A stretch of 64,000 bases of DNA from positions 248,001 through 312,000 of the forward strand of contig JAKVAR010000006.1 in NCBI GenBank assembly GCA_022447585.1, in the 5' to 3' direction. Source of the stretch: Crocinitomicaceae bacterium (GTDB taxonomy: Bacteria; Bacteroidota; Bacteroidia; Flavobacteriales_D; Crocinitomicaceae). Of this stretch, positions 1-64,000 are shown piece after piece. A program made the position numbers and the translations under genes. The notes below the pieces were generated by a model, which was not told the DNA's origin, did no database searches, and saw only the letters and a program-made list of their open reading frames with translations. The stretch's first letter is position 1. Every line of letters starts with the position of its first letter.

Positions 1-168
1 GCTCAGCACTATTTTTTTTGATTTCAAATGTAAAATCACCTCATCCGTTAGCATATCAATAAAATAGAAAAGCAGGATAAAATATAAACTCCAATCCCAT
101 AAAAAGAATCCACAAATTGGAATTAAAGCATCAGAAGCTAACTGTACATACTTCGGGTCTACTTTCAT
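1..168 (-). CDS. Membrane protein of unknown function, N-terminal part only
   Basis: The frame opens with an ATG at 166-168 and runs off the left edge of the window after 56 residues. Residues 1-12 are polar (MKVDPKYVQLAS) and are followed by a long aromatic and aliphatic stretch around residues 14-40, with Trp and Phe clusters, which reads as one or two membrane segments. The ATG overlaps the stop codon of the upstream TPR gene as TAATG, so the two genes are translationally coupled and probably form one operon. I do not recognise the family and only the N-terminus is visible. Confidence 0.75.
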   Translation of the reverse strand, partial: MKVDPKYVQLASDALIPICGFFLWDWSLYFILLFYFIDMLTDEVILHLKSKKIVLS

Positions 169-1175
169 TACCTCATACTTTCAGCTTCTTTCCTTGACAA
201 TTCAAAATCTGGGTTATATTGAAGTGCTTTCGCAAAAGATTGTAGTGCTTGTGTTTTCATATTTTGATCTTTATAACACAAACCCAAATTATGCCAAGAT
301 TCAACATGTCGTGGTTCTGTTTTAAGAGCACTTTTATAATAATAGATAGCACTATCTATATCTTCCAATTCAAATTGTTTAATATATCCTTGATGAAACA
401 ATCCGCGGTTTACATAAAAATCAGATGTGTCAGAAGCCATTTCACGGTATAAGTTAACGGCCTCTTCTATTTGCCCATGACTTTGCTTAGCAAAAGCTAG
501 TTGATATCTAATTTCTTGTATGTTTGGTTTTAGTTCCAAAGCTGTTGTAAAGTATTCCACACATAAAGGATCGTTTTCTGCTTGATACATCTGACCTAAA
601 AAGAAGTAAGCCTCAAAAAACTCAGGATCTTGCTGGATTGCTGTTTGGTATGAAGATTTCGCCAATTCCATATTTCCAATTTGACGGTAGGTTGTTCCTT
701 TTAAAACATAAGCATTTCTATACTTAGGGTCAATACGAAGAGCTTCATTTATATATTGAAATGTTTTTTCAAAATCTTGTTGGTAGTTGAATGTAGCAGC
801 TAAACCAACAAGAGCTCTTAAGTTTTTTGGCTGTGCTTTAACTACCTTCTTGTAATTGCTTTGAGCAATAGCAACATCTTCAACACTTCTCGCTTCCCTA
901 TTATTTAAAACCTCTGCATAAAGAAGCCTTGAATTAATGTTATTTGAATCTATTCTAAAGGCCTTTGCTGCGTCGTTCATTGCGATATCATACTCATATG
1001 AATCCAACAACTTATTCCCTCTTTCAATTAATAATTCAACACTATCCGGAAACTGTATTATTAAACTATCTAAATCTCGAGGACCCTCAACTACAACATC
1101 AACTGTTTCTTCACAGCTAGACATAGTAAATATGAAAACTGTTACCAAATAAATCTTAAATACAAAAAATCTCAT
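168..1175 (-). CDS. TPR-repeat lipoprotein
   Basis: This 335-residue protein starts with a lipoprotein signal whose lipobox ends MSSC near residue 21, so it is predicted to be lipid-anchored in the envelope. From about residue 35 to the end it is built of tandem tetratricopeptide repeats, with the usual pattern of small and aromatic residues (for example A.....YYKSALKTEP and W.NLGLCY). TPR solenoids act as protein-binding scaffolds; no partner can be named. A TAAATTTG promoter -7 motif lies only five bases before the ATG. The stop overlaps the start of the next membrane protein gene (TAATG). Confidence 0.85.
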   Translation of the reverse strand: MRFFVFKIYLVTVFIFTMSSCEETVDVVVEGPRDLDSLIIQFPDSVELLIERGNKLLDSYEYDIAMNDAAKAFRIDSNNINSRLLYAEVLNNREARSVEDVAIAQSNYKKVVKAQPKNLRALVGLAATFNYQQDFEKTFQYINEALRIDPKYRNAYVLKGTTYRQIGNMELAKSSYQTAIQQDPEFFEAYFFLGQMYQAENDPLCVEYFTTALELKPNIQEIRYQLAFAKQSHGQIEEAVNLYREMASDTSDFYVNRGLFHQGYIKQFELEDIDSAIYYYKSALKTEPRHVESWHNLGLCYKDQNMKTQALQSFAKALQYNPDFELSRKEAESMR

Positions 1176-1180
1176 GGTTA

Positions 1181-1188
1181 CAAATTTA
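1181..1188 (-). promoter_or_regulatory. Promoter -7 element (TAAATTTG) of the TPR gene
   Basis: The minus strand reads TAAATTTG, a perfect match to the Bacteroidota -7 consensus TAnnTTTG, with five bases between its G and the ATG at 1175. No good TTTG -33 element at the usual distance is seen. Transcription would start at or next to the start codon. Confidence 0.45.
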
Positions 1189-1273
1189 TTCGAATTTTTC
1201 GGACTCTTGTCAACAGAGTAGTATATCTGTAATACGGATTAATATATCAACAACTTATTTTATAGAAATTTCG

Positions 1274-1281
1274 TATTTTTG
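1274..1281 (+). promoter_or_regulatory. Promoter -7 element (TATTTTTG) of the small CSQC protein gene
   Basis: TATTTTTG matches TAnnTTTG perfectly and sits four bases before the ATG at 1286, leaving almost no room for a leader. No clear -33 element is visible. Confidence 0.4.
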
Positions 1282-1285
1282 TAAC

Positions 1286-1534
1286 ATGAAAAACTGGAAT
1301 AAAGTAACCCTGATTTTCGCAGTATTAATGATCACAGATTTTGTGTTTGGGCAAGGATGTTCTCAATGTAAGTTATTGGCTGAACAAGGAAGTGAACTGG
1401 ACGAAGCTTCTTTTGGCACCAATATCAATTACGGCATTCTCTACCTTATGGCAATGCCCTACATTATCATCTTTTTTATTTTTAGAAAAAAGATAATTCA
1501 ATTCATTAAAAGAAAGTTCGATCGCCCGGTTTAG
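1286..1534 (+). CDS. Small secreted or membrane protein with a CSQC motif
   Basis: An 82-residue protein with a cleavable-looking signal peptide (residues 1-22, ending VFGQ), then a short exported segment starting GCSQCKLL with a CxxC pair, then one hydrophobic segment (about 51-66) and a strongly basic tail with several Lys and Arg. The predicted topology puts the CxxC outside and the basic tail in the cytoplasm. It has its own promoter-like motif and is convergent with the porP/sprF-like gene, sharing two bases of the stop codons (TTA/TAG). The function is unknown; a redox or metal-binding role is only a guess from the CxxC. Confidence 0.7.
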   Translation: MKNWNKVTLIFAVLMITDFVFGQGCSQCKLLAEQGSELDEASFGTNINYGILYLMAMPYIIIFFIFRKKIIQFIKRKFDRPV

Positions 1535-2571
1535 AATCGTCTTGCTCTGGTTTTAAATAACGAATGGTCTAAGTTAGTATAGGCCAAAGAAAATTCTAGC
1601 GATCCTCCACTATTCGCTCTTCTTAATGTAGAAACCGTGACATCATAAGAAATTCCAAAATGGAAACCTTTCCAATCTAACACAACTGTTGGAATTACAG
1701 CATCTTTAAATCTTGCATAGCATCCTATACCTATGAAGGCATCTTGTGTGTTTCCTGTAATCTTGGTTGAATTCTGAAAGCGATATTTCATAATAAACCC
1801 TAATAGACTTTCATAGTGCCCCCCTTGCACAAACTGAACGAAGTTAGCCTCAATTCCTAATGGCTGGCCTACAAAATCAGATTCAATTCCTATATTTCCA
1901 ACATATTTTCTTTGTAAGAAGTCTGAGGACCCATCTATATATTTCATTTTAGGTTGATTCAAGTGAAATCCTGCGATACCTAACTTAAATTTAAAATCAT
2001 TGTCGCGCGCAAAAGAACTTTTACCACCGTCAAAAACATAATATATTCCCGCTGAAGCATCTATATAGACGAATGAATTTAGTGTGTTTTGCTCACCGCT
2101 ATTTACAGTTGGGTTAAATGTTGACCCATCCCATTGATTCATAAATGTAACACCCCTTAAATCCGCTTTTCTAGAACCAAACCCACCTTGAACTCCGGCA
2201 GAAATAATATGTCCTGATCTTCCCATTGGTAGAATCCCGCTTAATGTAATTGAACCGGTTTGATTACCAAAATTCGAATCACCTCCAATATCATTGAAGA
2301 ACATTACACCCAGTCCTAAATGAGCCTTATCATTTAAGTGGCTTTTACCAATATTAACATCAGCAGAGATTGCTGTAGTCATGAATTGAGTTTGCGCCCC
2401 TAACCATTGATTTCTATGGTTAATAGTTGCTCTTTCCCAACCATCAAAAACTCCAGCAGCTCCCGGGTTTATAAACAGTGGCGTTTGAGAAGACTGTGCG
2501 AAATGCAAATCCTGCCCGAAAACCCCAGACCCTAATAATAAACTAAATACTGCTATCGAAAACTTCCTCAT
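1531..2571 (-). CDS. PorP/SprF family type IX secretion membrane protein
   Basis: This 346-residue protein has a signal peptide ending in VFGQ, then the family hallmark near the mature N-terminus: DLHFAQSSQTPLFINPGAAG, followed by a motif resembling R.QW. The rest is beta-barrel-like, with alternating hydrophobic strands and a terminal aromatic (RRF). In Flavobacteriia such proteins sit in the outer membrane and help secrete or anchor a specific large T9SS cargo encoded next door; SprF with SprB is the known example. Here the upstream gene, one base away, encodes a 961-residue cargo with a type B sorting domain, which fits that pairing. The porP versus sprF subtype cannot be decided. Confidence 0.9.
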   Translation of the reverse strand: MRKFSIAVFSLLLGSGVFGQDLHFAQSSQTPLFINPGAAGVFDGWERATINHRNQWLGAQTQFMTTAISADVNIGKSHLNDKAHLGLGVMFFNDIGGDSNFGNQTGSITLSGILPMGRSGHIISAGVQGGFGSRKADLRGVTFMNQWDGSTFNPTVNSGEQNTLNSFVYIDASAGIYYVFDGGKSSFARDNDFKFKLGIAGFHLNQPKMKYIDGSSDFLQRKYVGNIGIESDFVGQPLGIEANFVQFVQGGHYESLLGFIMKYRFQNSTKITGNTQDAFIGIGCYARFKDAVIPTVVLDWKGFHFGISYDVTVSTLRRANSGGSLEFSLAYTNLDHSLFKTRARRF

Positions 2572-2572
2572 C

Positions 2573-5458
2573 CTACTTCACTAAAGTTATATTTCCTGAC
2601 CTTAACTCTCCTTCTCCATTCATGTATACAGCCTCAAGAACGTAAGCATAAACACCTGCGCTCAATGCCACTCCATTCAGTGTTCCATCCCATTCAAAAC
2701 CTTTTTCACTAGTAACTAACATTCTGTTACCCCAACGGTCGTATAATGAGAATGTAAATGATAAAACATCTTTACCTACAATAATTGTATACGTATCATT
2801 ATTACCATCTCCATTTGGTGAGAATCCAGTAGGCACGTGAATTCCATTTACACAATCTATCCCAGTAGCATTTGGACTACAAGCATCTAATGGATTCGAT
2901 CCATTGTTAACCTCGTCACCGTCTGATATTCCATCTCCATCTGTATCTGGATTATTAGGGTCCGTTCCTAAAACACCTTCCTGGGCATCAGTTAAACCAT
3001 CACCATCTGTATCAATTTGACAAGATGGGTCAGAATCGTCTGGATCACATGGGTTAAAAGGATCTGTTCCATTTGCAATTTCATCAATATCTAAGAATCC
3101 ATCACCGTCACAATCAGAACCAGAAGTAATTGGCATAGTAATAGAACTAACTAAATAAGAGCAAGGGTCATTTGGATCTGTGCCATCAGTTGCTTCGATT
3201 GTATCCTCAACACCATCATCATCTGTATCTAAGTCAGGACCATCAACAATAAACACCGCTATAACACTATCTGGAGCCGTGAGCGAAATTCCATTAGTAT
3301 CCTCTGTAATTGCACCAGACATCGGTCCAACAACATACTCCCAGTGATCAAATAAATACCCTGGTTCAGGTTGAGCAATCGTTATTGTTTCAATGCCTCC
3401 ATAATAAGATGTTGTCCATGGATAAGTTGGTGCCCAAACCGAGTTTACTTTAATTGTACCCGAAGCTGCAGGATCAACATCAAAAGTCACATCATAAGGT
3501 CCCTCCAAATCATAGCAGTCAATCAACCCTTGTTCTAAGGCCAAACATCTTTGATCAATAAAATCTCGCATAGCTTGTACATTTGCCTGCCAACCAGCAA
3601 GAGAACCACCCCATCTATTCACTTGACCTGTCATTTCAGGAGTAAGAATATTTATCATACTATCAAGTAACTGATTCATATAATCGCAAGAAAAGTATGT
3701 ATTAACAAGATCCACATAACGTGTAATGTAATACTGTTCAACCATAGGGTTTTCTGCAATTAATTTTTCAAGAATGTCAGTATGTCCTTGACCACCAGGG
3801 TCTGGCAAGTTTTCTGCGTTACAAGGGTCAGCATTTGCTGAAGGGTCTGGAATTCCTGTATAATTCGTATAATGCCCAAAAGTGGCATCCATATCCCAAA
3901 GCACATATCTCCATTTTTTCTTTTGTCCAGCTGGATCCATTCCTCTCCACCAAGCCGTATTCCAGTTTAACCAATCTTGATTTACCACATACGAATTAAA
4001 CATGAAGTAGTCTGCCAATGACGCCCATTTTAACTGTGATTTTGCATAATCAAAATCTGGACCAGGAGCCATGTTATTATTCATAATGAAATTAACCAAA
4101 GCATCCCAATCAGCTTGTGAATTTGGAGCTCCATACTCTTCCCAAGTACCCCCCCAAGTTTTTAAATATTGTATATTGTATTTGTCTTGTTGGTAATAGT
4201 ATTTAGTATAATCATGATCATCCGCTTTTTCACGAATCTCATATACTCCCCAATATTCTCCATTTAGATAAACAACTGCTGGTCTCCAAGTTCTTTCATC
4301 TAACAGCATATCAGCTCTGTCCGATAAAGTATGAATAAACGCATCACGAATATGGGCTCCCCCTGGCTCAAACGGATAGTTATCACTTGCCCCAGGTTTA
4401 AGAATTACACGTTGAAAATTATCTCTTGATTTCTCTGGGAAAATTTGATGATCCAAACCGTCCGTATAACCAAACTGGTCTTTCATAATGAAATCAAAAC
4501 CTCTTTGATCATATGCCCAAGAATCATTTCCGTGTTTGTTAAAATTACCATCACCTTTATCAATAAAGGCGCCGTTTTGTTCAAATAACTCAAATGAACC
4601 TACTTTGTTAGCGTTACCTCCCCAACCACCTTGGTTACCATTTGCAATTAAATCAAAAAGTTCATCTCCACAAACCGAGACAACAGGCACTGTATGAGTT
4701 ACGCCAATAAAATATGTGTTTGTTTCTACAAAGCTGGCTTCATTAGCATCAAAAGCTGCCGCTCGAATCACAGTGGTTGTAGAAACATTAATTGGGCCTG
4801 AATATGCTGTGGAACTAGCATTAGGTTCTGTACCATCTGTCGTATATCGAATTGTTGCCGCAGGATTTGCACAACTTATAGCTACATTTTGCGCACCCGC
4901 ATAAAAACCTGATGCAATACTCATTGTAGGTTTTGGTTCATAAAAGTTCTGCGCTCCAACATTTGCCGCATTAGGTGTTGGGGTTGTAAATAACTTCCAA
5001 TCAACGGCACCATCTGTAGATCTACCGACAGAATGGTCCTTCTTCGTTAAATGTACTATTTTTATAGAGTCAATTACATTCCCTAAATTGTTTGCTAAAA
5101 TAATCCAATCATTTTGAGTTTGCTTTAAGGTAAAGTTAGGATGCAGCTCGCCTCCCATTGTCGTATTTCTTCCAGAGCCAACAACCATTAAGTAACCATT
5201 AGCAGGAATTGTACCACTAGGTATTGCCCATTTGGTTAAATTCGAAGATTTATCAGAAAGAAAATAACCTGTTAAGTCAACCGCAGCTCCAGTACCATTA
5301 TAAATTTCAACCCAATCTTCATTTTCACCAAAGGCGTCTGTATGTATGTTTAGGTTTGAACAAGAATACTCGTTGATAACAATTTGAGCATTTATATTAA
5401 AGCCAACAAATAATGCGGCCAATGCAAATGCAATTTTCAACAAAGATGAACGTTTCAT
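2573..5458 (-). CDS. Large CotH-kinase-like T9SS cargo with lamin-tail, chitobiase-type and CHU_C domains
   Basis: A 961-residue secreted protein. In order: signal peptide (1-24); a lamin-tail domain (about 25-150, with NEYSCSN, DWVEIYNGTG and GYFLSD); a chitobiase C-terminal-like fold (about 175-250, ATIRYTTDGTEP); a CotH domain (about 260-620, with LNGEYWGVYEIREKADDHDY and WDMDATFG, the latter resembling the metal-binding Asp motif of CotH kinases); a beta domain; thrombospondin type 3-like Asp-rich calcium repeats (about 745-860); and a C-terminal CHU_C/type B sorting domain starting PTGFSPNGDGNND. CotH proteins are atypical kinases in spore formers; the substrate here is unknown. It is one base upstream of the PorP/SprF gene, which probably serves its secretion. 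Confidence 0.9.
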   Translation of the reverse strand: MKRSSLLKIAFALAALFVGFNINAQIVINEYSCSNLNIHTDAFGENEDWVEIYNGTGAAVDLTGYFLSDKSSNLTKWAIPSGTIPANGYLMVVGSGRNTTMGGELHPNFTLKQTQNDWIILANNLGNVIDSIKIVHLTKKDHSVGRSTDGAVDWKLFTTPTPNAANVGAQNFYEPKPTMSIASGFYAGAQNVAISCANPAATIRYTTDGTEPNASSTAYSGPINVSTTTVIRAAAFDANEASFVETNTYFIGVTHTVPVVSVCGDELFDLIANGNQGGWGGNANKVGSFELFEQNGAFIDKGDGNFNKHGNDSWAYDQRGFDFIMKDQFGYTDGLDHQIFPEKSRDNFQRVILKPGASDNYPFEPGGAHIRDAFIHTLSDRADMLLDERTWRPAVVYLNGEYWGVYEIREKADDHDYTKYYYQQDKYNIQYLKTWGGTWEEYGAPNSQADWDALVNFIMNNNMAPGPDFDYAKSQLKWASLADYFMFNSYVVNQDWLNWNTAWWRGMDPAGQKKKWRYVLWDMDATFGHYTNYTGIPDPSANADPCNAENLPDPGGQGHTDILEKLIAENPMVEQYYITRYVDLVNTYFSCDYMNQLLDSMINILTPEMTGQVNRWGGSLAGWQANVQAMRDFIDQRCLALEQGLIDCYDLEGPYDVTFDVDPAASGTIKVNSVWAPTYPWTTSYYGGIETITIAQPEPGYLFDHWEYVVGPMSGAITEDTNGISLTAPDSVIAVFIVDGPDLDTDDDGVEDTIEATDGTDPNDPCSYLVSSITMPITSGSDCDGDGFLDIDEIANGTDPFNPCDPDDSDPSCQIDTDGDGLTDAQEGVLGTDPNNPDTDGDGISDGDEVNNGSNPLDACSPNATGIDCVNGIHVPTGFSPNGDGNNDTYTIIVGKDVLSFTFSLYDRWGNRMLVTSEKGFEWDGTLNGVALSAGVYAYVLEAVYMNGEGELRSGNITLVK

Positions 5459-5620
5459 GTGTATGTAGTTTTAGTTGAAACATGGTTTAAAATGAGACCA
5501 CGCTATATCAATATTAAGAATTTTAAAACAATATTGTATATTCGTAACGAAGAAACTACGTAAATGGTTGAATTGCTATACACCTGTTTCTCAACTCAAC
5601 AAAAAATTAAACATCAAACT

Positions 5621-6007
5621 ATGAAGGTCTTTTTTATAATTGTATTATCCATTTTTACTTTAACATCATTGAACTCATGTAAAAAGGTTGAGGGGCCTGG
5701 TGGAGCCGCTACAATTAAAGGTCATATTTTGAAAGAAAAAATGATTGCTGGACAAGCATATTTTCACGATGCTGCCGATGAAGACGTTTATTTAATCTAC
5801 GGAAACGAAGACTCCTTCTACGATGACGATATTAAAACATCGTATGATGGAACTTTTGAGTTTAATTATTTAGAAGAAGGGAATTATCAGTTTTTTGTTT
5901 ATTCTGATTGTCCAACTTGTTTAAGTGGTGATACAATTATTAAACAAGATATTTTAATTGGAGAGAAGAAAGAAGTTGTTGATTTAGGAACTATTACAAT
6001 TCAATAA
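5621..6007 (+). CDS. Small lipoprotein with a carboxypeptidase-regulatory-like beta domain
   Basis: I place the start at the ATG at 5621 rather than an upstream ATG at 5564, because it yields a textbook lipoprotein signal (MKVFFIIV...LNSC). The 128-residue product has a beta-sandwich-like body with GAATIKGHI near the start and DGTFEFNYLEEGNYQFFVYSD, which resembles the carboxypeptidase regulatory-like or transthyretin-like fold. A CPTC motif occurs near residue 100. The stop overlaps the ATG of the following DUF2490 gene (TAATG), so the two are coupled and may act together at the outer membrane. No specific function is known to me. Confidence 0.8.
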   Translation: MKVFFIIVLSIFTLTSLNSCKKVEGPGGAATIKGHILKEKMIAGQAYFHDAADEDVYLIYGNEDSFYDDDIKTSYDGTFEFNYLEEGNYQFFVYSDCPTCLSGDTIIKQDILIGEKKEVVDLGTITIQ

Positions 6008-6660
6008 TGAGAGGTTTATTATTGTTCCTTTTTCTTAATTTTTCTTTTATTTCTATCTCCCAGGATGATTTCATGGTATGGACAGAAATTGGAGCAAAAG
6101 GGAAAATTGTAAAAAATTTAGGATGGAAAATGGACATAAATACTCGATTTATTCCTGGTGTCCAAACTTTTTTTCCTCAAGTAGGACTTAGCTATAAAGC
6201 CACCAAATGGTTTAAAACATCTGCTGAGTATCGCTTTATTATTGATAAAAACAAATATGGAAATTTTAAGGCTTCCAATAGGTTAAACTTCAATCTTGGT
6301 TTTAAGCATGATATTAAGCGATTCTATGGGAGTATGCGTTTAAGATATCAATATGCCTTCGATCGTGTAAACTCAGAAGAATATGACGGGGATTTCGATC
6401 AGGCATTTCGTTTTAAGCCGGCTATCGAATATAAAATTAGAAAGAGTCGTTTTATTCCTGGAATTAGCGCTGAATGGTTTTTAAACCCATCATATGGTCC
6501 AAAACAAGGGTTTACTAAAATAAGAATTGCTGTTGGAACCGTTATAGAGCTAAAAGGACCTCAAGAACTATCAATTAAGTATCAACTCGATAAAAAGTTC
6601 AGAGATTATGGTGCACCAAAACGCCACGTTATCTCTTTAGGATATAGTTATAAGTTTTAA
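6007..6660 (+). CDS. DUF2490 family outer-membrane beta-barrel protein
   Basis: A 217-residue protein with a signal peptide ending SISQ, followed by alternating strands rich in Tyr, Arg and Lys (KTSAEYRFIID, RLRYQYAFDR) and ending in an aromatic-rich strand (YSYKF) typical of outer-membrane barrels. The pattern WTEIGAKGK and LGWKMDINTRF fits DUF2490. The molecular function of this family is unknown. It is coupled to the lipoprotein gene upstream. Its stop codon directly abuts the stop of the convergent gldH gene, with no intergenic base for a terminator. Confidence 0.85.
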   Translation: MRGLLLFLFLNFSFISISQDDFMVWTEIGAKGKIVKNLGWKMDINTRFIPGVQTFFPQVGLSYKATKWFKTSAEYRFIIDKNKYGNFKASNRLNFNLGFKHDIKRFYGSMRLRYQYAFDRVNSEEYDGDFDQAFRFKPAIEYKIRKSRFIPGISAEWFLNPSYGPKQGFTKIRIAVGTVIELKGPQELSIKYQLDKKFRDYGAPKRHVISLGYSYKF

Positions 6661-7128
6661 CTACTTTTTTGCTTTCTCTACTCGGAAACCGAGGTCTAAA
6701 ACCTCATCAATTTCTGATTCAGTAATTCCTTGCTCTAGAGTAAACTTGTATTTACCAGCTAATGGTAATTTACGGCTTTTAAAATACAGTGGCGTTTCAA
6801 CGACTGTTCCTGTTTTGTTTCCTATCCATGAACCATCTGGGTTGGTAATCATAATTTCAAACGGCTCTCTTGCTGAAGCCCCATCAGGAGACTCTGTTTT
6901 CATGAATATCCACAAATTGTTGTATTTATAGTCTGTTGTTGTTCTTAAAGAAAGTGTAAAATCATACTCTTGATTTATGTCGACAACCTCGACATTATAC
7001 TCTGGTTTTACATTTTGTTCCCAAGTCATTCCATCAAAAGAGTACACTTTTTCAAAAATAGGTTGATCTCCACAAGAAGTCAAAATCAGCCCCAACATGA
7101 ATACAAACAAACTAATCTGCTTTCTCAT
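6661..7128 (-). CDS. gldH: Gliding motility lipoprotein GldH
   Basis: This 155-residue protein has a lipoprotein signal (lipobox LTSC at about 16-19). Its body matches GldH as I know it, including the early F.K.YSFDG.TW segment, DFTLSLRTTTDYKYNNLWIF and the C-terminal ES..I..VLDLGFRVEK. In Flavobacterium GldH is required for gliding and for type IX secretion function. Its start lies inside the 3' end of ricT (17-base overlap) on the same strand, in the conserved order holB-ricT-gldH. The length is normal for the family. Confidence 0.9.
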   Translation of the reverse strand: MRKQISLFVFMLGLILTSCGDQPIFEKVYSFDGMTWEQNVKPEYNVEVVDINQEYDFTLSLRTTTDYKYNNLWIFMKTESPDGASAREPFEIMITNPDGSWIGNKTGTVVETPLYFKSRKLPLAGKYKFTLEQGITESEIDEVLDLGFRVEKAKK

Positions 7129-8548
7129 TTTTGTTCGGTGGTTTTCGTTTATTTGGTCTTTTTCTTCTATTATTTTGTTTAGGCTTTACCGCACCATCTA
7201 TTTTTGTGTTTTCGCTCTGTTTACTGTTTGAGTTAGCCTTTTTAGGCTGAACTGATTTTTTACTTAATTGATCCTTAGGTTTATTCGCTTTTTGTGCTGG
7301 TTTTCCTTTACTTTTTAGGTTCGCACTTTTTCCTTTTGGTTTAAGGTTTGAATTTCCCTTTTTAGGCTGTCCTTCACGCGAATTTTTAGGCTGATTAGGT
7401 CTGTTTCCTCTGTTTTGATTGTTAGCTCCTTTCTTTGTTGGGCGCTTTTTCTTTTTCTTCTTAAAGGCATGTTCAAAACGATTTAAACTATCTTGACCTA
7501 CAACATTCGTATAATCTGGCTCGTCTACAACAACGACTTCCATAAAATCTTTTAAATCCGCAGGTTTTTTACCCTCCTTATTCATTTTTATAACCTCTCG
7601 GACCCGCTCTGGCTTCATTGGAATTAACCCTGAAGCAAAATCTCCTTCATAGGCGTACCACATTTCTTGCTTAAAGACATCAGTTTTGATATGAATTGCT
7701 GTTCCTTTTTCTGTTCTTAATTTCAGATCTCCTTTCGGGAATGCTTTCATTGCATCCAGGTACATATCTAATTCATAATTCAAACAGCACTTTAGCTTAC
7801 CGCATTGTCCTGCTAATTTCTGAGGGTTTAATGATAGTTGTTGATATCGAGCTGCTGATGTAGATACTGATCTAAAGTCGGTTAACCAGGTAGAACAACA
7901 AAGTTCTCGTCCACAAGAACCTATTCCACCTAAACGAGAAGCTTCTTGTCTTGAGCCAATTTGGCGCATCTCAATACGAATCTTAAACTCATTCGCCATA
8001 TCGCGAATTAATTGTCTAAAATCAACTCGACCCTCTGCCGTATAATAAAACGTCGCTTTAGTTAAATCCGCTTGGTATTCAACATCTGAAATCTTCATCT
8101 GTAGTCCAAGATTTACCGCAAGTGTTCTTGATTTATACATCACTTCTTTTTCTAAAGAACGTGCTTTTATCCACTTGTCAATATCCTCTTGTTCAGCTAC
8201 TCGCTTTATTTTTTTAGCCTCCATAGGTTTAAACCCAGGAGCTTTCTTTCTTACTTGTATTCTCGCTAGTTCTCCAACAACAGAAACTACTCCAACATCT
8301 TGGCCCGGGGAGCCTTCAACTACTAAAACATCGCCCGCTTGGAGCGCGGCGTTCTTTGTATTTCTGTAGAATTCCTTACGGCTATTTTTAAACCTGACTT
8401 CTACTATATCATATGGAGTTTGACCACCTGGTAACGCCACGTTAGCCAACCAGTCATATACTTCTAATTTGTTGCAACCGCCAGAACTACAAGTACCATT
8501 GTTTTTACATCCTTTTGGAGTTCCTACTCCACAATTGGTACAGCCCAT
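7112..8548 (-). CDS. ricT: PSP1-domain protein RicT/YaaT
   Basis: A 478-residue protein of the PSP1/RicT family. The N-terminus carries five cysteines (C3, C6, C14, C20, C25). The PSP1 core (roughly 40-330) has the family motifs SCGRELCCSTW and GQCGKLKCCLNYE, cysteines that in Bacillus RicT take part in Fe-S binding. The core includes YTAEGRVDFRQL. In Bacillus RicT works with RicA and RicF in RNA maturation; the role in Bacteroidota is not established. The last 120-130 residues form a very basic, low-complexity tail of Lys, Asn, Pro and Gln, plausibly nucleic-acid binding. It lies between holB and gldH. Confidence 0.88.
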   Translation of the reverse strand: MGCTNCGVGTPKGCKNNGTCSSGGCNKLEVYDWLANVALPGGQTPYDIVEVRFKNSRKEFYRNTKNAALQAGDVLVVEGSPGQDVGVVSVVGELARIQVRKKAPGFKPMEAKKIKRVAEQEDIDKWIKARSLEKEVMYKSRTLAVNLGLQMKISDVEYQADLTKATFYYTAEGRVDFRQLIRDMANEFKIRIEMRQIGSRQEASRLGGIGSCGRELCCSTWLTDFRSVSTSAARYQQLSLNPQKLAGQCGKLKCCLNYELDMYLDAMKAFPKGDLKLRTEKGTAIHIKTDVFKQEMWYAYEGDFASGLIPMKPERVREVIKMNKEGKKPADLKDFMEVVVVDEPDYTNVVGQDSLNRFEHAFKKKKKKRPTKKGANNQNRGNRPNQPKNSREGQPKKGNSNLKPKGKSANLKSKGKPAQKANKPKDQLSKKSVQPKKANSNSKQSENTKIDGAVKPKQNNRRKRPNKRKPPNKNEKAD

Positions 8549-8658
8549 TCTAACTTACTTTGGGATAAAAATACACAATATTATCGACGCATAACAACAT
8601 GAAGTTAACGAAGAATTAACCTCTTTTTGTTTAAACCTAAATTTTTTGATGCTTTAAC

Positions 8659-9777
8659 TTAGGCTACATGTATGTATCGCATAACTTGGAAACATAGATT
8701 TGTAAAAAGTATTTTACTGTTTGCATTTCTTTCTATGTGGTAGTGAGCGTCGTTAAATGTTTTCATAAAATCAATGATATTATTTCCTGTAATAAACTTT
8801 GAGAAGTTCATGAGAAATTTATTTTCATCTTCAGATACTTTAATCAAATGGTCTTCAGTATAGTTTTTTAACATGCTCTGACGAAACATATGCAACGCAT
8901 ATTTTAAAAAGACTTTTTGATGCTCTTTACTTGTTGCCGCAATAGCTTCTGCCCAGCTCATCATTTCTAGCACACTCTTCTTATAGCAAACGCGCATTAA
9001 TTGAATAAAAAGCGTCTTGTTTTCATCTTGCTCAAGATGATCTCCTAAAAAATCAAACGCCTCAATTAAATCTCCATCAACCCTAGCAGCAAGGCTATCT
9101 GCGTTTGCCGTAGACATTTTTTTATCTGACCGAAAATAAACACTCATTTCGTCCATTTCTATTCTGGGTATATTTACGACCTGGGTTCTAGACAGAATAG
9201 TTTGCAACATGTTTTCAGAAGACTCAGCGATGAGAATAAACAATGTTTTTGCCGGCGGTTCTTCCAGAATTTTCAACAACTTATTCGCACAAGTTACATT
9301 CATTTCTTCTGGCATCCACATCATCATAACTTTATAACCACCCTCATATGACCTCAACGATAATTTTTTGATTATTTCTTGACTCTCGTCTTTGCTTATA
9401 ATCGGCTTACGTTCCTTGATATCAATTTTTTTAATCCATGTATTCAGGTCAAAATAAGGTGTTTCCTGAAGTTGCTCTCTCCACTCCGGTAAAATACGAT
9501 CTGACGTTTTACTGATAGCCTGAACAGATGGGAAAGAAAAATGTAAATCGGGGTGTTGATACGTTTCGACTTTTCGGCAAGATGCACATTCACCACAACT
9601 ATCTTCCGCCTGCCTGTTTTCACAAAATAAATATTGGACAAATGCCAATGCTAAAGGCAATCCTCCATACCCAGGTTTACCCAAAAAAATTTGCGCATGG
9701 CTTACCTTCTCATGATTGATTTCATTAATCAAATGAGTTTTAAGGTTTCTCTGACCGATTACTTTTGAAAAAAGCAT
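8659..9777 (-). CDS. holB: DNA polymerase III subunit delta'
   Basis: A 372-residue AAA+ clamp-loader subunit. The N-terminal region contains IGQRNLKTHL and SHAQIFLGKPGYGG; the Walker A Lys-Thr/Ser is lost, as expected for delta', which does not hydrolyse ATP. Four cysteines (C52, C61, C64, C67) form the zinc module seen in delta' and gamma/tau. The segment CANKLLKILEEPP is a clear signature, and the SRTQVV sensor region follows. It functions in loading the replication clamp. It is first in the cluster holB-ricT-gldH. A TACTTTTG promoter motif sits four bases before the ATG. Confidence 0.95.
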   Translation of the reverse strand: MLFSKVIGQRNLKTHLINEINHEKVSHAQIFLGKPGYGGLPLALAFVQYLFCENRQAEDSCGECASCRKVETYQHPDLHFSFPSVQAISKTSDRILPEWREQLQETPYFDLNTWIKKIDIKERKPIISKDESQEIIKKLSLRSYEGGYKVMMMWMPEEMNVTCANKLLKILEEPPAKTLFILIAESSENMLQTILSRTQVVNIPRIEMDEMSVYFRSDKKMSTANADSLAARVDGDLIEAFDFLGDHLEQDENKTLFIQLMRVCYKKSVLEMMSWAEAIAATSKEHQKVFLKYALHMFRQSMLKNYTEDHLIKVSEDENKFLMNFSKFITGNNIIDFMKTFNDAHYHIERNANSKILFTNLCFQVMRYIHVA

Positions 9778-9781
9778 AACA

Positions 9782-9789
9782 CAAAAGTA
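9782..9789 (-). promoter_or_regulatory. Promoter -7 element (TACTTTTG) of holB
   Basis: On the minus strand TACTTTTG is a perfect TAnnTTTG match, followed by TGTT and then the ATG at 9777. The four-base spacing suggests a leaderless or nearly leaderless mRNA. Confidence 0.45.
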
Positions 9790-9873
9790 CTCGAAAATTT
9801 GGACTTATTTTTGCTTGTAAGAGTCGTTCAAATATGAATTCGTTATATTTAGAGTTCAATAATTCAAAGAAAA

Positions 9874-11157
9874 ATGAAAAAGGTTTACGTATTAGTTTCA
9901 ATAGTATTGGCTTCTTTTGGTTCATTTGCTAGTCAAGCAGGATCAATAATATCAATAGATAATGTCGCTAAAGAAGGTGTTGGAGTAACTGTTTCCGTTA
10001 AAAACGGTGAAACACCGGTAAAAGGCGCCTTAGTAAAAATAGTTGCAGAACGCATGGTTATCGGCGCTGCAACAACAGATGAGAGTGGTAATGCCACTAT
10101 TAACATTGAAAACTATGGTAGACAAACAGTATCCGTTGAAGTATACCATACACTTTATAAGTCAGCAAAACTTACAGCTTTACAACTTGAAAACGGAAAA
10201 ACATACTCTGTTTCAATGGTTCAAAAAGGCGAGAATGTTAAAGAAAGTAGTGAAGCAGCATTAGTTAAAACACAGGAAAAGATAGATAGAGAAGTTGCTG
10301 ACGCTGAAGAAGCGGCTAAACGCAAAGAAGAAGCCTTAAAAAGACAAGAAGAACATCGTAAAGAAAAGGAAGAAATTGATGCTTTAGCTGAGGCAAGTCG
10401 CAAAGAAACCGAACAGGCCAAAAAAGAGACAGAAGAAGCGGCTATGGTTGCGGAAGAGTTTAAAAACGAAGCTGATCAAATGTCAGAAGAAAGACGTAAA
10501 GAGCTTGAGGATCAAGTTAAAGAACGTGAAGCTGCCGCAAAGCAAAGAGAAGAAGAAGCTAAAAAGCGTAATGAAGAGTTAAAAGCAGTAAGCGGCTCAT
10601 TAGAAAGCGCAAAAAAAGAAGAAGAGGCTGCGAAAAAAGCTGCTTCAAAAGCACAAAAACTGCAAGAACAAGAAATTAAAGAGGCTGAAAAAGCAGCCAA
10701 AGCAAAAGAAGCCGCTATAAAAGAAGAAAAAGAGAAGGCGAAAGAAGCAACAAAATTAGCTGAAAGCGAAGCAAAAGCCGAAGAGAAGAAAGAAAAAGCA
10801 GAAGCTGCAGCGAAAAAAGAGGCTGAAAAAGCAGCAAAAGAAGCAGAGAAAGAAGCGAAAGAGGCTGAGAAAGAAGCGAAAGAAGCTGAAAAAGAAATAA
10901 AGGCAGCTGAAAAAGCCACACAAGAAGCCGCAAAAAACCAAGCAAAACTGGATAAACTAGATGCGACTCAAGATAAACTTGACAACGCCCGTAGAAAACT
11001 TGAAACTGAACAGAAGAAACTCGATCGTAAAGTTAAAAAAGGCGGAAACTTCGAAAAGTTGAAAGCAAAACAAAATAAATTAGATCAAGAACATGCAAAA
11101 CTTGATGTACAACAATCTAAAATTGATTTAAAACGTAAAAAATTGCTTAAAAAATAA
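9874..11157 (+). CDS. Secreted long coiled-coil protein rich in Ala, Glu and Lys
   Basis: A 427-residue protein with a signal peptide (about 1-20, ending FASQA), a small beta domain (about 25-115, with VTVSVKNGETPVKGALVKIV and TTDESGNATINI, resembling a carboxypeptidase-regulatory or SdrB-like fold), and then about 300 residues of highly charged helix made of KEA-type repeats (AEKEAKEAEKEAKEAEKE), predicted to be a long coiled coil or single alpha helix. The last 80 residues repeat the heptad-like unit LDKLDATQDKLDNA and end in a basic tail. It resembles TolA-like or periplasm-spanning helices in composition only. The function is unknown. An intrinsic terminator follows. Confidence 0.8.
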   Translation: MKKVYVLVSIVLASFGSFASQAGSIISIDNVAKEGVGVTVSVKNGETPVKGALVKIVAERMVIGAATTDESGNATINIENYGRQTVSVEVYHTLYKSAKLTALQLENGKTYSVSMVQKGENVKESSEAALVKTQEKIDREVADAEEAAKRKEEALKRQEEHRKEKEEIDALAEASRKETEQAKKETEEAAMVAEEFKNEADQMSEERRKELEDQVKEREAAAKQREEEAKKRNEELKAVSGSLESAKKEEEAAKKAASKAQKLQEQEIKEAEKAAKAKEAAIKEEKEKAKEATKLAESEAKAEEKKEKAEAAAKKEAEKAAKEAEKEAKEAEKEAKEAEKEIKAAEKATQEAAKNQAKLDKLDATQDKLDNARRKLETEQKKLDRKVKKGGNFEKLKAKQNKLDQEHAKLDVQQSKIDLKRKKLLKK

Positions 11158-11176
11158 AGTCAAATTGATACTTTTG

Positions 11177-11210
11177 AAAACGGTTGAAATTAATTCAGCC
11201 GTTTTTTTTT
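11177..11210 (+). terminator. Intrinsic terminator between the coiled-coil gene and the EamA gene
   Basis: A 12-bp stem (arms 11177-11188 and 11194-11205, one G-T pair) with loop ATTAA runs into a T tract (11202-11210). It starts about 20 bases after the upstream stop codon. The T tract ends only five bases before the likely ATG of the EamA gene. Confidence 0.85.
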
Positions 11211-11215
11211 ATTCT

Positions 11216-12133
11216 ATGCTGTCCAAATTCAAATATCAAATATTACTTCACCTCATTATTATTATGTGGGGTTTTACAGGAATTTTAGGAAAGTTAATAC
11301 ATCTAGAAGCTTTCATTATTGTTTGGTACCGTGTTTTTATTGCATTTATAGCGTTAGGAATTGGTATGTTTATACTAAGAAAACCCTTCAAGGTAAGGTC
11401 TAGAAAGCAACTCTTAAAAATTGCTTTTGTGGGGATTCTAGTAGGACTGCATTGGATTACTTTTTACATGTCAATTCAGTTATCAACAGCATCATTAGGT
11501 ATTCTTTGTTTATCAACAACTACAGTGCATGTAGCTTGGTTAGAACCAATAATAATGAAACGACGAATATCCTGGTTAGAAATTATTTTAAGCCTAATTG
11601 TTGTTTATGGTATTTACTTTGTTTCGGGAGATTTTAACGCAAACGAAACAAAAGCACTAGTCTATGGATTAATATCAGCATTTTTCGCTGCGGCTTTCGC
11701 AGTTTCAAACACAAAACTAGCCGAAGATTCTACTCCTGCACAAATTTCTTTGTATGAGATGGTTTCAGCGTTTATTTTCATAACAATAGTCTTATTGTTT
11801 CAGGGACGTATTGATTTGACAATTTTAAAAATGTCCCAGAGTGACTTCCTTTGGCTTCTTTTCCTTGGAATTCTGTGCACTTCGTTCGCATTTTTAGCAA
11901 TAATTGAAATAATGAAAAAACTCGGAGCATTTACCGTTTCGTTAAGCATCAATTTAGAACCCGTTTATACGATTTTATTGGCGATATTTATTTTGAAAGA
12001 GAACGAATTACTTGGTACAAATTTCTATGTTGGTTCCATTATTATCATAGCAGTTGTTGTTGCAAATGCAGTAATAAAATCAATTGAAAAAAGACGTTTA
12101 AAAAAAGCAGGAAATCAAGTTATAACTTCCTAA
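11216..12133 (+). CDS. EamA/DMT family transporter
   Basis: A drug/metabolite-transporter superfamily permease of about 305 residues. I choose the ATG at 11216 because the open frame upstream (from 11165) would translate through a terminator hairpin. Ten hydrophobic segments are visible in two EamA halves; the first contains MWGFTGILGKLI, a typical EamA start, and the second half shows FAVSNTKLAE and the conserved GAFTVSLSINLEPVYTILLAI segment. It exports or imports small metabolites, substrate unknown. No promoter is obvious between the terminator and the ATG, so expression may rely on a promoter upstream or on read-through. Confidence 0.88.
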   Translation: MLSKFKYQILLHLIIIMWGFTGILGKLIHLEAFIIVWYRVFIAFIALGIGMFILRKPFKVRSRKQLLKIAFVGILVGLHWITFYMSIQLSTASLGILCLSTTTVHVAWLEPIIMKRRISWLEIILSLIVVYGIYFVSGDFNANETKALVYGLISAFFAAAFAVSNTKLAEDSTPAQISLYEMVSAFIFITIVLLFQGRIDLTILKMSQSDFLWLLFLGILCTSFAFLAIIEIMKKLGAFTVSLSINLEPVYTILLAIFILKENELLGTNFYVGSIIIIAVVVANAVIKSIEKRRLKKAGNQVITS

Positions 12134-12138
12134 ATTTC

Positions 12139-12160
12139 AAGTAATCGTAAAAGATTACTT
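12139..12160. repeat. Perfect inverted repeat downstream of the EamA gene
   Basis: AAGTAATC and GATTACTT (8-bp arms) flank a six-base loop, six bases after the EamA stop. There is no T run, so it is a weak terminator or an operator for the usp gene that follows. Confidence 0.4.
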
Positions 12161-12190
12161 AACCATAAAGTATACCTTTTTCTTTATTGC

Positions 12191-12198
12191 TATATTTG
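12191..12198 (+). promoter_or_regulatory. Promoter -7 element (TATATTTG) of the universal stress gene
   Basis: TATATTTG matches TAnnTTTG and ends 31 bases before the ATG at 12230. No good TTTG is seen 19-21 bases upstream. Confidence 0.5.
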
Positions 12199-12229
12199 TA
12201 TTCCTGTTTAAAACCAGAAACACCTAATT

Positions 12230-13051
12230 ATGAAAACTAAAAACTTTATTGTCCCTCATGACTTTACTGCAGTGTCTAATATAGCACTTGAGCATGCAAT
12301 TGCAACAGCAACACCTCTAAATGCAGAAATTTATTTATTACACGTAGTAGCCAAGAACAAAGATATTAGTGATGCGGAGGAAAAATTGAACGATGTAATC
12401 TCAGGATTTGAAACAACTGTTAAAGTAATTCCATCTGTTCGTGTTGGAAATATTTTTGAAGACATTGGAGACTTCGCAGCAGAACATCATGCCGAATTAA
12501 TTTTCATGGGAACTCATGGAACTCATGGTTGGCAGCACTTAACAGGAATGAATGCGTTAAAAGTAATTACTCATTCCTCTGTACCTTTCGTTGTTGTTCA
12601 GGAAAAAACGGCAAAAGATACAGGTTATGATGATATTGTTGTTCCTTTAGATTTAAACAAAGAAACAAAGCAAAAACTAGCTATCGTTGCAAACATTGCG
12701 CGTTATTTTAATTCTAAAGTTCATGTAATTACACCGGAAGAGTCTGATGAATTCTTAAGACATCAAGTAAAAGGAAACATCCAATTCGCTCAGAAATACT
12801 TTGCAGAAAGAGATATTCAAGTTACAACTACAATTGTACCAAGCAGTGGGTTTGATAAAGAGGTTGTCAAGCATGCTGTTAATATAGATGCAGATTTAAT
12901 TGCTATTATGAATTTGAATAAGAATAACTTGTTAGGTGTATTAACAGCAACACACGAAGAGTATATAATTACTAACGATGCACAAATACCAGCCTTGATA
13001 ATGAACCCTATAGAAGGTGTAAATACTTTATCTGTTGATTTTAACGGTTAA
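12230..13051 (+). CDS. Tandem universal stress protein (two UspA domains)
   Basis: A 273-residue cytoplasmic protein with two UspA-like domains (about 1-140 and 145-270). The first begins NFIVPHDFTAVSNIALEHA and has IFMGTHGTHGWQHLTGMNA followed by VIT-S-VPFVVV, the usual ATP-binding-loop region, although the classical G-2x-G-9x-G-S/T motif is only partly kept. The second begins DIVVPLDLNKETKQKLAI and its loop is degenerate (AIMNLNKNN). Such proteins bind nucleotides and are induced by stress. It is monocistronic, with a promoter motif upstream and a strong bidirectional terminator downstream. Confidence 0.88.
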   Translation: MKTKNFIVPHDFTAVSNIALEHAIATATPLNAEIYLLHVVAKNKDISDAEEKLNDVISGFETTVKVIPSVRVGNIFEDIGDFAAEHHAELIFMGTHGTHGWQHLTGMNALKVITHSSVPFVVVQEKTAKDTGYDDIVVPLDLNKETKQKLAIVANIARYFNSKVHVITPEESDEFLRHQVKGNIQFAQKYFAERDIQVTTTIVPSSGFDKEVVKHAVNIDADLIAIMNLNKNNLLGVLTATHEEYIITNDAQIPALIMNPIEGVNTLSVDFNG

Positions 13052-13063
13052 CGAAAAACTAGC

Positions 13064-13106
13064 GATATTAAAAAAGCGCACTTTATAAGTGCGCTTTTTT
13101 AATATC
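13064..13106. terminator. Bidirectional terminator between the usp gene and the cyclase gene
   Basis: A perfect 20-bp palindromic stem (arms 13064-13083 and 13087-13106) with a three-base TAT loop. The GC-rich core GCGCAC is flanked by A6 and T6, so it works in both directions for the two convergent genes. The last base overlaps the stop codon of the cyclase gene. Confidence 0.9.
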
Positions 13107-16100
13107 TAATAATCGTCTTTTTCCAAACGATCGATTACTTCACGAAGATTTCGTTCCTTTTTCTTGTTACGTGTTTTCTTAGCTGTTTTTGTAAAATACT
13201 TATGTTTCTTTAAAAACTGAACTTGAATTTCATCCCACTGCCTATCCGTATCAATCTTACCATGTTGTTTTAACTCTTCGCGAAGTTTTGTTGCAATCTC
13301 ATGGAAGTCATCCCTTCCTAAATAATCAAGGTCAGCATCACAAATAATCTCTTCTAGCTTGTTCTTTGGTTTATGTGGAATCTCCGTTACATAAATCAAT
13401 TCTTTGATCTTAATAATATGCTCAGGTGTATAACCATATTTTGGTAGTATTTCGTCTGCTAAACGCGCTCCAATAACCTCATTATTGTCGTATTTTTCAA
13501 CAAAACCTGCATCGTGATAAGTGGCTGCTGATTTCAATAAAAATAATCCTTCGTCTGTAACGTTCTCCGCTAAAGCCAAACGCTCTACAGCTTGAACTAC
13601 ATCTTGAGTATGCGCTATACTATGATAAAATAAATTTTTAGACAACCTCGTTTCCAGCACCTTCATAATATATCGCTCCGCTTTGTAATAATTAATAGAG
13701 CTATAGTGATGTAGGTTTACAACTTGATTAAATTTTTCATTTGGTTTTATTCCCTCCCCTTTAATAGAGAGTTCTGGTTTAATGCGTTCAACAACATACA
13801 TGTCAATTAACCCTCTACTTTTAGTCTGGGCCTTTCCTTTAAATGCGCATTCAAAATACGGTTCAATTAACTCATACGTTTTTCCAGTAATCGTTACTTT
13901 ACCTGCTTCACCGAGCATTTCCATACGCTGAGCATGATTTACTGTAGCTCCCCAAACATCAAAAGCTAATCTTTCGGAACCAATAACACCCGCTGTTACT
14001 TCTCCTGTATTAATTCCAAGCCTTAGCTCCCAATACTCACGTCCGTTTGCTATAGCATCATTTTTACGCTTATTCATGTAAGCCTGTATTTGAATTGCTG
14101 CTAAGCAAGCGTCTATAGGGTTTGTATTATTACGAACAGGAACACCTCCTGCACACATATATGCATCCCCGATAGTTTTAATCTTTTCTAAATTATTACG
14201 AACAATTATTTCATCAAACTTAGTAAAGTAAACATCTAGTTTCTTTACAAGTTCGGAGGCAGGCATACGATCTGATATTTTAGTAAACCCAACAAAGTCT
14301 GTAAATATTACCGATACCGTTTTATAGGCTCTTGCTCTTGCTTTACCCCGTTTTTTCAATTCCTCTGCTGTAGAAGCTGGAATTACATTCTTTAATAGTT
14401 TTTCAGTTTTATCTTTTTCTTTTTGAAGAAGCTCTTGTTGAAGCAAGACATTATTTTTCTCTTCCTCTATCTTCACTTTTTGGCGTTCGATTTTTTTACT
14501 CTGTTTTTGTATTTCCTTTGTTCTATCACGAACTTTCATTTCCAAACGAACCTGCTCTCTTCTGGAAGCCTCTATTCTTTGACGGATAAATATTCTTACT
14601 GAAAATGCTAAAATTCCAGCCATTAATAACCAAAACCACCATTTTCCCCAAAACGGTGTTTCAATAATAATATTGAGAGTTGCAGGATAACTACTCCATG
14701 TACCATCAGCTGATCGAGCATAAACTTTTAAAGTATATGTTCCATATGATAATGCATTGAAATGAATCTGATTTGAAGAACCTAGATGAATTTCACCCTC
14801 ATCAGAACCTTCCAATAAATACTTATAATTGATTTTTTTTGGATTGCTTAAATCAGAAGACTGAAAAGCAACTGTAAAACTTCTTTGGCGATATGATAAA
14901 TTCAATTCATCAGTTTTAAAAATAGGCAAAATCAGAGGTGATCCTTTTTCATTTGGCTTTAACCAGTTACCATCTAATTTAAATTTAGAAAATGTAACAC
15001 TAATATCTTTTTTATTCGAATTAAGCTCTTCTGGTCTGAAGTAATTATATCCATAAATACCACCGAAATAGATAACTCCTTCTTTGGTTATCATATATGC
15101 ACCAAGATTAAACTCGTTACTCATTAAACCATCAGCCTCAGTAAAATTTTTGACTTTTTTAGTTTTTCTGTTAAAATTACAAACACCTTTATTAGTGCTT
15201 AACCAAAGCCCATCATTATCATCAGAAACTACTCCGTAAATTACATCATTTGGAAGCCCATTTGATTTGTTATAAACAGTAACTTTTTTCGTTTTTGAAT
15301 CCCAATGTAATAAGCCTGAACCCATTGTTCCCAACCAATAAGATTCTTCGTCTACTTGATTAATTGAAGTAATATATTCTGTAGAAGATTTTTCGATTAA
15401 GTGGTTGTCTTTAAAAGGTACTATTTCCAAACCTTTCTCTGCCTCAATAAGTATATTTAATCCTCCTACACTTGTCGTAAACCACATATTTCCGTTTAAA
15501 TCCTTATATACTAAACGACAAATTCCTTTCGAAATAGTGTGTTTTGGGTTTGCCGGGTTATGAATAAAAGGTTGAACCTTTTTAGTTTTAACATTATATA
15601 GAAATGCCCCCTTTTTGGAGGCCACCCAGAATAAGTCATCTTTCCAATATGAAATAGAATAAATACGATTAAATTCTTTGGTTTCAACCTTAGAAAAATC
15701 ATAACTATTTTTGGTTATATTCAATTCAAATAAACCATCTGCACACCCAACAAGCACTTTATTACTGTTAATATACTCTAATGCTAAAACAACTTGTTCT
15801 CCCGTAGCTTCTTTTGAAACTTTTTGTTTACGTTCAAATTGTCTAAACTCTCCTGACTTTAAATCCAATCGAGAAACAGCTTTATCTGTTCCAATAAATA
15901 TAGAATTAAACCCTTGTTCAAAACTCCAAACACTTGCAGTTGGAATTCCTCTTCTTAAATTACCACTTGGTCCGACACCTAAAATACCTCGGCTGGAAGG
16001 GTTGAAGCTCGAAAGTCCACGCTGAGAACCGATCCAAAAAGTACCAGACCCATCTTTAATTACTGTATTGAGTTCATTAAAAAGTAATGCTGATTTTTGA

Positions 16101-16978
16101 AAAATATCTTCGGTACTATGGTGAAAAAAACCTTTCTCATCCAGAATATACAAGCCACTTCCCTTTGTACATATTAACCAGCCAATACCTTGTTCATAAA
16201 ATAAGTCAGAAATATTTCTTAATCCAAATTTCTGATCTAAACCTAAAAATTTAGGTATTGTTTTTTTAGTAGAAACATTTAACTCAAAAACTCCTTGGTT
16301 GGAACCTATTAATATTCTATTTGATCCTTGAGAAATTAGAGTGTTAACTATAACTTGAGAAGGTTTCTTTCCTTTTATTTGAATATTTGAAGCCTTATTT
16401 TGATGTGTATTACAAAGAAAAAGACCCTTGTCGTCGGTAGAAACAACAAGAATACCCTTTGATGAAAACTCTAAGTTCTTTGTTTTTTTTGAAGGTATTA
16501 GAAAATTATAACTTTGAAATTTACTTTTCTTTGTATTAAACTTAAACACTCCTGATTCTGCTGTAGCAAGCCAAAGGTTACCTTCCTCATCTTCGGTAAT
16601 ATCCTGAATATGGTAAGCAGTACCTTTTTGAGTTGTAAATGTTTTAAAACGTTCAGATAGAAGGTCATACTTAGTTAAACCTTTACTTGTTCCAAACCAT
16701 AAATTTCCGTTGAAATCTTTATGTGAACAAATAATATACTCACTCTCTAAACCTTTTGTTTCATCCGAAGTAAAAATTTCAAACGATTTTCCATCATATC
16801 GATTTAATCCATCCTGCGTTCCAATCCAAAGTGCATTTAAATCATCCTGAATAATTGTTGTCGCCGAACTTTGCGAAAGTCCATCATTGATTGTATAATT
16901 TCTAAATCGATAATTGATTTGTGCATAACTATCTAAAGAAAGCAGTATTATAATTATGTATATCAGATACTTATGCAC
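13106..16978 (-). CDS. Beta-propeller sensor / Y_Y_Y / class III adenylate cyclase / HD fusion protein
   Basis: A 1290-residue protein. Residues 1-20 are a signal peptide. About 25-660 hold repeated two-component-regulator propeller units (LWIGTQDGLNRYDG, LWFGTSKGLTKYD). About 690-770 is a Y_Y_Y domain, then a Trp-rich membrane segment (about 780-797), a coiled coil (800-870), and a class III cyclase domain (about 885-1070) with both metal Asp (FTDFVGF and GDAYM), Lys before that motif and FDVWG, which suit adenine, and the NHAQRM Asn/Arg pair. The C-terminus (about 1115-1250) is an HD domain (AHTQ, YHDAGF, DADLDYLGR). It probably converts a periplasmic signal to cAMP; the HD part may hydrolyse a nucleotide. 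Confidence 0.9.
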   Translation of the reverse strand: MHKYLIYIIIILLSLDSYAQINYRFRNYTINDGLSQSSATTIIQDDLNALWIGTQDGLNRYDGKSFEIFTSDETKGLESEYIICSHKDFNGNLWFGTSKGLTKYDLLSERFKTFTTQKGTAYHIQDITEDEEGNLWLATAESGVFKFNTKKSKFQSYNFLIPSKKTKNLEFSSKGILVVSTDDKGLFLCNTHQNKASNIQIKGKKPSQVIVNTLISQGSNRILIGSNQGVFELNVSTKKTIPKFLGLDQKFGLRNISDLFYEQGIGWLICTKGSGLYILDEKGFFHHSTEDIFQKSALLFNELNTVIKDGSGTFWIGSQRGLSSFNPSSRGILGVGPSGNLRRGIPTASVWSFEQGFNSIFIGTDKAVSRLDLKSGEFRQFERKQKVSKEATGEQVVLALEYINSNKVLVGCADGLFELNITKNSYDFSKVETKEFNRIYSISYWKDDLFWVASKKGAFLYNVKTKKVQPFIHNPANPKHTISKGICRLVYKDLNGNMWFTTSVGGLNILIEAEKGLEIVPFKDNHLIEKSSTEYITSINQVDEESYWLGTMGSGLLHWDSKTKKVTVYNKSNGLPNDVIYGVVSDDNDGLWLSTNKGVCNFNRKTKKVKNFTEADGLMSNEFNLGAYMITKEGVIYFGGIYGYNYFRPEELNSNKKDISVTFSKFKLDGNWLKPNEKGSPLILPIFKTDELNLSYRQRSFTVAFQSSDLSNPKKINYKYLLEGSDEGEIHLGSSNQIHFNALSYGTYTLKVYARSADGTWSSYPATLNIIIETPFWGKWWFWLLMAGILAFSVRIFIRQRIEASRREQVRLEMKVRDRTKEIQKQSKKIERQKVKIEEEKNNVLLQQELLQKEKDKTEKLLKNVIPASTAEELKKRGKARARAYKTVSVIFTDFVGFTKISDRMPASELVKKLDVYFTKFDEIIVRNNLEKIKTIGDAYMCAGGVPVRNNTNPIDACLAAIQIQAYMNKRKNDAIANGREYWELRLGINTGEVTAGVIGSERLAFDVWGATVNHAQRMEMLGEAGKVTITGKTYELIEPYFECAFKGKAQTKSRGLIDMYVVERIKPELSIKGEGIKPNEKFNQVVNLHHYSSINYYKAERYIMKVLETRLSKNLFYHSIAHTQDVVQAVERLALAENVTDEGLFLLKSAATYHDAGFVEKYDNNEVIGARLADEILPKYGYTPEHIIKIKELIYVTEIPHKPKNKLEEIICDADLDYLGRDDFHEIATKLREELKQHGKIDTDRQWDEIQVQFLKKHKYFTKTAKKTRNKKKERNLREVIDRLEKDDY

Positions 16979-16998
16979 AAATACGTTTGACTACTTTA

Positions 16999-17523
16999 TT
17001 ACATTCCTGGTAAAGTACCGCTTGATGGTTCAGCTTGAATTGAAGAGTTTTCTAAATCTCTATCGAACAGATAAAGACCTGCATTATCTCCTCCAATCAA
17101 TTTAATTTTATCTAAAATTGTTCTTGCTAATGCTTCTTCTTCTAATTGCTCAGAAACGTACCATTGAATAAAGTTGTGCGTAGTATAATCTTTTTCTTGA
17201 AGACAAACATCAACTAAATTATTAATGCTGTCAGTTACTCTAAGTTCATGCTCTAGTAACAATTGAAATACGTTTTCTAAGGTTTTAAACTCCTTAGCAG
17301 GACAATCCAATCCTGGAACAACAGCCGTTCCACCTCTTTCATTTACAAACTTCACCAATTTTAGCATGTGAAATCTCTCTTCATCCGAGTGCGTATATAA
17401 GAACTTTGCAGTACCGTTTAACCCTTGGGTTTCAGCCCAAGAGGCCATCGCTAAATAAAATTGAGATGATGATGCTTCTTTTTCAATTTGATCATTCAAT
17501 GCGTTTTCTACTCTTTTATTCAT
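16999..17523 (-). CDS. ftnA: Ferritin
   Basis: A 174-residue non-haem ferritin that stores iron in the cytoplasm. Ferroxidase-site residues are visible: E in QIEKEASSSQFYLAMASW, the E..H pair in HSDEERFHMLKLV, then E in LLEHELRVTDSI, and Q/E in WYVSEQLEEEALARTILDKIKLIG. The length is typical. The stop lies 20 bases after the start of the cyclase gene on the same strand, but co-transcription is not certain. It is divergent from rnr. Confidence 0.95.
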   Translation of the reverse strand: MNKRVENALNDQIEKEASSSQFYLAMASWAETQGLNGTAKFLYTHSDEERFHMLKLVKFVNERGGTAVVPGLDCPAKEFKTLENVFQLLLEHELRVTDSINNLVDVCLQEKDYTTHNFIQWYVSEQLEEEALARTILDKIKLIGGDNAGLYLFDRDLENSSIQAEPSSGTLPGM

Positions 17524-17603
17524 ATCACTGTTTTTTTATAAAGTTACGATTATCAGTAGAATTCTTTTAATTTTTTAAAAAATATAAGCTTAACTTAGCA
17601 TTA

Positions 17604-19739
17604 ATGACGAGAAAAAAAAAACCTAAAAAAAAACTTAAACAAAGTTTATCCCATATTATCAGAAAGGTATTTTCTGAAAACCCAGAATCAGCATTAAATC
17701 ATAAACAAGTTTGTGCACTAATAGACGCTAGAGAATCAGCAATTCGCAAATTGGTATTTAACATACTTGAGAGTTTAACAAAAGAGGGGTTTTTAAAAAA
17801 GACTGGTCATAGTATTTATCAACTGAATCAATCCGGAAACTTTTTTGAGGGAATATTACAAGTTACACAGCGCGGAGCTGGTTTTGTTGTTGTAGATGGA
17901 GACGAGATATCCGATATATACATCGATCCTAAAAATATGCAACAAGGTTTAGGTGGAGATCGAGTAAAAATTCAAATTATTAAAAAAGGACGTTCTAGAA
18001 ACGAAGGTGTTATTCTAAATGTAGTTGAACGTGAACGAACTCAATTTGTTGGTACAATTCAAATGCATGATAATTTTGCTTTTCTTGTTCCTGATAATAG
18101 TCGTGTTGGAACTGATATTTATATTCGCAAAGAAAAATTAAAAGGTGCGAAAAATGGAGATAAAGCGCTTGCAAAAATTACCGTTTGGCCTAAATCTCAA
18201 GACAACCCATATGGAGAAGTTATCGAGGTACTAGGAAACACTGGTGGTAATGATGTCGAAATGATTAGTATTCTTGTAAATCAAGGATTGGATTATCAAT
18301 TCAATGAAGATGTTTTAAGTGAATCTGAAACTCTTACTTTGGAATTAGACAAAAAGGAAATAGCTAAACGTAGAGATTTTAGAGATGTACTTACGTTTAC
18401 AATTGACCCACACGACGCTAAGGATTTTGATGATGCACTTTCTATCAAAAAACTTCAAAATGGACATGTAGAAGTTGGTGTTCATATTGCCGATGTTAGT
18501 CATTATGTGCGACCAGGAATGGCTATGGATAAAGAAGCATTGAAGCGTTCGAATTCTGTTTATTTAGTTGATCGTGTTATTCCTATGCTACCCGAGCAAC
18601 TTTCAAATATGGTTTGTTCTTTAAGACCCAATGAAGAGAAATTTACATTCTCGGCAGTTTTCGAAATTGACGATAACGGAAAAGTTTATAATGAATGGTT
18701 TGGTAAAACTGTTATTCATTCTGATCGAAGATATACTTATGAAGATGCACAAGAAATCATTGAAGGAGCAGATGGAGATTTTAAAGATGAAATATTGTTT
18801 TTAGATAAAGTCGCTAAAATTTTGCGAAAAAAGCGATTAAAATCTGGAGCTATGAATATTGAAAGTAAAGAAATGCGCTTTCAGTTAGATGATCAAGGTA
18901 ATCCTATTAAGGTTAATATTAAAACATCAAAAGACGCAAATAAGTTAATTGAAGAGTTCATGCTTTTAGCAAATAGAAGTGTAGCTACATTTATTTATAA
19001 CAAGAAAAAAGGGCAAGAAAAAATACCATTTATTTATCGATGTCACGATAAACCAGATACTGCAAAAGTTGAATTATTCAATCTATTTGTTAAAAAATTT
19101 GAATATGATATTGACATCAATAATCCTGAGAAAATTTCAACAAATATAAATGCCCTTTTAGAAGATATACGCTATAAAAATGAGTTTGATTTAATTCAAA
19201 CGATGGCAATTCGATCTATGTCTAAAGCCACATATGAAACTGATAATATAGGTCATTACGGATTAGCTTTTGATAACTATACACACTTTACTTCTCCTAT
19301 TCGTAGATACGCAGATTTAATGGTACATAGAATTTTACAGGAAGAATTGCTCGAAAAGAAGCATAAATACAATAATGAATTAGAAGATGTATGTAAGCGT
19401 ATTTCTAGAATGGAAAGAAAAGCTGTTGAAGCCGAACGTGAAAGTACGAAGTATTTCCAAACATTATTTGTTTTAGACCAAATTGGTCAAGTGTTTGAAG
19501 GAACTGTTTCAGGTATAGCTGATTTCGGTCTATTTGTTCGAATGGATAATAATATGTGCGAAGGGTTAGTTCCTATGTTAGAAATACCTGGAGATCGTTA
19601 TAGTTTTGATCAAGACAAGTATGCAATTATTGGAACAAAGACTGGTAAGGAATATAACTTTGGAGACCGAGTTAAAGTTCGTATATATGAAGTTTCAACT
19701 CGCAAACGACAAATAGACTTAGAAATGATAGAAGATTAA
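17604..19739 (+). CDS. rnr: Ribonuclease R
   Basis: A 711-residue 3'-5' exoribonuclease of the RNB family. In order: an N-terminal helix-turn-helix-like region after a very basic start (RKKKPKKKLK), cold-shock OB domains (about 85-225), the RNB catalytic domain (about 255-590) with the metal-binding motif DPHDAKDFDDALS and the signature HFTSPIRRYADLMVHR, and a C-terminal S1 domain (about 630-710, FEGTVSGIADFGLFVRMD). It degrades structured RNA. Its TAA directly abuts the stop of the convergent response-regulator gene. Confidence 0.95.
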   Translation: MTRKKKPKKKLKQSLSHIIRKVFSENPESALNHKQVCALIDARESAIRKLVFNILESLTKEGFLKKTGHSIYQLNQSGNFFEGILQVTQRGAGFVVVDGDEISDIYIDPKNMQQGLGGDRVKIQIIKKGRSRNEGVILNVVERERTQFVGTIQMHDNFAFLVPDNSRVGTDIYIRKEKLKGAKNGDKALAKITVWPKSQDNPYGEVIEVLGNTGGNDVEMISILVNQGLDYQFNEDVLSESETLTLELDKKEIAKRRDFRDVLTFTIDPHDAKDFDDALSIKKLQNGHVEVGVHIADVSHYVRPGMAMDKEALKRSNSVYLVDRVIPMLPEQLSNMVCSLRPNEEKFTFSAVFEIDDNGKVYNEWFGKTVIHSDRRYTYEDAQEIIEGADGDFKDEILFLDKVAKILRKKRLKSGAMNIESKEMRFQLDDQGNPIKVNIKTSKDANKLIEEFMLLANRSVATFIYNKKKGQEKIPFIYRCHDKPDTAKVELFNLFVKKFEYDIDINNPEKISTNINALLEDIRYKNEFDLIQTMAIRSMSKATYETDNIGHYGLAFDNYTHFTSPIRRYADLMVHRILQEELLEKKHKYNNELEDVCKRISRMERKAVEAERESTKYFQTLFVLDQIGQVFEGTVSGIADFGLFVRMDNNMCEGLVPMLEIPGDRYSFDQDKYAIIGTKTGKEYNFGDRVKVRIYEVSTRKRQIDLEMIED

Positions 19740-20495
19740 TTAAACCTGCTTAATTCGCTTATTTAAATCATCTCTATAAGAACCACCAATAGGTATTACT
19801 TTCTCCACTTTCTCTAGTGTAAGGTTAGGGTATTCTATAGTAGCCATTTTATCTAAACGAATTATGTATGATCTATGAACTCGTAAGAATTCTTCATTCC
19901 CCATTTTCGCTTCTATATCCTTCATTGTTGAATGGATTGTGAATCGCGTATCCGCAGTATGAATTACAACGTAATCTTTTAATGCTTCTATGTAGAAAAT
20001 TTCATCTGTTCTGAGCTTAACTAACTTACTATTTGATTTAACAAAAATATATTCACTACTCTCATCTTTACTCTCCATTATTGAGAATAAAAGATCACGT
20101 TCTTTAACAACTTCTTGTTCCTTACCATGCTTGTATATGGCCATTTCAATCGTTGTGTGTAAATCAATTTCCTTAAATGGTTTTAAAATGTAACCATAAG
20201 GTTCTGTTATTTTTGCTTTTGATAATGTTGCTTCATCTGCATAAGCAGTCAAAAATATAATTGGAATTGAGTATTTAGTTTTAATAGCATCAGCAGCTTC
20301 AATACCATTCATATTTCCCTTCAACATGATGTCCATTAAAACAATATCAGGGTTTTCTGAACCAGCTATTTCAATAGCTAACTCACCCGTTGCGGAAGAG
20401 CCTACAACATTATAACCAAGTTTTTTTAAACTGTGCTGAATATCCTTTGATACAATCGATTCATCTTCTACTACAAGTACATTGATTTTAGACAT
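19740..20495 (-). CDS. LytTR-type response regulator
   Basis: I use the ATG at 20495 (MSKINVLVVEDES), which overlaps the kinase stop by eight bases; an ATG further upstream would lie inside the kinase gene. About 251 residues. The receiver domain (1-125) has the acidic pair in VVEDE, the phospho-acceptor Asp in DIVLMDIM, Thr in IFLTAY and Lys in YILKPF. The LytTR DNA-binding domain (about 150-250) has FIYEA-like EIFYIEALKDYVVIH and FLRVHRSYIIRLDKM. It probably regulates transcription when phosphorylated by the adjacent kinase. Confidence 0.92.
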   Translation of the reverse strand: MSKINVLVVEDESIVSKDIQHSLKKLGYNVVGSSATGELAIEIAGSENPDIVLMDIMLKGNMNGIEAADAIKTKYSIPIIFLTAYADEATLSKAKITEPYGYILKPFKEIDLHTTIEMAIYKHGKEQEVVKERDLLFSIMESKDESSEYIFVKSNSKLVKLRTDEIFYIEALKDYVVIHTADTRFTIHSTMKDIEAKMGNEEFLRVHRSYIIRLDKMATIEYPNLTLEKVEKVIPIGGSYRDDLNKRIKQV

Positions 20496-23400
20496 TTGCT
20501 GTTGGTTTGATGTTATCAAATTTAATCAAATATTTCGTTCCTTTTTTAATATCAACTTCTATCTCCCCATCTAATTGTTCTACCAAAGTTGTTACTAATT
20601 GTAAGCCTAATGTATCTGACTCCATTTCAGTAAATTCTGAAGGTAAACCGACTCCATCATCTGATATTTCCAAACAAACCATCCCATCTTCATCACATAA
20701 ATCTATTGATATTGTTCCTTTAACTTCGCGTCCCCATGCATACTTTAGCGCATTTGTGATAATTTCATTCACTAATAAACCAGAAGGAATTGCTTGATCT
20801 AAAACTAAATCAACATCTTCTAAATTAAGGTCCAAAACAACATCCTCATGAATTCGATAGGACGAAACTAAATTTGTTGTTAAATTTTCAAGATAGTTAG
20901 AAAAATTGATACTGGAAAAATCTTCTGTACGATAAAGGTTTTCGTGAATAATGGCCATTGAGCGAATTCGATTACGACTTTCTTGAAGAATATCAAGGGT
21001 ATTTTCATCCGTTACAAATGAACTTTGAAGATTTAATATACTTGATATTACTTGTAAATTATTCTTCACCCTATGATGTATCTCTTTCAGTAAAATCTCC
21101 TTTTCTTTCAATGATTCCACTATTTCAATATTCGATTTTTTCTTCTCACTAATATCATGAGCAACCAAAGAAATTTCTGCTACATCTCCTTCTGTATCAA
21201 AGATTGGATTCATAAAAATATCTAGCCAATACTCTGAATCTTTGAAATTCATTTTTAATTCAAACTGCCGTGACTTACCATTTTTAACTTGAGACAATAA
21301 AACCCTAAATAACCTTAATCTAGCAGGTGAAATAATTTCCTTAAAGGAATCTTCGAAAGATACTTTAGTTTTTAACTCTTTATTGAAAATTGTAGAAAAA
21401 TATGCTTTACAATGCGAGTTATACGAGGAAATATCCTCATTTAAAGTAATCGTTAATAAGAATGTATTTGAAGAACTATCTAGAATGGCTTTTGTTCTTA
21501 AGAATTGCTCTTCTAAGAGTTTTTCTGTGCGAATACGTTCCATTATTTCTTTAGCTAAACTCTTATTTGACTCTTCTGCCAATTCAGCTCTTAATTTCTC
21601 TTTAGCTAAAATATTCTGAACAGAAATATCCTTCATAATAATTAATGAAGCTTCTTCTTCTTCATAAATAGTTCCAACCAAAGTAACATCCACTAATACA
21701 TGTTCTTTATCCTCATTAATTAGGTTTAAATGAATATTTTGATTGGATCTATCTTTGATATGAAGTTTAATAAGCTCATTAAATCTAATTTGATCTTTTT
21801 CAGTGAAGATATTATCCAAATTGAAATCAGATCCAACTAAGCTTTTCATTTCAGAATTTATGTAGAGAATATTACCCTCTTTAACGATCATAATCCCTTC
21901 AGGATTATTCTCAAGAATTGATTCTAAATTACGTTGACTTTTTTGAATGGTTCTAATATTCTGATTCAGCAATGTGTTATCTTGAATTACGCATTGATAA
22001 TATAATTCATTCTCAAGCATAATTTCAATCAAGGTAACCTCAGCTTCAATTGTTCTTTGATTACCAATAAAAACCCAATCAAATTTTGTACTTCTGGAAT
22101 TACTTAATCTATCAAAATATAATTTAAACTGATCTTCAACTTCAGTACTTATATTTGCACTTAAATCAAATAAATTTTTTCCTTTTAAATCATTTAATGG
22201 AATACCAAATAATTGTGTTGTTTTTCGATTTGATTCAATAATAACATCTCCTTTCAATAATAAAATTGCATCATTAGATTCTTCATAAATCAATCGATAC
22301 TTCTCTTCACTTTGTTTTAAAGCTTTAGTCGTTTTATGAATTGAAGTCAAATTAATAACAGATCCTTCTATATGTTCTGTTTGAGCATCTAAATACCAAC
22401 TGAATATAAATGTTTTTTCATTCTTATTTGTAAGAATGTATTGCGTTTGATAATTCTGATAATTCTCATACTCACCTAAAGACTCTAGAATGACACGCCA
22501 ATCTTTTTTTTCATGCTTTCCAAAGAAATTATCTCTATGATCTGAGTCATTATCACATTCACCGAATAAATAATCTCCAATAGTTAAAGTACCTTCAAAC
22601 ATTTCAAAAAATGATTTATTACCATCAATAATTTTTGAACATTTATCTAATGTAAATACACCAGCTTTATTCTTGTAATATAAATTTCTATATTTTTTCT
22701 CGCTTAATTTTAATTTTTCATGTCGATAGACTTCTTCCGTAACATCGTCTATACGAGATAACCAAAAATGATTGTTTTTTAATGCTAATAAAACAATACT
22801 AAATTCAATATGCCTTGTTCTATTCCCTCTAACATATTCAACACGCTTAATAAATTTTGCTCCTAACGCCAATCGTTTGATATCATCAATTTCCTGATTA
22901 TTAAAAAAATCAAAAAAACGATTAGTAGACTCATCATTATTCAGTTTATCAAAACTAAATAGTTTTTTCGCTTCGATGTTAAAATCAATAACCTTTTGAT
23001 TATTTATTAAATCAAATAGAATATAACTGGCTCCAGGATTATTAAGAAGTTTCTGTAAATATTCAGAATAATCTTCAATGGTATTAACCATTTGTTTCTT
23101 CGAGTAAAGTACAATCATAGAACTAGCACCTAATACAAAAAACAAAATAGAAATAAGGTTATAGGAAAAGTTAATGGTACCAATAGTTTGTAAGCCATAT
23201 AACATCAATAAAAAAACAAATGCATTATATAATACTAATGCATACCATCGCTGTATTATAACTACGGTTACTGCAAATAAACCGAAAAAAGTAAATAATT
23301 CACTTATAACAAATTCATTAGACCATGTACTTACAAATGCAGCTAAAGTCATCCCAAATAAATGGAAAATGAAGAAATACATTAGTTTGTCTTTAAGTGA

Positions 23401-23643
23401 ATTGATAAACCAACAAATCAATACATATATAGGAAACAAAATAGTATAAGAAATACCTATATAAAAATAGACATCTGGAACGTTTGCATAACTGATGAAA
23501 AAAGAATAAATAGGAGCTATAATGAAGGCGCCAATACTATGAATTATGGCTATTCGATTGAATCCATTTTCACTTTCATAATATGGTTTAAAATTTTGTC
23601 CAGACTTTGTGAATTTCTGGAATAAATTTTTGCTTGTTAACAT
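20488..23643 (-). CDS. Membrane-bound multi-PAS sensor histidine kinase (HisKA_2 type)
   Basis: A 1051-residue kinase. Five or six membrane segments occupy about residues 30-190. They are followed by at least four PAS-like modules (about 205-320, 320-440, 445-560, 570-680 and 705-830; KYRLIYEESNDAILLL is a typical PAS start). The HisKA_2 phospho-acceptor region lies at about 850-870 (LLKEIHHRVKNNLQVISSILNLQ), and the HATPase_c domain at about 930-1045 has NEIITNALKYAW and DDGVGLP. It overlaps its LytTR regulator gene by eight bases and so is the likely cognate kinase. It is the first gene to the left of the proposed origin region and is transcribed away from it. Confidence 0.92.
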   Translation of the reverse strand: MLTSKNLFQKFTKSGQNFKPYYESENGFNRIAIIHSIGAFIIAPIYSFFISYANVPDVYFYIGISYTILFPIYVLICWFINSLKDKLMYFFIFHLFGMTLAAFVSTWSNEFVISELFTFFGLFAVTVVIIQRWYALVLYNAFVFLLMLYGLQTIGTINFSYNLISILFFVLGASSMIVLYSKKQMVNTIEDYSEYLQKLLNNPGASYILFDLINNQKVIDFNIEAKKLFSFDKLNNDESTNRFFDFFNNQEIDDIKRLALGAKFIKRVEYVRGNRTRHIEFSIVLLALKNNHFWLSRIDDVTEEVYRHEKLKLSEKKYRNLYYKNKAGVFTLDKCSKIIDGNKSFFEMFEGTLTIGDYLFGECDNDSDHRDNFFGKHEKKDWRVILESLGEYENYQNYQTQYILTNKNEKTFIFSWYLDAQTEHIEGSVINLTSIHKTTKALKQSEEKYRLIYEESNDAILLLKGDVIIESNRKTTQLFGIPLNDLKGKNLFDLSANISTEVEDQFKLYFDRLSNSRSTKFDWVFIGNQRTIEAEVTLIEIMLENELYYQCVIQDNTLLNQNIRTIQKSQRNLESILENNPEGIMIVKEGNILYINSEMKSLVGSDFNLDNIFTEKDQIRFNELIKLHIKDRSNQNIHLNLINEDKEHVLVDVTLVGTIYEEEEASLIIMKDISVQNILAKEKLRAELAEESNKSLAKEIMERIRTEKLLEEQFLRTKAILDSSSNTFLLTITLNEDISSYNSHCKAYFSTIFNKELKTKVSFEDSFKEIISPARLRLFRVLLSQVKNGKSRQFELKMNFKDSEYWLDIFMNPIFDTEGDVAEISLVAHDISEKKKSNIEIVESLKEKEILLKEIHHRVKNNLQVISSILNLQSSFVTDENTLDILQESRNRIRSMAIIHENLYRTEDFSSINFSNYLENLTTNLVSSYRIHEDVVLDLNLEDVDLVLDQAIPSGLLVNEIITNALKYAWGREVKGTISIDLCDEDGMVCLEISDDGVGLPSEFTEMESDTLGLQLVTTLVEQLDGEIEVDIKKGTKYLIKFDNIKPTANV

Positions 23644-23914
23644 GTTTTAAAATAGAATTTTAGCAGTGCTGAAGTGTTAAATTAATTCTTTTTTTTTTGT
23701 TTACTTTTTTTCGTCATTAAACTACTGATATATAAGTAATTAAAAGAATATTTATTTGAAGGATAGAGAAGATATGGATTTTTTTTTGAAGTTCAAAACA
23801 CACATACAATTGTATAGAATAAATTAAATGAATTACTCTTTTAAATTAAAGAAGAAATTATTCTATTTATTAATCGTGTTAATATGTTTACAATTATTTG
23901 TGAATTTTATTGTG

Positions 23915-24006
23915 TTATTCACTTATAAAGAATAATAATAGAGTTATTCACACTAAATATCATCATTATTTCCTTTATTTTTAGATAGTTGTGATGGTTA
24001 TTCACA
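23915..24006 (+). other. Cluster of three plus-strand DnaA boxes
   Basis: TTATTCACT at 23915-23923, TTATTCACA at 23944-23952 and TTATTCACA at 23998-24006. The last two fit TTWTNCACA fully, the first with one mismatch. Confidence 0.65.
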
Positions 24007-24176
24007 ATGACCAAATTTGAAGGGAATGTTTATAATTCATGATAGATTTTTACTAGATTTCATAATGATAAACTGTTCTTAAAATATTAGAAATAATTAT
24101 AACTATACTAGGATTTATGGTTTAATCTATTGTATGAAAATTGATTTTTAATATTCCTAGGAAAAGTATTTCATAA

Positions 24177-24195
24177 TTATCCACAGTTATTAACA
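24177..24195 (+). other. Perfect DnaA box with an adjacent weak box
   Basis: TTATCCACA (24177-24185) is the strongest known DnaA box sequence; after one base follows TTATTAACA (24187-24195), which differs from consensus at one position. A nearly pure A/T tract follows. Confidence 0.7.
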
Positions 24196-24276
24196 TGGAT
24201 GTATATTATTTAGTTCAAAAAATTATTTTTTAAAAATCTATAAATGAAATAGTTAATAATTTTTGATTTTATTGGA

Positions 24277-24285
24277 TGTGTAAAA
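24277..24285 (-). other. Minus-strand DnaA box
   Basis: TGTGTAAAA on the plus strand is TTTTACACA on the minus strand, matching TTWTNCACA. It touches the rpiB promoter, whose upstream element begins at 24286. Confidence 0.55.
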
Positions 24286-24317
24286 CTTGGCGTAATTGTT
24301 AATATGGTATAGTTTTG
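24286..24317 (+). promoter_or_regulatory. Promoter of rpiB
   Basis: CTTG (24286-24289), 20 bases, then TAGTTTTG (24310-24317) is close to the Bacteroidota consensus TTTG-N19-21-TAnnTTTG. It ends 17 bases before the ATG and abuts a DnaA box. Confidence 0.6.
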
Positions 24318-24334
24318 CATTAAAAGTTTGAAAG

Positions 24335-24769
24335 ATGAAAAAATTGATACCAATTGGAGCAGATCATGCTGGATTTGAATTGAAACAAATCGTGATAAAT
24401 CATTTAGAGCAAAAAGGTTATGAATTAAAAGACTTCGGTTGTTATTCTGAAGATAGTATCGATTATCCTGATTTTGGTCACCCAGTAGCTTCTATGGTAG
24501 AAGAAAATGATAATATGCTAGGTATTATTATCTGTGGCTCAGGTAATGGTATTAATATGACAGCAAATAAGCATCAAGGAGTTCGAAGTGCTTTATGTTG
24601 GAAAAATGAGATTGCTCAATTGGCTAGAGAACATAATGATGCAAATATAATTGCACTGCCAGCACGTTTTATTACTGAAGAGGAAGCGTTAGAAATGATA
24701 GATACTTTTTTGTCAGTAGAATTTGAAGGTGGAAGACACCAAAGAAGAGTAAATAAGATATCTTGTTAA
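24335..24769 (+). CDS. rpiB: Ribose-5-phosphate isomerase B
   Basis: A 144-residue RpiB/LacA/LacB family sugar-phosphate isomerase of the pentose phosphate pathway. It begins PIGADHAGFELK, has DYPDFGHPVA, the CGSGNGINMTANK loop with the catalytic Cys, and the ANIIALPARF segment, all diagnostic. The length is normal. It is the first gene to the right of the oriC candidate, with its own promoter. Its stop overlaps the stop of the convergent TlpA-like gene (24766-24769). Confidence 0.95.
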   Translation: MKKLIPIGADHAGFELKQIVINHLEQKGYELKDFGCYSEDSIDYPDFGHPVASMVEENDNMLGIIICGSGNGINMTANKHQGVRSALCWKNEIAQLAREHNDANIIALPARFITEEEALEMIDTFLSVEFEGGRHQRRVNKISC

Positions 24770-25980
24770 TTATCTAATAGTGTCTGTATTAAAGCTTCAG
24801 TTTTTTCGATGTACTCATTATAATAAGAACCTGTACCTGGACCATTGAATCCCGTATGTACTCTTTTTACTTTACCATCTCTACCAATAAAAATAGAGGT
24901 TGGAAAAGATATAACTTCATTTAAAACTTTAAAGTGCTCCGATGCTAAGTTTTTACTCGCTTTTCCACCAATTAAAAAAGTAAAGTTTATATCTAATTTA
25001 GATTTCAATCTTTCTACATTTGCTACATATTCTTCAAAACTTTTACCGGCTTCATAACAGATAGATATTATCTCTAAGCCTTCAGTATTATATTTGTCAT
25101 ACAACTCTTTGTAATAATGTGTTTCATCTAAGCAATTTGGACACCAAGTACCCATTATTTGAATAATGACAACTTTATTATTAAAGCGTTCATGAGGGAA
25201 GTTAAAATCATTATTATTTAGATCTTTTAATTGAAATTTTAAAGCATCTTCTTTAACGATATAGGTTAGGTCATCAGGACTTATTAATGTATAATTATCA
25301 TTTCTTACACCATACCAATCACTTTGCCAGTGGTTACCACTAAAAAAAGTTCCTTTTAAAGTATCGTTATTTAACCTGGCTTTAAATAAAAAGGCATGTG
25401 ATCCATCGAAACAAGAAAGTAATAAACTATCCGTGGTAGAATTCCCTTCTAAAAAACGATAATCACCTGTTTCGGTTAGAAATGTTCCAGATACGTTTAT
25501 TTTTTTTTGTTCAAAAATTCCTACTGCAGGATAAGATGAGTCGCTATTCGGTTCAAATTCAACTTGCCATTTACCATCTACCACAATAGAATTTTTTATT
25601 TTTTTTGAAATACCAAAACGCGTAGATTTTTTCTTTATTGAAGTGAATGGTATTCTGTAATTAGCGCTTTTATTATAGTTTACCCAATATCCATTTAATG
25701 TTTTTTTATTGTCTTGGTGAAATACTAACTCTGAATTGAAATAAGGAAATTTTACATAGAAACTATCGTTCTTATAAATGGAAGAATTAAGAGCTATTTC
25801 TTCTTCACCGTTTAAGATAGTGATTTGGTTATTTTGTGTAACCTTAATATGGAACGGAAGAACGTCCGTTTCATTTAATTGTAATTCGGAAATCCAAGCT
25901 CCTTTTTTAATTTTAACTTGTTTTTGTGATACAACAGTATAGCTTATAGTTAGAACTATTAATAATATTATGGATTTCAT
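24766..25980 (-). CDS. Periplasmic TlpA-like thioredoxin-fold protein
   Basis: A 404-residue exported protein with a signal peptide (about 1-18). The N-terminal half (20-240) is beta-rich, resembling the DUF4369-like or lipocalin-like regions that precede Bacteroidota thioredoxins. The C-terminal half is a TlpA/AhpC-TSA thioredoxin domain with the redox motif GTWCPNCLDE (about residue 278) and FPTSIFIGRDGKVKRVHTGF containing the cis-Pro region. It probably reduces disulfides in the envelope. The substrate is unknown. It is convergent with rpiB and divergent from the ECF sigma gene. Confidence 0.88.
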   Translation of the reverse strand: MKSIILLIVLTISYTVVSQKQVKIKKGAWISELQLNETDVLPFHIKVTQNNQITILNGEEEIALNSSIYKNDSFYVKFPYFNSELVFHQDNKKTLNGYWVNYNKSANYRIPFTSIKKKSTRFGISKKIKNSIVVDGKWQVEFEPNSDSSYPAVGIFEQKKINVSGTFLTETGDYRFLEGNSTTDSLLLSCFDGSHAFLFKARLNNDTLKGTFFSGNHWQSDWYGVRNDNYTLISPDDLTYIVKEDALKFQLKDLNNNDFNFPHERFNNKVVIIQIMGTWCPNCLDETHYYKELYDKYNTEGLEIISICYEAGKSFEEYVANVERLKSKLDINFTFLIGGKASKNLASEHFKVLNEVISFPTSIFIGRDGKVKRVHTGFNGPGTGSYYNEYIEKTEALIQTLLDN

Positions 25981-26080
25981 GCATTGTTTTTGGGTAAACG
26001 AAAATACGTCATTTTTAATAGAATAGTGTTATATGCAACCTTTTTTAATAAATACAAGTCTATAAATTTAAGCGCTGGCT

Positions 26081-26614
26081 ATGAATGATTCGACTTTAGT
26101 GAAGAAATGTATTGATGGCGATCAACGAGCACAGCGCGCGTTGTTTGAAAAGTTTGCACCAAAAATGTTGGGAGTTTGTTTGCGTTATGCAAAAGAAAAG
26201 ACTCAAGCTGAAGATGTATTACAAGATGGTTTTGTGAAGGTATTTACAAAGTTAGAAGGTTATAAAGGAGGGTCATTAGAAGGTTGGATAAGACGTATAA
26301 TGGTTAATACTTCGTTAGATCAGATTAGAAAAAACCTGAAGTTTCAAGATAATATAGAGATTGAACGCATTGATTATAAGATGATAGACAATGGTTTTAT
26401 ACTTGAAGATTTAATGGCGGAAGATTTAATGTTATTAATTAATTCAATGCCTGATGGTTATAGAGTTGTCTTTAATATGTTTGCGATTGAAGGATATTCA
26501 CATAAAGAAATCGCTGAAGAGTTAGGAGTTTCGGAAAACACTTCAAAATCCCAATATTCAAGAGCGCGTGCATTCTTAAAAACAAAACTTGAAGAAATAA
26601 ATTTTGAAAGGTAA
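26081..26614 (+). CDS. ECF-type RNA polymerase sigma-70 factor
   Basis: A 177-residue ECF sigma factor with region 2 (about 20-90: ALFEKFAPKMLGVCLRYA, AEDVLQDGFVKVF, GWIRRIMVNTSLDQIRK) and region 4 (about 120-172: MPDGYRVVFNMFAIEGYSHKEIAEELGVS with the helix-turn-helix). It directs RNA polymerase to special promoters. The next gene overlaps it by 11 bases and encodes a membrane protein with a short cytoplasmic N-terminus, likely its anti-sigma partner. Confidence 0.93.
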   Translation: MNDSTLVKKCIDGDQRAQRALFEKFAPKMLGVCLRYAKEKTQAEDVLQDGFVKVFTKLEGYKGGSLEGWIRRIMVNTSLDQIRKNLKFQDNIEIERIDYKMIDNGFILEDLMAEDLMLLINSMPDGYRVVFNMFAIEGYSHKEIAEELGVSENTSKSQYSRARAFLKTKLEEINFER

Positions 26615-27449
26615 AGACCAAATAGAACAATTATTTTCTGATAAACTCAGGAATTTTGAAGCCAACGTAGATCCGTCGATGTGGAATTCTGTGGTTTCAC
26701 AGGTCGCGGCACAATCAAGTGCTACTGCGACAAGTATGTCTATTTTTACTAAAGTGATTATTGGTATAGGTGCTGCAAGTATTATTACAGTCGGAACAGT
26801 TATCTTAACCTTAAAAGGCGATAGTCAAAAAGCAGATAATAATGTACATACTGATGACATCGAGTTAGGAGTTGATAGCGAAGAAGAATCGGTTAGAAAG
26901 GTTGTTACAAACAAAATTTATAATGCTAATCAGGAAAGCTTAAATGAGTTTTTAGATGAGCAAATACCTTTGGTAACAGAAGTACCGCCTACACGCATTG
27001 AGGATGAATCGATAGAGTTGGTTGAAACACCGATTGATGTTTCAGAGGAATTTGTATTCGAACTAGAACAGGAAGTTGTAGAACAAGAACAGGAAGAGTT
27101 ATTAAAACCGGAATTAATAATTTTAGAAGAATCTAATGAAATTAAGGTTGAAGCAGAAGAAATAGTGCTCTATTCTATAGAGTCGCTTCCAAACATTTTC
27201 ACCCCAAATGGCGATGGAAATAATGATGTGTTTAAATTAACATCAAAAGGATTATATGATTTTAACATCACTGTTTTAAATAGTCAAAATAAAGTTGTTT
27301 TTCAATCAAATGATTTGAATTTTGAGTGGAGAGGTCAAGACTTTGCTGAGAATAACTGTTCTGAAGGAAACTATGTTTATTATATTACAGCGCGTGATAA
27401 TGCTGGTAATCCTGTTAATAAATACAGTCAACTAGTTCTTAAACGATAA
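26604..27449 (+). CDS. Membrane-anchored putative anti-sigma protein with a C-terminal CHU_C domain
   Basis: A 281-residue protein that appears to start at a TTG (26604) inside the sigma gene; no suitable ATG exists nearby and the N-terminus MKGKDQIEQLFSDKLRNFE looks like those of other Bacteroidota sigma-partner proteins. Residues 1-45 are cytoplasmic, 47-69 form one membrane helix (TKVIIGIGAASIITVGTVIL), 70-190 are an acidic linker very rich in Glu, and about 195-281 are a CHU_C/gliding-motility-associated domain (PNIFTPNGDGNNDVF ... GNYVYYITARD). It lacks a cleavable signal peptide. The anti-sigma role is inferred from gene order and topology. Confidence 0.8.
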   Translation: MKGKDQIEQLFSDKLRNFEANVDPSMWNSVVSQVAAQSSATATSMSIFTKVIIGIGAASIITVGTVILTLKGDSQKADNNVHTDDIELGVDSEEESVRKVVTNKIYNANQESLNEFLDEQIPLVTEVPPTRIEDESIELVETPIDVSEEFVFELEQEVVEQEQEELLKPELIILEESNEIKVEAEEIVLYSIESLPNIFTPNGDGNNDVFKLTSKGLYDFNITVLNSQNKVVFQSNDLNFEWRGQDFAENNCSEGNYVYYITARDNAGNPVNKYSQLVLKR

Positions 27450-28142
27450 GAATTTTTGATAGGCTTTAATACTTGCAAAGTACATCAACAAACCGATAAT
27501 TAATAGAATATGACTGGCATCATTTCTATCAAACCATTGGTGAAAGCTAATTTTCAATGTTTGTAAGAAAGCTGTGGGTATTAAAATGATAATACTAATC
27601 CATAGGTATTTGAAACCATTAGTAATTTCTTTAGCATATTTGAAACCTAAAAAACCTAAAGCGAACAGTAATCCAATTGTTGTGTTTAATGTTGGAACAC
27701 GAAGTCCTAAAGAAGGATCTGCTTCTAAATTAACAGACATAAATACGGCAGTTGCACCGAACAAAGCAAGTATTAATTTAACGCGTATTATTTTATTAAA
27801 GATGGCCTTAAAGTTCTCTTTAGAATGAAGAGATATCATTGCTTGCTCAATGAAAAAAACAGTAAATATTCCTGAATACCAGGAGGCATATTTACCCGTA
27901 ATTCCCCAATATTTATACATCATATGACCTAAACCTCCAAAGAAAAAACCAATTCCAAAGATGATAAAGAATATTTTCCATGATTTAAAAAATGTATTTT
28001 GAACAGGCATTTTACCTATTTTGAAAGCAATAAATAATGCAACAGCACAGATAATTGAATCACCTAGCATAGCGTTCGGTTCTACTAAGTCTAATCCGAA
28101 AGCTTGGAATTCAATTTTTGGGTAATCCTCACCAATTAACAT
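27432..28142 (-). CDS. Polytopic membrane protein of unknown function
   Basis: A 236-residue protein with about seven predicted membrane helices (around 30-45, 55-75, 85-100, 125-140, 150-170, 180-198, 215-232). Conserved-looking residues inside membranes include GGLGHMMYKYWG and SFHQWFDRNDASHILLIIGL, with several His that could bind metal or haem. It resembles a DUF6962-like family, but I am not sure. It is the last gene of a minus-strand operon: two bases separate its start from the SDR stop. Its 3' end overlaps the convergent CHU_C gene by 18 bases. Confidence 0.75.
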   Translation of the reverse strand: MLIGEDYPKIEFQAFGLDLVEPNAMLGDSIICAVALFIAFKIGKMPVQNTFFKSWKIFFIIFGIGFFFGGLGHMMYKYWGITGKYASWYSGIFTVFFIEQAMISLHSKENFKAIFNKIIRVKLILALFGATAVFMSVNLEADPSLGLRVPTLNTTIGLLFALGFLGFKYAKEITNGFKYLWISIIILIPTAFLQTLKISFHQWFDRNDASHILLIIGLLMYFASIKAYQKFLSFKN

Positions 28143-28144
28143 AA

Positions 28145-28957
28145 TTATTTACTTTTCTCTTCGAATTTATGAAGGTTTTTAAGTATTAGCCTTTCTACTA
28201 ATAAAGGAAATCTTGGTGCCATGAAGGCATTGATTTTTCCTATTCGAGTAAGTGTTGTTATGAATTTACGTTTTTTGATATTTTTAGAAACTTGTCGAGC
28301 AACATATTCTGTCGATTGAACTTTCTTATTATCTCGGTCGTTTAAAATAACCATAGATCCATCAGAAGCTATAGCTTCCTTGTTATGCTCAATTTGAGTT
28401 ATACCTACATAGATTAAACCAACATGTATATTATGTTCTTTTTCTTCAATTCGAATAGATTCAGCAATAGCTCTTAAGGCCATTTTAGATGAACAATAGG
28501 CTGAAAGAACAGGTAAGCCTCGAATACCAGCTAAGCTTGAAATAAAGACGATGCTTCCTTGTGTTTTTCTTAATTCTGGAATAGCGGGAATAGTTGGGTT
28601 AACAGTTCCCATTAAGTTACTGGAGAATACAGATTCAAACACTTCTGGATTTAAGTCAGCAACCTTTCCTCTACTAGATACACCAACGTTATTTACAAGG
28701 ATATCTAATTTTCCAAATTTATCAATAGCTGCATTAATTAGTTGTTCTCCTGCTTCTTTCTGTGAAACATCGCAACAAACAGTAATAACTTTATTGTGAA
28801 TTTTAAGTATTTCAGCTTTAGCTTCTGCTAAACGTACTTCGTTTCTCCCGTTTAAAACAATAGACGCTCCTTTTTTGGCAAAATCAATCGCAATCGCCTT
28901 TCCTATACCTCTGCTAGATCCTGTAATTATAGCAACCTTTCCGTCCATATTTGCCAT
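28145..28957 (-). CDS. Short-chain dehydrogenase/reductase (SDR)
   Basis: A 270-residue classical SDR. It has the cofactor motif TGSSRGIGKAIA (residues about 12-23), an R after the second strand (NGRNEVRL) suggesting NADP(H), NNVGVSS (NNAG variant), the catalytic Ser in VFISSLAG and the YCSSK motif with Tyr and Lys. The C-terminal tail (KKRKFITTLTRIGKINAFMAPRFPLLVERLI) is basic and amphipathic, typical of membrane-associated SDRs acting on lipids or retinol-like substrates. It is part of the operon epimerase-CPBP-SDR-membrane protein. Substrate unknown. Confidence 0.9.
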   Translation of the reverse strand: MANMDGKVAIITGSSRGIGKAIAIDFAKKGASIVLNGRNEVRLAEAKAEILKIHNKVITVCCDVSQKEAGEQLINAAIDKFGKLDILVNNVGVSSRGKVADLNPEVFESVFSSNLMGTVNPTIPAIPELRKTQGSIVFISSLAGIRGLPVLSAYCSSKMALRAIAESIRIEEKEHNIHVGLIYVGITQIEHNKEAIASDGSMVILNDRDNKKVQSTEYVARQVSKNIKKRKFITTLTRIGKINAFMAPRFPLLVERLILKNLHKFEEKSK

Positions 28958-28959
28958 AT

Positions 28960-29703
28960 TTATTTCTGTAAATGGATATCAGGATGATGTTTAAGCGCCG
29001 TTAAACTGTTTGTCCAAGCCATTGCAACGTGCACAATAAATGCTATCCAAATTGTACCAGATGCTAACGTAAGAAGACATAAAACTAAACCTAATGGAAT
29101 AGCGCCTAATGTTTCATCTAATCCTTTAGGGATGTGTGTAGCAGAGTATAAAGCTATATTGATAGCGATTGCGGGCCAAACCCCTAATGGTTCAACAAGT
29201 GGAATTAATAATGTTCCTCTAAATAAGAATTCATACCCAAATAAATACAAAGCCCAACCTAGCAGATTAATGAACAGTGTTTTTCTAGTCCATTTTTTAG
29301 CTCTAATTTGTGGGTAATTAACTAAGTTTTTTGGTTTTTTCGCAGAGAAGTATGCTAATGGAATGACTAAAATAGATAAACCAATTGTCCAAGCTAAAGT
29401 AAACATTGTCGTTTCTGGAATTACCGTTAGACCATAATCTGCTAAAGAAATGTTTGGAACAAATATTAAACATAAAATGGTCGGGACAACACCCATACTA
29501 ATGAACCCAAAGTATTTCGTAAAGAAAATGTGTTTTATGGATGCTTGATCTGGATCATTCTTAGCAAAGAAGAGTGCTTTAATTTTATCAGATTGAGCTG
29601 TAAACCAATATGCGACAAAAAAGATTAATGCAAAAAATATTGGTAAGAAGACACGCGTATCTGTGTCGGACCAACTCGTATTAACTTCAAAATATTCAAA
29701 CAT
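28960..29703 (-). CDS. CPBP-family intramembrane protease-like protein, first motif altered
   Basis: A 247-residue protein with about seven membrane helices and the ABI/CPBP fold. Motif 1 reads YEFLFRG where active members have EExxxR, so the first Glu is replaced by Tyr while the second Glu and the Arg remain. Motif 2 is LYSATHIPKG (canonical FxxxH; His kept) and motif 3 has HVAMAWTN (HxxxB). It may be an inactive or altered protease. It lies two bases upstream of the SDR gene and five bases downstream of the epimerase gene. Confidence 0.85.
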   Translation of the reverse strand: MFEYFEVNTSWSDTDTRVFLPIFFALIFFVAYWFTAQSDKIKALFFAKNDPDQASIKHIFFTKYFGFISMGVVPTILCLIFVPNISLADYGLTVIPETTMFTLAWTIGLSILVIPLAYFSAKKPKNLVNYPQIRAKKWTRKTLFINLLGWALYLFGYEFLFRGTLLIPLVEPLGVWPAIAINIALYSATHIPKGLDETLGAIPLGLVLCLLTLASGTIWIAFIVHVAMAWTNSLTALKHHPDIHLQK

Positions 29704-29708
29704 GTTTT

Positions 29709-30701
29709 TTATTTATTATCTAGATAATTATTCTCTTCAAACCAAGTATAACACTCTTTAATTGCAATTTCAATAGGCGTTTGTGGTAATCCAATTTCTT
29801 TTCTTGCTTTTTCAGGCGAGTAATAATGTTTTTCACATGAAATAATTGCTAACTCTTTAGTTACAGCGGGGTAGTATTTAAAAACTTTTGCAAATAAAGA
29901 ATTTATAGATCCATATGTTTTAACCATAAAAGAGCTTAATTTTCTTGTAGGAGCTTTCGCCCCAATGGCATTAGCGATGGTCTGAAAAGCTTCTTGATAG
30001 GTCAAGTTTACATTACCTAAGATGTAGCATTCACCGATTTTACCCATTGTAGTGGCGTTTGCAATTGCTGTAGCAGCATCTTTAACGGCAACATAATTTT
30101 TACCTCCTGTGGTATATCCTGGAACTTTACCATTATGAATTGCTAGTACCATTGCCCCAGAACTCGGTTTAGAATCATAAGGGCCAATCATGAATGTTGG
30201 GTTTACAACTAAAGCAGGTAAATCAAAATCTTTAACAGCCTTTAATACCTTTTCTTGTGCATATCGTTTCGAATCCATATAGTCTAATCCGTATTTTATG
30301 GATTTATATGGGTTACCTTCTTTTCCTGGTTCGTTATCATCACCGAAACCAAAAGAGTTTGCTGTTCCAACAAATATGAAACGTTTCACTTCATGTTTTA
30401 GAGCAGCATCAATCATGTTTTGAGTACCATCGATGTTTACCTTATTTACAATTGGGTTTCTCGCTGGAAAAACAGAAGTAGAAGCAGCTCCATGAATAAC
30501 CACTTCATTTCCTTCAAAAGCTTTATTTAAATCGTCAGCGTTTAAAATATTTCCATGAAAACGTTTAATATTTAAACCATCTAGAGTTGGCGACTCTTTA
30601 CCAGCTTCAAGTAGTACACTTACTTCATAGTTTCTTGATAGTAATTCTCTAACTAGGTTACTTCCAAGAACACCATCTCCTCCAGTTACAAGTACTTTCA
30701 T
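29709..30701 (-). CDS. NAD-dependent epimerase/dehydratase family protein
   Basis: A 330-residue extended SDR with the N-terminal motif VTGGDGVLGSNLVREL, an Asp/Glu-type second strand, HGAASTSVFP, IFVGTANSFG as the catalytic Ser/Thr strand, and the YxxxK-like YMDSKRYAQEK in which the Tyr-x3-Lys runs YMDSK. The region resembles dihydroflavonol-4-reductase-like proteins acting on lipid or hydroxy-ketone substrates. It is the first gene of the minus-strand operon and has a TAACTTTG promoter motif 32 bases upstream. Confidence 0.88.
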   Translation of the reverse strand: MKVLVTGGDGVLGSNLVRELLSRNYEVSVLLEAGKESPTLDGLNIKRFHGNILNADDLNKAFEGNEVVIHGAASTSVFPARNPIVNKVNIDGTQNMIDAALKHEVKRFIFVGTANSFGFGDDNEPGKEGNPYKSIKYGLDYMDSKRYAQEKVLKAVKDFDLPALVVNPTFMIGPYDSKPSSGAMVLAIHNGKVPGYTTGGKNYVAVKDAATAIANATTMGKIGECYILGNVNLTYQEAFQTIANAIGAKAPTRKLSSFMVKTYGSINSLFAKVFKYYPAVTKELAIISCEKHYYSPEKARKEIGLPQTPIEIAIKECYTWFEENNYLDNK

Positions 30702-30732
30702 TTAATATCAATTGTTTAGGTTAAATACGGCG

Positions 30733-30740
30733 CAAAGTTA
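30733..30740 (-). promoter_or_regulatory. Promoter -7 element (TAACTTTG) of the epimerase operon
   Basis: The minus strand reads TAACTTTG, a perfect TAnnTTTG match, 31 bases before the ATG at 30701. No clear -33 TTTG. Confidence 0.5.
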
Positions 30741-30787
30741 AGGTTATTATTTTTTAAAAATGATTAATTATTACCTTCGGAAAAAAA

Positions 30788-31129
30788 ATGACACAAATAT
30801 TATATATTACATTAGCTGCAGTTATTTTGTTTTCATGTCAGAATGTCGAAGATTCTAATCTAGACAGTGACTTTCAGGTTGTAGATAATCGTTCGGAATT
30901 ATCGAAAAAATTACACGGTAAATGGATCGATAAAGAAGACAGTACTTCTTTTTGGTTATTTAATGATTCCTTGGTTAAGTGGAATGGGTTTGCTCAAACA
31001 TTGCAGTATCATAATGTTTATTTTGAAGTTGGGTCTATTCGTTTTAATGTGAAAGAAACGAAAGAAGGGCTTGTTTTAACGAATCAGACATCCAAACAAA
31101 AACACAGACTGATTAGAGGAAATTTTTAA
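30788..31129 (+). CDS. Small lipoprotein, lipocalin-like
   Basis: A 113-residue protein with a lipoprotein signal (lipobox ILFSC, Cys at about 17). The mature part has KKLHGKWIDKEDSTSFWLFNDSLVKWNG, which resembles small lipocalin-like or META-type beta domains that begin with a GxW motif. Function unknown. Its last 17 bases overlap the 3' end of the convergent DUF1702 gene. Confidence 0.75.
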   Translation: MTQILYITLAAVILFSCQNVEDSNLDSDFQVVDNRSELSKKLHGKWIDKEDSTSFWLFNDSLVKWNGFAQTLQYHNVYFEVGSIRFNVKETKEGLVLTNQTSKQKHRLIRGNF

Positions 31130-31931
31130 GTGTTTGAATAGAAGTAGAGTAGAGGTCAGTTGAATTAAAAGCACTGATTTTTTCTATAATAAGCGGAACA
31201 TTGGATAGGGTTTTGTCACCTATTAGCGTTGAGCATTGGAGATTTGAACCTGCTTTTTTTCTTGAATGAAGGGCTAAAGCAACCCCGACTTTAAAATCAT
31301 TTAAATATGGTCCAGACAGGCGTTGAATATCTATTATTTCTTTCGTTTTTACTCCTCCAACATAGGTAAATGCAATACCAACACCGCGCCATAAATCAGC
31401 ATGACGATTTTTTGGTATTATAGAAATTAAATGAGATATTTTTTCGTGATTTCCTTCGGATAAATACCAAAGTGCTCTACCGATGCCTTGATCGAAGGAC
31501 ATTTTATTTTTCTCGTTAATAGAGTCCGGAATTTGTGCTGTTCTTATTGCAATCCGTCGTTTAAAAATGGCATAATAATATCCGTAGCCGTCAATAACTC
31601 TGGATAGCATGTATGGAGAAAAAGAAGACGTATGATCTTCAATGTTTGAATTTAGTGAGGCTAGTGCCCAACCTAACCCAACATGAATTTGACAGTCGTG
31701 TAAACCTTTCGTTTCATGTTTAAATGATTCCCATAACTTTAAATTGCCGTCTTGCGCTAAAGAACTTTGGGATATGGCAAAAGAGGCACCTTCATATGAT
31801 ACAGATCTAAATGAATCATAAAAGGAATCTAATTTATCATAAAGTTTATGGTTAAGTTCAGATTTTGTAGAGATTAATTGTCCTTCTTTAAAAGCAGACT
31901 GAATTGTTCGTATGTTGGTTATTATACCCAT
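31113..31931 (-). CDS. DUF1702 family protein
   Basis: A 272-residue protein that matches DUF1702 along most of its length: YEGASFAIS (about 47), the HVGLGWALA segment (about 83), IDGYGYYYAIFKR (about 112), FDQGIGRALWYLSEGN (about 147) and RHADLWRGVGIAFTYVGG (about 175), followed by a GVALALHSRKKAG segment. This family is known from enediyne biosynthetic gene clusters, where its function is unclear. The start codon directly follows the stop of the halogenase-like gene, so the two are one operon. No polyketide synthase is in the window. Confidence 0.88.
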   Translation of the reverse strand: MGIITNIRTIQSAFKEGQLISTKSELNHKLYDKLDSFYDSFRSVSYEGASFAISQSSLAQDGNLKLWESFKHETKGLHDCQIHVGLGWALASLNSNIEDHTSSFSPYMLSRVIDGYGYYYAIFKRRIAIRTAQIPDSINEKNKMSFDQGIGRALWYLSEGNHEKISHLISIIPKNRHADLWRGVGIAFTYVGGVKTKEIIDIQRLSGPYLNDFKVGVALALHSRKKAGSNLQCSTLIGDKTLSNVPLIIEKISAFNSTDLYSTSIQTLKNFL

Positions 31932-33590
31932 TTAATAATACCACATAGTATTAACATCTGACTTAATTGAATCAGAGGCTAAAACGCCGTTTTCAACTTC
32001 TTTAGGTTTATTTTTAAGTGACATGGTATACGGATCTACTTTTATATTCATAGAAGTACCGTAAATTTTATGACTCATTAATCTAAATAACTCTGATGCG
32101 ATTTCTTCTAAAAGACCAACATTGTCTTCCACTTTTTTAACAAGCTCTCTAGCGCTAAATTTGTCATCAATACCTTTATGAAAGTCTTTTAAGTATTGAA
32201 TATCAAATGGGTCAATGTATTGATCCGTAAAGGTTGCGTCGTCATGTTCATCCCATTCGAGTAGAACTTTCTGCATTTGTGTATTCAATAAACCAAACTT
32301 TTGACCTGTTGATCCTTCTTTAGAAAACAAACTTCTGAGGACACCAATATTTGTATACCCTTCATTTGTAAATAATAAAGTTGGAACTCCCCAATAAGTA
32401 GCCCAATCCCAAAAGATTTTAACTACCATCGATTGAGTTTTTCCCCACAAGCCATACATATCTTTATATATTGGAACCCAATTATTGAATAGCGCAAAGT
32501 GTGTTCTTTCAAAGACATTAGTTCTTAAATTAATATCTTCTCCTAATTTATCTCGCAGGATTAAATCGGATATAAAAGTATTATTTAAAGCAATGAAGTC
32601 TGTACCAGGTGAGTAGAATGGATCTAAGAAAACACCAGACTCTCCAGTGATGGCCCAGCGTTCCGTTGAATATAATTTTTCAGAAGAATGAGAATAATGT
32701 TTCATTATTTTGAAATCTAAAACATCTTCTCTTTTTTTATCTAAACAAGCGAAAGCGTTGGGTTCATTTGCTTTAAGCCAATCCATTGCTCGATCAAATT
32801 TATTGAACGTCTCGAAGGCATGATGCTTTGGGTCAGCAACAATTCCAACGCTCGTATTACCTGACGATAGAGGGATAAACCAAACCCAGTAACCCTTGTC
32901 CATAAGGTGAATTGTACTAAGTCGTCGTAACCCGGGCTCTACATAGGTGGACCATTCTTTATTTTCGGACCAATTGTCTATATCAATTTCCCCTTTTACT
33001 CTAAACCATGCAGCATTTGCGGGATGGTCAACGGTTTTTGCTAGGTTGAATTTTCGTTTTAGAAAGCTAGATCGTCCCGTAGCATCAACAACCCATCTAG
33101 ATTCGGTTTGTATCGTTTGTTTGTTATGCTCAAAGTCTACGGTGTGTTTCGCGTTTTCATCAATTACTACATTTGTTACTTTTGCTCCAAGTAGAACCTC
33201 TGTACCTAGCTTTTTTGTTCTTGATATTAATTCGTTTTCGAATGTTCCACGGTCTAATTGATGACTTGGAATCGGTAATAGTTTTCTTGGACCCAACTCG
33301 ACGCGACGTGCAATATCATCTTTATGTTCTGGGGTGAAGAAAAAACGTAAGCCATGCTTAGGAAGTTGTTCAGCGTCTAAATAGTTTTTTAAATCTAGAA
33401 CTTCTCGAATATAATGCGTGCCGAGTTCAACTGTAGATTCTCCAACTTTATGGGTAGCTTCATCTGCTGTTGAACTTCGTTTTTCTAGAACAAGTATAGA
33501 AATTTCAGGGTTAGATCTTTTTAGCTGCATGGAAAGTGTTAATCCAGCTAACCCTCCTCCTAAAATGATAACGTCATATTCTTTTTGCAT
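31932..33590 (-). CDS. Flavin-dependent halogenase-like oxidoreductase
   Basis: A 552-residue FAD protein. The dinucleotide-binding motif GGGLAG (about 11-16) is followed by the THKVGEST segment (about 46-53) seen in tryptophan-halogenase relatives, a VVDATGR motif (about 170), the halogenase signature WVWFIP (about 235; consensus WxWxIP) and the GESGVFLDPFYSPGTDF flavin-binding region (about 310). It could be a halogenase or a related monooxygenase; catalytic Lys and Glu positions would need an alignment. It is co-transcribed with a DUF1702 gene. A TGACTTTG motif (one mismatch to TAnnTTTG) lies four bases before the ATG. Confidence 0.85.
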   Translation of the reverse strand: MQKEYDVIILGGGLAGLTLSMQLKRSNPEISILVLEKRSSTADEATHKVGESTVELGTHYIREVLDLKNYLDAEQLPKHGLRFFFTPEHKDDIARRVELGPRKLLPIPSHQLDRGTFENELISRTKKLGTEVLLGAKVTNVVIDENAKHTVDFEHNKQTIQTESRWVVDATGRSSFLKRKFNLAKTVDHPANAAWFRVKGEIDIDNWSENKEWSTYVEPGLRRLSTIHLMDKGYWVWFIPLSSGNTSVGIVADPKHHAFETFNKFDRAMDWLKANEPNAFACLDKKREDVLDFKIMKHYSHSSEKLYSTERWAITGESGVFLDPFYSPGTDFIALNNTFISDLILRDKLGEDINLRTNVFERTHFALFNNWVPIYKDMYGLWGKTQSMVVKIFWDWATYWGVPTLLFTNEGYTNIGVLRSLFSKEGSTGQKFGLLNTQMQKVLLEWDEHDDATFTDQYIDPFDIQYLKDFHKGIDDKFSARELVKKVEDNVGLLEEIASELFRLMSHKIYGTSMNIKVDPYTMSLKNKPKEVENGVLASDSIKSDVNTMWYY

Positions 33591-33912
33591 ATCTCAAAGT
33601 CATAATTATTGTTACTGGTACTAATTTAAGAAGATTCTGAGGAAAATTATGCATCATATGGTTTAAGAATATTTTAAACTTGATATGCTGTTGTCACAAA
33701 ATGGGTGAGATTAACTCCTTTTTCAAAGTAAGTTTTTTATTTCTTTTTCTTTGTTTCATAAATGTAGAGAGGAGTTTGTTCGGTGTCAACGGAACTATTA
33801 AGCAACGAAGCTCTTTATATTATAGAGCGTATAATAGACAGGTGATATGCATTTATAGAGGTTGGTTGTTGGGTATAAAAAAAGCCTCAGAGATTATCTA
33901 AGGCTTTTCTTG
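33591..33912. other. Intergenic region between the halogenase gene and tRNA-Cys
   Basis: A gene-poor 320-base stretch. It holds the presumed halogenase promoter at its left end and the tRNA-Cys terminator at its right end. A 73-codon open frame at 33680-33901 shows no ribosome-binding or family features and runs through the terminator; I do not consider it a gene. Confidence 0.6.
33877..33908 (-). terminator. Terminator of tRNA-Cys
   Basis: On the minus strand, arms 33901-33907 and 33881-33887 (AAAGCCT/AGGCTTT) extend by three pairs after one mismatch, with a five-base loop, and end in a T run (plus-strand A run 33877-33883). It lies just downstream of the tRNA. Confidence 0.8.
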
Positions 33913-33983
33913 AGGTCCCGAGCGGATTCGAACCGCTGTAGATGGTTTTGCAGACCACTGCCTAGCCACTCGGCCACAGGACC
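33913..33983 (-). tRNA. tRNA-Cys (anticodon GCA)
   Basis: A 71-nt cloverleaf on the minus strand. The acceptor stem pairs GGTCCTG with CGGGACC, the anticodon loop is CTGCAAA (GCA), the T-loop carries GGTTCGAATCC, and the discriminator base is U as usual for tRNA-Cys. CCA is not fully encoded. A terminator follows. Confidence 0.95.
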
Positions 33984-34023
33984 ATTAATTCTTGGCAAAT
34001 GTAATAAAAAAATGATTGAATAT

Positions 34024-34377
34024 CTATCCTTCGATAATAATAGCAACATTATCTACATCTCCGTTGATAGGAGGACAAATTTTCGTCACTTTTACTTTGA
34101 GTGAAATTACTTCTTTAATATCTGACTTAATGCGATTTACGATGCGTTGACCAACATGTTCAATTAGTTTTGAACGGATTCCCATTTCTTCTTTAACAAT
34201 TGAATTTAGGTCAACATAGTCAATAGTTTGGTTGAGTTGGTCTGAAACTGCTGCGGCACCAAAGTCAGTTTTTAAGGAGATATCTACGATATAATTACCA
34301 CCAATTTTACCTTCTTCAGTTAAGCAACCATGGTAAGCATAAAGCTTAATACCATTAACTTCTATTGTGTGAGTCAT
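34024..34377 (-). CDS. folB: Dihydroneopterin aldolase
   Basis: A 117-residue FolB-type enzyme of folate biosynthesis that cleaves dihydroneopterin to 6-hydroxymethyl-dihydropterin. It begins IEVNGIKLYAYHGCLTEEGKIGG with the conserved YxxHG and E, has TIDYVDL and KLIEHVGQRI, and ends with the KICPPI segment that includes the Lys of the active site. Its ATG overlaps the gltX stop (ATGA). Confidence 0.93.
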   Translation of the reverse strand: MTHTIEVNGIKLYAYHGCLTEEGKIGGNYIVDISLKTDFGAAAVSDQLNQTIDYVDLNSIVKEEMGIRSKLIEHVGQRIVNRIKSDIKEVISLKVKVTKICPPINGDVDNVAIIIEG

Positions 34378-35903
34378 AAGTTCGTTTGTGTTTCAGCCAT
34401 TTTTTCTAAACCAATAGTCAGCCGTTTGATGCATTCTTCTTTACCTAAAAAAGATGAAATTTCGAACATGCTAGGACCCATTCCTTTACCTGTGACCAAT
34501 AACCTGAATAATGGCAGAACGGCTCCAATTCCCAATTTATGTTTGTCTAAGAAAGCTTTAAATTGAACTTCAATGGCTTCAGTAGTAAATTCGGTTGCCT
34601 TACCCAGTTCATCAACCCATTCAGTCATTATTTGGTCCGCATTTTTCTTCCACTTTTTACGTGTGGTTTTTTCATCGTAGGAAGTTGGTTGTTCCATTAA
34701 GAAAGACCCTTCGGACCAAATATCTTGTATGAATGTTGCGCGATCTTTCATGAGTTTACAAACTACGGCTAATTTATCTTCAGGATACTTGTTGTTGAGA
34801 TGTTGATTTAATTGTTTTGCTAAATATTGATCGTTGGTATTTCTAAGGTACTGTTGTTGAAACCATTTCGTTTTGTCTGGGTCGAATTTGGCACCAGCTT
34901 TGGAAACACGCTCTAAACTGAATGCTTCACATAATTCCGCTAAAGTAAAAATTTCTTGAGTCGTGCCTGGATTCCATCCTAGGAAAGCAAGCATATTTAC
35001 GAACGCTTCCGGAAAATAGCCATTTTCTCTGTATCCAGAGAATACGTCCCCATCAGTAGTTACCCAGTTTGTTGGAAAGACAGGAAACCCTAAACGGTCT
35101 CCATCCCGTTTTGATAGTTTACCATTCCCATCTGGTTTAAGTAATAAGGGTAGGTGAGCAAATTTCGGTTCTTCCCAGCCAAATGCCTTGTAGAGCATCA
35201 CGTGTAGTGGAGCAGAAGGTAGCCACTCTTCACCTCTGATAACGTGGCTTATTTCCATTGTATGATCATCAACAATATTAGCTAAATGATAGGTAGGCAT
35301 TCCGTCGGACTTAAAAAGAACTTTGTCATCAAGGTTATTGGTGTTCACGACCACCCAACCACGTATTTCATCATGAAATCGAACATCTTGATTTCTAGGC
35401 ATTTTCATTCGAATGACATAAGGTTCTCCAGAGGCTATTCTTTTGCTAACCTCATCAGCTGATAGGGTTAGTGAATTCTGCATGGAGCCACGTGTAATAC
35501 AATTGTATTGCCAATTCGGCATTCCCATACTTTTTGCTTGGTCTCGCATTTTCGTGAGATCTTCGGAAGTGTCAAATGCATAGTATGCTTTGCCATTTTT
35601 AACGAGTTCCTCGGCGTATGGTCGATACATGGATTTACGTTCTGATTGAATATATGGGCCAAATTCTCCTCCTAGACCAGGTCCTTCCGTTGGCATAATG
35701 CCACACCATTGTAAAGAATCCATAATATAATCTTGTGCGCCGGGTACAAATCGTGTTTGGTCGGTATCTTCAATGCGTATTACGAAGGTGCCGTTGTGCT
35801 TTTTTGCGAACAAGTAATTATATAGTGCTGTTCTAACTCCTCCCATATGAAGGGGTCCGGTTGGGGAAGGTGCGAATCTAACGCGTACGGGTCTAGAAGA
35901 CAT
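34374..35903 (-). CDS. gltX: Glutamyl-tRNA synthetase
   Basis: A 509-residue class I synthetase. The HIGH-type motif is in FAPSPTGPLHMGGVRTALYN (HMGG), RIEDTD follows, the middle has HVIRGEEWLPSAPLHVMLY, and the KMSKS-type motif is KLSKRDG. It charges tRNA-Glu in the cytoplasm. Length is normal. It is translationally coupled to folB. A TATCTTTG promoter motif lies 26 bases upstream of the ATG. Confidence 0.96.
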   Translation of the reverse strand: MSSRPVRVRFAPSPTGPLHMGGVRTALYNYLFAKKHNGTFVIRIEDTDQTRFVPGAQDYIMDSLQWCGIMPTEGPGLGGEFGPYIQSERKSMYRPYAEELVKNGKAYYAFDTSEDLTKMRDQAKSMGMPNWQYNCITRGSMQNSLTLSADEVSKRIASGEPYVIRMKMPRNQDVRFHDEIRGWVVVNTNNLDDKVLFKSDGMPTYHLANIVDDHTMEISHVIRGEEWLPSAPLHVMLYKAFGWEEPKFAHLPLLLKPDGNGKLSKRDGDRLGFPVFPTNWVTTDGDVFSGYRENGYFPEAFVNMLAFLGWNPGTTQEIFTLAELCEAFSLERVSKAGAKFDPDKTKWFQQQYLRNTNDQYLAKQLNQHLNNKYPEDKLAVVCKLMKDRATFIQDIWSEGSFLMEQPTSYDEKTTRKKWKKNADQIMTEWVDELGKATEFTTEAIEVQFKAFLDKHKLGIGAVLPLFRLLVTGKGMGPSMFEISSFLGKEECIKRLTIGLEKMAETQTNL

Positions 35904-35929
35904 ATTATGTTGTTATAAATTATGTGCCG

Positions 35930-35937
35930 CAAAGATA
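35930..35937 (-). promoter_or_regulatory. Promoter -7 element (TATCTTTG) of gltX-folB
   Basis: A perfect TAnnTTTG match on the minus strand, 26 bases upstream of the gltX ATG; no clear -33 element. Confidence 0.5.
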
Positions 35938-36042
35938 GGTATTATTTAAACTTATAATGGTTTGGATTGTATTACAATTTAACATTCGTTTGTAGTTGGA
36001 GTAGAAGTAAATTGGTATCTTAGTTGGTTACATTAGATTATT

Positions 36043-39000
36043 ATGAGTGCTTTTGATAGATTATTGAATCAAATAGATGGGTTTATTCGTAAATTCTATA
36101 AAAATCAGATTGTAAAAGGTTTATTACTTTTTACAGGTGTTCTTATAGCGTCCTACCTTTTTGTCATTACGCTGGAATACTTTGGTCGGTTTGGTACACT
36201 GATTCGTGGTTTTTTGTTATTTAGTTTTATTGGTGTAAACACGTTTATAATTGTTCGGTTCTTGGTATTGCCTTTGTTACGTTTAAAGTCATATGGTAGT
36301 CGAATTAATCGTAAACAGGCCTCAACAATTATAGGTGATTTTTTTCCGGATGTGTCTGACCGTCTTTTGAATACCTTGCAATTACATGATCAAATGAATG
36401 AAAATTCGGCCGAATTTGAATTGTTAAATGCTAGTGTTCAACAACGGAGTGCTGCTTTGAGCGTATTACCGTTTTCTGAGGCTATAGATATAAGAGCGAA
36501 TAGCAAATATTTGAAATTGTTATTTCCTATTGTTTTATTGTTATTAGTAATCGGCTTGGTGAGCCCGGCTTTTTTAAGTAGGGGAACAGAGCGGGTTGTA
36601 AATTTTTCTACCGAGTTTGTAGAGCCGGCACCTTTTAAATTTCGTTTGTTGAATGAGTCTTTAATTGTCGAAGAGGGCCAAGATGTTTTATTGGACTTGG
36701 AACTAGTAGGTTCTGAATTACCGCAGAATGTTTATTTAATTTCGGATAAAGGAAGGTTTGTACTGAAAAAAATAGCAAAGAATTCGTTTCAAGCTCGTTT
36801 AACACAGGTTAGGGAAAGTACTACGTTTTCTTTTGAGGCGAATGATTTTAAAAGTAAATCTTATGATTTAGTTGTATTAGGTAAAACCGCTTTAAGTAAG
36901 CTTGAAGCGCGAATTGAGTATCCAGGTTATCTTGGTAAGGATAATGAGGTGATACAAAATGCGAATGGATTAGTGGTTGAAGAGGGCACGAGTATTACTT
37001 GGAGTATATTAACTAAGAATAGTAGTGTTACATCTTTCGGCATTAATGGAGTTACAAGTGTTTATAACGAAGCTGGGTTTGAACACATGGAATCTTTTGT
37101 TGATGACGCTAATTGTCTCATTCTTATGAAGAATAAGCAGAGCTTAGCTTTAGATTCAACTTCTTTTCAAATACAGGTGATAAAGGATGAATTTCCATCT
37201 ATTTCGGTTCAGGAGAAACCGGATTCTTTGAAAGACGGTGTGCGTTATTTTTCTGGTTCTGTGGGAGACGATTATGGTGTTAGGTCGTTAAGTTTTATTT
37301 ATAAGATTAAGTCCGAATCTGGTATTGAGCGCACCGAAAGCATTGAGGTAGGAGGAGTTGTTGGTACTGAGTCTCCTTTTGTTTTTTCTGTTGATTTTAG
37401 AAGAGAGAACCTAGAGTTAAGCGATGATGTAACGTATTATTTTGTTGTCGGAGATAATGATGGTGTCAATGGTTCTAAGTTATCATCGAGTCGTAAGTTT
37501 AAGTATGAAGTTCCGGATCTGGAAGAGTTGAATGATATACGTTCTGATGTACAAGAAAAATCAAAGAAAGGTCTTCAGAATGTTTTGGAAAGAGCGGCAG
37601 AGTTCAATAGGAATGTTGATGAGCTTAAGAAGGATATTCTGAATGATGAAAGGAATAGTTGGGACAATCAAAATGAGGTTAATCAATTGCAAGAAGAACA
37701 GCAGAGCCTTTTGGACGATTTAAAATCTATTCAAGAGGAGATCAAAAACAGCCTTCAAGAGAAAAACCAATTGTCTGAGATGGATAAAGAGTTGTTAGAA
37801 CAACATGAGTTAATCAATGACCTTTTGGATGATCTAATGGATGATGAGTTGCGCGAAATGCTTAAGGAACTGGAGGATTTACTTAAGAGTAAAAACAAAG
37901 AGGCGGTTGATGATAAGCTTGACGAGTTGGAGATGAGTTCGGAGGATATGAGGTCCCAGCTGGATCGCAGTCTGGAAATGCTTAAGAAGTTACAGGTTAA
38001 TGAAAAGTTGGATGACATCTCTAAAGAGTTAAAGCAATTAGCAAACAGACAAGACGAGTTAAAAGAAAAAACTAGAAATTCTAAGAATATTAGTGAAGAG
38101 GACAAAAAGGAGCAAAAGGATATCAATGAGGCTTTTGAAGATTTGAGGAAGGATATGAACGATTTAGATAGTCTAAATTCTGAATTAGATAGGCCTTTGC
38201 AGTTAGATTCGCAAGATGAAAAGAAACAGTTGACTTCAGATGATTTAAAGAAGGCTCAGGAAGAGCTAAATGATAATAAGGGAAAGAAAGCTGCAGAAGA
38301 TCAGAATGGGGCAAGTGAGAAAATGAAGGAAATGGCCGAGTCACTTGAACAGATGAAATCGGAGAGTCAACAACAGGAAGCGCAAGAGGATTTGGATATG
38401 TTAAGGAACATTTTAGAGAGTTTGGTTTCGTTAAGTTTAGATCAGGAGGAGGTTATTAGTTCTTTTAAACGGGTGAGTGATAATGATCCTTCTTTCTATA
38501 ATTACAGTAAGCAACAACGTAAGTCTATTGATAATACGATTATTGTTAGAGATAGCTTGTATGCTTTAGCTAAACGACAGCCAAAAATAGCGAAGTTTAT
38601 AGATGGTGAGCTTAATGGTATTACTTCAAATCAAGAGTTAATTTTAGAGGATATTGATGAAAGGCGTTCAAAAGAGCTCGCGAATCACCAGCAGTATGTT
38701 ATGACCTCTTTTAATAATTTAGCCTTATTGCTAAATGAGAGTTTGGCAGATATGCAAAAACAATTAGCTAACCAGAAACCAGGTTCCGGCTCATGTAATA
38801 AACCTGGTGGTAAAGGTAAACCTAGTCCAGGATCGGGAAACCCTGGAGACATGAAAGAATTGCTTAAAAAGCAGTTGGAGGATCTTAAAAAGGGTAACCA
38901 ATCTGGTGGTGATAAACCTGGTGATAATCCAGGGTCTAAACCTGGGGGTAAAAACGGAAGTGGTACCCTGGGATTTGGTAACAAACAAATTGCGAAAATG

Positions 39001-39399
39001 GCGGCTCAGCAATCAGCAATGAGAAAAGCATTAGAGAAAATGCGGGGAGAAATGAATAAGGATGGTAAAGGTGCGGGTAATGCCCTTAACCCTTTGATTC
39101 AAGAACTTAAAGAACAGGAACAGGATTTAATTAATAAAAGATTGGGCAACAACCTGATCAATCGTCAAAAGAAGATCTTGACTCGACTTTTGGAAAGTGA
39201 AAAAGCGATGATTGAGAGGGGGTTAGATCAAAAACGGGAATCTAAAGAAGGTTTTTCTAATAATAATGGTAACCAAATTCGCTTTGATGAGTATAACAAA
39301 GAAAAGCTCAAACAAATTGAATTGTTGCGGTCTGTTGATCCTTCGTATCAGAAGTATTACAAGGATAAAGCAAATCAATATTTTATACGAGCATTATAA
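36043..39399 (+). CDS. Very large DUF4175-type membrane and coiled-coil protein
   Basis: An 1118-residue protein. Three hydrophobic segments lie near the N-terminus (about 27-45, 52-75 and 158-175), followed by a region of beta sandwiches (about 190-490), a long acidic coiled coil (about 500-800, dominated by Glu, Asp, Lys, Leu) and a Gly/Pro/Lys-rich linker (about 915-980, with GSGSCNKPGGKGKPSPG), and a further helical C-terminus. This architecture is that of DUF4175 in Bacteroidota and Alphaproteobacteria; its function is unknown. It is followed closely by a kinase-like ATPase gene, ybeY and mnmG on the same strand. Confidence 0.88.
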   Translation: MSAFDRLLNQIDGFIRKFYKNQIVKGLLLFTGVLIASYLFVITLEYFGRFGTLIRGFLLFSFIGVNTFIIVRFLVLPLLRLKSYGSRINRKQASTIIGDFFPDVSDRLLNTLQLHDQMNENSAEFELLNASVQQRSAALSVLPFSEAIDIRANSKYLKLLFPIVLLLLVIGLVSPAFLSRGTERVVNFSTEFVEPAPFKFRLLNESLIVEEGQDVLLDLELVGSELPQNVYLISDKGRFVLKKIAKNSFQARLTQVRESTTFSFEANDFKSKSYDLVVLGKTALSKLEARIEYPGYLGKDNEVIQNANGLVVEEGTSITWSILTKNSSVTSFGINGVTSVYNEAGFEHMESFVDDANCLILMKNKQSLALDSTSFQIQVIKDEFPSISVQEKPDSLKDGVRYFSGSVGDDYGVRSLSFIYKIKSESGIERTESIEVGGVVGTESPFVFSVDFRRENLELSDDVTYYFVVGDNDGVNGSKLSSSRKFKYEVPDLEELNDIRSDVQEKSKKGLQNVLERAAEFNRNVDELKKDILNDERNSWDNQNEVNQLQEEQQSLLDDLKSIQEEIKNSLQEKNQLSEMDKELLEQHELINDLLDDLMDDELREMLKELEDLLKSKNKEAVDDKLDELEMSSEDMRSQLDRSLEMLKKLQVNEKLDDISKELKQLANRQDELKEKTRNSKNISEEDKKEQKDINEAFEDLRKDMNDLDSLNSELDRPLQLDSQDEKKQLTSDDLKKAQEELNDNKGKKAAEDQNGASEKMKEMAESLEQMKSESQQQEAQEDLDMLRNILESLVSLSLDQEEVISSFKRVSDNDPSFYNYSKQQRKSIDNTIIVRDSLYALAKRQPKIAKFIDGELNGITSNQELILEDIDERRSKELANHQQYVMTSFNNLALLLNESLADMQKQLANQKPGSGSCNKPGGKGKPSPGSGNPGDMKELLKKQLEDLKKGNQSGGDKPGDNPGSKPGGKNGSGTLGFGNKQIAKMAAQQSAMRKALEKMRGEMNKDGKGAGNALNPLIQELKEQEQDLINKRLGNNLINRQKKILTRLLESEKAMIERGLDQKRESKEGFSNNNGNQIRFDEYNKEKLKQIELLRSVDPSYQKYYKDKANQYFIRAL

Positions 39400-39414
39400 T
39401 TTTTAGTGAAGTAT

Positions 39415-39831
39415 ATGAAAGATGGTTTTGTGGAGATAGAGAGTATGAAGGTGCCTTCTAATTTTGATTCTATAAATAAGGTGGAAGTCTTAATTGATTC
39501 GGTATGTAGTAGGCTTGCAGTTAACGAGGATTATTATGGTAATGTGTTAATTGCGGTTACCGAAGCTGTTAATAATGCTATACAGCATGGAAACAAAATG
39601 TCGTCGGATTTGACAGTGGATGTGTTAGTGGGTGATAAAGAGAGTGATTTTTGCTTTAGCGTGAATGATTTTGGGAATGGTTTTGATTTTAAAAATCTTC
39701 CGGATCCCACCGCGCCTGAAAACATTGAAAAGGAAAATGGAAGAGGTATTTATTTAATGAGGTCTTTAGCGGAGGAGGTTGAGTTTGAAGACGAAGGCAG
39801 AAGTGTTAATATTTATTTCAGTAAAAAATAA
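39415..39831 (+). CDS. Anti-sigma-regulatory-type histidine-kinase-like ATPase (RsbW-like)
   Basis: A 138-residue stand-alone HATPase_c domain. The motifs are VLIAVTEAVNNAIQHGNK (N box), VNDFGNGFDF (G1-like) and NGRGIYLMRSLAEEVEF (G2). A GTG at 39406 could also start translation, but the ATG at 39415 lies nearer to usual starts. Such proteins bind and inhibit sigma factors or anti-anti-sigma proteins; no sigma-B-like partner is visible here. The stop overlaps the ATG of ybeY (TAATG). Confidence 0.88.
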   Translation: MKDGFVEIESMKVPSNFDSINKVEVLIDSVCSRLAVNEDYYGNVLIAVTEAVNNAIQHGNKMSSDLTVDVLVGDKESDFCFSVNDFGNGFDFKNLPDPTAPENIEKENGRGIYLMRSLAEEVEFEDEGRSVNIYFSKK

Positions 39832-40244
39832 TGGTTTATATTTTCTATGAGGACACAGAAATTCTGGATTTAGATCCGGAATTTTTTGTTTCATGGTTGT
39901 CGGTTGTTGTTTCACGTGAAACATTTTCTCTTGGTGATGTGAATTTGGTGTTTTGTTCAGAGGCTTTTTTGTTGGAGATGAATCAGAAATATTTAAATCA
40001 TGATTATCATACTGATGTGATCACTTTTGATTATACGGAAAACGATGTTGTTTCTGGTGATTTGTTTATATCTATTGATATGGTGAGACATAATGCTGTG
40101 TTCAATAATTGTGGGTTTATAGATGAGTTGAGGCGTGTTGTGGTTCATGGTGTTTTACACCTTTGTGGTTATAATGACAAAACCTTGGTTGATCAGGAGA
40201 AAATGAGTATGAAGGAAGATGAGTGTCTGGCGTTAATCGTTTGA
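39831..40244 (+). CDS. ybeY: Endoribonuclease YbeY
   Basis: A 137-residue rRNA-maturation RNase. The catalytic region reads VVHGVLHLCGYND; the usual HGxLHLxGYDH pattern is kept for two His, while the last His is replaced by Asp, as I remember from other Bacteroidota. NQKYLNHDYHTDVITFDY is the other signature. It processes 16S rRNA ends and takes part in ribosome quality control. A perfect parS site (39908-39923) lies inside the coding sequence. Confidence 0.92.
   Translation: MVYIFYEDTEILDLDPEFFVSWLSVVVSRETFSLGDVNLVFCSEAFLLEMNQKYLNHDYHTDVITFDYTENDVVSGDLFISIDMVRHNAVFNNCGFIDELRRVVVHGVLHLCGYNDKTLVDQEKMSMKEDECLALIV
39908..39923. promoter_or_regulatory. parS site (ParB binding), inside ybeY
   Basis: TGTTTCACGTGAAACA, a perfect 16-bp palindrome that matches the ParB recognition consensus TGTTNCACGTGAAACA. 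It lies in the ybeY reading frame. Confidence 0.9.
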
Positions 40245-40250
40245 TTCATT

Positions 40251-40281
40251 GTTGGTGTTTTGTTAAAGTGTTGTAATTTTG
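40251..40281 (+). promoter_or_regulatory. Promoter of mnmG overlapping the second parS
   Basis: GTTG (40251-40254), 19 bases, TAATTTTG (40274-40281). The -7 element is perfect and the -33 element matches three of four bases. The transcription start would lie inside the parS site 40280-40295. Confidence 0.6.
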
Positions 40282-40295
40282 TTCCACGTGAAACA
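40280..40295. promoter_or_regulatory. Second parS site (ParB binding), upstream of mnmG
   Basis: TGTTCCACGTGAAACA matches the parS consensus at every specified base; it starts 372 bases after the first site and seven bases separate its end from the mnmG ATG. Confidence 0.9.
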
Positions 40296-40302
40296 ATAGT
40301 GT

Positions 40303-42174
40303 ATGTTAAGAGAGTATGATGTAATAGTTGTTGGCGGAGGTCACGCTGGTTGTGAAGCGGCAAATGCTGCAGGAAAGCTTGGAAGTTCAGTTTTGCTTGT
40401 TACAATGAATATGAACACAATAGCTCAAATGAGTTGTAATCCTGCTATGGGGGGTGTCGCAAAAGGACAAATAGTGCGGGAGATTGATGCGTTGGGGGGT
40501 GGTTCTGGTGTTGTTAGTGATTTAAGTGCTATTCAGTTTCGAATGTTGAACAGGTCAAAAGGTCCTGCTATGTGGTCGCCAAGAACTCAGAATGACAGAA
40601 TGTTGTTCGCAGAAGAGTGGAGGTTGATGCTAGAAAGAAATAGAAATGTTGATTTTTGGCAAGACATGTGCACGGGTTTAATAATAGAAGGTGATTCTGT
40701 TGTTGGTGTTAAGACAGCAATTGGAGTTGATATTAAGTCGAAGGCGGTGGTTCTTACTAATGGTACTTTTCTTAATGGAACAATACATTTGGGTGAAAAA
40801 CAGTTTGGCGGAGGTCGAGCAGGCGAAAGAGCAGCGACAGGCATTACTGAAGAGTTAGTTCAGTTGGGTTTTGAAACTGGAAGAATGAAAACAGGAACCC
40901 CGCCTAGAGTTGATGGTCGATCATTAGATTACGCTAAAATGGAGGAACAGTTCGGGGATGAGAATCCATCTAAATTTTCGTATTCAGACACCAAACCATT
41001 GTCTAATCAACGTTCTTGTTATATAACATATACTAATCCGGAAACACATGAAATGTTGAAGGAAGGTTTTGATCGTTCTCCAATGTTTAATGGTGCTATT
41101 AAAAGTTCTGGACCAAGATACTGTCCAAGTATAGAAGATAAAATAAATCGTTTTGCCGATAGGGACAGACATCAAATATTTGTTGAACCGGAAGGCTGGA
41201 ATACGGTTGAAATTTATGTAAATGGATTTAGCACATCGCTGCCTGAAGAAATTCAAGTCAAAGCAATGCAAATGATCCCCGGTTTTGAACAGGCAAAAAT
41301 GTTTCGACCAGGATACGCTATTGAATACGATTATTTTCCTCCTACTCAACTAAAACATACGCTAGAAACTAAAATAATAGATGGTTTATATTTCGCGGGT
41401 CAAATTAATGGCACAACTGGATATGAGGAGGCAGCTTGTCAAGGTTTAATGGCGGGAATTAATGCGCATAGAAAAGTGAATAGTCAAGATCCTTTTATTC
41501 TAGGTAGAAGTGAAGCGTATATTGGTGTACTTATAGATGATTTAATCACGAAAGGAACAGAAGAGCCTTATCGTATGTTTACAAGCAGAGCAGAGTATAG
41601 AATTTTGCTGCGTCAGGATAACGCTGATATTCGTTTAACACGAATTGGACATGCTCTTGGTTTAGCTGACGACCTTGCCTTGGCAAATGTAGAATCAAAA
41701 ATTAAAGGAACGGATGAACTGAAACGATCTCTGCAGAAGGAAGGTGTTGCCGTTGATACTGCGAATGTTGTTTTAAGGAAAAGAAATAGTTCGCCTATTT
41801 CCCAGCAGGTAAAACTTAGTTCTTTGATTACACGTCCGAACATTACGATGGAAGATGTGTTAGGAATGAGTGTTAAGTCGAAAGAATTGGCGGTGGAATT
41901 AAATACTCAACATATAGATATTATTTCTCAAACTGAAATACAATTGAAATATGAAGGTTATATTAACAGAGAACAGGATGTTGCAAAAAAAATGAATCGT
42001 CTGGATGAAGTTAAAATACCAGAAGATTTAGATTATAGTTTATTGAAGAGTTTAAGTTCGGAAGCAAAAGAAAAGTTGTCTAATTTGAAGCCTGCTACAA
42101 TTGGTCAAGCGTCACGAGTAAGTGGTGTTTCTCCAAGTGATATATCCGTTTTACTCGTTTTTTTGGGTAGATAA
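40303..42174 (+). CDS. mnmG: tRNA uridine 5-carboxymethylaminomethyl modification enzyme, FAD subunit
   Basis: A 623-residue MnmG/GidA. The FAD motif [12 protein letters not shown] (about 9-20), [11 protein letters not shown], the GTFLNG and [17 protein letters not shown] segments, the G.KTGTPPR motif, and the [17 protein letters not shown] region are all diagnostic. With MnmE it modifies the wobble uridine of several tRNAs; mnmE is 14.6 kb to the right in this window. It is preceded by a promoter that overlaps a parS site and followed by a terminator. Confidence 0.97.
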
Positions 42175-42195
42175 TTAATCCCAGAAGTAATTTGG

Positions 42196-42237
42196 AGCCC
42201 GGAAATGCGTTTTGAAGCGTTTTTAGGGCTTTTTTTT
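42196..42237 (+). terminator. Terminator of mnmG
   Basis: The outer arms AGCCC/GGGCT (42196-42200 and 42226-42230) and inner arms AAATGC/GCGTTT enclose a loop; a T run (42231-42237) follows. It lies about 20 bases after the stop. Confidence 0.75.
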
Positions 42238-42335
42238 GTTTTAATGTTTAATCACCTTAGGTTGCCCTCGAAAGTGTCTTAGAGACAATGTTATTTTTTA
42301 AGGGTTTGTTTGTTGAAAATCAATGCTTTACCATG

Positions 42336-44270
42336 TTATTCCGGTTTTGGCTCAACCCAATCACCATTTTCTTTGATTAACTCTATTAATTCATCTACCG
42401 CTTCTGTTTCAGAAATATTTTTTCGAACTACGGTTTGTTCTTTGTAGAGATGAATTTTACCAGGTCCTGTTCCAACATAACCGTAATCTGCATCTGCCAT
42501 TTCTCCCGGTCCATTTACAATGCAACCCATTATTCCGATTTTCAACCCTTTGAGGTGTGAAGTCTTTGATCTAATTTTAGCTGTAGTTTCTTGTAAATCG
42601 AATAAAGTACGTCCACAAGAAGGACAACTAATGTATTCTGTCTTAGAAATTCTGGAACGTGTTGCTTGTAAAATACCAAAAGAGGTGGCATTAATGAGTT
42701 GTGCGCTTTGATTTCCTGCTAACCATATACCGTCACCAAAACCATCAATGAGAACTGAACCCAAGTCTGAAGAAGCCCATAATTGATAGGTTTCTGGGTC
42801 TTCTGTTTGATGATTTGAGCACAATATTACTGGGTTTTTAATTTTGTTATTCGCGAAATTCAAATAAATAAAGCGATATAACTGTGTTTTGTTGGAGTGT
42901 TTGGAATCAAGAACAACAACGGCATTCTTAAAATTTAATAAGTATTCGGTATCACTATCTTCGGCAAAATGTTTTACAAAAAAGATGTCATTTTCTTTGA
43001 TTTTACCTATTTCATTCTTTTCAACTAATGGGAAAAAACCTGATTTTCCTTTGTATTGATTTTCCCAATTATCGTAGGTACAGACAATTTTAACTGTTCC
43101 TGGCACTTCAAATTTTATAGTTTGATCACCAATATACACGATGTCCGCTGCTGTATCAGTTAAATTCCACTTGTCTAATGGTACTGAATAGTTTAGCCCG
43201 AAACCAAAAAAGTGTGCGGGTTTAATTGCTTCAATTGTGCTTAAATCGGCAAAAACTACTGGAACATTATGGTCTCCAATATTTTCAATTGCGCTCGAAA
43301 CTCTTCTTTCGTAATGAAATGGGTTATAGGGAAGGATTGAATGTTTTCCTTCGATAGGAAAAGGGTTGTATACACTGGAATTAAATTTCTGTATTAATTT
43401 TTGAGCAACGGGCATTTCGGCCTCTGGTTTTTCAGTTAGTGAAACGCGAATAGTATCACCTAACCCATCTTCTAATAATGCGCCGATTCCAACAGCTGAC
43501 TTAATTCTTCCATCTTCACCGTCTCCGGCCTCTGTTACCCCGAGGTGTAGTGGATATGACTTATTTTGTCCTTTCATTACAGATGCTAACATACGATATG
43601 CTTGCACCATGACAAGGGTATTACTTGCTTTCATGGAAATTACGACATCGTGAAAATTATGTTTATCGCAAATGCGAAGAAATTCCATGGCAGATTCAAC
43701 CATTCCATCTGGAGTATCACCATATCTACTTAATATTCTATCAGAAAGTGAACCATGATTTGTTCCAATTCTCATGGCTGTTCCGTATTCTTTACACAGT
43801 AAAACTAGTGGTGTAAACTTCTCTTCGATACGTTTTAATTCGGCAGCGTAGGATTCATCGGTATACTCGATTTCTTCAAATTTCTTTTTGTCAGCATAGT
43901 TTCCAGGATTAACACGTACTTTTTCAATATGTTTCGCAGCTATTAACGCGGCGTTAGGAGTAAAATGAATATCAGCCACTAAAGGAGTGTTATATCCACG
44001 CTCAACTAGTTTTTGTTTGATTACTGCTAAATTTTCAGCATCTTTTTTACTTGGAGCGGTTAGCCTTACCAATTCACAGCCAGCATCGATCATTCGAACT
44101 GATTCGGAAACTGACTTCTCAGTGTCCTTGGTGTCAGCAGTAGTCATGGATTGAACACGTATTGAAGAGTCACCACCAATGGAAGTGTTACCAACTTTGA
44201 CTTTAATCGTCTCAAACCTTGATCTATTGAAGTAGTCGTTACAATAGCTTTCTGTAATCGTTTTATTCAT
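42336..44270 (-). CDS. ispG: 4-hydroxy-3-methylbut-2-enyl diphosphate synthase, long form
   Basis: A 644-residue IspG/GcpE of the MEP isoprenoid pathway. It begins SRFETIKVKVGNTSIGG with the QSMTTADTKDTE motif. The Fe-S cysteines are in CPSCGRTLFDLQ and MGCIVNGPGE near the C-terminus. It is much longer than the bacterial form of about 370 residues because of a central insertion (roughly 270-500), as in the plant-type, three-domain forms usual in Bacteroidota. It has a TATTTTTG promoter motif upstream. Confidence 0.95.
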   Translation of the reverse strand: MNKTITESYCNDYFNRSRFETIKVKVGNTSIGGDSSIRVQSMTTADTKDTEKSVSESVRMIDAGCELVRLTAPSKKDAENLAVIKQKLVERGYNTPLVADIHFTPNAALIAAKHIEKVRVNPGNYADKKKFEEIEYTDESYAAELKRIEEKFTPLVLLCKEYGTAMRIGTNHGSLSDRILSRYGDTPDGMVESAMEFLRICDKHNFHDVVISMKASNTLVMVQAYRMLASVMKGQNKSYPLHLGVTEAGDGEDGRIKSAVGIGALLEDGLGDTIRVSLTEKPEAEMPVAQKLIQKFNSSVYNPFPIEGKHSILPYNPFHYERRVSSAIENIGDHNVPVVFADLSTIEAIKPAHFFGFGLNYSVPLDKWNLTDTAADIVYIGDQTIKFEVPGTVKIVCTYDNWENQYKGKSGFFPLVEKNEIGKIKENDIFFVKHFAEDSDTEYLLNFKNAVVVLDSKHSNKTQLYRFIYLNFANNKIKNPVILCSNHQTEDPETYQLWASSDLGSVLIDGFGDGIWLAGNQSAQLINATSFGILQATRSRISKTEYISCPSCGRTLFDLQETTAKIRSKTSHLKGLKIGIMGCIVNGPGEMADADYGYVGTGPGKIHLYKEQTVVRKNISETEAVDELIELIKENGDWVEPKPE

Positions 44271-44296
44271 CTAAATAATAGTCCTTTAATGTTGAA

Positions 44297-44304
44297 CAAA
44301 AATA
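44297..44304 (-). promoter_or_regulatory. Promoter -7 element (TATTTTTG) of ispG
   Basis: A perfect TAnnTTTG on the minus strand 26 bases before the ispG ATG. Confidence 0.5.
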
Positions 44305-44436
44305 GTCTTTAAACTTATCACGATAACTGATAAATTGGGTTAAGATTATAATTCTTATCATAAATTGTGAATTTTATTGGTTATTGGCAGTGAATTTAAC
44401 CTTACTTTCGTGTTCTCGAAATCTTATTTCAAAGCT

Positions 44437-45543
44437 ATGATTTTAAATAAAGTCAAATTTACAAACCCAAACAATGATGAATTCTATAAAGAATTACGCA
44501 GAAGGGTTAATCAATATTTTAAAGAAAACAATATATCAAGATACGCCAATGCCAACATGGTATTGAAAAGTATATTTATGATATCACTCTATTTAGTGCC
44601 GTTTATTTTAATACTTACGGTGTTAGAGTCTAACTTGTTAATTGTTTTGATGTGGATACTTATGGGGTTTGGAATGTCTGGAATTGGACTTTCAATTATG
44701 CATGATGCGAACCACGGAGCCTATTCAAAGAATAAACTCATTAATGTTATCATGGGTAAAATGATATGGTTAGTTGGCGGTAGTGATGTTAACTGGCGAA
44801 TTCAACACAATGTTTTACACCACACGTTTACAAATGTGGATGAAATGGATGAGGATATAGATACTGGTGTTATAATGCGCTTTTCTCCAAATCAAGATTT
44901 GAAGAAACTGCATAAATTTCAACATATTTATGCGTGGTTTTTCTATGGATTGATGACAATTATGTGGGCCACTTCTAAAGATTACGCTCAATACATGAGA
45001 TATAAGAAAAAAGACTTATTGAAAACACAAAATATCAGTGGTTCAAAGTTCTTAATGACATTAATTATTACTAAAACAATCTATTTAGGTTTAACTTTAG
45101 TTTTACCAATGGTATTCGGCTCCATGGCTTGGTGGGGAACACTGTTATGTTTCTTATTAATGCATTTTATTGCAGGGTTAACATTAGCTGGTATTTTTCA
45201 GCCTGCTCATGTCGTTCCAACATCTTCTTTTGAAATTGCTAACACTAGCGGAGAAATTGAACTAGATTGGGCTGCAAATCAATTATTGAACACGGCTAAC
45301 TTTGCGCCTAAAGCGAGAATTTTTTCGTGGTATGTAGGTGGTTTGAATTACCAAATTGAACACCATTTATTTCCAAATATTTGTCACGTGCATTACCGTA
45401 AGATTTCTTCTATCGTTCGAGACACTGCTTTTGAGTATAATTTACCATACTATTCGTATAAAACGTTCTACGATGCGCTTTCAGGGCATGCGAAAATGTT
45501 ACATAGGTTAGGTACGGAGAAAGATGCACCGGCATTACATTAG
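44437..45543 (+). CDS. Membrane fatty acid (acyl-CoA) desaturase
   Basis: I use the ATG at 44437 (MILNKVKFTNPNND), since the upstream open frame (44377) has no features. About 368 residues with the three histidine boxes HDANH (about 89-93), HNVLHH (about 123-128) and QIEHH (about 307-311). QxxHH in the last box is characteristic of front-end and linoleoyl-CoA-type desaturases; there is no N-terminal cytochrome b5 domain. Four or more membrane helices lie between the boxes. It introduces double bonds into membrane fatty acids. The stop overlaps the GTG start of the next gene. Confidence 0.93.
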   Translation: MILNKVKFTNPNNDEFYKELRRRVNQYFKENNISRYANANMVLKSIFMISLYLVPFILILTVLESNLLIVLMWILMGFGMSGIGLSIMHDANHGAYSKNKLINVIMGKMIWLVGGSDVNWRIQHNVLHHTFTNVDEMDEDIDTGVIMRFSPNQDLKKLHKFQHIYAWFFYGLMTIMWATSKDYAQYMRYKKKDLLKTQNISGSKFLMTLIITKTIYLGLTLVLPMVFGSMAWWGTLLCFLLMHFIAGLTLAGIFQPAHVVPTSSFEIANTSGEIELDWAANQLLNTANFAPKARIFSWYVGGLNYQIEHHLFPNICHVHYRKISSIVRDTAFEYNLPYYSYKTFYDALSGHAKMLHRLGTEKDAPALH

Positions 45544-45887
45544 TGAACGCAGAGGTTTTTTTTGAATATTGTTCGAGCAAAAATGCGGCGGAAGTTACTT
45601 TTCCTTTCGACGATAAAACGTTAGTTTTTAAAGTCGGAGGTAAGATATTTTCGCTGTCTAATATAGATGATTTTAGTTCAATTAATTTGAAGTGCGATCC
45701 AGATAAATCTATTAGCTATCGTGAAGCATACCGAGGAATTAAACCAGGTTATCATATGAATAAAAAGCACTGGAATACGGTAATGGTTAATGCGGATGTA
45801 CCTGATGCTTTAATTAAAGAGTTAATAGATCATTCTTATGAATTAGTGTTTACGTCGCTTAAACAACGCATTAGAGATGGCTTGTAG
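45543..45887 (+). CDS. MmcQ/YjbR family protein
   Basis: A 114-residue protein that appears to start at GTG 45543, overlapping the desaturase TAG. Family motifs are FPFDDKTLVFKVGGKIFSL, INLKCDP..S..YRE, and GYHMNKKHWNTV near the middle, which fits the YjbR fold, a small DNA-binding-like or uncharacterised family. Its 3' end overlaps the following S4-domain gene by 11 bases. Confidence 0.88.
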   Translation: MNAEVFFEYCSSKNAAEVTFPFDDKTLVFKVGGKIFSLSNIDDFSSINLKCDPDKSISYREAYRGIKPGYHMNKKHWNTVMVNADVPDALIKELIDHSYELVFTSLKQRIRDGL

Positions 45888-46254
45888 GCTCGATAAATAT
45901 GTTTGGAGTGTTAGGTTAGCTAAAACGCGATCCCAATCAACACAAGCTATTAATCGAGGCAAAGTTAAGCTGAACAAGGTTAGCGCAAAGCCTGCGAAGG
46001 AGGTAAAACTCGGTGATGAGATTCAAATTGTGAAGCACACAGCAATATTTTCTTATCGCGTAATTCAATTACTTGATAAAAGAGTAGGCGCCAAATTAGT
46101 GGAGAATTATATCATAGATATTACTGATCACGCTGAAATTGAAAAACTCAAAACTTATCAGGCGGCACAGAGTAATTATAGACAACACGGTACGGGTAAA
46201 CCAACAAAAAAAGATCGTCGTGATTTGGATGATTTTATTGATAATTGGAAATGA
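45877..46254 (+). CDS. S4-domain RNA-binding protein, Hsp15-like
   Basis: A 125-residue protein with an N-terminal S4 domain (RLDKYVWSVRLAKTRSQSTQAINRGKVKLN) and a basic C-terminal extension with TGKPTKKDRRDLDDF, the pattern of Hsp15/HslR, which in E. coli recycles stalled 50S subunits carrying nascent peptide. It is coupled to the YjbR gene. Confidence 0.9.
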   Translation: MACRLDKYVWSVRLAKTRSQSTQAINRGKVKLNKVSAKPAKEVKLGDEIQIVKHTAIFSYRVIQLLDKRVGAKLVENYIIDITDHAEIEKLKTYQAAQSNYRQHGTGKPTKKDRRDLDDFIDNWK

Positions 46255-46307
46255 TTGTAACTTTTTAATCACTTCTAGGTCTTACAATCAAACAAACAAT
46301 TTAGGTT

Positions 46308-47105
46308 ATGAAAAAGATTTACTTAATAGCATTATCAATTTTATTTATTGCACCAATATTTTCTCAGGAAGAAGAGGATTCAAAAAGTGATACTACACGA
46401 ATAAATATTGGAAATAAAGAGGTTATCTTTATTGGTCATGAGGAAGAAGGGGGAGAGTTTAGTATGGAAAACTGTGATAAGCGAAGCGAAGCGCATTGGG
46501 CGGGACTTGATTTTGGTTTTACGATGTTAATGAATGATCAGTTCCAGAATCAATTTGATGACCACCCTTATTGGAATAATGATGCGGCAAGGTCTCAAGT
46601 ATGGAATCTAAACATTCTGGAGCATAAGTTTAATATTGCTAAACACTATTTTGGGGTAACTACGGGTTTAGGTTTTAGTTTTACTTCTGTTGCGTTTAAA
46701 AATAATTATATAATAAGTAGTACCCCAGACACATTAACGGCGTTTATAGACACTGTAAACACGTTTTCTAAGAACAAATTGAAAGCGGCATACTTAACGG
46801 TACCATTGTTATTAGAATTTAATACAAATAGAAATGCAGAGAAAAGTTTTTATTTAGCTGCTGGAGTAGTAGGTGGTGTTCGCTTGGCTTCTAAAATTAA
46901 ACGAAAGGGAGAATTCGATGGAAATGAATTCACGAAAAAGGAAAGTGGTCGTTATGGTTTAAATGCTTTCAAAGTGGATGGTGTTGTTAGGTTGGGTTAT
47001 TCACATTGGGGGGCCTTTGCAAGCTATAGTTTACTTCCTCTTTTTGATGATGGAAAAACCGTGGACGCTTACCCTTTAACATTCGGCTTGTCGTTAAATT
47101 TTTAA
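46308..47105 (+). CDS. Outer-membrane beta-barrel protein (PorT-like family)
   Basis: A 265-residue exported protein with a signal peptide (about 1-19, ending FSQ), an acidic exported segment (EEEDSKSDTTRI), and a barrel with a typical start WAGLDFGFTMLMND and later strands ending in the terminal Phe (FGLSLNF). It resembles the small porin/opacity-type barrels annotated as outer-membrane beta-barrel proteins in Bacteroidota; the role is unknown. A terminator follows. Confidence 0.82.
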   Translation: MKKIYLIALSILFIAPIFSQEEEDSKSDTTRINIGNKEVIFIGHEEEGGEFSMENCDKRSEAHWAGLDFGFTMLMNDQFQNQFDDHPYWNNDAARSQVWNLNILEHKFNIAKHYFGVTTGLGFSFTSVAFKNNYIISSTPDTLTAFIDTVNTFSKNKLKAAYLTVPLLLEFNTNRNAEKSFYLAAGVVGGVRLASKIKRKGEFDGNEFTKKESGRYGLNAFKVDGVVRLGYSHWGAFASYSLLPLFDDGKTVDAYPLTFGLSLNF

Positions 47106-47126
47106 TAATACAATAAGATTTATTTG

Positions 47127-47154
47127 AAGGGGTCCATTATGGATCCCTTTTTTT
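47127..47154 (+). terminator. Terminator downstream of the outer-membrane barrel gene
   Basis: AAGGGGTCC and GGATCCCTT (one G-T pair) flank a five-base loop ATTAT; a T run follows (47148-47154). Confidence 0.85.
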
Positions 47155-47371
47155 ATAAGCTACAGGAAGTAGGATAAATGGCATTCGGGTTTGTTAATTG
47201 CGCACATTTTTTCTCTGCATGGGATTTATTAGATCGAGTAATTTTATAGATATTAGTAACGGTTTCGTTTAAAGAAGAATCGTAGTGCGTGCAAACACAA
47301 GAACGATCTTTTAGACATGATTGTAATGATAATGACGCTAATACAATAAGTAGAGTTCCAAATAATTTCAT
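47153..47371 (-). CDS. Small cysteine-rich lipoprotein
   Basis: A 72-residue protein with a lipoprotein signal (SLSLQSC, Cys about 19) and a mature part of about 53 residues that contains five cysteines including the lipidated one (C19, C25, C27, then C56 and C70). Its C-terminus ends TSCSL. The family is not known to me. Its start lies downstream of the terminator of the T9SS gene on the same strand, so it needs its own promoter, which I cannot locate. Confidence 0.7.
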   Translation of the reverse strand: MKLFGTLLIVLASLSLQSCLKDRSCVCTHYDSSLNETVTNIYKITRSNKSHAEKKCAQLTNPNAIYPTSCSL

Positions 47372-47383
47372 AGATCAATATAC

Positions 47384-47414
47384 AAAAAAAATGGTGCCCA
47401 ATTGGACACCATTT
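47384..47414 (-). terminator. Terminator of the PA-domain T9SS cargo gene
   Basis: On the minus strand, an 11-bp stem AAATGGTGTCC / GGGCACCATTT with loop AATT is followed by a T run (plus-strand A run 47384-47390). Confidence 0.85.
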
Positions 47415-47434
47415 ACTAATCCTTTATATTGTTA

Positions 47435-49222
47435 CTACTTCTTAATTACATTGAATTGAGAAGTTTCACCGTTTTCAAGTTCAACGTTGAATACATAAAC
47501 ACCAGCTTCCAAAGAAGAAATGTTCATTTTCGCATTGCCATTTGTTAAAGTAACAGTTTCAGTTAAAGCTAATTTACCTGTAACATCTGTAACAGTAACG
47601 TTCGCAGAACCAATTGCTTCGATCGAGATAGTTACTACATCAATAGCTGGGTTAGGGAAGGCCATACCTTCTACCGTATTTGTTTCTTCAATGCCAACAG
47701 AGTTCGTAAGTTTTAACCCTAAAGATAAAGCAGAAGATCCAGTCCATCCACCAGTATACCATGTATCATCAACATATACTGGAGAGATCGGCATTGCAGT
47801 AATCGCTTGGTTCCCATCGTAATCGATGTTACTATCATAACCGAATCCAATTGCTGGATCGAAAGATTGTAGGCAGAATAGGTATCTCTGGTCATTAACT
47901 AGAGCTAATGGTGTAGAAAACTCAACATAAGCAACATCTCCCGTTTCATCATTAGATGCTGGGTAGTATGTTTCATATACGATTTGATTTAAATCAGTAA
48001 ACCAGTCATTATTTGCGGCCATAGCCATACTTGGGTCTGCTAAATCTATCCATGTATCGTTCCATTCAAACACGTTCACAAAGATTTCAGCACCTGCTAA
48101 ATCGTCAACAGATGTGTCAGCGTAAGGAATAAAGTAAGCTCCCAATACACCAAGGTTTAAGTCAGCAACAGTTGGCTCTTCAAGAAACATACAAGTTTGA
48201 TACTCTGTAGTTGAATTACTTGGGTAAGAGGTGGCAATTGGCATTCCTGAACCATCAAGATTTGCTAAGGAAAGCATATCACTATTCACAGTAAATTTTG
48301 ATTCGAATACATTATCAAAATCAGACTCATCAGTTATCCCCATATCAACGGTATATGTTAAGGTATATTCACCAGCAGGGTACATTCCAATTCCACCTAA
48401 ATCAAAAGGAGGAAACTCTTGCGGGTTACCATTTGCAATATATAAGGTATCTCCGGAGTTCATGGCTGGTGCATTAACTGTTTCGTCGTAAACATTTCCT
48501 GCAGGACCATCAATTGTAGCTTGCACTGTTACATTGTTTTGCGCATTAGCACCAAAGTTGTAAATCTGAATTGCTAAATCGAATCCGTTATCCATCATAG
48601 AGTTTGCAGCACCATAAGGAGAAATTAATATGTCTCCGGATGTAGAACCAACGTCATCACCAAATGCACCTACTTTGTTCCCTAAAAACATAACAACAGG
48701 TCCACTTTGCATCGCTGTCGTAAGCGCTAAACCGTCAAGGCTAGAGACCATAACTACAGGAATTGTAACATTAAGGCCTTCAGCTCCACCGCCCATTCCT
48801 ACGGCTTCTGGGTCTCTATTGATTATAATAACACCAACAGCACCGGCATTTTGAGCTTGAAGTGCTTTGTAACCAAACTCACATGTGTTACGATAAATTA
48901 CAGCGATTTTCCCTGTTAAATCATTCCATGTTCCAGCTGGTGGAGCACCAGGAGCTGGAGATCCTGCACAGCCTTCCGCCGAAATTGGGTTTCCTTGTGC
49001 GTTTATTCCTGGTGTACCGTCGTTTATAATCATTAACGTGTCTTCAACGAAAGTTCCAGTAACTAAAAAGTCTGGTGTTGCCCAGTCTCCCCCTGCTGGA
49101 TCAGCCCATTCGAATACATAGTTTCCAGCAATTGAAGCAGGTGATACACCTGCACATACAACTTGAGATTGCCCTAGAAAACTAGTAGCAATAACAGCCA
49201 TAGAAAGTATAAGTTTTTTCAT
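47435..49222 (-). CDS. PA-domain protein with a type A T9SS sorting domain
   Basis: I place the start at the ATG at 49222 (MKKLILSMAVIATSF), which gives a normal signal peptide; an upstream ATG at 49252 adds ten residues. About 595 residues. Residues about 25-200 form a protease-associated (PA) domain (GKIAVIYRNTCEFGYKALQAQNAGAVGVIIIN); a beta-rich region follows (about 205-310 with a CARDB-like NNVTVQATIDGPAGNVYDE), then a further domain, and the C-terminus is a type A sorting domain (MAFPNPAIDVVTISIE ... LEAGVYVFNV...KK). It is secreted through T9SS. No protease catalytic domain is visible. Confidence 0.9.
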   Translation of the reverse strand: MKKLILSMAVIATSFLGQSQVVCAGVSPASIAGNYVFEWADPAGGDWATPDFLVTGTFVEDTLMIINDGTPGINAQGNPISAEGCAGSPAPGAPPAGTWNDLTGKIAVIYRNTCEFGYKALQAQNAGAVGVIIINRDPEAVGMGGGAEGLNVTIPVVMVSSLDGLALTTAMQSGPVVMFLGNKVGAFGDDVGSTSGDILISPYGAANSMMDNGFDLAIQIYNFGANAQNNVTVQATIDGPAGNVYDETVNAPAMNSGDTLYIANGNPQEFPPFDLGGIGMYPAGEYTLTYTVDMGITDESDFDNVFESKFTVNSDMLSLANLDGSGMPIATSYPSNSTTEYQTCMFLEEPTVADLNLGVLGAYFIPYADTSVDDLAGAEIFVNVFEWNDTWIDLADPSMAMAANNDWFTDLNQIVYETYYPASNDETGDVAYVEFSTPLALVNDQRYLFCLQSFDPAIGFGYDSNIDYDGNQAITAMPISPVYVDDTWYTGGWTGSSALSLGLKLTNSVGIEETNTVEGMAFPNPAIDVVTISIEAIGSANVTVTDVTGKLALTETVTLTNGNAKMNISSLEAGVYVFNVELENGETSQFNVIKK

Positions 49223-49283
49223 AAGTAAGTATTTTAAGACAACAAGATACAATTATTTATTTTCACAGAATGTTATAAAGCAC

Positions 49284-49315
49284 AAAAAAAGGGATATGAT
49301 TCGATTCATATCCCT
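49284..49315 (-). terminator. Terminator of the sdhCAB operon
   Basis: A 10-bp perfect stem (AGGGATATGA / TCATATCCCT at 49290-49299 and 49306-49315), loop of six, and a minus-strand T run (plus A run 49284-49290). It lies just after the sdhB stop. Confidence 0.88.
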
Positions 49316-49338
49316 CTAAAATAGAATTTTGTAATGGA

Positions 49339-50091
49339 CTAATTGTCAGTAGAAATAGAAGCTTTTAAGAACTCTCTATTCATGCGGGCGATATTCTCTA
49401 ATGATATTCCTTTTGGACACTCAACCTCACATGCTCCTGTATTGGTACAATTTCCAAAACCTTCTTTATCCATTTGCTCAACCATATTTAAAACACGTCT
49501 TTGAGCTTCAACTTGACCTTGAGGTAACAAAGCATATTGTGAAACCTTGGCAGATACGAACAACATTGCGGAAGCATTTTTACAAGAAGCTACGCATGCA
49601 CCACATCCGATACAAGCGGCAGCGTCAAACGCTTTATCAGCATCGGCCTTAGGTATTGGCAATGCGTTGGCGTCTTGTGTGCTTCCTGATGTATTAATGG
49701 ATACAAAACCTCCGGCATGCTGAATACGATCGAAAGCTGATCTATCAACCACTAAGTCCTTTACTACAGGAAAACCTTTAGCTCTAAACGGTTCAATGTA
49801 TATAGTATCTCCATCATTGAATTTTCTCATGTGTAACTGACAGGTTGTAACTCCACGGTCTGGGCCATGAGGCTCACCATTAATGTGCATTGAACACATT
49901 CCACATATACCCTCACGACAATCATGATCAAATGCTATAGGCTCTATACCATCTACAATTAATTGTTCATTTAAAACATCCATCATTTCAAGAAATGACA
50001 TGTGCTCAGATACGTTATCGATAGGATAAGTTTCTAATTTACCTTTATCGTTACTGTTTTTTTGTCGCCAAACTTTTAAAGTTAATTTCAT
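49339..50091 (-). CDS. sdhB: Succinate dehydrogenase/fumarate reductase iron-sulfur subunit
   Basis: A 250-residue subunit of respiratory complex II with three Fe-S clusters. The 2Fe-2S ligands are in [11 protein letters not shown] and TCQ, the 4Fe-4S in [11 protein letters not shown] and the 3Fe-4S/4Fe-4S in [15 protein letters not shown]. It passes electrons from SdhA to the membrane subunit SdhC. It is the last gene of sdhCAB, seven bases after sdhA. A terminator follows. Confidence 0.96.
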
Positions 50092-50098
50092 GTCTGTC

Positions 50099-52102
50099 TT
50101 ATTTATATGAGCGTTGTTTCAGCTCAATATCATTAAACGTAAGTTCTTCTTTGTGTAAGTTTGCTTCTCCAGGATTACCCGTCCACTCCCAGGCGGAAGT
50201 GAATGCAAAGTTAACGTCATCTCGCAATGCTTCACCTTCTGGTGTTTGAGACTCTTCTCTAAAGTGTCCACCGCAAGATTCTTCTCTTACAAGGGCATCT
50301 TTCGCGAATAACTCTCCTAATTCAAGGAAGTCTTCAACTCTAGCTGCTTTTTCTAGCTCTGGGTTGAACTCATACATACCTCCAGGAATCATAACATCTT
50401 TATGGAATTCTGAACGAATTTGACGAATTTCTTCAATTGCTTCCTTAAGTCCTTGTTCGTTTCTAGCCATTCCAACTTTATCCCACATTACTTTACCAAG
50501 TCGTTTGTGGAAGTGATCAACAGTTTTAGTTCCTTTATTATTAACAAAGTTCTCTAAACGAGATATAACCGCTTGTTCAGCTTCTTCGAACTCGGACGTG
50601 TCTGTTGGGATAGCCCCAGTTCTAATGTCGTTTGCTAAGTAGTCGCCAATGGTATAAGGTAATACGAAGTAACCATCAGCTAAACCTTGCATTAAAGCAG
50701 AGGCACCAAGTCTATTTGCACCATGATCAGAAAAATTAGCTTCTCCAGCCGCATAACATCCAGGTATAGTCGTCATTAAATTATAATCTACCCATACTCC
50801 ACCCATGGTATAGTGAACAGCTGGATAAATCATCATTGGTGTTTTATATGGATTCTCATCTGTAATCTTCTCATACATTTGGAATAGGTTACCATATTTA
50901 GCTTCTATTACACCTTCACCAAGCTCCCGGATTCTATCTTCCGTTGCATTATGTTCGTTATCAACGTTTGCTTTTTCTTGTCCATAACGCATTATGGCAG
51001 CTGCGAAATCAAGGTAAACAGCCTCTCCTGTTTCATTAACACCGTAACCGGCATCGCAACGCTCTTTTGCCGCTCTAGATGCAACATCACGTGGAACTAG
51101 GTTTCCGAAAGCAGGATATCTTCTTTCTAAGTAGTAATCTCTTTCGTCCTCTGATAAATCAACAGGGCTCTTAGTTCCTTTTCTGATGGCTTCTACATCC
51201 TCCATGTTTTTAGGCACCCAAATACGCCCATCATTACGAAGTGACTCTGACATTAAGGTTAACTTAGATTGGTAATCACCAGACCTAGGAATACACGTGG
51301 GGTGAATTTGCGTATAACAAGGGTTAGCGAAATAAGCTCCTTTCTTGTGGACTCTCCAAGCAGCAGTAACGTTAGACCCCATTGCATTAGTTGATAAGAA
51401 GAATACGTTTCCATATCCACCTGAAGCAATAACAACAGCATGTGCTGAATGTCTTTCAATTTCACCTGTAATTAAGTTACGAGCAATAATACCTCTCGCT
51501 TTTCCATCAACCTTTACTAAGTCTAGCATTTCGTGACGGTTGTACATTTTAATTTTTCCTTTACCAATTTGACGATTCATCGCAGAGTATGCTCCTAACA
51601 ATAACTGCTGTCCTGTTTGACCTTTTGCGTAAAAAGTTCGAGACACAAGCACACCACCAAAAGAACGGTTATCTAGAAGTCCACCATAATCACGAGCGAA
51701 AGGAACACCTTGAGCAACACATTGATCAATTATGTTTGCAGATACTTCAGCTAAGCGATAAACGTTTGCCTCACGAGCACGGTAATCACCACCTTTTACA
51801 GTGTCATAAAATAATCGGTATGTTGAATCACCATCATTCTGGTAGTTCTTAGCTGCATTAATACCACCTTGAGCCGCAATAGAGTGCGCACGTCTTGGTG
51901 AATCTTGAAAACAAAATGCTTTTACGTTATATCCCATTTCAGCTAAAGAGGCTGAAGCAGAACCCCCAGCTAATCCTGTTCCAACGACGATCACATCGAT
52001 AAGTCGTTTGTTTGCAGGGTTAACAACGTTAATTGCATTTTTATGATTAGTCCATTTGTCTTTAATCGGACCAGTAGGTATTTTTGAATCTAATACTGAC
52101 AT
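50099..52102 (-). CDS. sdhA: Succinate dehydrogenase/fumarate reductase flavoprotein subunit
   Basis: A 667-residue flavoprotein. The FAD motif [19 protein letters not shown] (about 35-53), the covalent-FAD His region [27 protein letters not shown], the catalytic [10 protein letters not shown] and the C-terminal [13 protein letters not shown] are present. It oxidises succinate to fumarate. The length is typical for the Bacteroidota type. Confidence 0.96.
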
Positions 52103-52123
52103 ATTTTCGAGTATTTCTAAGTT

Positions 52124-52978
52124 CTATTTATTCAAGAAAATCATAATTGGAATGATAGCAAATGCTAACGGTATTAATACCGCAAATGCTTTTCCAAAAT
52201 TAGAAATTCCTTTATTCCATTTTTTGTGATTCACACCTAAAGTTTGGAATGCAGAAGCAAACCCATGCCACAAGTGGAACCCTAAAACAGCCATAGAAAG
52301 CGTGTAAAGAATTACCGCAAGTAAGGCCATTTGATTAGCAGGAACACCTTGCTTAGATTTATCATGACCAAAAAAAGCAACTGTTACAGAATGCAGATCT
52401 TTGTAAGCTTCACCAATTTTGATGTCTACTCCTTTAGCATGAAGCTCAGTTCTGTTTTTAATATCTACTTGGTCAACAGGTAGATAGTTGCCAGTAGTCG
52501 TTAAATATAAGTTTTGAGGTTGTGATCCAGGGGCAACAATTTCTTTAGTGTGTAATGGCATTCCTTCGTCAAAATGCATAACAGCCCAAAAGTTTGACAT
52601 GTGCATTATAATGAAAATCAAAATTGCAGACCCTAAAATTGCCATGTAACGAGCTGGAGTTGAAGAGTTCGCTGAAGGCTTGTTATAAGCGTACTTGATT
52701 GGACGCGCCTTTTTATTTTGAATTGTCAATAGAATTCCGTCCACAGCATGGAATAAAATGGAAAAATAAGTAATGTAAGACATTACCTTAATTAATGGAT
52801 TGTGCGTCATGAAGTAGGCGTACTCATTGAATGCTCTTTGTCCTTCTTCACCAGTAATAAATACCAATTGAAGATTTCCCAATAGGTGCCCTACCAAGAA
52901 AAGACAAAGAAATAAACCGGTTAATGACATCCACCATTTCTTGGCTATTGATGACGATAAGATCGCAGATTTACTCAT
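52124..52978 (-). CDS. sdhC: Succinate dehydrogenase cytochrome b subunit (Bacteroidota/b558 type)
   Basis: A 284-residue membrane subunit with about five helices and several His that would bind two haems (GHLLGN, ILFHAVDG, HMSNFWAVMHFD, GFHLWHGFASAF). An extended extramembrane loop lies between helices three and four. It fits the long single-membrane-subunit (b558) type that pairs with SdhA and SdhB. Promoter motif TAAATTTG lies upstream. Confidence 0.92.
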   Translation of the reverse strand: MSKSAILSSSIAKKWWMSLTGLFLCLFLVGHLLGNLQLVFITGEEGQRAFNEYAYFMTHNPLIKVMSYITYFSILFHAVDGILLTIQNKKARPIKYAYNKPSANSSTPARYMAILGSAILIFIIMHMSNFWAVMHFDEGMPLHTKEIVAPGSQPQNLYLTTTGNYLPVDQVDIKNRTELHAKGVDIKIGEAYKDLHSVTVAFFGHDKSKQGVPANQMALLAVILYTLSMAVLGFHLWHGFASAFQTLGVNHKKWNKGISNFGKAFAVLIPLAFAIIPIMIFLNK

Positions 52979-53015
52979 GTTTAGTTTTTGATATTGAAAA
53001 AATATATTTGTCCTA

Positions 53016-53023
53016 CAAATTTA
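53016..53023 (-). promoter_or_regulatory. Promoter -7 element (TAAATTTG) of sdhCAB
   Basis: A perfect TAnnTTTG on the minus strand 37 bases before the sdhC ATG; no -33 element at the expected spacing. Confidence 0.5.
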
Positions 53024-53145
53024 ACAGTTACGGACCATTTAATGGTATGTCAAGCTTATTTAGAACAGTTTTAAATAAAAGTAATAAATCCGTAACATTT
53101 TTATTTAATTCCGTTGCAATATATAGAACTGTAAAAATCAAAATC

Positions 53146-53472
53146 ATGTCAAAAGCAATTTTTCTCCCTTTGCTATTCTTCTCTTGTTTTTCATTTGCTC
53201 AGACAGATGATAATGAGATAATTACAACCTCTAACAAACGCATTTTGGCTGAGTACAAAATACTTGTTTATCCAAACCCTTCTCAAGGCAACATCCATTT
53301 AGATGCGCCCGAAGGTGCAATTTGCAAAATAGTTAGTTCAAAAGGAACTTATCTTGGCACATGGGAAGTGCGAGAAGAAGGACTTGAATTAATGGATCTA
53401 CCATTAGGAACGTACATTGCGACGGTCAAAGTGGGTGAATTGACAACAATTCGTAAATTTTTGGTTCTATAG
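53146..53472 (+). CDS. Minimal T9SS type A sorting-domain protein
   Basis: I place the start at ATG 53146 (MSKAIFLPLLFFSCFSFAQ), which gives a signal peptide; the open frame upstream (from 52924) runs antisense through sdhC. The 108-residue product is a signal peptide, about 20 residues of linker, and then a complete type A sorting domain from VYPNPSQGNIHL to TTIRKFLVL. There is no room for a cargo domain. The last six bases overlap the convergent LD-carboxypeptidase gene. Confidence 0.8.
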   Translation: MSKAIFLPLLFFSCFSFAQTDDNEIITTSNKRILAEYKILVYPNPSQGNIHLDAPEGAICKIVSSKGTYLGTWEVREEGLELMDLPLGTYIATVKVGELTTIRKFLVL

Positions 53473-54366
53473 AAAGGTCAATTTCGCTCCATCTTGGTTT
53501 ATATAAAAGGTGACTTCGGAACCAATAATTAGTGCTCGATTGTCGTTAATGTGACCCACAGGAAAATTGAAACAAATAGGAATGTTTCTGTACTCAAAAT
53601 GGGACAAAATAACTTCTTGATAAGTCATACCAAAAGGAATTGAAGTATCCTTCATGTCGGTCATTCCTCCAACAACTAAGCCCTTAATTCTATTTAAAAT
53701 TCCTGCTTTATCAAGGGCGTATAACATGCGGTCTAAGTGATAAATCTGCTCAGCTAAGTCTTCAATAAATAGAATTGAATTTTCAAATTTAATGTGATCA
53801 TCTGTGCCAAGCAGACTAAAGAGAATAGAAAGGTTCCCTCCCCTCAACGTTCCTTGAGCATCTCCAAGTTGATTGAATGAATTAGTTTTAGATTCAATAG
53901 TATATTTTTCTCCTTTAACGGCATCAACTAGAGTTGAAATTGATTCTTTAGAGTTTTGAGAGAAATTTAGGGGCATAGTAGCATGAAGGCTTTTCAGGCC
54001 CATTGAGCTTAGTTTTTGATGAAACACGGTAACATCGCTAAAACCAATAATCCATTTTGGGAATCGGAGCATATTTGCCCATTGAATCTTGTCAACTATT
54101 TGAATACAACCATAACCGCCTCTAGCGCACAATATAGCTTTAACCTCTTCATCATCAACTGCTTTTTGAAAGTCAGATAACCGTTGACTAATTGTTCCGG
54201 AAAAATAGTTGTATTGACCAAGGCAATGTTTAGATACGCGAACCTTAAACCCGAAATCTTCTAGTGTTTTTTTTGCAAACTGAACATGCTCTTTTTCAAT
54301 AGCTTTTGCTGGAGCAAGAATTTCGATGAGGTCACCTTTTTTAAGACTGTCAATGGTAAGATTCAT
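53467..54366 (-). CDS. LD-carboxypeptidase (peptidase family S66)
   Basis: I use the ATG at 54366 (MNLTIDSLKKGDLIEILAPAKAI), as the longer frame adds 61 low-quality residues. About 299 residues. The family pattern is RGGYG, the catalytic Ser in IIGFSDVTVF, FIEDLAEQIYHLDRML with the catalytic Glu, and VGGMTD. S66 enzymes remove the terminal D-Ala from murein tetrapeptides during cell-wall recycling. It is divergent from tadA. Confidence 0.92.
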   Translation of the reverse strand: MNLTIDSLKKGDLIEILAPAKAIEKEHVQFAKKTLEDFGFKVRVSKHCLGQYNYFSGTISQRLSDFQKAVDDEEVKAILCARGGYGCIQIVDKIQWANMLRFPKWIIGFSDVTVFHQKLSSMGLKSLHATMPLNFSQNSKESISTLVDAVKGEKYTIESKTNSFNQLGDAQGTLRGGNLSILFSLLGTDDHIKFENSILFIEDLAEQIYHLDRMLYALDKAGILNRIKGLVVGGMTDMKDTSIPFGMTYQEVILSHFEYRNIPICFNFPVGHINDNRALIIGSEVTFYINQDGAKLTFL

Positions 54367-54389
54367 AATGTAAATGTAGGTATTTTGCT

Positions 54390-54397
54390 TAATTTTG
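54390..54397 (+). promoter_or_regulatory. Promoter -7 element (TAATTTTG) of tadA
   Basis: A perfect TAnnTTTG 20 bases before the tadA ATG; no -33 element is clear. Confidence 0.45.
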
Positions 54398-54417
54398 TAT
54401 TTCTTAAAAATACAAGT

Positions 54418-54861
54418 ATGATTTCCCCTTACGATGATGAGTATTTTATGAAACAGGCTTTTATGGAAGCTCAAAAAGCATATGATGCAGGAGAAATACC
54501 CGTGGGTGCAGTAATTGTTTCTAAAAATCAAGTTATTGCGAGGTCTCACAATTTAACGGAACGTTTAACAGATGTAACTGCCCACGCAGAAATGCAAGCT
54601 ATCACTGCAGCAGCGGATTTTCTTGGAGGTAAATACTTAAAGGGTTGTACGCTTTATGTTACACTTGAACCGTGTGTGATGTGCGGAGGGGCTCTATATT
54701 GGTCTCAAATTGATAAGGTTGTTTTTGGCGCAAAAGACGAGAAAAGAGGAGCTGGAAGGTATTCAGAAATTTATCATCCAAAAACAAAAGTTCTTTCTGG
54801 AATTATGGAGCAAGAGTGTGGAGATCTAATGAAGGCTTTTTTTCAATCTAAGCGAAAATAA
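54418..54861 (+). CDS. tadA: tRNA-specific adenosine deaminase / nucleoside deaminase
   Basis: I place the start at ATG 54418 (MISPYDDEYFMKQAF). The 147-residue enzyme has the cytidine-deaminase-type zinc motifs HAEMQA and PCVMCGGAL, with GEIPVGAVIV. It converts A34 to inosine in tRNA-Arg, or acts on free guanine; the two types are similar. The following gene, mnmE, is 16 bases away, with its own promoter-like motif. Confidence 0.92.
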   Translation: MISPYDDEYFMKQAFMEAQKAYDAGEIPVGAVIVSKNQVIARSHNLTERLTDVTAHAEMQAITAAADFLGGKYLKGCTLYVTLEPCVMCGGALYWSQIDKVVFGAKDEKRGAGRYSEIYHPKTKVLSGIMEQECGDLMKAFFQSKRK

Positions 54862-54865
54862 GCGT

Positions 54866-54873
54866 TACTTTTG
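54866..54873 (+). promoter_or_regulatory. Promoter -7 element (TACTTTTG) of mnmE
   Basis: A perfect TAnnTTTG four bases before the mnmE ATG; TTTC lies 21 bases upstream of it (54841-54844), a possible -33 element. Confidence 0.45.
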
Positions 54874-54877
54874 CACT

Positions 54878-56233
54878 ATGTTTCAAAATCAAGATACAAT
54901 TTGTGCTTTGGCAACTCCAAACGGAGTGGGAGCTATTGGTGTTATCCGACTTTCTGGAAGTAATTCTTATGAAATCGTCTCAAAGGTTTTTTCAAAGAAT
55001 CTTGTTGGTTTAAAATCGCATACCACTCATTTTGGAACAATTTCATCAAAGAACGAAGAGCTGATAGATGAGGTTTTAGTCGCAATTTTTGAAAACGAAA
55101 AAAGTTTCACTGGGGAAGAAAGCGTTGAGATTTCTTGTCATGGATCATCCTATATACAACAAAAAATCATTGCAGCGTTAATTGAATGCGGTTGTCGAAT
55201 GGCAAACCCAGGAGAGTTTACGCAACGATCGTTTTTGAATGGAAAAATGGATCTTTCTCAAGCGGAAGCTGTTGCGGATTTAATCGCATCTGAATCGAAA
55301 AGTGCGCATGATATTGCTTTGAAGCAGCTGCGTGGTAGGTTTTCAAATGAACTTAGAGATTTGCGAGAGAAGCTCATCAACTTTGCTTCTTTAGTAGAAT
55401 TGGAATTGGATTTTTCCGAAGAGGATGTTGAATTTGCGGATCGTGCGGAATTAAAGCAATTGGTGACGGATGTTTTGGCATACATAAAGCGATTAGCTAA
55501 ATCATTTGAACTTGGTAATGCAATTAAAAATGGCGTTCCTGTTGCAATTGTTGGCGCTCCAAATACTGGAAAAAGCACGTTGCTAAACCAGCTATTAGGA
55601 GACGATCGGGCAATTGTCAGTAACATTGAAGGAACAACGAGAGATGTTATTGAAGAGACGTTGAATATTGAAGGAATCCTTTTTCGTTTAATTGACACTG
55701 CCGGTATTCGTGATGGAGCAGAAGAAGTTGAAGCAATGGGAATAGAGCGTTCATTAGAGAAAATTAAGCAAGCTACTATTGTTTTATGCTTAGCGGATGG
55801 GTCTAAACCAGAAAGCGTTTCTCATGTTTTAAGCTGGACAAAAGAATTGAAAGAAACATACCCTGATAAGAAAATTTTGATGGTTTTGAACAAGATTGAC
55901 ATTGCCTCAACGGAAGTGGATAGTGCTGTTCATATCAGCGCAAAGCAAGGAGAAAACATCAAAAAGTTAGAAGAACGTCTAGTCTCAGAAGTTCAAGGTG
56001 ATTTCAACCTTGGTAATGAAACAATTGTATCCAATGCGCGACATTACGAATCGCTTGTAAAAACGGCCGAAGCATTAGAAAAAGCTGATTTTGGTTTAGA
56101 TTCTGGTGTAACAGGAGATTTTATTGCTATGGATATACGCCAAGCAATGTTCCATTTAGGAAGCATCACTGGAGATATTTCAACAGATGATTTGTTAGGG
56201 AATATTTTCAGTAAGTTTTGTATTGGAAAGTAA
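54878..56233 (+). CDS. mnmE: tRNA modification GTPase MnmE
   Basis: A 451-residue protein with the N-terminal folate-binding domain (ALATPNGVGAIGVIRLSG), helical domain, and an inserted GTPase domain with GAPNTGKST (about 224-232), the GTTRD switch, DTAG (about 265-268) and NKID. It ends with the invariant FCIGK containing the functional Cys. It works with MnmG. Its 3' end is a known integration site for genomic islands in other bacteria, and here a truncated integrase follows. Confidence 0.97.
   Translation: MFQNQDTICALATPNGVGAIGVIRLSGSNSYEIVSKVFSKNLVGLKSHTTHFGTISSKNEELIDEVLVAIFENEKSFTGEESVEISCHGSSYIQQKIIAALIECGCRMANPGEFTQRSFLNGKMDLSQAEAVADLIASESKSAHDIALKQLRGRFSNELRDLREKLINFASLVELELDFSEEDVEFADRAELKQLVTDVLAYIKRLAKSFELGNAIKNGVPVAIVGAPNTGKSTLLNQLLGDDRAIVSNIEGTTRDVIEETLNIEGILFRLIDTAGIRDGAEEVEAMGIERSLEKIKQATIVLCLADGSKPESVSHVLSWTKELKETYPDKKILMVLNKIDIASTEVDSAVHISAKQGENIKKLEERLVSEVQGDFNLGNETIVSNARHYESLVKTAEALEKADFGLDSGVTGDFIAMDIRQAMFHLGSITGDISTDDLLGNIFSKFCIGK
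56216..56233 (+). other. mnmE 3'-end attachment-site-like sequence
   Basis: TTTTGTATTGGAAAGTAA encodes the final FCIGK and stop. The same position of mnmE/trmE is where SGI1-type islands integrate in Gammaproteobacteria. I saw no second copy in the window. Confidence 0.4.
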
Positions 56234-56341
56234 GAAGGAGACTTAATGCAACTAGATGAAAGTTGCTGTAAGTCAAACCCCATAGAGACTGTAGGGTGTT
56301 TTCATTAGTCGATATTTAGCATCATTTAGTGTCAAAAAATA

Positions 56342-56405
56342 CCCGAGGTTTTTCCGAGGGATTCAAAACCTCCCCAAATTCCTCGGAAAAAGTTCGAGTT
56401 TTTTT
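56342..56405 (+). terminator. Large imperfect hairpin followed by T run
   Basis: TTTTTCCGAGG (56349-56359) pairs with CCTCGGAAAAA (56381-56391) around a 21-base loop, and the flanking CCCGAG / TTCGAG adds several pairs. Seven T follow (56399-56405). It may terminate mnmE transcription; CCGAGG also occurs twice as a direct repeat (56343 and 56354). Confidence 0.55.
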
Positions 56406-56583
56406 CATCCATTGTCATTTCACACAGACCGCAAATAAGCTACTTTTTTACTTTTTCCAACCGCTTTAATTTTCATTAAGTCAGTTTTTTCTTTCATTAC
56501 TTCTCATAAATATTTAGTTCATATTAAATAACTGTAGATTAGGTGAGTAAATAAAATTATTCATCACAAAAGACCGAGAGAAT

Positions 56584-56760
56584 ATGACTGTAAAATTAAA
56601 AGTCGACGATCTGGCTAATGGAAGAAAAAGTTTATATCTGGATACGTATATAGATCAACACACAATCTATAGAAAAGGGTTGAATATTTCTCTAGAGGCT
56701 CTTAGTTCTCGCGAAGAACTCGAGAAATTAGCAGAATCTTTTGTTATTAATAACAATTAG
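56584..56760 (+). pseudogene. Tyrosine-recombinase N-terminal remnant (Arm DNA-binding domain)
   Basis: A 58-codon frame too short for standard gene callers. The product (MTVKLKVDDLANGRKSLYLD ... GLNISL ... REELEKLAESFVINNN) follows the pattern of the N-terminal arm-type DNA-binding domain of Bacteroidota tyrosine recombinases: the KLK..L.NG..SLYLD.Y strand pair and a helix with KLAES. The stop comes exactly where intact proteins continue with the basic helix and core-binding domain; no catalytic domain is found downstream. I take it as a truncated integrase. Confidence 0.65.
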
Positions 56761-57045
56761 TTAGGCAGAAAGAGTGTACAGAAAAGCAAATAGAGAGCAC
56801 TAAATCCGTTATAAGAGCGGTGATTAAAATGCACACTGATATTCAAACTATATGAGTTATATACTTTCGGATTATATAATGAGAACGAAATAGTATCATG
56901 AAAAAAGCAATGTTATTCCGTGTATTGATTTGGTTAAATTTACAACATATAGTGTTTTTGTTGAAAATATACTTGGTTTAGGTTATTATATGTTTTTTGT
57001 GTTGTTATTTTTAACTCCACGTTATTTTAAACACAAAAAACAGTT

Positions 57046-57858
57046 ATGAAAAAAACACTTAGCATTATCACTATTTTAATTACCACAACATCGTTTTCTC
57101 AGGGCGTGCATCAAGAAGCGGAACAAATTCATACATTATGTAATGGTAATCCAATTATTCAGAGCCCTACTTGGGGTAGTTTACCGAATAAAATTTACAG
57201 TTACTGTCCGCAAGTCTTTGTCGGAGTTGGAACAAGTAACCCTTTGCACGCGTTGCATGTGCATGGTCGGGGTTATTTCTCTCAGCATCTAGGGATTGGC
57301 TCTGAGCCAAATGTTAATACACAGGTAATTGCCCAAACGAATAAAGAAGTGGGAATCTGTATTGATTATAATTATTCACAAAGTTACGGATATGCATATA
57401 AGGCAATTGTGAAATCTCCCACGACAAAGGGAATAGGAATATATAATGAACAATTTGGAAAAGATGTTTTTACGGTATATGCTGATGGTAAAATTGAAGT
57501 ATCCAATCAAACAGGAAAAATATGGCAATTAGAGTCGAACGGTTTGATGCGTGGACGTGAAATTAAACTCGATCTTGATATCTGGGCGGATTACGTTTTT
57601 GCTCCAGACTATCAATTAATGCCTCTGAGTGAGTTGGAGAATTATGTACAAAAAGAAAAGCACCTTCCTAACGTTCCTTCTGAATCCGACATAATACAAG
57701 ACGGTGTTGATCTTGGTAAAATGAATGTCATCTTGCTTGAAAAAGTAGAGGAGTTAACGCTTTATTTGATTGACCAGAATAAATCAAATGAAAAACTGAA
57801 AGCTGAGATAGAATTGTTGAAAAAGCGTATTTCTGAATTGGAGTCAAATAATAAGTAA
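57046..57858 (+). CDS. Secreted tail-fibre-like protein
   Basis: A 270-residue protein with a signal peptide (about 1-19, ending SFSQ). It has GIG-type beta-helix-like segments (VFVGVGTSNPLHALHVHGRGYFSQHLGIGS) and a C-terminal module seen in many Bacteroidota proteins annotated as tail-fibre-like: WADYVFAPDYQLMPLSELE, HLPNVPSESDI, DLGKMNVILLEKVEELTLYLIDQN, followed by a short coiled coil. Such proteins are probably cell-surface filaments. It is followed after 12 bases by a T9SS cargo gene, so they may be co-transcribed. Confidence 0.8.
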   Translation: MKKTLSIITILITTTSFSQGVHQEAEQIHTLCNGNPIIQSPTWGSLPNKIYSYCPQVFVGVGTSNPLHALHVHGRGYFSQHLGIGSEPNVNTQVIAQTNKEVGICIDYNYSQSYGYAYKAIVKSPTTKGIGIYNEQFGKDVFTVYADGKIEVSNQTGKIWQLESNGLMRGREIKLDLDIWADYVFAPDYQLMPLSELENYVQKEKHLPNVPSESDIIQDGVDLGKMNVILLEKVEELTLYLIDQNKSNEKLKAEIELLKKRISELESNNK

Positions 57859-57870
57859 AAATACGGAGCT

Positions 57871-60309
57871 ATGTTACAAAGAATTCTTTACTCTGTATTA
57901 GTAATATTTTTGTTTCAAATAACTATTCATGGTCAGGTTGAATACATGATTAATGGAGGGTTTGAGGAATGGGACAATGATGATGATGATGATGGGAATC
58001 CTGACGATTTTTATGATCATTCGATTGAATATGCCATTGGTTGGCATAACTTGGTGAATACCTGTGATGTAGTTCATCCCAATTACCCATTTGTTTCAGG
58101 AACTCCAATGAACGGAGTTGGATGTGGAAGATTTGGTGCGCCACAGAATGGACTTGCTGAATTTGGATATGGTACGACTCATCCTTTAACAGCTGGCGAA
58201 ACATATCAAGTTTCTTTTTGGGTTCGAAAAGACTACTCAACAAATACGGATCGAAAAGTTGGATTGGTGATTTCAGAGACAATTCCAAACATACAAGTGT
58301 CTCCCGTATTTACCACGTCTTACGAGCCTCTAATTACCGTAATTCCAACATCTACACAGTATGTACAAGTATCGGCGTGCTATACAGCGCAGACAAGTGG
58401 GGTTCACTATGTTACAATTGGGCCGTTTTATGGTACGGGAACGCCTGAAAGTATATTATATAATATCGACGATGTTAGTGTCAAATCATTAGCTCCAGGA
58501 ACACAATTGCCAATTGCAAATGTCTCCACCTCTCAGGCGGTTTATTGTATAAATGATAATGTAATTGTGGATGGGAGTTTAACATCGAATGAAACAGGAT
58601 ATATATGGGAAATTTATGATTTAGTAAATGGAAATTCTGGACAACTCCAATATTCTTCGGGAGTTCAAAACGGACTGGCAGGAACATTTGATGTTACAGC
58701 AGCACTTGGGTTTTATCAGGCTGGAGACTGTTATCGTGTTGTCTTAAAAGCACAGGGAGCTTGTGAGAATGAAGCATATGTAGATTTTTGTTTTGCTGAT
58801 CCTAATATTGATTTCACTCATGATGGAAGTGCAATTTGTGAAAATACACCTGTTACCTTAAGTGTTACAGGAGATGCTAGTTGGACATACGATTGGAGTA
58901 CAGGGGATGCAGGTGTAGGTTTAAATACGTTAACAGTTACTCCAACAGTAAACAACTCAACATACTCAGTAACAGTAACCACTCCTGAAGGATGTACACA
59001 CACCGAAACGATCAATTTAACCGTCCATTCTGCAAATAACCAAACACCTTGGATGAATGGAATTAATGGAAGTGGAAATTATACTATTTATGTTAGTCAA
59101 GGAAATACTGTTAGCTTTAATTCTACATTATTCAATGATGACCTAAGCGAAAACCTAGTAATTGTCTCAACAGATAATATTCCTTCTAGCTTCAATGATA
59201 TCAAGCCACTCGTTGCAGGAGATAATTTATATTTTTCGTGGCAAACACATATGACAACGCCGACAGGAAGTTACTATTACAATTTAAATGTAAAAGATAA
59301 TAATGCTTGTAATGTAGGAGAAAAAGATTTCACCTTTAAAATTATCGTAATTTGTGATCAATGTCCCACCTGTCTTTATTATGAAAACCGCACTCCAACA
59401 ACAACACCACTTCCCGGTGAAACAAAAGTAGGACAGTGCATTATGGCGGGAATTACTCAACCTGTGGAGACAGGAACTACTAATGTTTTATTTCAGGCAG
59501 GAGAGTCTATTACAACCGGTAATTTCTTTTCTGCAGGCCCCGGTTACCAGGCCGTTATTGACCCTAGTATATGTATTACTGATTGTGAGGATTGTTGTCA
59601 AGATTGGACAGGTTTTACGCTCGATGAGATTCCAAACCCGGTATATATGAATTTTTCTGATTCAGATCCTACGAATGATTATTTTCAAATTACAGATGTG
59701 TTTCATCCTTTCTGCGCGTTTAATGCCAAAGGTTTTGAGTTTAGTATACTTGATCAAAGCTCTTCTATATATCATCACTCAGAAGTATTGAATGCAGAAT
59801 GCTGTAGTTTTAAATCGCCTGCACCAGAGAATTTAATACCACATTCAAGTATTTATTGGGATGGTTACACGGAGGATATATTTGGGAATACGGTTAGACC
59901 ATACGGTGTCTTGTTTTATATACTTAAATTGTATGGATGTAATGATGAGAAGCTGGAAAAACATGGGTTTATTCATATCGGAGATTTTGCTAAATCCATG
60001 GGGTTATCAGAAAATGGTCTCAATGACGAACAAAGTGAAAATCTAAAAGCGTTATTGGAAGAAAATGAAAAGCTTAGCGCGTTAATTTCTATTTCTCCCA
60101 ACCCAGCCAGTGAGTTTATAAAGTTTTCAGGATTAGAAGGGTTAGGAAAACCAACCATACAACTATTTGATAAGAACGGAAAAATTTTGAAAAAGAATAT
60201 TGAATTGCACCATAATACGTATAATATTTCCAAATTACCTGCTGGATTGTATTATCTAAAAATCCTAACAGGAAGTCAATTAGTGACAAAAGAATTTGTT
60301 AAATTGTAG
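57871..60309 (+). CDS. Large T9SS type A cargo protein
   Basis: An 812-residue secreted protein. Signal peptide (about 1-22, ending IHGQ); then a carbohydrate-binding-like N-terminal domain (NGGFEEWDND with a run of five Asp coded by GAT repeats, and YQVSFWVRKDY); Ig/PKD-like domains in the middle (about 320-390, with DWSTG and VTVTTPEGC); several CxxC-type cysteine pairs (CDQCPTC, CEDCC); and a C-terminal type A sorting domain (ISPNPASEFIKFSG ... LPAGLYYLKI...FVKL). It probably coats the surface or binds polysaccharide. Confidence 0.85.
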   Translation: MLQRILYSVLVIFLFQITIHGQVEYMINGGFEEWDNDDDDDGNPDDFYDHSIEYAIGWHNLVNTCDVVHPNYPFVSGTPMNGVGCGRFGAPQNGLAEFGYGTTHPLTAGETYQVSFWVRKDYSTNTDRKVGLVISETIPNIQVSPVFTTSYEPLITVIPTSTQYVQVSACYTAQTSGVHYVTIGPFYGTGTPESILYNIDDVSVKSLAPGTQLPIANVSTSQAVYCINDNVIVDGSLTSNETGYIWEIYDLVNGNSGQLQYSSGVQNGLAGTFDVTAALGFYQAGDCYRVVLKAQGACENEAYVDFCFADPNIDFTHDGSAICENTPVTLSVTGDASWTYDWSTGDAGVGLNTLTVTPTVNNSTYSVTVTTPEGCTHTETINLTVHSANNQTPWMNGINGSGNYTIYVSQGNTVSFNSTLFNDDLSENLVIVSTDNIPSSFNDIKPLVAGDNLYFSWQTHMTTPTGSYYYNLNVKDNNACNVGEKDFTFKIIVICDQCPTCLYYENRTPTTTPLPGETKVGQCIMAGITQPVETGTTNVLFQAGESITTGNFFSAGPGYQAVIDPSICITDCEDCCQDWTGFTLDEIPNPVYMNFSDSDPTNDYFQITDVFHPFCAFNAKGFEFSILDQSSSIYHHSEVLNAECCSFKSPAPENLIPHSSIYWDGYTEDIFGNTVRPYGVLFYILKLYGCNDEKLEKHGFIHIGDFAKSMGLSENGLNDEQSENLKALLEENEKLSALISISPNPASEFIKFSGLEGLGKPTIQLFDKNGKILKKNIELHHNTYNISKLPAGLYYLKILTGSQLVTKEFVKL

Positions 60310-60347
60310 CTGTGCGAAGTTAATTTTACGACAGAAAAGGGTCCAAG

Positions 60348-60377
60348 AACTCACGGTAATAATTATTGCCGTGAGTT
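60348..60377 (+). terminator. Hairpin downstream of the T9SS cargo gene
   Basis: A 13-bp stem (AACTCACGGTAAT / ATTGCCGTGAGTT, one G-T pair) with a four-base loop, 38 bases after the stop. The following T-rich stretch is interrupted, so termination is plausible but not certain. Confidence 0.6.
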
Positions 60378-60556
60378 ATTTCTTTCATTAAAGATAAATT
60401 AATGGATTTGACCCTGAACTAATAAGCTAAAGTTTGGTCGCTTCTTATGCATATTTATTTAACTATGTAGGCTAGTTACTTTTTTTGAGCGCAATAGAAT
60501 AAATACTTTTCATCAGTTACGGTTAACTGATACTGCTTAATTGGAGCTAAGCGTGT

Positions 60557-61267
60557 TCAAGCAATTAAGTTTTTTGTGCACAAATCGTTTAAAAAGAATA
60601 ATAGGTCAACTTTTTGTTGTTCATCTAATTTTAAATTGGTTTCAGATGTAATTAGGTCTAAGAGTTCTTCTACACTTTGTATATCTGGGTTTTGTAGATT
60701 CGTTAAGACAGTAAAAATGAACGGTGACAATTGCTTTAACTCAACTTCAAAACTTGTTTGATTGCGGTATATCATCAAGAAGTAATTTCCTTTCTGTGTG
60801 ATATTTTTCCAGTTTTTATCAAATACTGGATAGTTAAAATGAAGTATTTCCAGTTCCTTCGAAAAAACAGGTCTTGTTTTCAAGGTACCATCAAATGAAT
60901 TCAGTTTAACAGGTTGATCTTCTCTAAAATATAAGTTTACAATGCTCCATTCATAAAGCGCCAAGTCTACAATAAAAGGATATTCTTTTTTCAACGTTAA
61001 TTCTCCAGCAACTAGGTAATCATAAAGTTCTCCTGGAAACTTCCAAAAAATAAAGCTTTGACAAGGGTGTTTTTTGATGAAATTATCAACCAAATTATTC
61101 CAATTTTCTTCACCTAAAAGTTGAGACAAAATGGGATATACATTTAGTAAGTTGTCCTGAATATTATCTCTGACCATCTTTTGATATACTTTAGATGAAT
61201 CGGGCTTTTTTCCTCTGATATTTCGTGCAAATTCCTTTTGCCAAATATGGTCTTTTTCTGAAATCAT
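60557..61267 (-). CDS. HvfC/BufC-like (DUF2063) partner protein of the MNIO enzyme
   Basis: A 236-residue protein. The N-terminal domain fits DUF2063 (putative DNA-binding domain family): KMVRDNIQDNLLNVYPILSQLLGEENW, IKKHPCQSFIFWKFPGELYDYL and YPFIVDLALYEWSIVNLY. In MNIO pathways such as Hvf and bufferin systems, this family is the partner protein that helps deliver the precursor peptide to the MNIO enzyme. The C-terminal part is less conserved. Its start overlaps the MNIO stop (ATGA). Confidence 0.85.
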   Translation of the reverse strand: MISEKDHIWQKEFARNIRGKKPDSSKVYQKMVRDNIQDNLLNVYPILSQLLGEENWNNLVDNFIKKHPCQSFIFWKFPGELYDYLVAGELTLKKEYPFIVDLALYEWSIVNLYFREDQPVKLNSFDGTLKTRPVFSKELEILHFNYPVFDKNWKNITQKGNYFLMIYRNQTSFEVELKQLSPFIFTVLTNLQNPDIQSVEELLDLITSETNLKLDEQQKVDLLFFLNDLCTKNLIA

Positions 61268-62067
61268 GATAATAGATTCTTCACTTCCATGAACTCATCA
61301 ACTAATTCATCAAAAGGCTCAAAATTACTTTCTCGCTCAAGACATATGGGGGTGTTTGATGGGATTTTATCTTTGATTTTTAGTAAATCATAAAGTGTGT
61401 TTTTCTCAATTGGTCGATCATGAGAATCAAAAATTATTGAGGAATGATTGGTGTCATAGCTTCCAAGATGCAGGTATTGCACATGCTCAAATGGATAGTC
61501 GCGAAAGAAGTCCTGAGAGCAATACCCATGGTTTTTAGCGTTGACATAAACATTGCTGATGTCAAGTAATAAGCCGCACTTTGAAGCTTGTTGAAGCTCT
61601 TTTATATATTGCAATTCAGTCATGTCAGACTCTGGTAATATATAATAACAAACATTTTCCAATACCAGCGATCTTTCTAAAACCTCCTGAGCAATCCTAA
61701 CTTTTTCTGAAATGTGATTAAGACTCTTGATTGTGAAGGGAATAGGCATTGATTCGTACATGTGAGCATTATCGATGCTTGAAAACGCCAAATGTTCACT
61801 GTAAATATCAATGTTGTAATCATCTAAAAATTGCTTTATGACCTTAAGAGCTTCTATGTTCACTGGTTCAGGGCTTCCAATGGAAAGAGATAAACCATGC
61901 GCTGTAAAACGGAATCGCTCACTTAATTGATCGAGTTTTCGTTTCCAAATACCACCTAGTCCAATCCAATTTTCAGGGGCGATTTCAAGAAATTCAGGAG
62001 CAAAATGACCCGCTAAAAGCGGGTCTGCAATATCTCGTCTAAGCGTATAACCAAGAGGTGTTTTCAT
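61264..62067 (-). CDS. DUF692 / MNIO family multinuclear non-haem iron oxygenase
   Basis: A 267-residue TIM-barrel enzyme of the MbnB/TglH/HvfB family. Putative iron ligands are in the expected segments: H57 (HGLSLSIG), E91/H92 (YSEHLAF), E137/N138 (LENVCYY), D169/N172 (LLLDISNVYVN), H200 (LHLGSYD), D214/H216 (DSHDRPI) and E244 (LERESNF). Such enzymes modify Cys (or C-terminal Asp) residues in ribosomal peptides, often to oxazolone, thiooxazole or similar groups. It lies between a small secreted peptide gene (two bases away) and the partner gene (overlap), making a compact operon. Confidence 0.92.
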   Translation of the reverse strand: MKTPLGYTLRRDIADPLLAGHFAPEFLEIAPENWIGLGGIWKRKLDQLSERFRFTAHGLSLSIGSPEPVNIEALKVIKQFLDDYNIDIYSEHLAFSSIDNAHMYESMPIPFTIKSLNHISEKVRIAQEVLERSLVLENVCYYILPESDMTELQYIKELQQASKCGLLLDISNVYVNAKNHGYCSQDFFRDYPFEHVQYLHLGSYDTNHSSIIFDSHDRPIEKNTLYDLLKIKDKIPSNTPICLERESNFEPFDELVDEFMEVKNLLS

Positions 62068-62069
62068 TA

Positions 62070-62360
62070 TTACTTTTTCCTTTGATCTCTTTTTGCTTTA
62101 CGTCGATTTTTTCTTTTTTGGGCTTTGGTTTTTATGGTAGGAGTTGCTCTTAAAAAACTTGCGCCACTATAAGCGCAATTAAGCTCTGAAGGCGTGAAAA
62201 TATCTTTTGTTACTTGAATTTCGTTTACTTCGAAAGATTGACGTTTATGATCAAATGAATTACCCAAGTCGACATTTTCAATCATTGGAGTGTTGGCTGC
62301 CATTCCTGCAGTGGCCATAAGGATTCCAGATCCTATTAACAATACTTTTTTTCTAGACAT
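62070..62360 (-). CDS. Small secreted polycationic peptide, putative MNIO substrate
   Basis: I use the ATG at 62360 (MSRKKVLLIGSG), because the longer frame (from 62438) adds 26 residues without features. The 96-residue product has a basic n-region, a hydrophobic stretch (6-19), and a likely AxA-type cleavage after AGMAA. The mature part holds one cysteine (C62, in ELNCAYSGASF) and ends in a highly basic tail (77-96, about 13 of 20 Lys or Arg). It directly precedes the DUF692 gene. I infer it to be the RiPP precursor; no known family was recognised, and it lacks the repeated Cys motifs of HvfA or DUF2282 bufferins. Confidence 0.75.
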   Translation of the reverse strand: MSRKKVLLIGSGILMATAGMAANTPMIENVDLGNSFDHKRQSFEVNEIQVTKDIFTPSELNCAYSGASFLRATPTIKTKAQKRKNRRKAKRDQRKK

Positions 62361-62385
62361 GATTTTATATTTTATGTTTATAAAG

Positions 62386-62399
62386 TTCACTTTTGTGAA
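62386..62399. promoter_or_regulatory. Inverted repeat TTCAC-TTTT-GTGAA upstream of the peptide gene
   Basis: A perfect 5-bp inverted repeat 26 bases before the ATG; candidate operator or leader hairpin. Confidence 0.35.
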
Positions 62400-62445
62400 T
62401 TTCAAGATATAATACAACCGTATGCAGATTTGGTTCAAAAGAAAA

Positions 62446-62458
62446 TCACTTTTAGTGA
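62446..62458. promoter_or_regulatory. Second inverted repeat TCACT-TTT-AGTGA upstream of the peptide gene
   Basis: A related perfect 5-bp inverted repeat, 60 bp from the first, with the same CACTTTT core. Together they could bind one regulator. Confidence 0.3.
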
Positions 62459-62627
62459 CTTAATAGTAATATGTTGACAACAAATATGCGCTAACGATTT
62501 TTCTAATAGTCGACAATAACCCATTCATATTAAAACACTTAACTGTAATTTGAATCATTTACAATGCAACCATAGAATCCATGGTAGAAATATAAATTAA
62601 TGGATAGGAAAAGTATGTCTTAATTTA

Positions 62628-63995
62628 CTATTCCATGAGAATATATTCGAGTTCACTGTGGTAGTAGTTGCTTTCATATATTAATTGAATTTCTTGAACT
62701 TTTGCATTCAACCAAGCGCTTTCTCTAGAGTTAATCATAAATATTGAGCTTTCTCCAAGTTGAAATAGAGTTAACTCTGAATTGTAAAGTGTTTCATTAT
62801 TCATCACCAATTTATTGATTACATCGAGTTGAGATAGAGATAGGCTATAATTGTTTCTTATGGCTTTTATTTTTGCCGATAAAGACACTGCTTTCTCTTG
62901 CATCTTTAGTTTTTCATCTTTTAGTTTTAATTGCGCCAATTGAACACTACCGCGTGCTTTTCTAGACAAAATATCATAAGAGAAATTTGCTCCCCAGTTA
63001 TAATTGTCCGTATTATAAGAGTTTATTGGGTTGCCATTAACTGAGCTAGAAATAGCGTTATATTTTAGACTGAGTTTTGGTTTCCATGATTCCCGCTTTA
63101 ACTTTAAATCTATTTCTCTTTGCTCTATATTGAACCCATTAATCGCAATCATTGGGTGATTTAATAATGTTGAATCAATTGCTTTGTTTGGAAAGATTTT
63201 GAGTTGAGTAGTTTTCTCTGGATATACATTGTCTAATTCTAACGGTATTAGTTTGTTGGACCATAAGAACATTTCAACCATTATTTCACTGTTAACGAGT
63301 TGGTTATTTGCTTTTTCAAGAGAAATCAGTCTATTTTGAAATGCTATAGAAGCCTCAACGGTATCAATGTATGGTTTGTCGCCAAAATATGCAGACTCTT
63401 TAACGGCTTTTAATCTAATTTCCGCGTTTTCATATGCTTGTTTATAGACATTATATACTCGATATGCCTGCTGCCATTTCCAATAAGCAATTGATGCCTC
63501 TTTTTTCAAGTCGCTAAGCATTATTATGCGCTCGTTTGAATTGATTTCAAGCAAAGATTTTGATTTTTCAAAAATTGCTCTTCTTTCATTCATTATTAAA
63601 CCGTTACCCAGCTGTATTTCAATACCAGCCTGCCATAAACCATTTGTAGGAACCCGTTGTTCAGGGTTGAGGTATATTCCATCGTTGAGAGAGTATCCAG
63701 CGTTGAAGGAAACACCATACCAAGTTGGAACTTTTAACCCTCCTTCTATTTTACTGTAATACTGTTGGTCGTTGAAGTACTTTTGATTAATGTTTCCTAC
63801 TAATTTTGGATCAAAAGCACCTCGAGATTCTTGCAAGTTGGCCTCCCCCATTTGTCCTTTAAGTTCTGCTCTTTGTGCAAAGGGATGATTACCCATGACT
63901 ATTTCGATGAAAGAATCGTAACTAATTACTACTGTTGAATCTTGGGCGAAAATAGAGGTGCTTGCAATAAATAAAACGAATAGAATTGCTCTCAT
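62628..63995 (-). CDS. TolC family outer-membrane efflux protein
   Basis: A 455-residue protein with a signal peptide (about 1-17, ending IFAQ), then the TolC architecture: repeated long helices (about 45-75, 140-215, 220-260, 345-440) with strands between (GLKVPTWYGVSFNAGYSL). It forms an outer-membrane channel that works with an inner-membrane pump and adaptor. Those partner genes are not in the window but would be expected upstream on the minus strand, beyond the right edge. It points towards the MNIO operon (267-base gap) and could help export its product, but that is only a neighbourhood inference. Confidence 0.88.
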   Translation of the reverse strand: MRAILFVLFIASTSIFAQDSTVVISYDSFIEIVMGNHPFAQRAELKGQMGEANLQESRGAFDPKLVGNINQKYFNDQQYYSKIEGGLKVPTWYGVSFNAGYSLNDGIYLNPEQRVPTNGLWQAGIEIQLGNGLIMNERRAIFEKSKSLLEINSNERIIMLSDLKKEASIAYWKWQQAYRVYNVYKQAYENAEIRLKAVKESAYFGDKPYIDTVEASIAFQNRLISLEKANNQLVNSEIMVEMFLWSNKLIPLELDNVYPEKTTQLKIFPNKAIDSTLLNHPMIAINGFNIEQREIDLKLKRESWKPKLSLKYNAISSSVNGNPINSYNTDNYNWGANFSYDILSRKARGSVQLAQLKLKDEKLKMQEKAVSLSAKIKAIRNNYSLSLSQLDVINKLVMNNETLYNSELTLFQLGESSIFMINSRESAWLNAKVQEIQLIYESNYYHSELEYILME

Positions 63996-64000
63996 TTTAC

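Follow-up and report, generated by a model that had tools for sequence, protein, structure and literature searches.

A three-gene operon on the minus strand

The window, by which we mean the whole stretch of 64,000 nucleotides from a Crocinitomicaceae bacterium, contains a three-gene operon on the minus strand, in which the genes for a precursor peptide, an MNIO and a partner protein follow each other in that order. The precursor gene (62070..62360) codes for 96 amino acids plus a stop and is separated by two bases from the MNIO gene (61264..62067, 267 amino acids), which overlaps by four bases with the partner gene (60557..61267, 236 amino acids); the coordinates of all three genes agree with the spacing given in an earlier, sequence-only reading. 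The MNIO is HvfB-like and matches PF05114 with E=1.4e-73 in a Pfam scan. The partner is HvfC-like and matches PF09836 (DUF2063; E=9.3e-18, 64.7 bits against a cut-off of 27.2) and PF22106 (NGO1945_C; E=6.3e-9, 36.6 bits against a cut-off of 27); judged by these domains, it is a PME-type 1 partner, made up of DUF2063 plus an RRE-like domain. No Pfam or NCBIfam model matches the window precursor at E<=1. The domain matches and the absence of a precursor family bear out the earlier description of the locus: a compact RiPP-type operon built around an MNIO, whose precursor belongs to no recognised family.

The precursor starts with a probable Sec signal peptide (residues 1–22, 62295..62360, minus strand, boundary placed by eye), and its relatives have the same architecture. 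The core, E59-L-N-C62-A-Y-S65 (62166..62186, minus strand), contains the single Cys of the peptide, and E59, L60, C62, A63 and Y64 are identical in all four precursors described below. The last 20 residues form a polybasic tail (62073..62132, minus strand) with 13 Lys or Arg, so the single Cys and mostly basic tail noted before are indeed present. After CAYS, the window precursor has a net charge of +13; in the four precursors the part following the core carries +11 to +13, while the mature part amino-terminal to it is acidic (−4 to −6).

The nearest operon is found in a Crocinitomicaceae metagenome-assembled genome (L001, taken as the same as G177, with an identical MNIO; the two are counted once), where the precursor is 85%, the MNIO 89% and the partner 82% identical to those of the window. 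Between the window and G177 precursor genes there are 7, 8 and 24 differences at codon positions 1, 2 and 3, respectively, and the third position accounts for 24 of 39 differences in the precursor, 87 of 120 in the MNIO and 65 of 108 in the partner gene. The precursor dN/dS is 0.077/0.50 by NG86 and 0.071/0.64 by YN00, and dN/dS is low for all three genes. The 85% identical orthologue, the codon-position pattern and the dN/dS values together indicate that the precursor is a real gene.

The genes adjoining the operon differ among the four genomes that carry it. The window and G177 have mnmE in common, 4–5 kb downstream and 74.7% identical, so that the two loci are orthologous; a fully independent mobile cassette is not supported. 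Around the G183 and G023 operons nothing but the three operon genes matches the window neighbourhood, and the neighbourhoods of G177 and G023 have two weak repeat-type matches besides the operon genes. Transposase genes (PF01527; PF13276/PF00665) are located directly downstream of the G183 operon (L117 6774–7554). Genes for a TolC-like outer membrane efflux protein (OEP), a HlyD-like protein, an ABC transporter and a TetR-type regulator lie upstream on the same strand (window 62628–63998 and L115 8997–13041); dedicated export by these ABC-HlyD-TolC genes was considered and set aside, as they are without counterpart around the other three operons, the G183 contig being only 12.7 kb long. On the downstream side, convergent with the operon, the window codes for an 812-residue protein bearing a sorting domain for type IX secretion (57871–60309), and in G177 a different type IX-tailed protein is located at the same place.

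The 268 bases preceding the start codon are similar to the corresponding bases in G177, with a local score of 86 against a maximum of 43 in 200 shuffles. By eye, the likeness is best in the last 110 bases or so (62361..62470, minus strand, boundary by eye), a stretch that may hold a promoter; with loci as closely related as those of window and G177, such likeness is no more than a hint that the operon has its own promoter. Between the end of the operon and the convergent gene, a strong hairpin (60348..60377, no strand assigned, z −3.9) is a possible terminator; its T-rich tail, scored on the plus strand only, is terminator-like there.

Homologues and kinship with repeat-type operons

A profile built from the four precursors was searched against 240 genomes of the bacterial family, including that of the window, and matches four of them at E<=1e-40 (G000, G177, G183 and G023), two of these being the close orthologues from window and G177. 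A fifth match, in G130, has E=0.008 and is a KCGE-repeat precursor. At the order level, 3 of 399 genomes match, all among the same four, and at the phylum level 1 of 395, the window's own; both sets are samples, so members may occur elsewhere. None of 180 viral stretches that matched a pattern was confirmed as carrying the operon. The sequence-only reading had proposed a search for homologues and had named homologues widespread without MNIO genes, or a variable Cys, as signs against its claim. Neither is seen: each of the four precursor genes is followed immediately by genes for an MNIO and a DUF2063-type partner, and none of the four peptides lacks the conserved Cys. Chance placement of an unrelated basic protein before an MNIO gene is rejected for the same reason, the two neighbours being the same in all four. 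Each of the four genomes has a single MNIO match at E<=0.001.

The four precursors, here called CAY-type, have the common core E-L-[NC]-C-A-Y, in the form ELNCAY[SG] in two and ELCCAYG in the other two. Several basic positions of the tail are also common to all four, and the G183 and G023 precursors each contain one further Cys, at unlike places.

Eight Flavobacteriales MNIO loci related to that of the window have signal-peptide precursors with repeated KCGE motifs, of the oxazolin/HvfA type. When the CAY leaders and the eight KCGE leaders were compared without signal peptides, the alignment scored 21.6 with an hhalign probability of 46.7%; hhalign used three of the four CAY rows, and some of the signal peptide was left in the G005 row, where the pattern had cut at an earlier LGSG. 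In 200 column shuffles the maximum score was 14.3, and none was as high as the observed one. With the signal peptides retained the probability is 89.4%. The likeness does not seem to come from signal peptides alone, as the match remains after their removal, albeit at modest probability and with an incompletely trimmed G005 row. The common stretch lies around [LM][FI]E....LG[NS].

In a tree of 36 MNIO rows, which includes 18 hand-chosen loci of 76 non-flavobacterial ones, the CAY-type enzymes, four in number, fall into a single clade (100/98) within a flavobacterial clade (96/91) whose other members are the eight enzymes of KCGE type and two without a label. The proteobacterial EGKCG-type enzymes are located outside. 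The partner tree (24 rows, with 12 of those non-flavobacterial loci, two without a downstream gene having been dropped) agrees: its CAY clade (95/92) groups with the flavobacterial KCGE-type sequences. Long-branch warnings apply to G023 in both trees and, in the partner tree, to gamma_L014 where it meets the flavobacterial group. No precursor label is given to G218 or to G087, where the MNIO is at the end of the contig; G056 is labelled KCGE on account of L003, whose MNIO is 100% identical and whose KCGE precursor follows the partner gene. In L003 (Brumimicrobium mesophilum), a precursor-like reading frame before the MNIO (5470–5766) ends soon after the leader, while the full KCGE precursor is at 7990–8400. 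The lipoprotein-like precursor of G218 (L124 6249–6515; LTSC followed by CGEGKCG motifs, no Pfam match) likewise follows the partner gene and does not precede the MNIO.

Leader, MNIO and partner thus appear to be of common descent with the oxazolin/HvfA lineage, the leader match being the weakest of the three. Since all three go with KCGE-repeat operons from the same order of bacteria, we regard the window operon as a divergent branch of that lineage. The CAY type is taken as the derived one on the ground that the EGKCG-type MNIOs branch outside, and not on the order of CAY and KCGE types inside the flavobacterial clade. The simplest account would be a single, joint change of core, enzyme and partner in descent from an ancestor of the repeat type. 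The suggestion that the peptide represents a new class, unlike Cys-repeat precursors, survives in part: the core lacks repeats and the precursor lacks a family, but leader, enzyme and partner have relatives. Nothing observed here speaks for the antimicrobial role that the same reading named as possible.

Relation to characterised MNIO systems

Matches to the HvfB and HvfC models stay below the equivalog level: the window MNIO scores 273.7 bits on the HvfB model (cut-off 360) and the partner 117.2 bits on the HvfC model (cut-off 142), while the one KCGE-type MNIO scanned passes the HvfB model with 376.9. The HvfA model NF050137 matches none of the three CAY precursors scanned; all three KCGE precursors scanned match it with E 0.0019–0.0053, below its cut-off. 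With oxazolin/HvfABC and the EGKCG captophorins (fontiphorin, bulbicupramide) the operon shares the order precursor–MNIO–DUF2063 partner, the signal peptide, the leader and the grouping of enzyme and partner; it differs from them in lacking the EGKCG/KCGE repeat, in having a single E-L-x-C-A-Y core and a polybasic tail, and in six signature changes of the MNIO. None of the eight genes adjoining the four CAY operons matches DoxX. Bufferins (Buf1 with DUF2282, and Buf2) also combine a Sec signal peptide with an MNIO and a PME-type 1 partner, but the window precursor has one Cys and no DUF2282 match, and so resembles neither the DUF2282 nor the multi-Cys Buf2 precursors; its MNIO scores 200.4 bits against a BufB cut-off of 310. 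Methanobactin (MbnABC) shares the enzyme family only: the window MNIO scores 52.6 bits against an MbnB cut-off of 325, and the methanobactin precursor has no signal peptide and an MbnC partner, according to the parts available of PMC12452194.

One-Cys MNIO precursors are not unique to the CAY type. Those of L047, L050 and L059 (Nitrosovibrio/Nitrosospira) also have one Cys and an MNIO next door; unlike the window precursor, they contain an EGRCG motif and, by eye, an EF-hand-like tail, and L059, the only one of them placed in the MNIO tree, is outside the flavobacterial clade. An automatic precursor picker chose a reading frame with a KCG, GKC or SCGE motif before 49 of 80 MNIO loci and otherwise another frame or none, the true precursor at the remaining loci sometimes being elsewhere. 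Besides Buf1, Buf2, EGKCG/oxazolin and CxxxxC precursors, the available part of Antoine et al. (2025, PMC12452194) describes hundreds of small reading frames before MNIO genes, unnamed signal-peptide peptides with 1–18 Cys (Table S2), among which members of the CAY family may be present. Among the papers listed by literature searches, titles and abstract openings name no MNIO precursor with a CAY core or a polybasic tail.

MNIOs of the ChrH type, with a CPACGMG core, are another kind described from Bacteroidota (PMC12636315, in the part available). Within the bacterial family of the window, G097 codes for a short peptide with two C-P-x-C-R-S-G-F-P-G motifs (L097 1029–1277), immediately preceding a distant homologue of the MNIO; this is possibly another precursor type. 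Near a divergent MNIO of G025 is a protein ending in SSCSSC repeats and GGGCSGCGGCG (L096 3236–3667), which we take to be reminiscent of TIGR04222-type proteins.

The MNIO and the proposed product

Residues H57, H92, E137, D169, N172, H200, D214, H216 and E244 of the window MNIO are present in all 32 aligned MNIO rows. Six of them, H57, H92, E137, D169, H200 and E244, we take to be ligand positions, so that the His/Asp/Glu ligands expected by the sequence-only reading are presumably all there. N172, D214 and H216 line up with N175, D241 and H243 of 3bww. Assuming a one-residue shift between 3bww and HvfB, they would correspond to HvfB N175, D242 and H244, which are needed for activity, the Ala or Ser variants being inactive; 3bww is called closely related to HvfB in the same source (PMC13419390, consulted in part).

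In all four CAY-type enzymes, six positions differ that are invariant across the 28 other MNIO rows: D105E, L106S, S140 to Cys, Thr or Val, A202G, F247 to Ser, Val or Ala, and P250 to Glu or Asp. The same count gives one such change for the five-member KCGE clade and 0, 0, 1, 0, 0 and 0 for six smaller clades; further private changes inside the CAY clade number six in window plus G177, one in G183 alone and three in G023 alone. Positions 140, 202 and 247 are two to three residues from E137, H200 and E244. This coordinated change fits an active site reshaped for the new core, or else a changed chemistry, with faster evolution of the lineage as a partial alternative.

On balance we consider it probable, by a modest measure, that the product of the operon is a peptide of the oxazolin/captophorin lineage, modified and secreted, in which the repeat core has given way to one CAY core and a polybasic tail, with a co-adapted enzyme. 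By homology, the RRE-like domain of the partner, together with the MNIO, would hold the precursor via its signal peptide and leader (LGN/LGS motif). The iron site of the MNIO would then oxidise C62, the most likely product being a 5-thiooxazole (−4 Da); in the two ELCCAY relatives one or both Cys may be modified. The MNIO–PME1 clusters characterised so far reportedly form 5-thiooxazole from Cys, with a loss of 4 Da each (available parts of PMC12668002 and PMC13419390; PMC12538549 tentatively). In the double-variant panel of FonBC only Ala is accepted in place of the Gly after Cys, motifs with a charged residue after Cys are unprocessed and one Cys-Tyr motif is modified once (PMC12668002, same part); as C62 is followed by Ala, the window core would fit this preference. 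HvfBC prefers its precursor with the signal peptide (PMC13419390, part available), in line with the retained CAY leader. Counting against the favoured explanation are the sub-cut-off HvfB and HvfC scores, the modest leader probability, the presence of only four homologues, and the observation that FonBC left a shortened substrate with one EGKCG repeat unmodified (PMC12668002, available part).

The peptide would be exported by Sec, with removal of the signal peptide, leaving a mature form some 74 residues long, whose first half is acidic and which carries a single soft-metal ligand besides the polybasic tail. Speculatively, this could bind Cu(I), probably with two peptides per ion, since a peptide has just one thiolate to give. 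The acidic half and the basic tail might attract each other, or the tail might be drawn to anionic surface polymers, and peptides would thereby be joined or kept at the surface. A lone thiooxazole would chelate weakly, which counts against the copper step.

Of the other explanations, the strongest, although we think it unlikely, is that the CAY-clade MNIO performs a different reaction on E-L-x-C-A-Y, either on Tyr64 or yielding a product other than a thiooxazole from Cys and its neighbours. Y64 is as invariant as C62 (4/4), the six changed positions, three of them beside presumed ligands, could mean another reaction, and other MNIO families modify residues other than Cys, by ortho-Tyr formation or homocitrulline hydroxylation (PMC12257519, PMC13174530, each in part). 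Against this, characterised MNIOs with PME1 partners and signal-peptide precursors make thiooxazoles from Cys (likewise from the parts available), the presumed iron-ligand positions are unchanged, and faster evolution alone could explain part of the changes. Equally doubtful is a bolder version in which the MNIO lineage switched its substrate and perhaps its reaction, the six changes producing a new Cys-Ala-Tyr modification and the secreted polycationic peptide acting as a dimeric or surface-bound metal ligand. We find it improbable that the modified peptide has a non-metal job, as a surface, nucleic-acid or signalling peptide acting via its tail, its modified Cys serving in redox or covalent chemistry: the strongly basic tail of all four precursors and the single thiol group, compared with 4–15 in repeat precursors, would suit such a role, but the lineage is one of copper-binding peptides and no evidence points to another target. 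Least credible is a decaying or idle operon, its repeats lost and its single Cys unmodified or modified to no use, for while it would account for there being fewer Cys than in the KCGE relatives, for the few genomes (4 of 240) and for the long branches in both trees, dN/dS between window and G177 is low in all three genes, four lineages have retained the core, the chemistry of the tail and the order of the genes, and the presumed ligand positions are intact.

Rather than a class without relatives, the operon is best read as a branch derived within the oxazolin/captophorin lineage. As such it would be a natural experiment in MNIO substrate change, with the leader kept, the core replaced and a short list of co-changed enzyme positions, and KCGE-type relatives are available for comparison in the same bacterial family. 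As a natural substrate that has a single Cys or two neighbouring ones, the CAY peptide would be less complex than the multi-repeat oxazolins, and the six signature positions of the MNIO are direct targets for mutagenesis.
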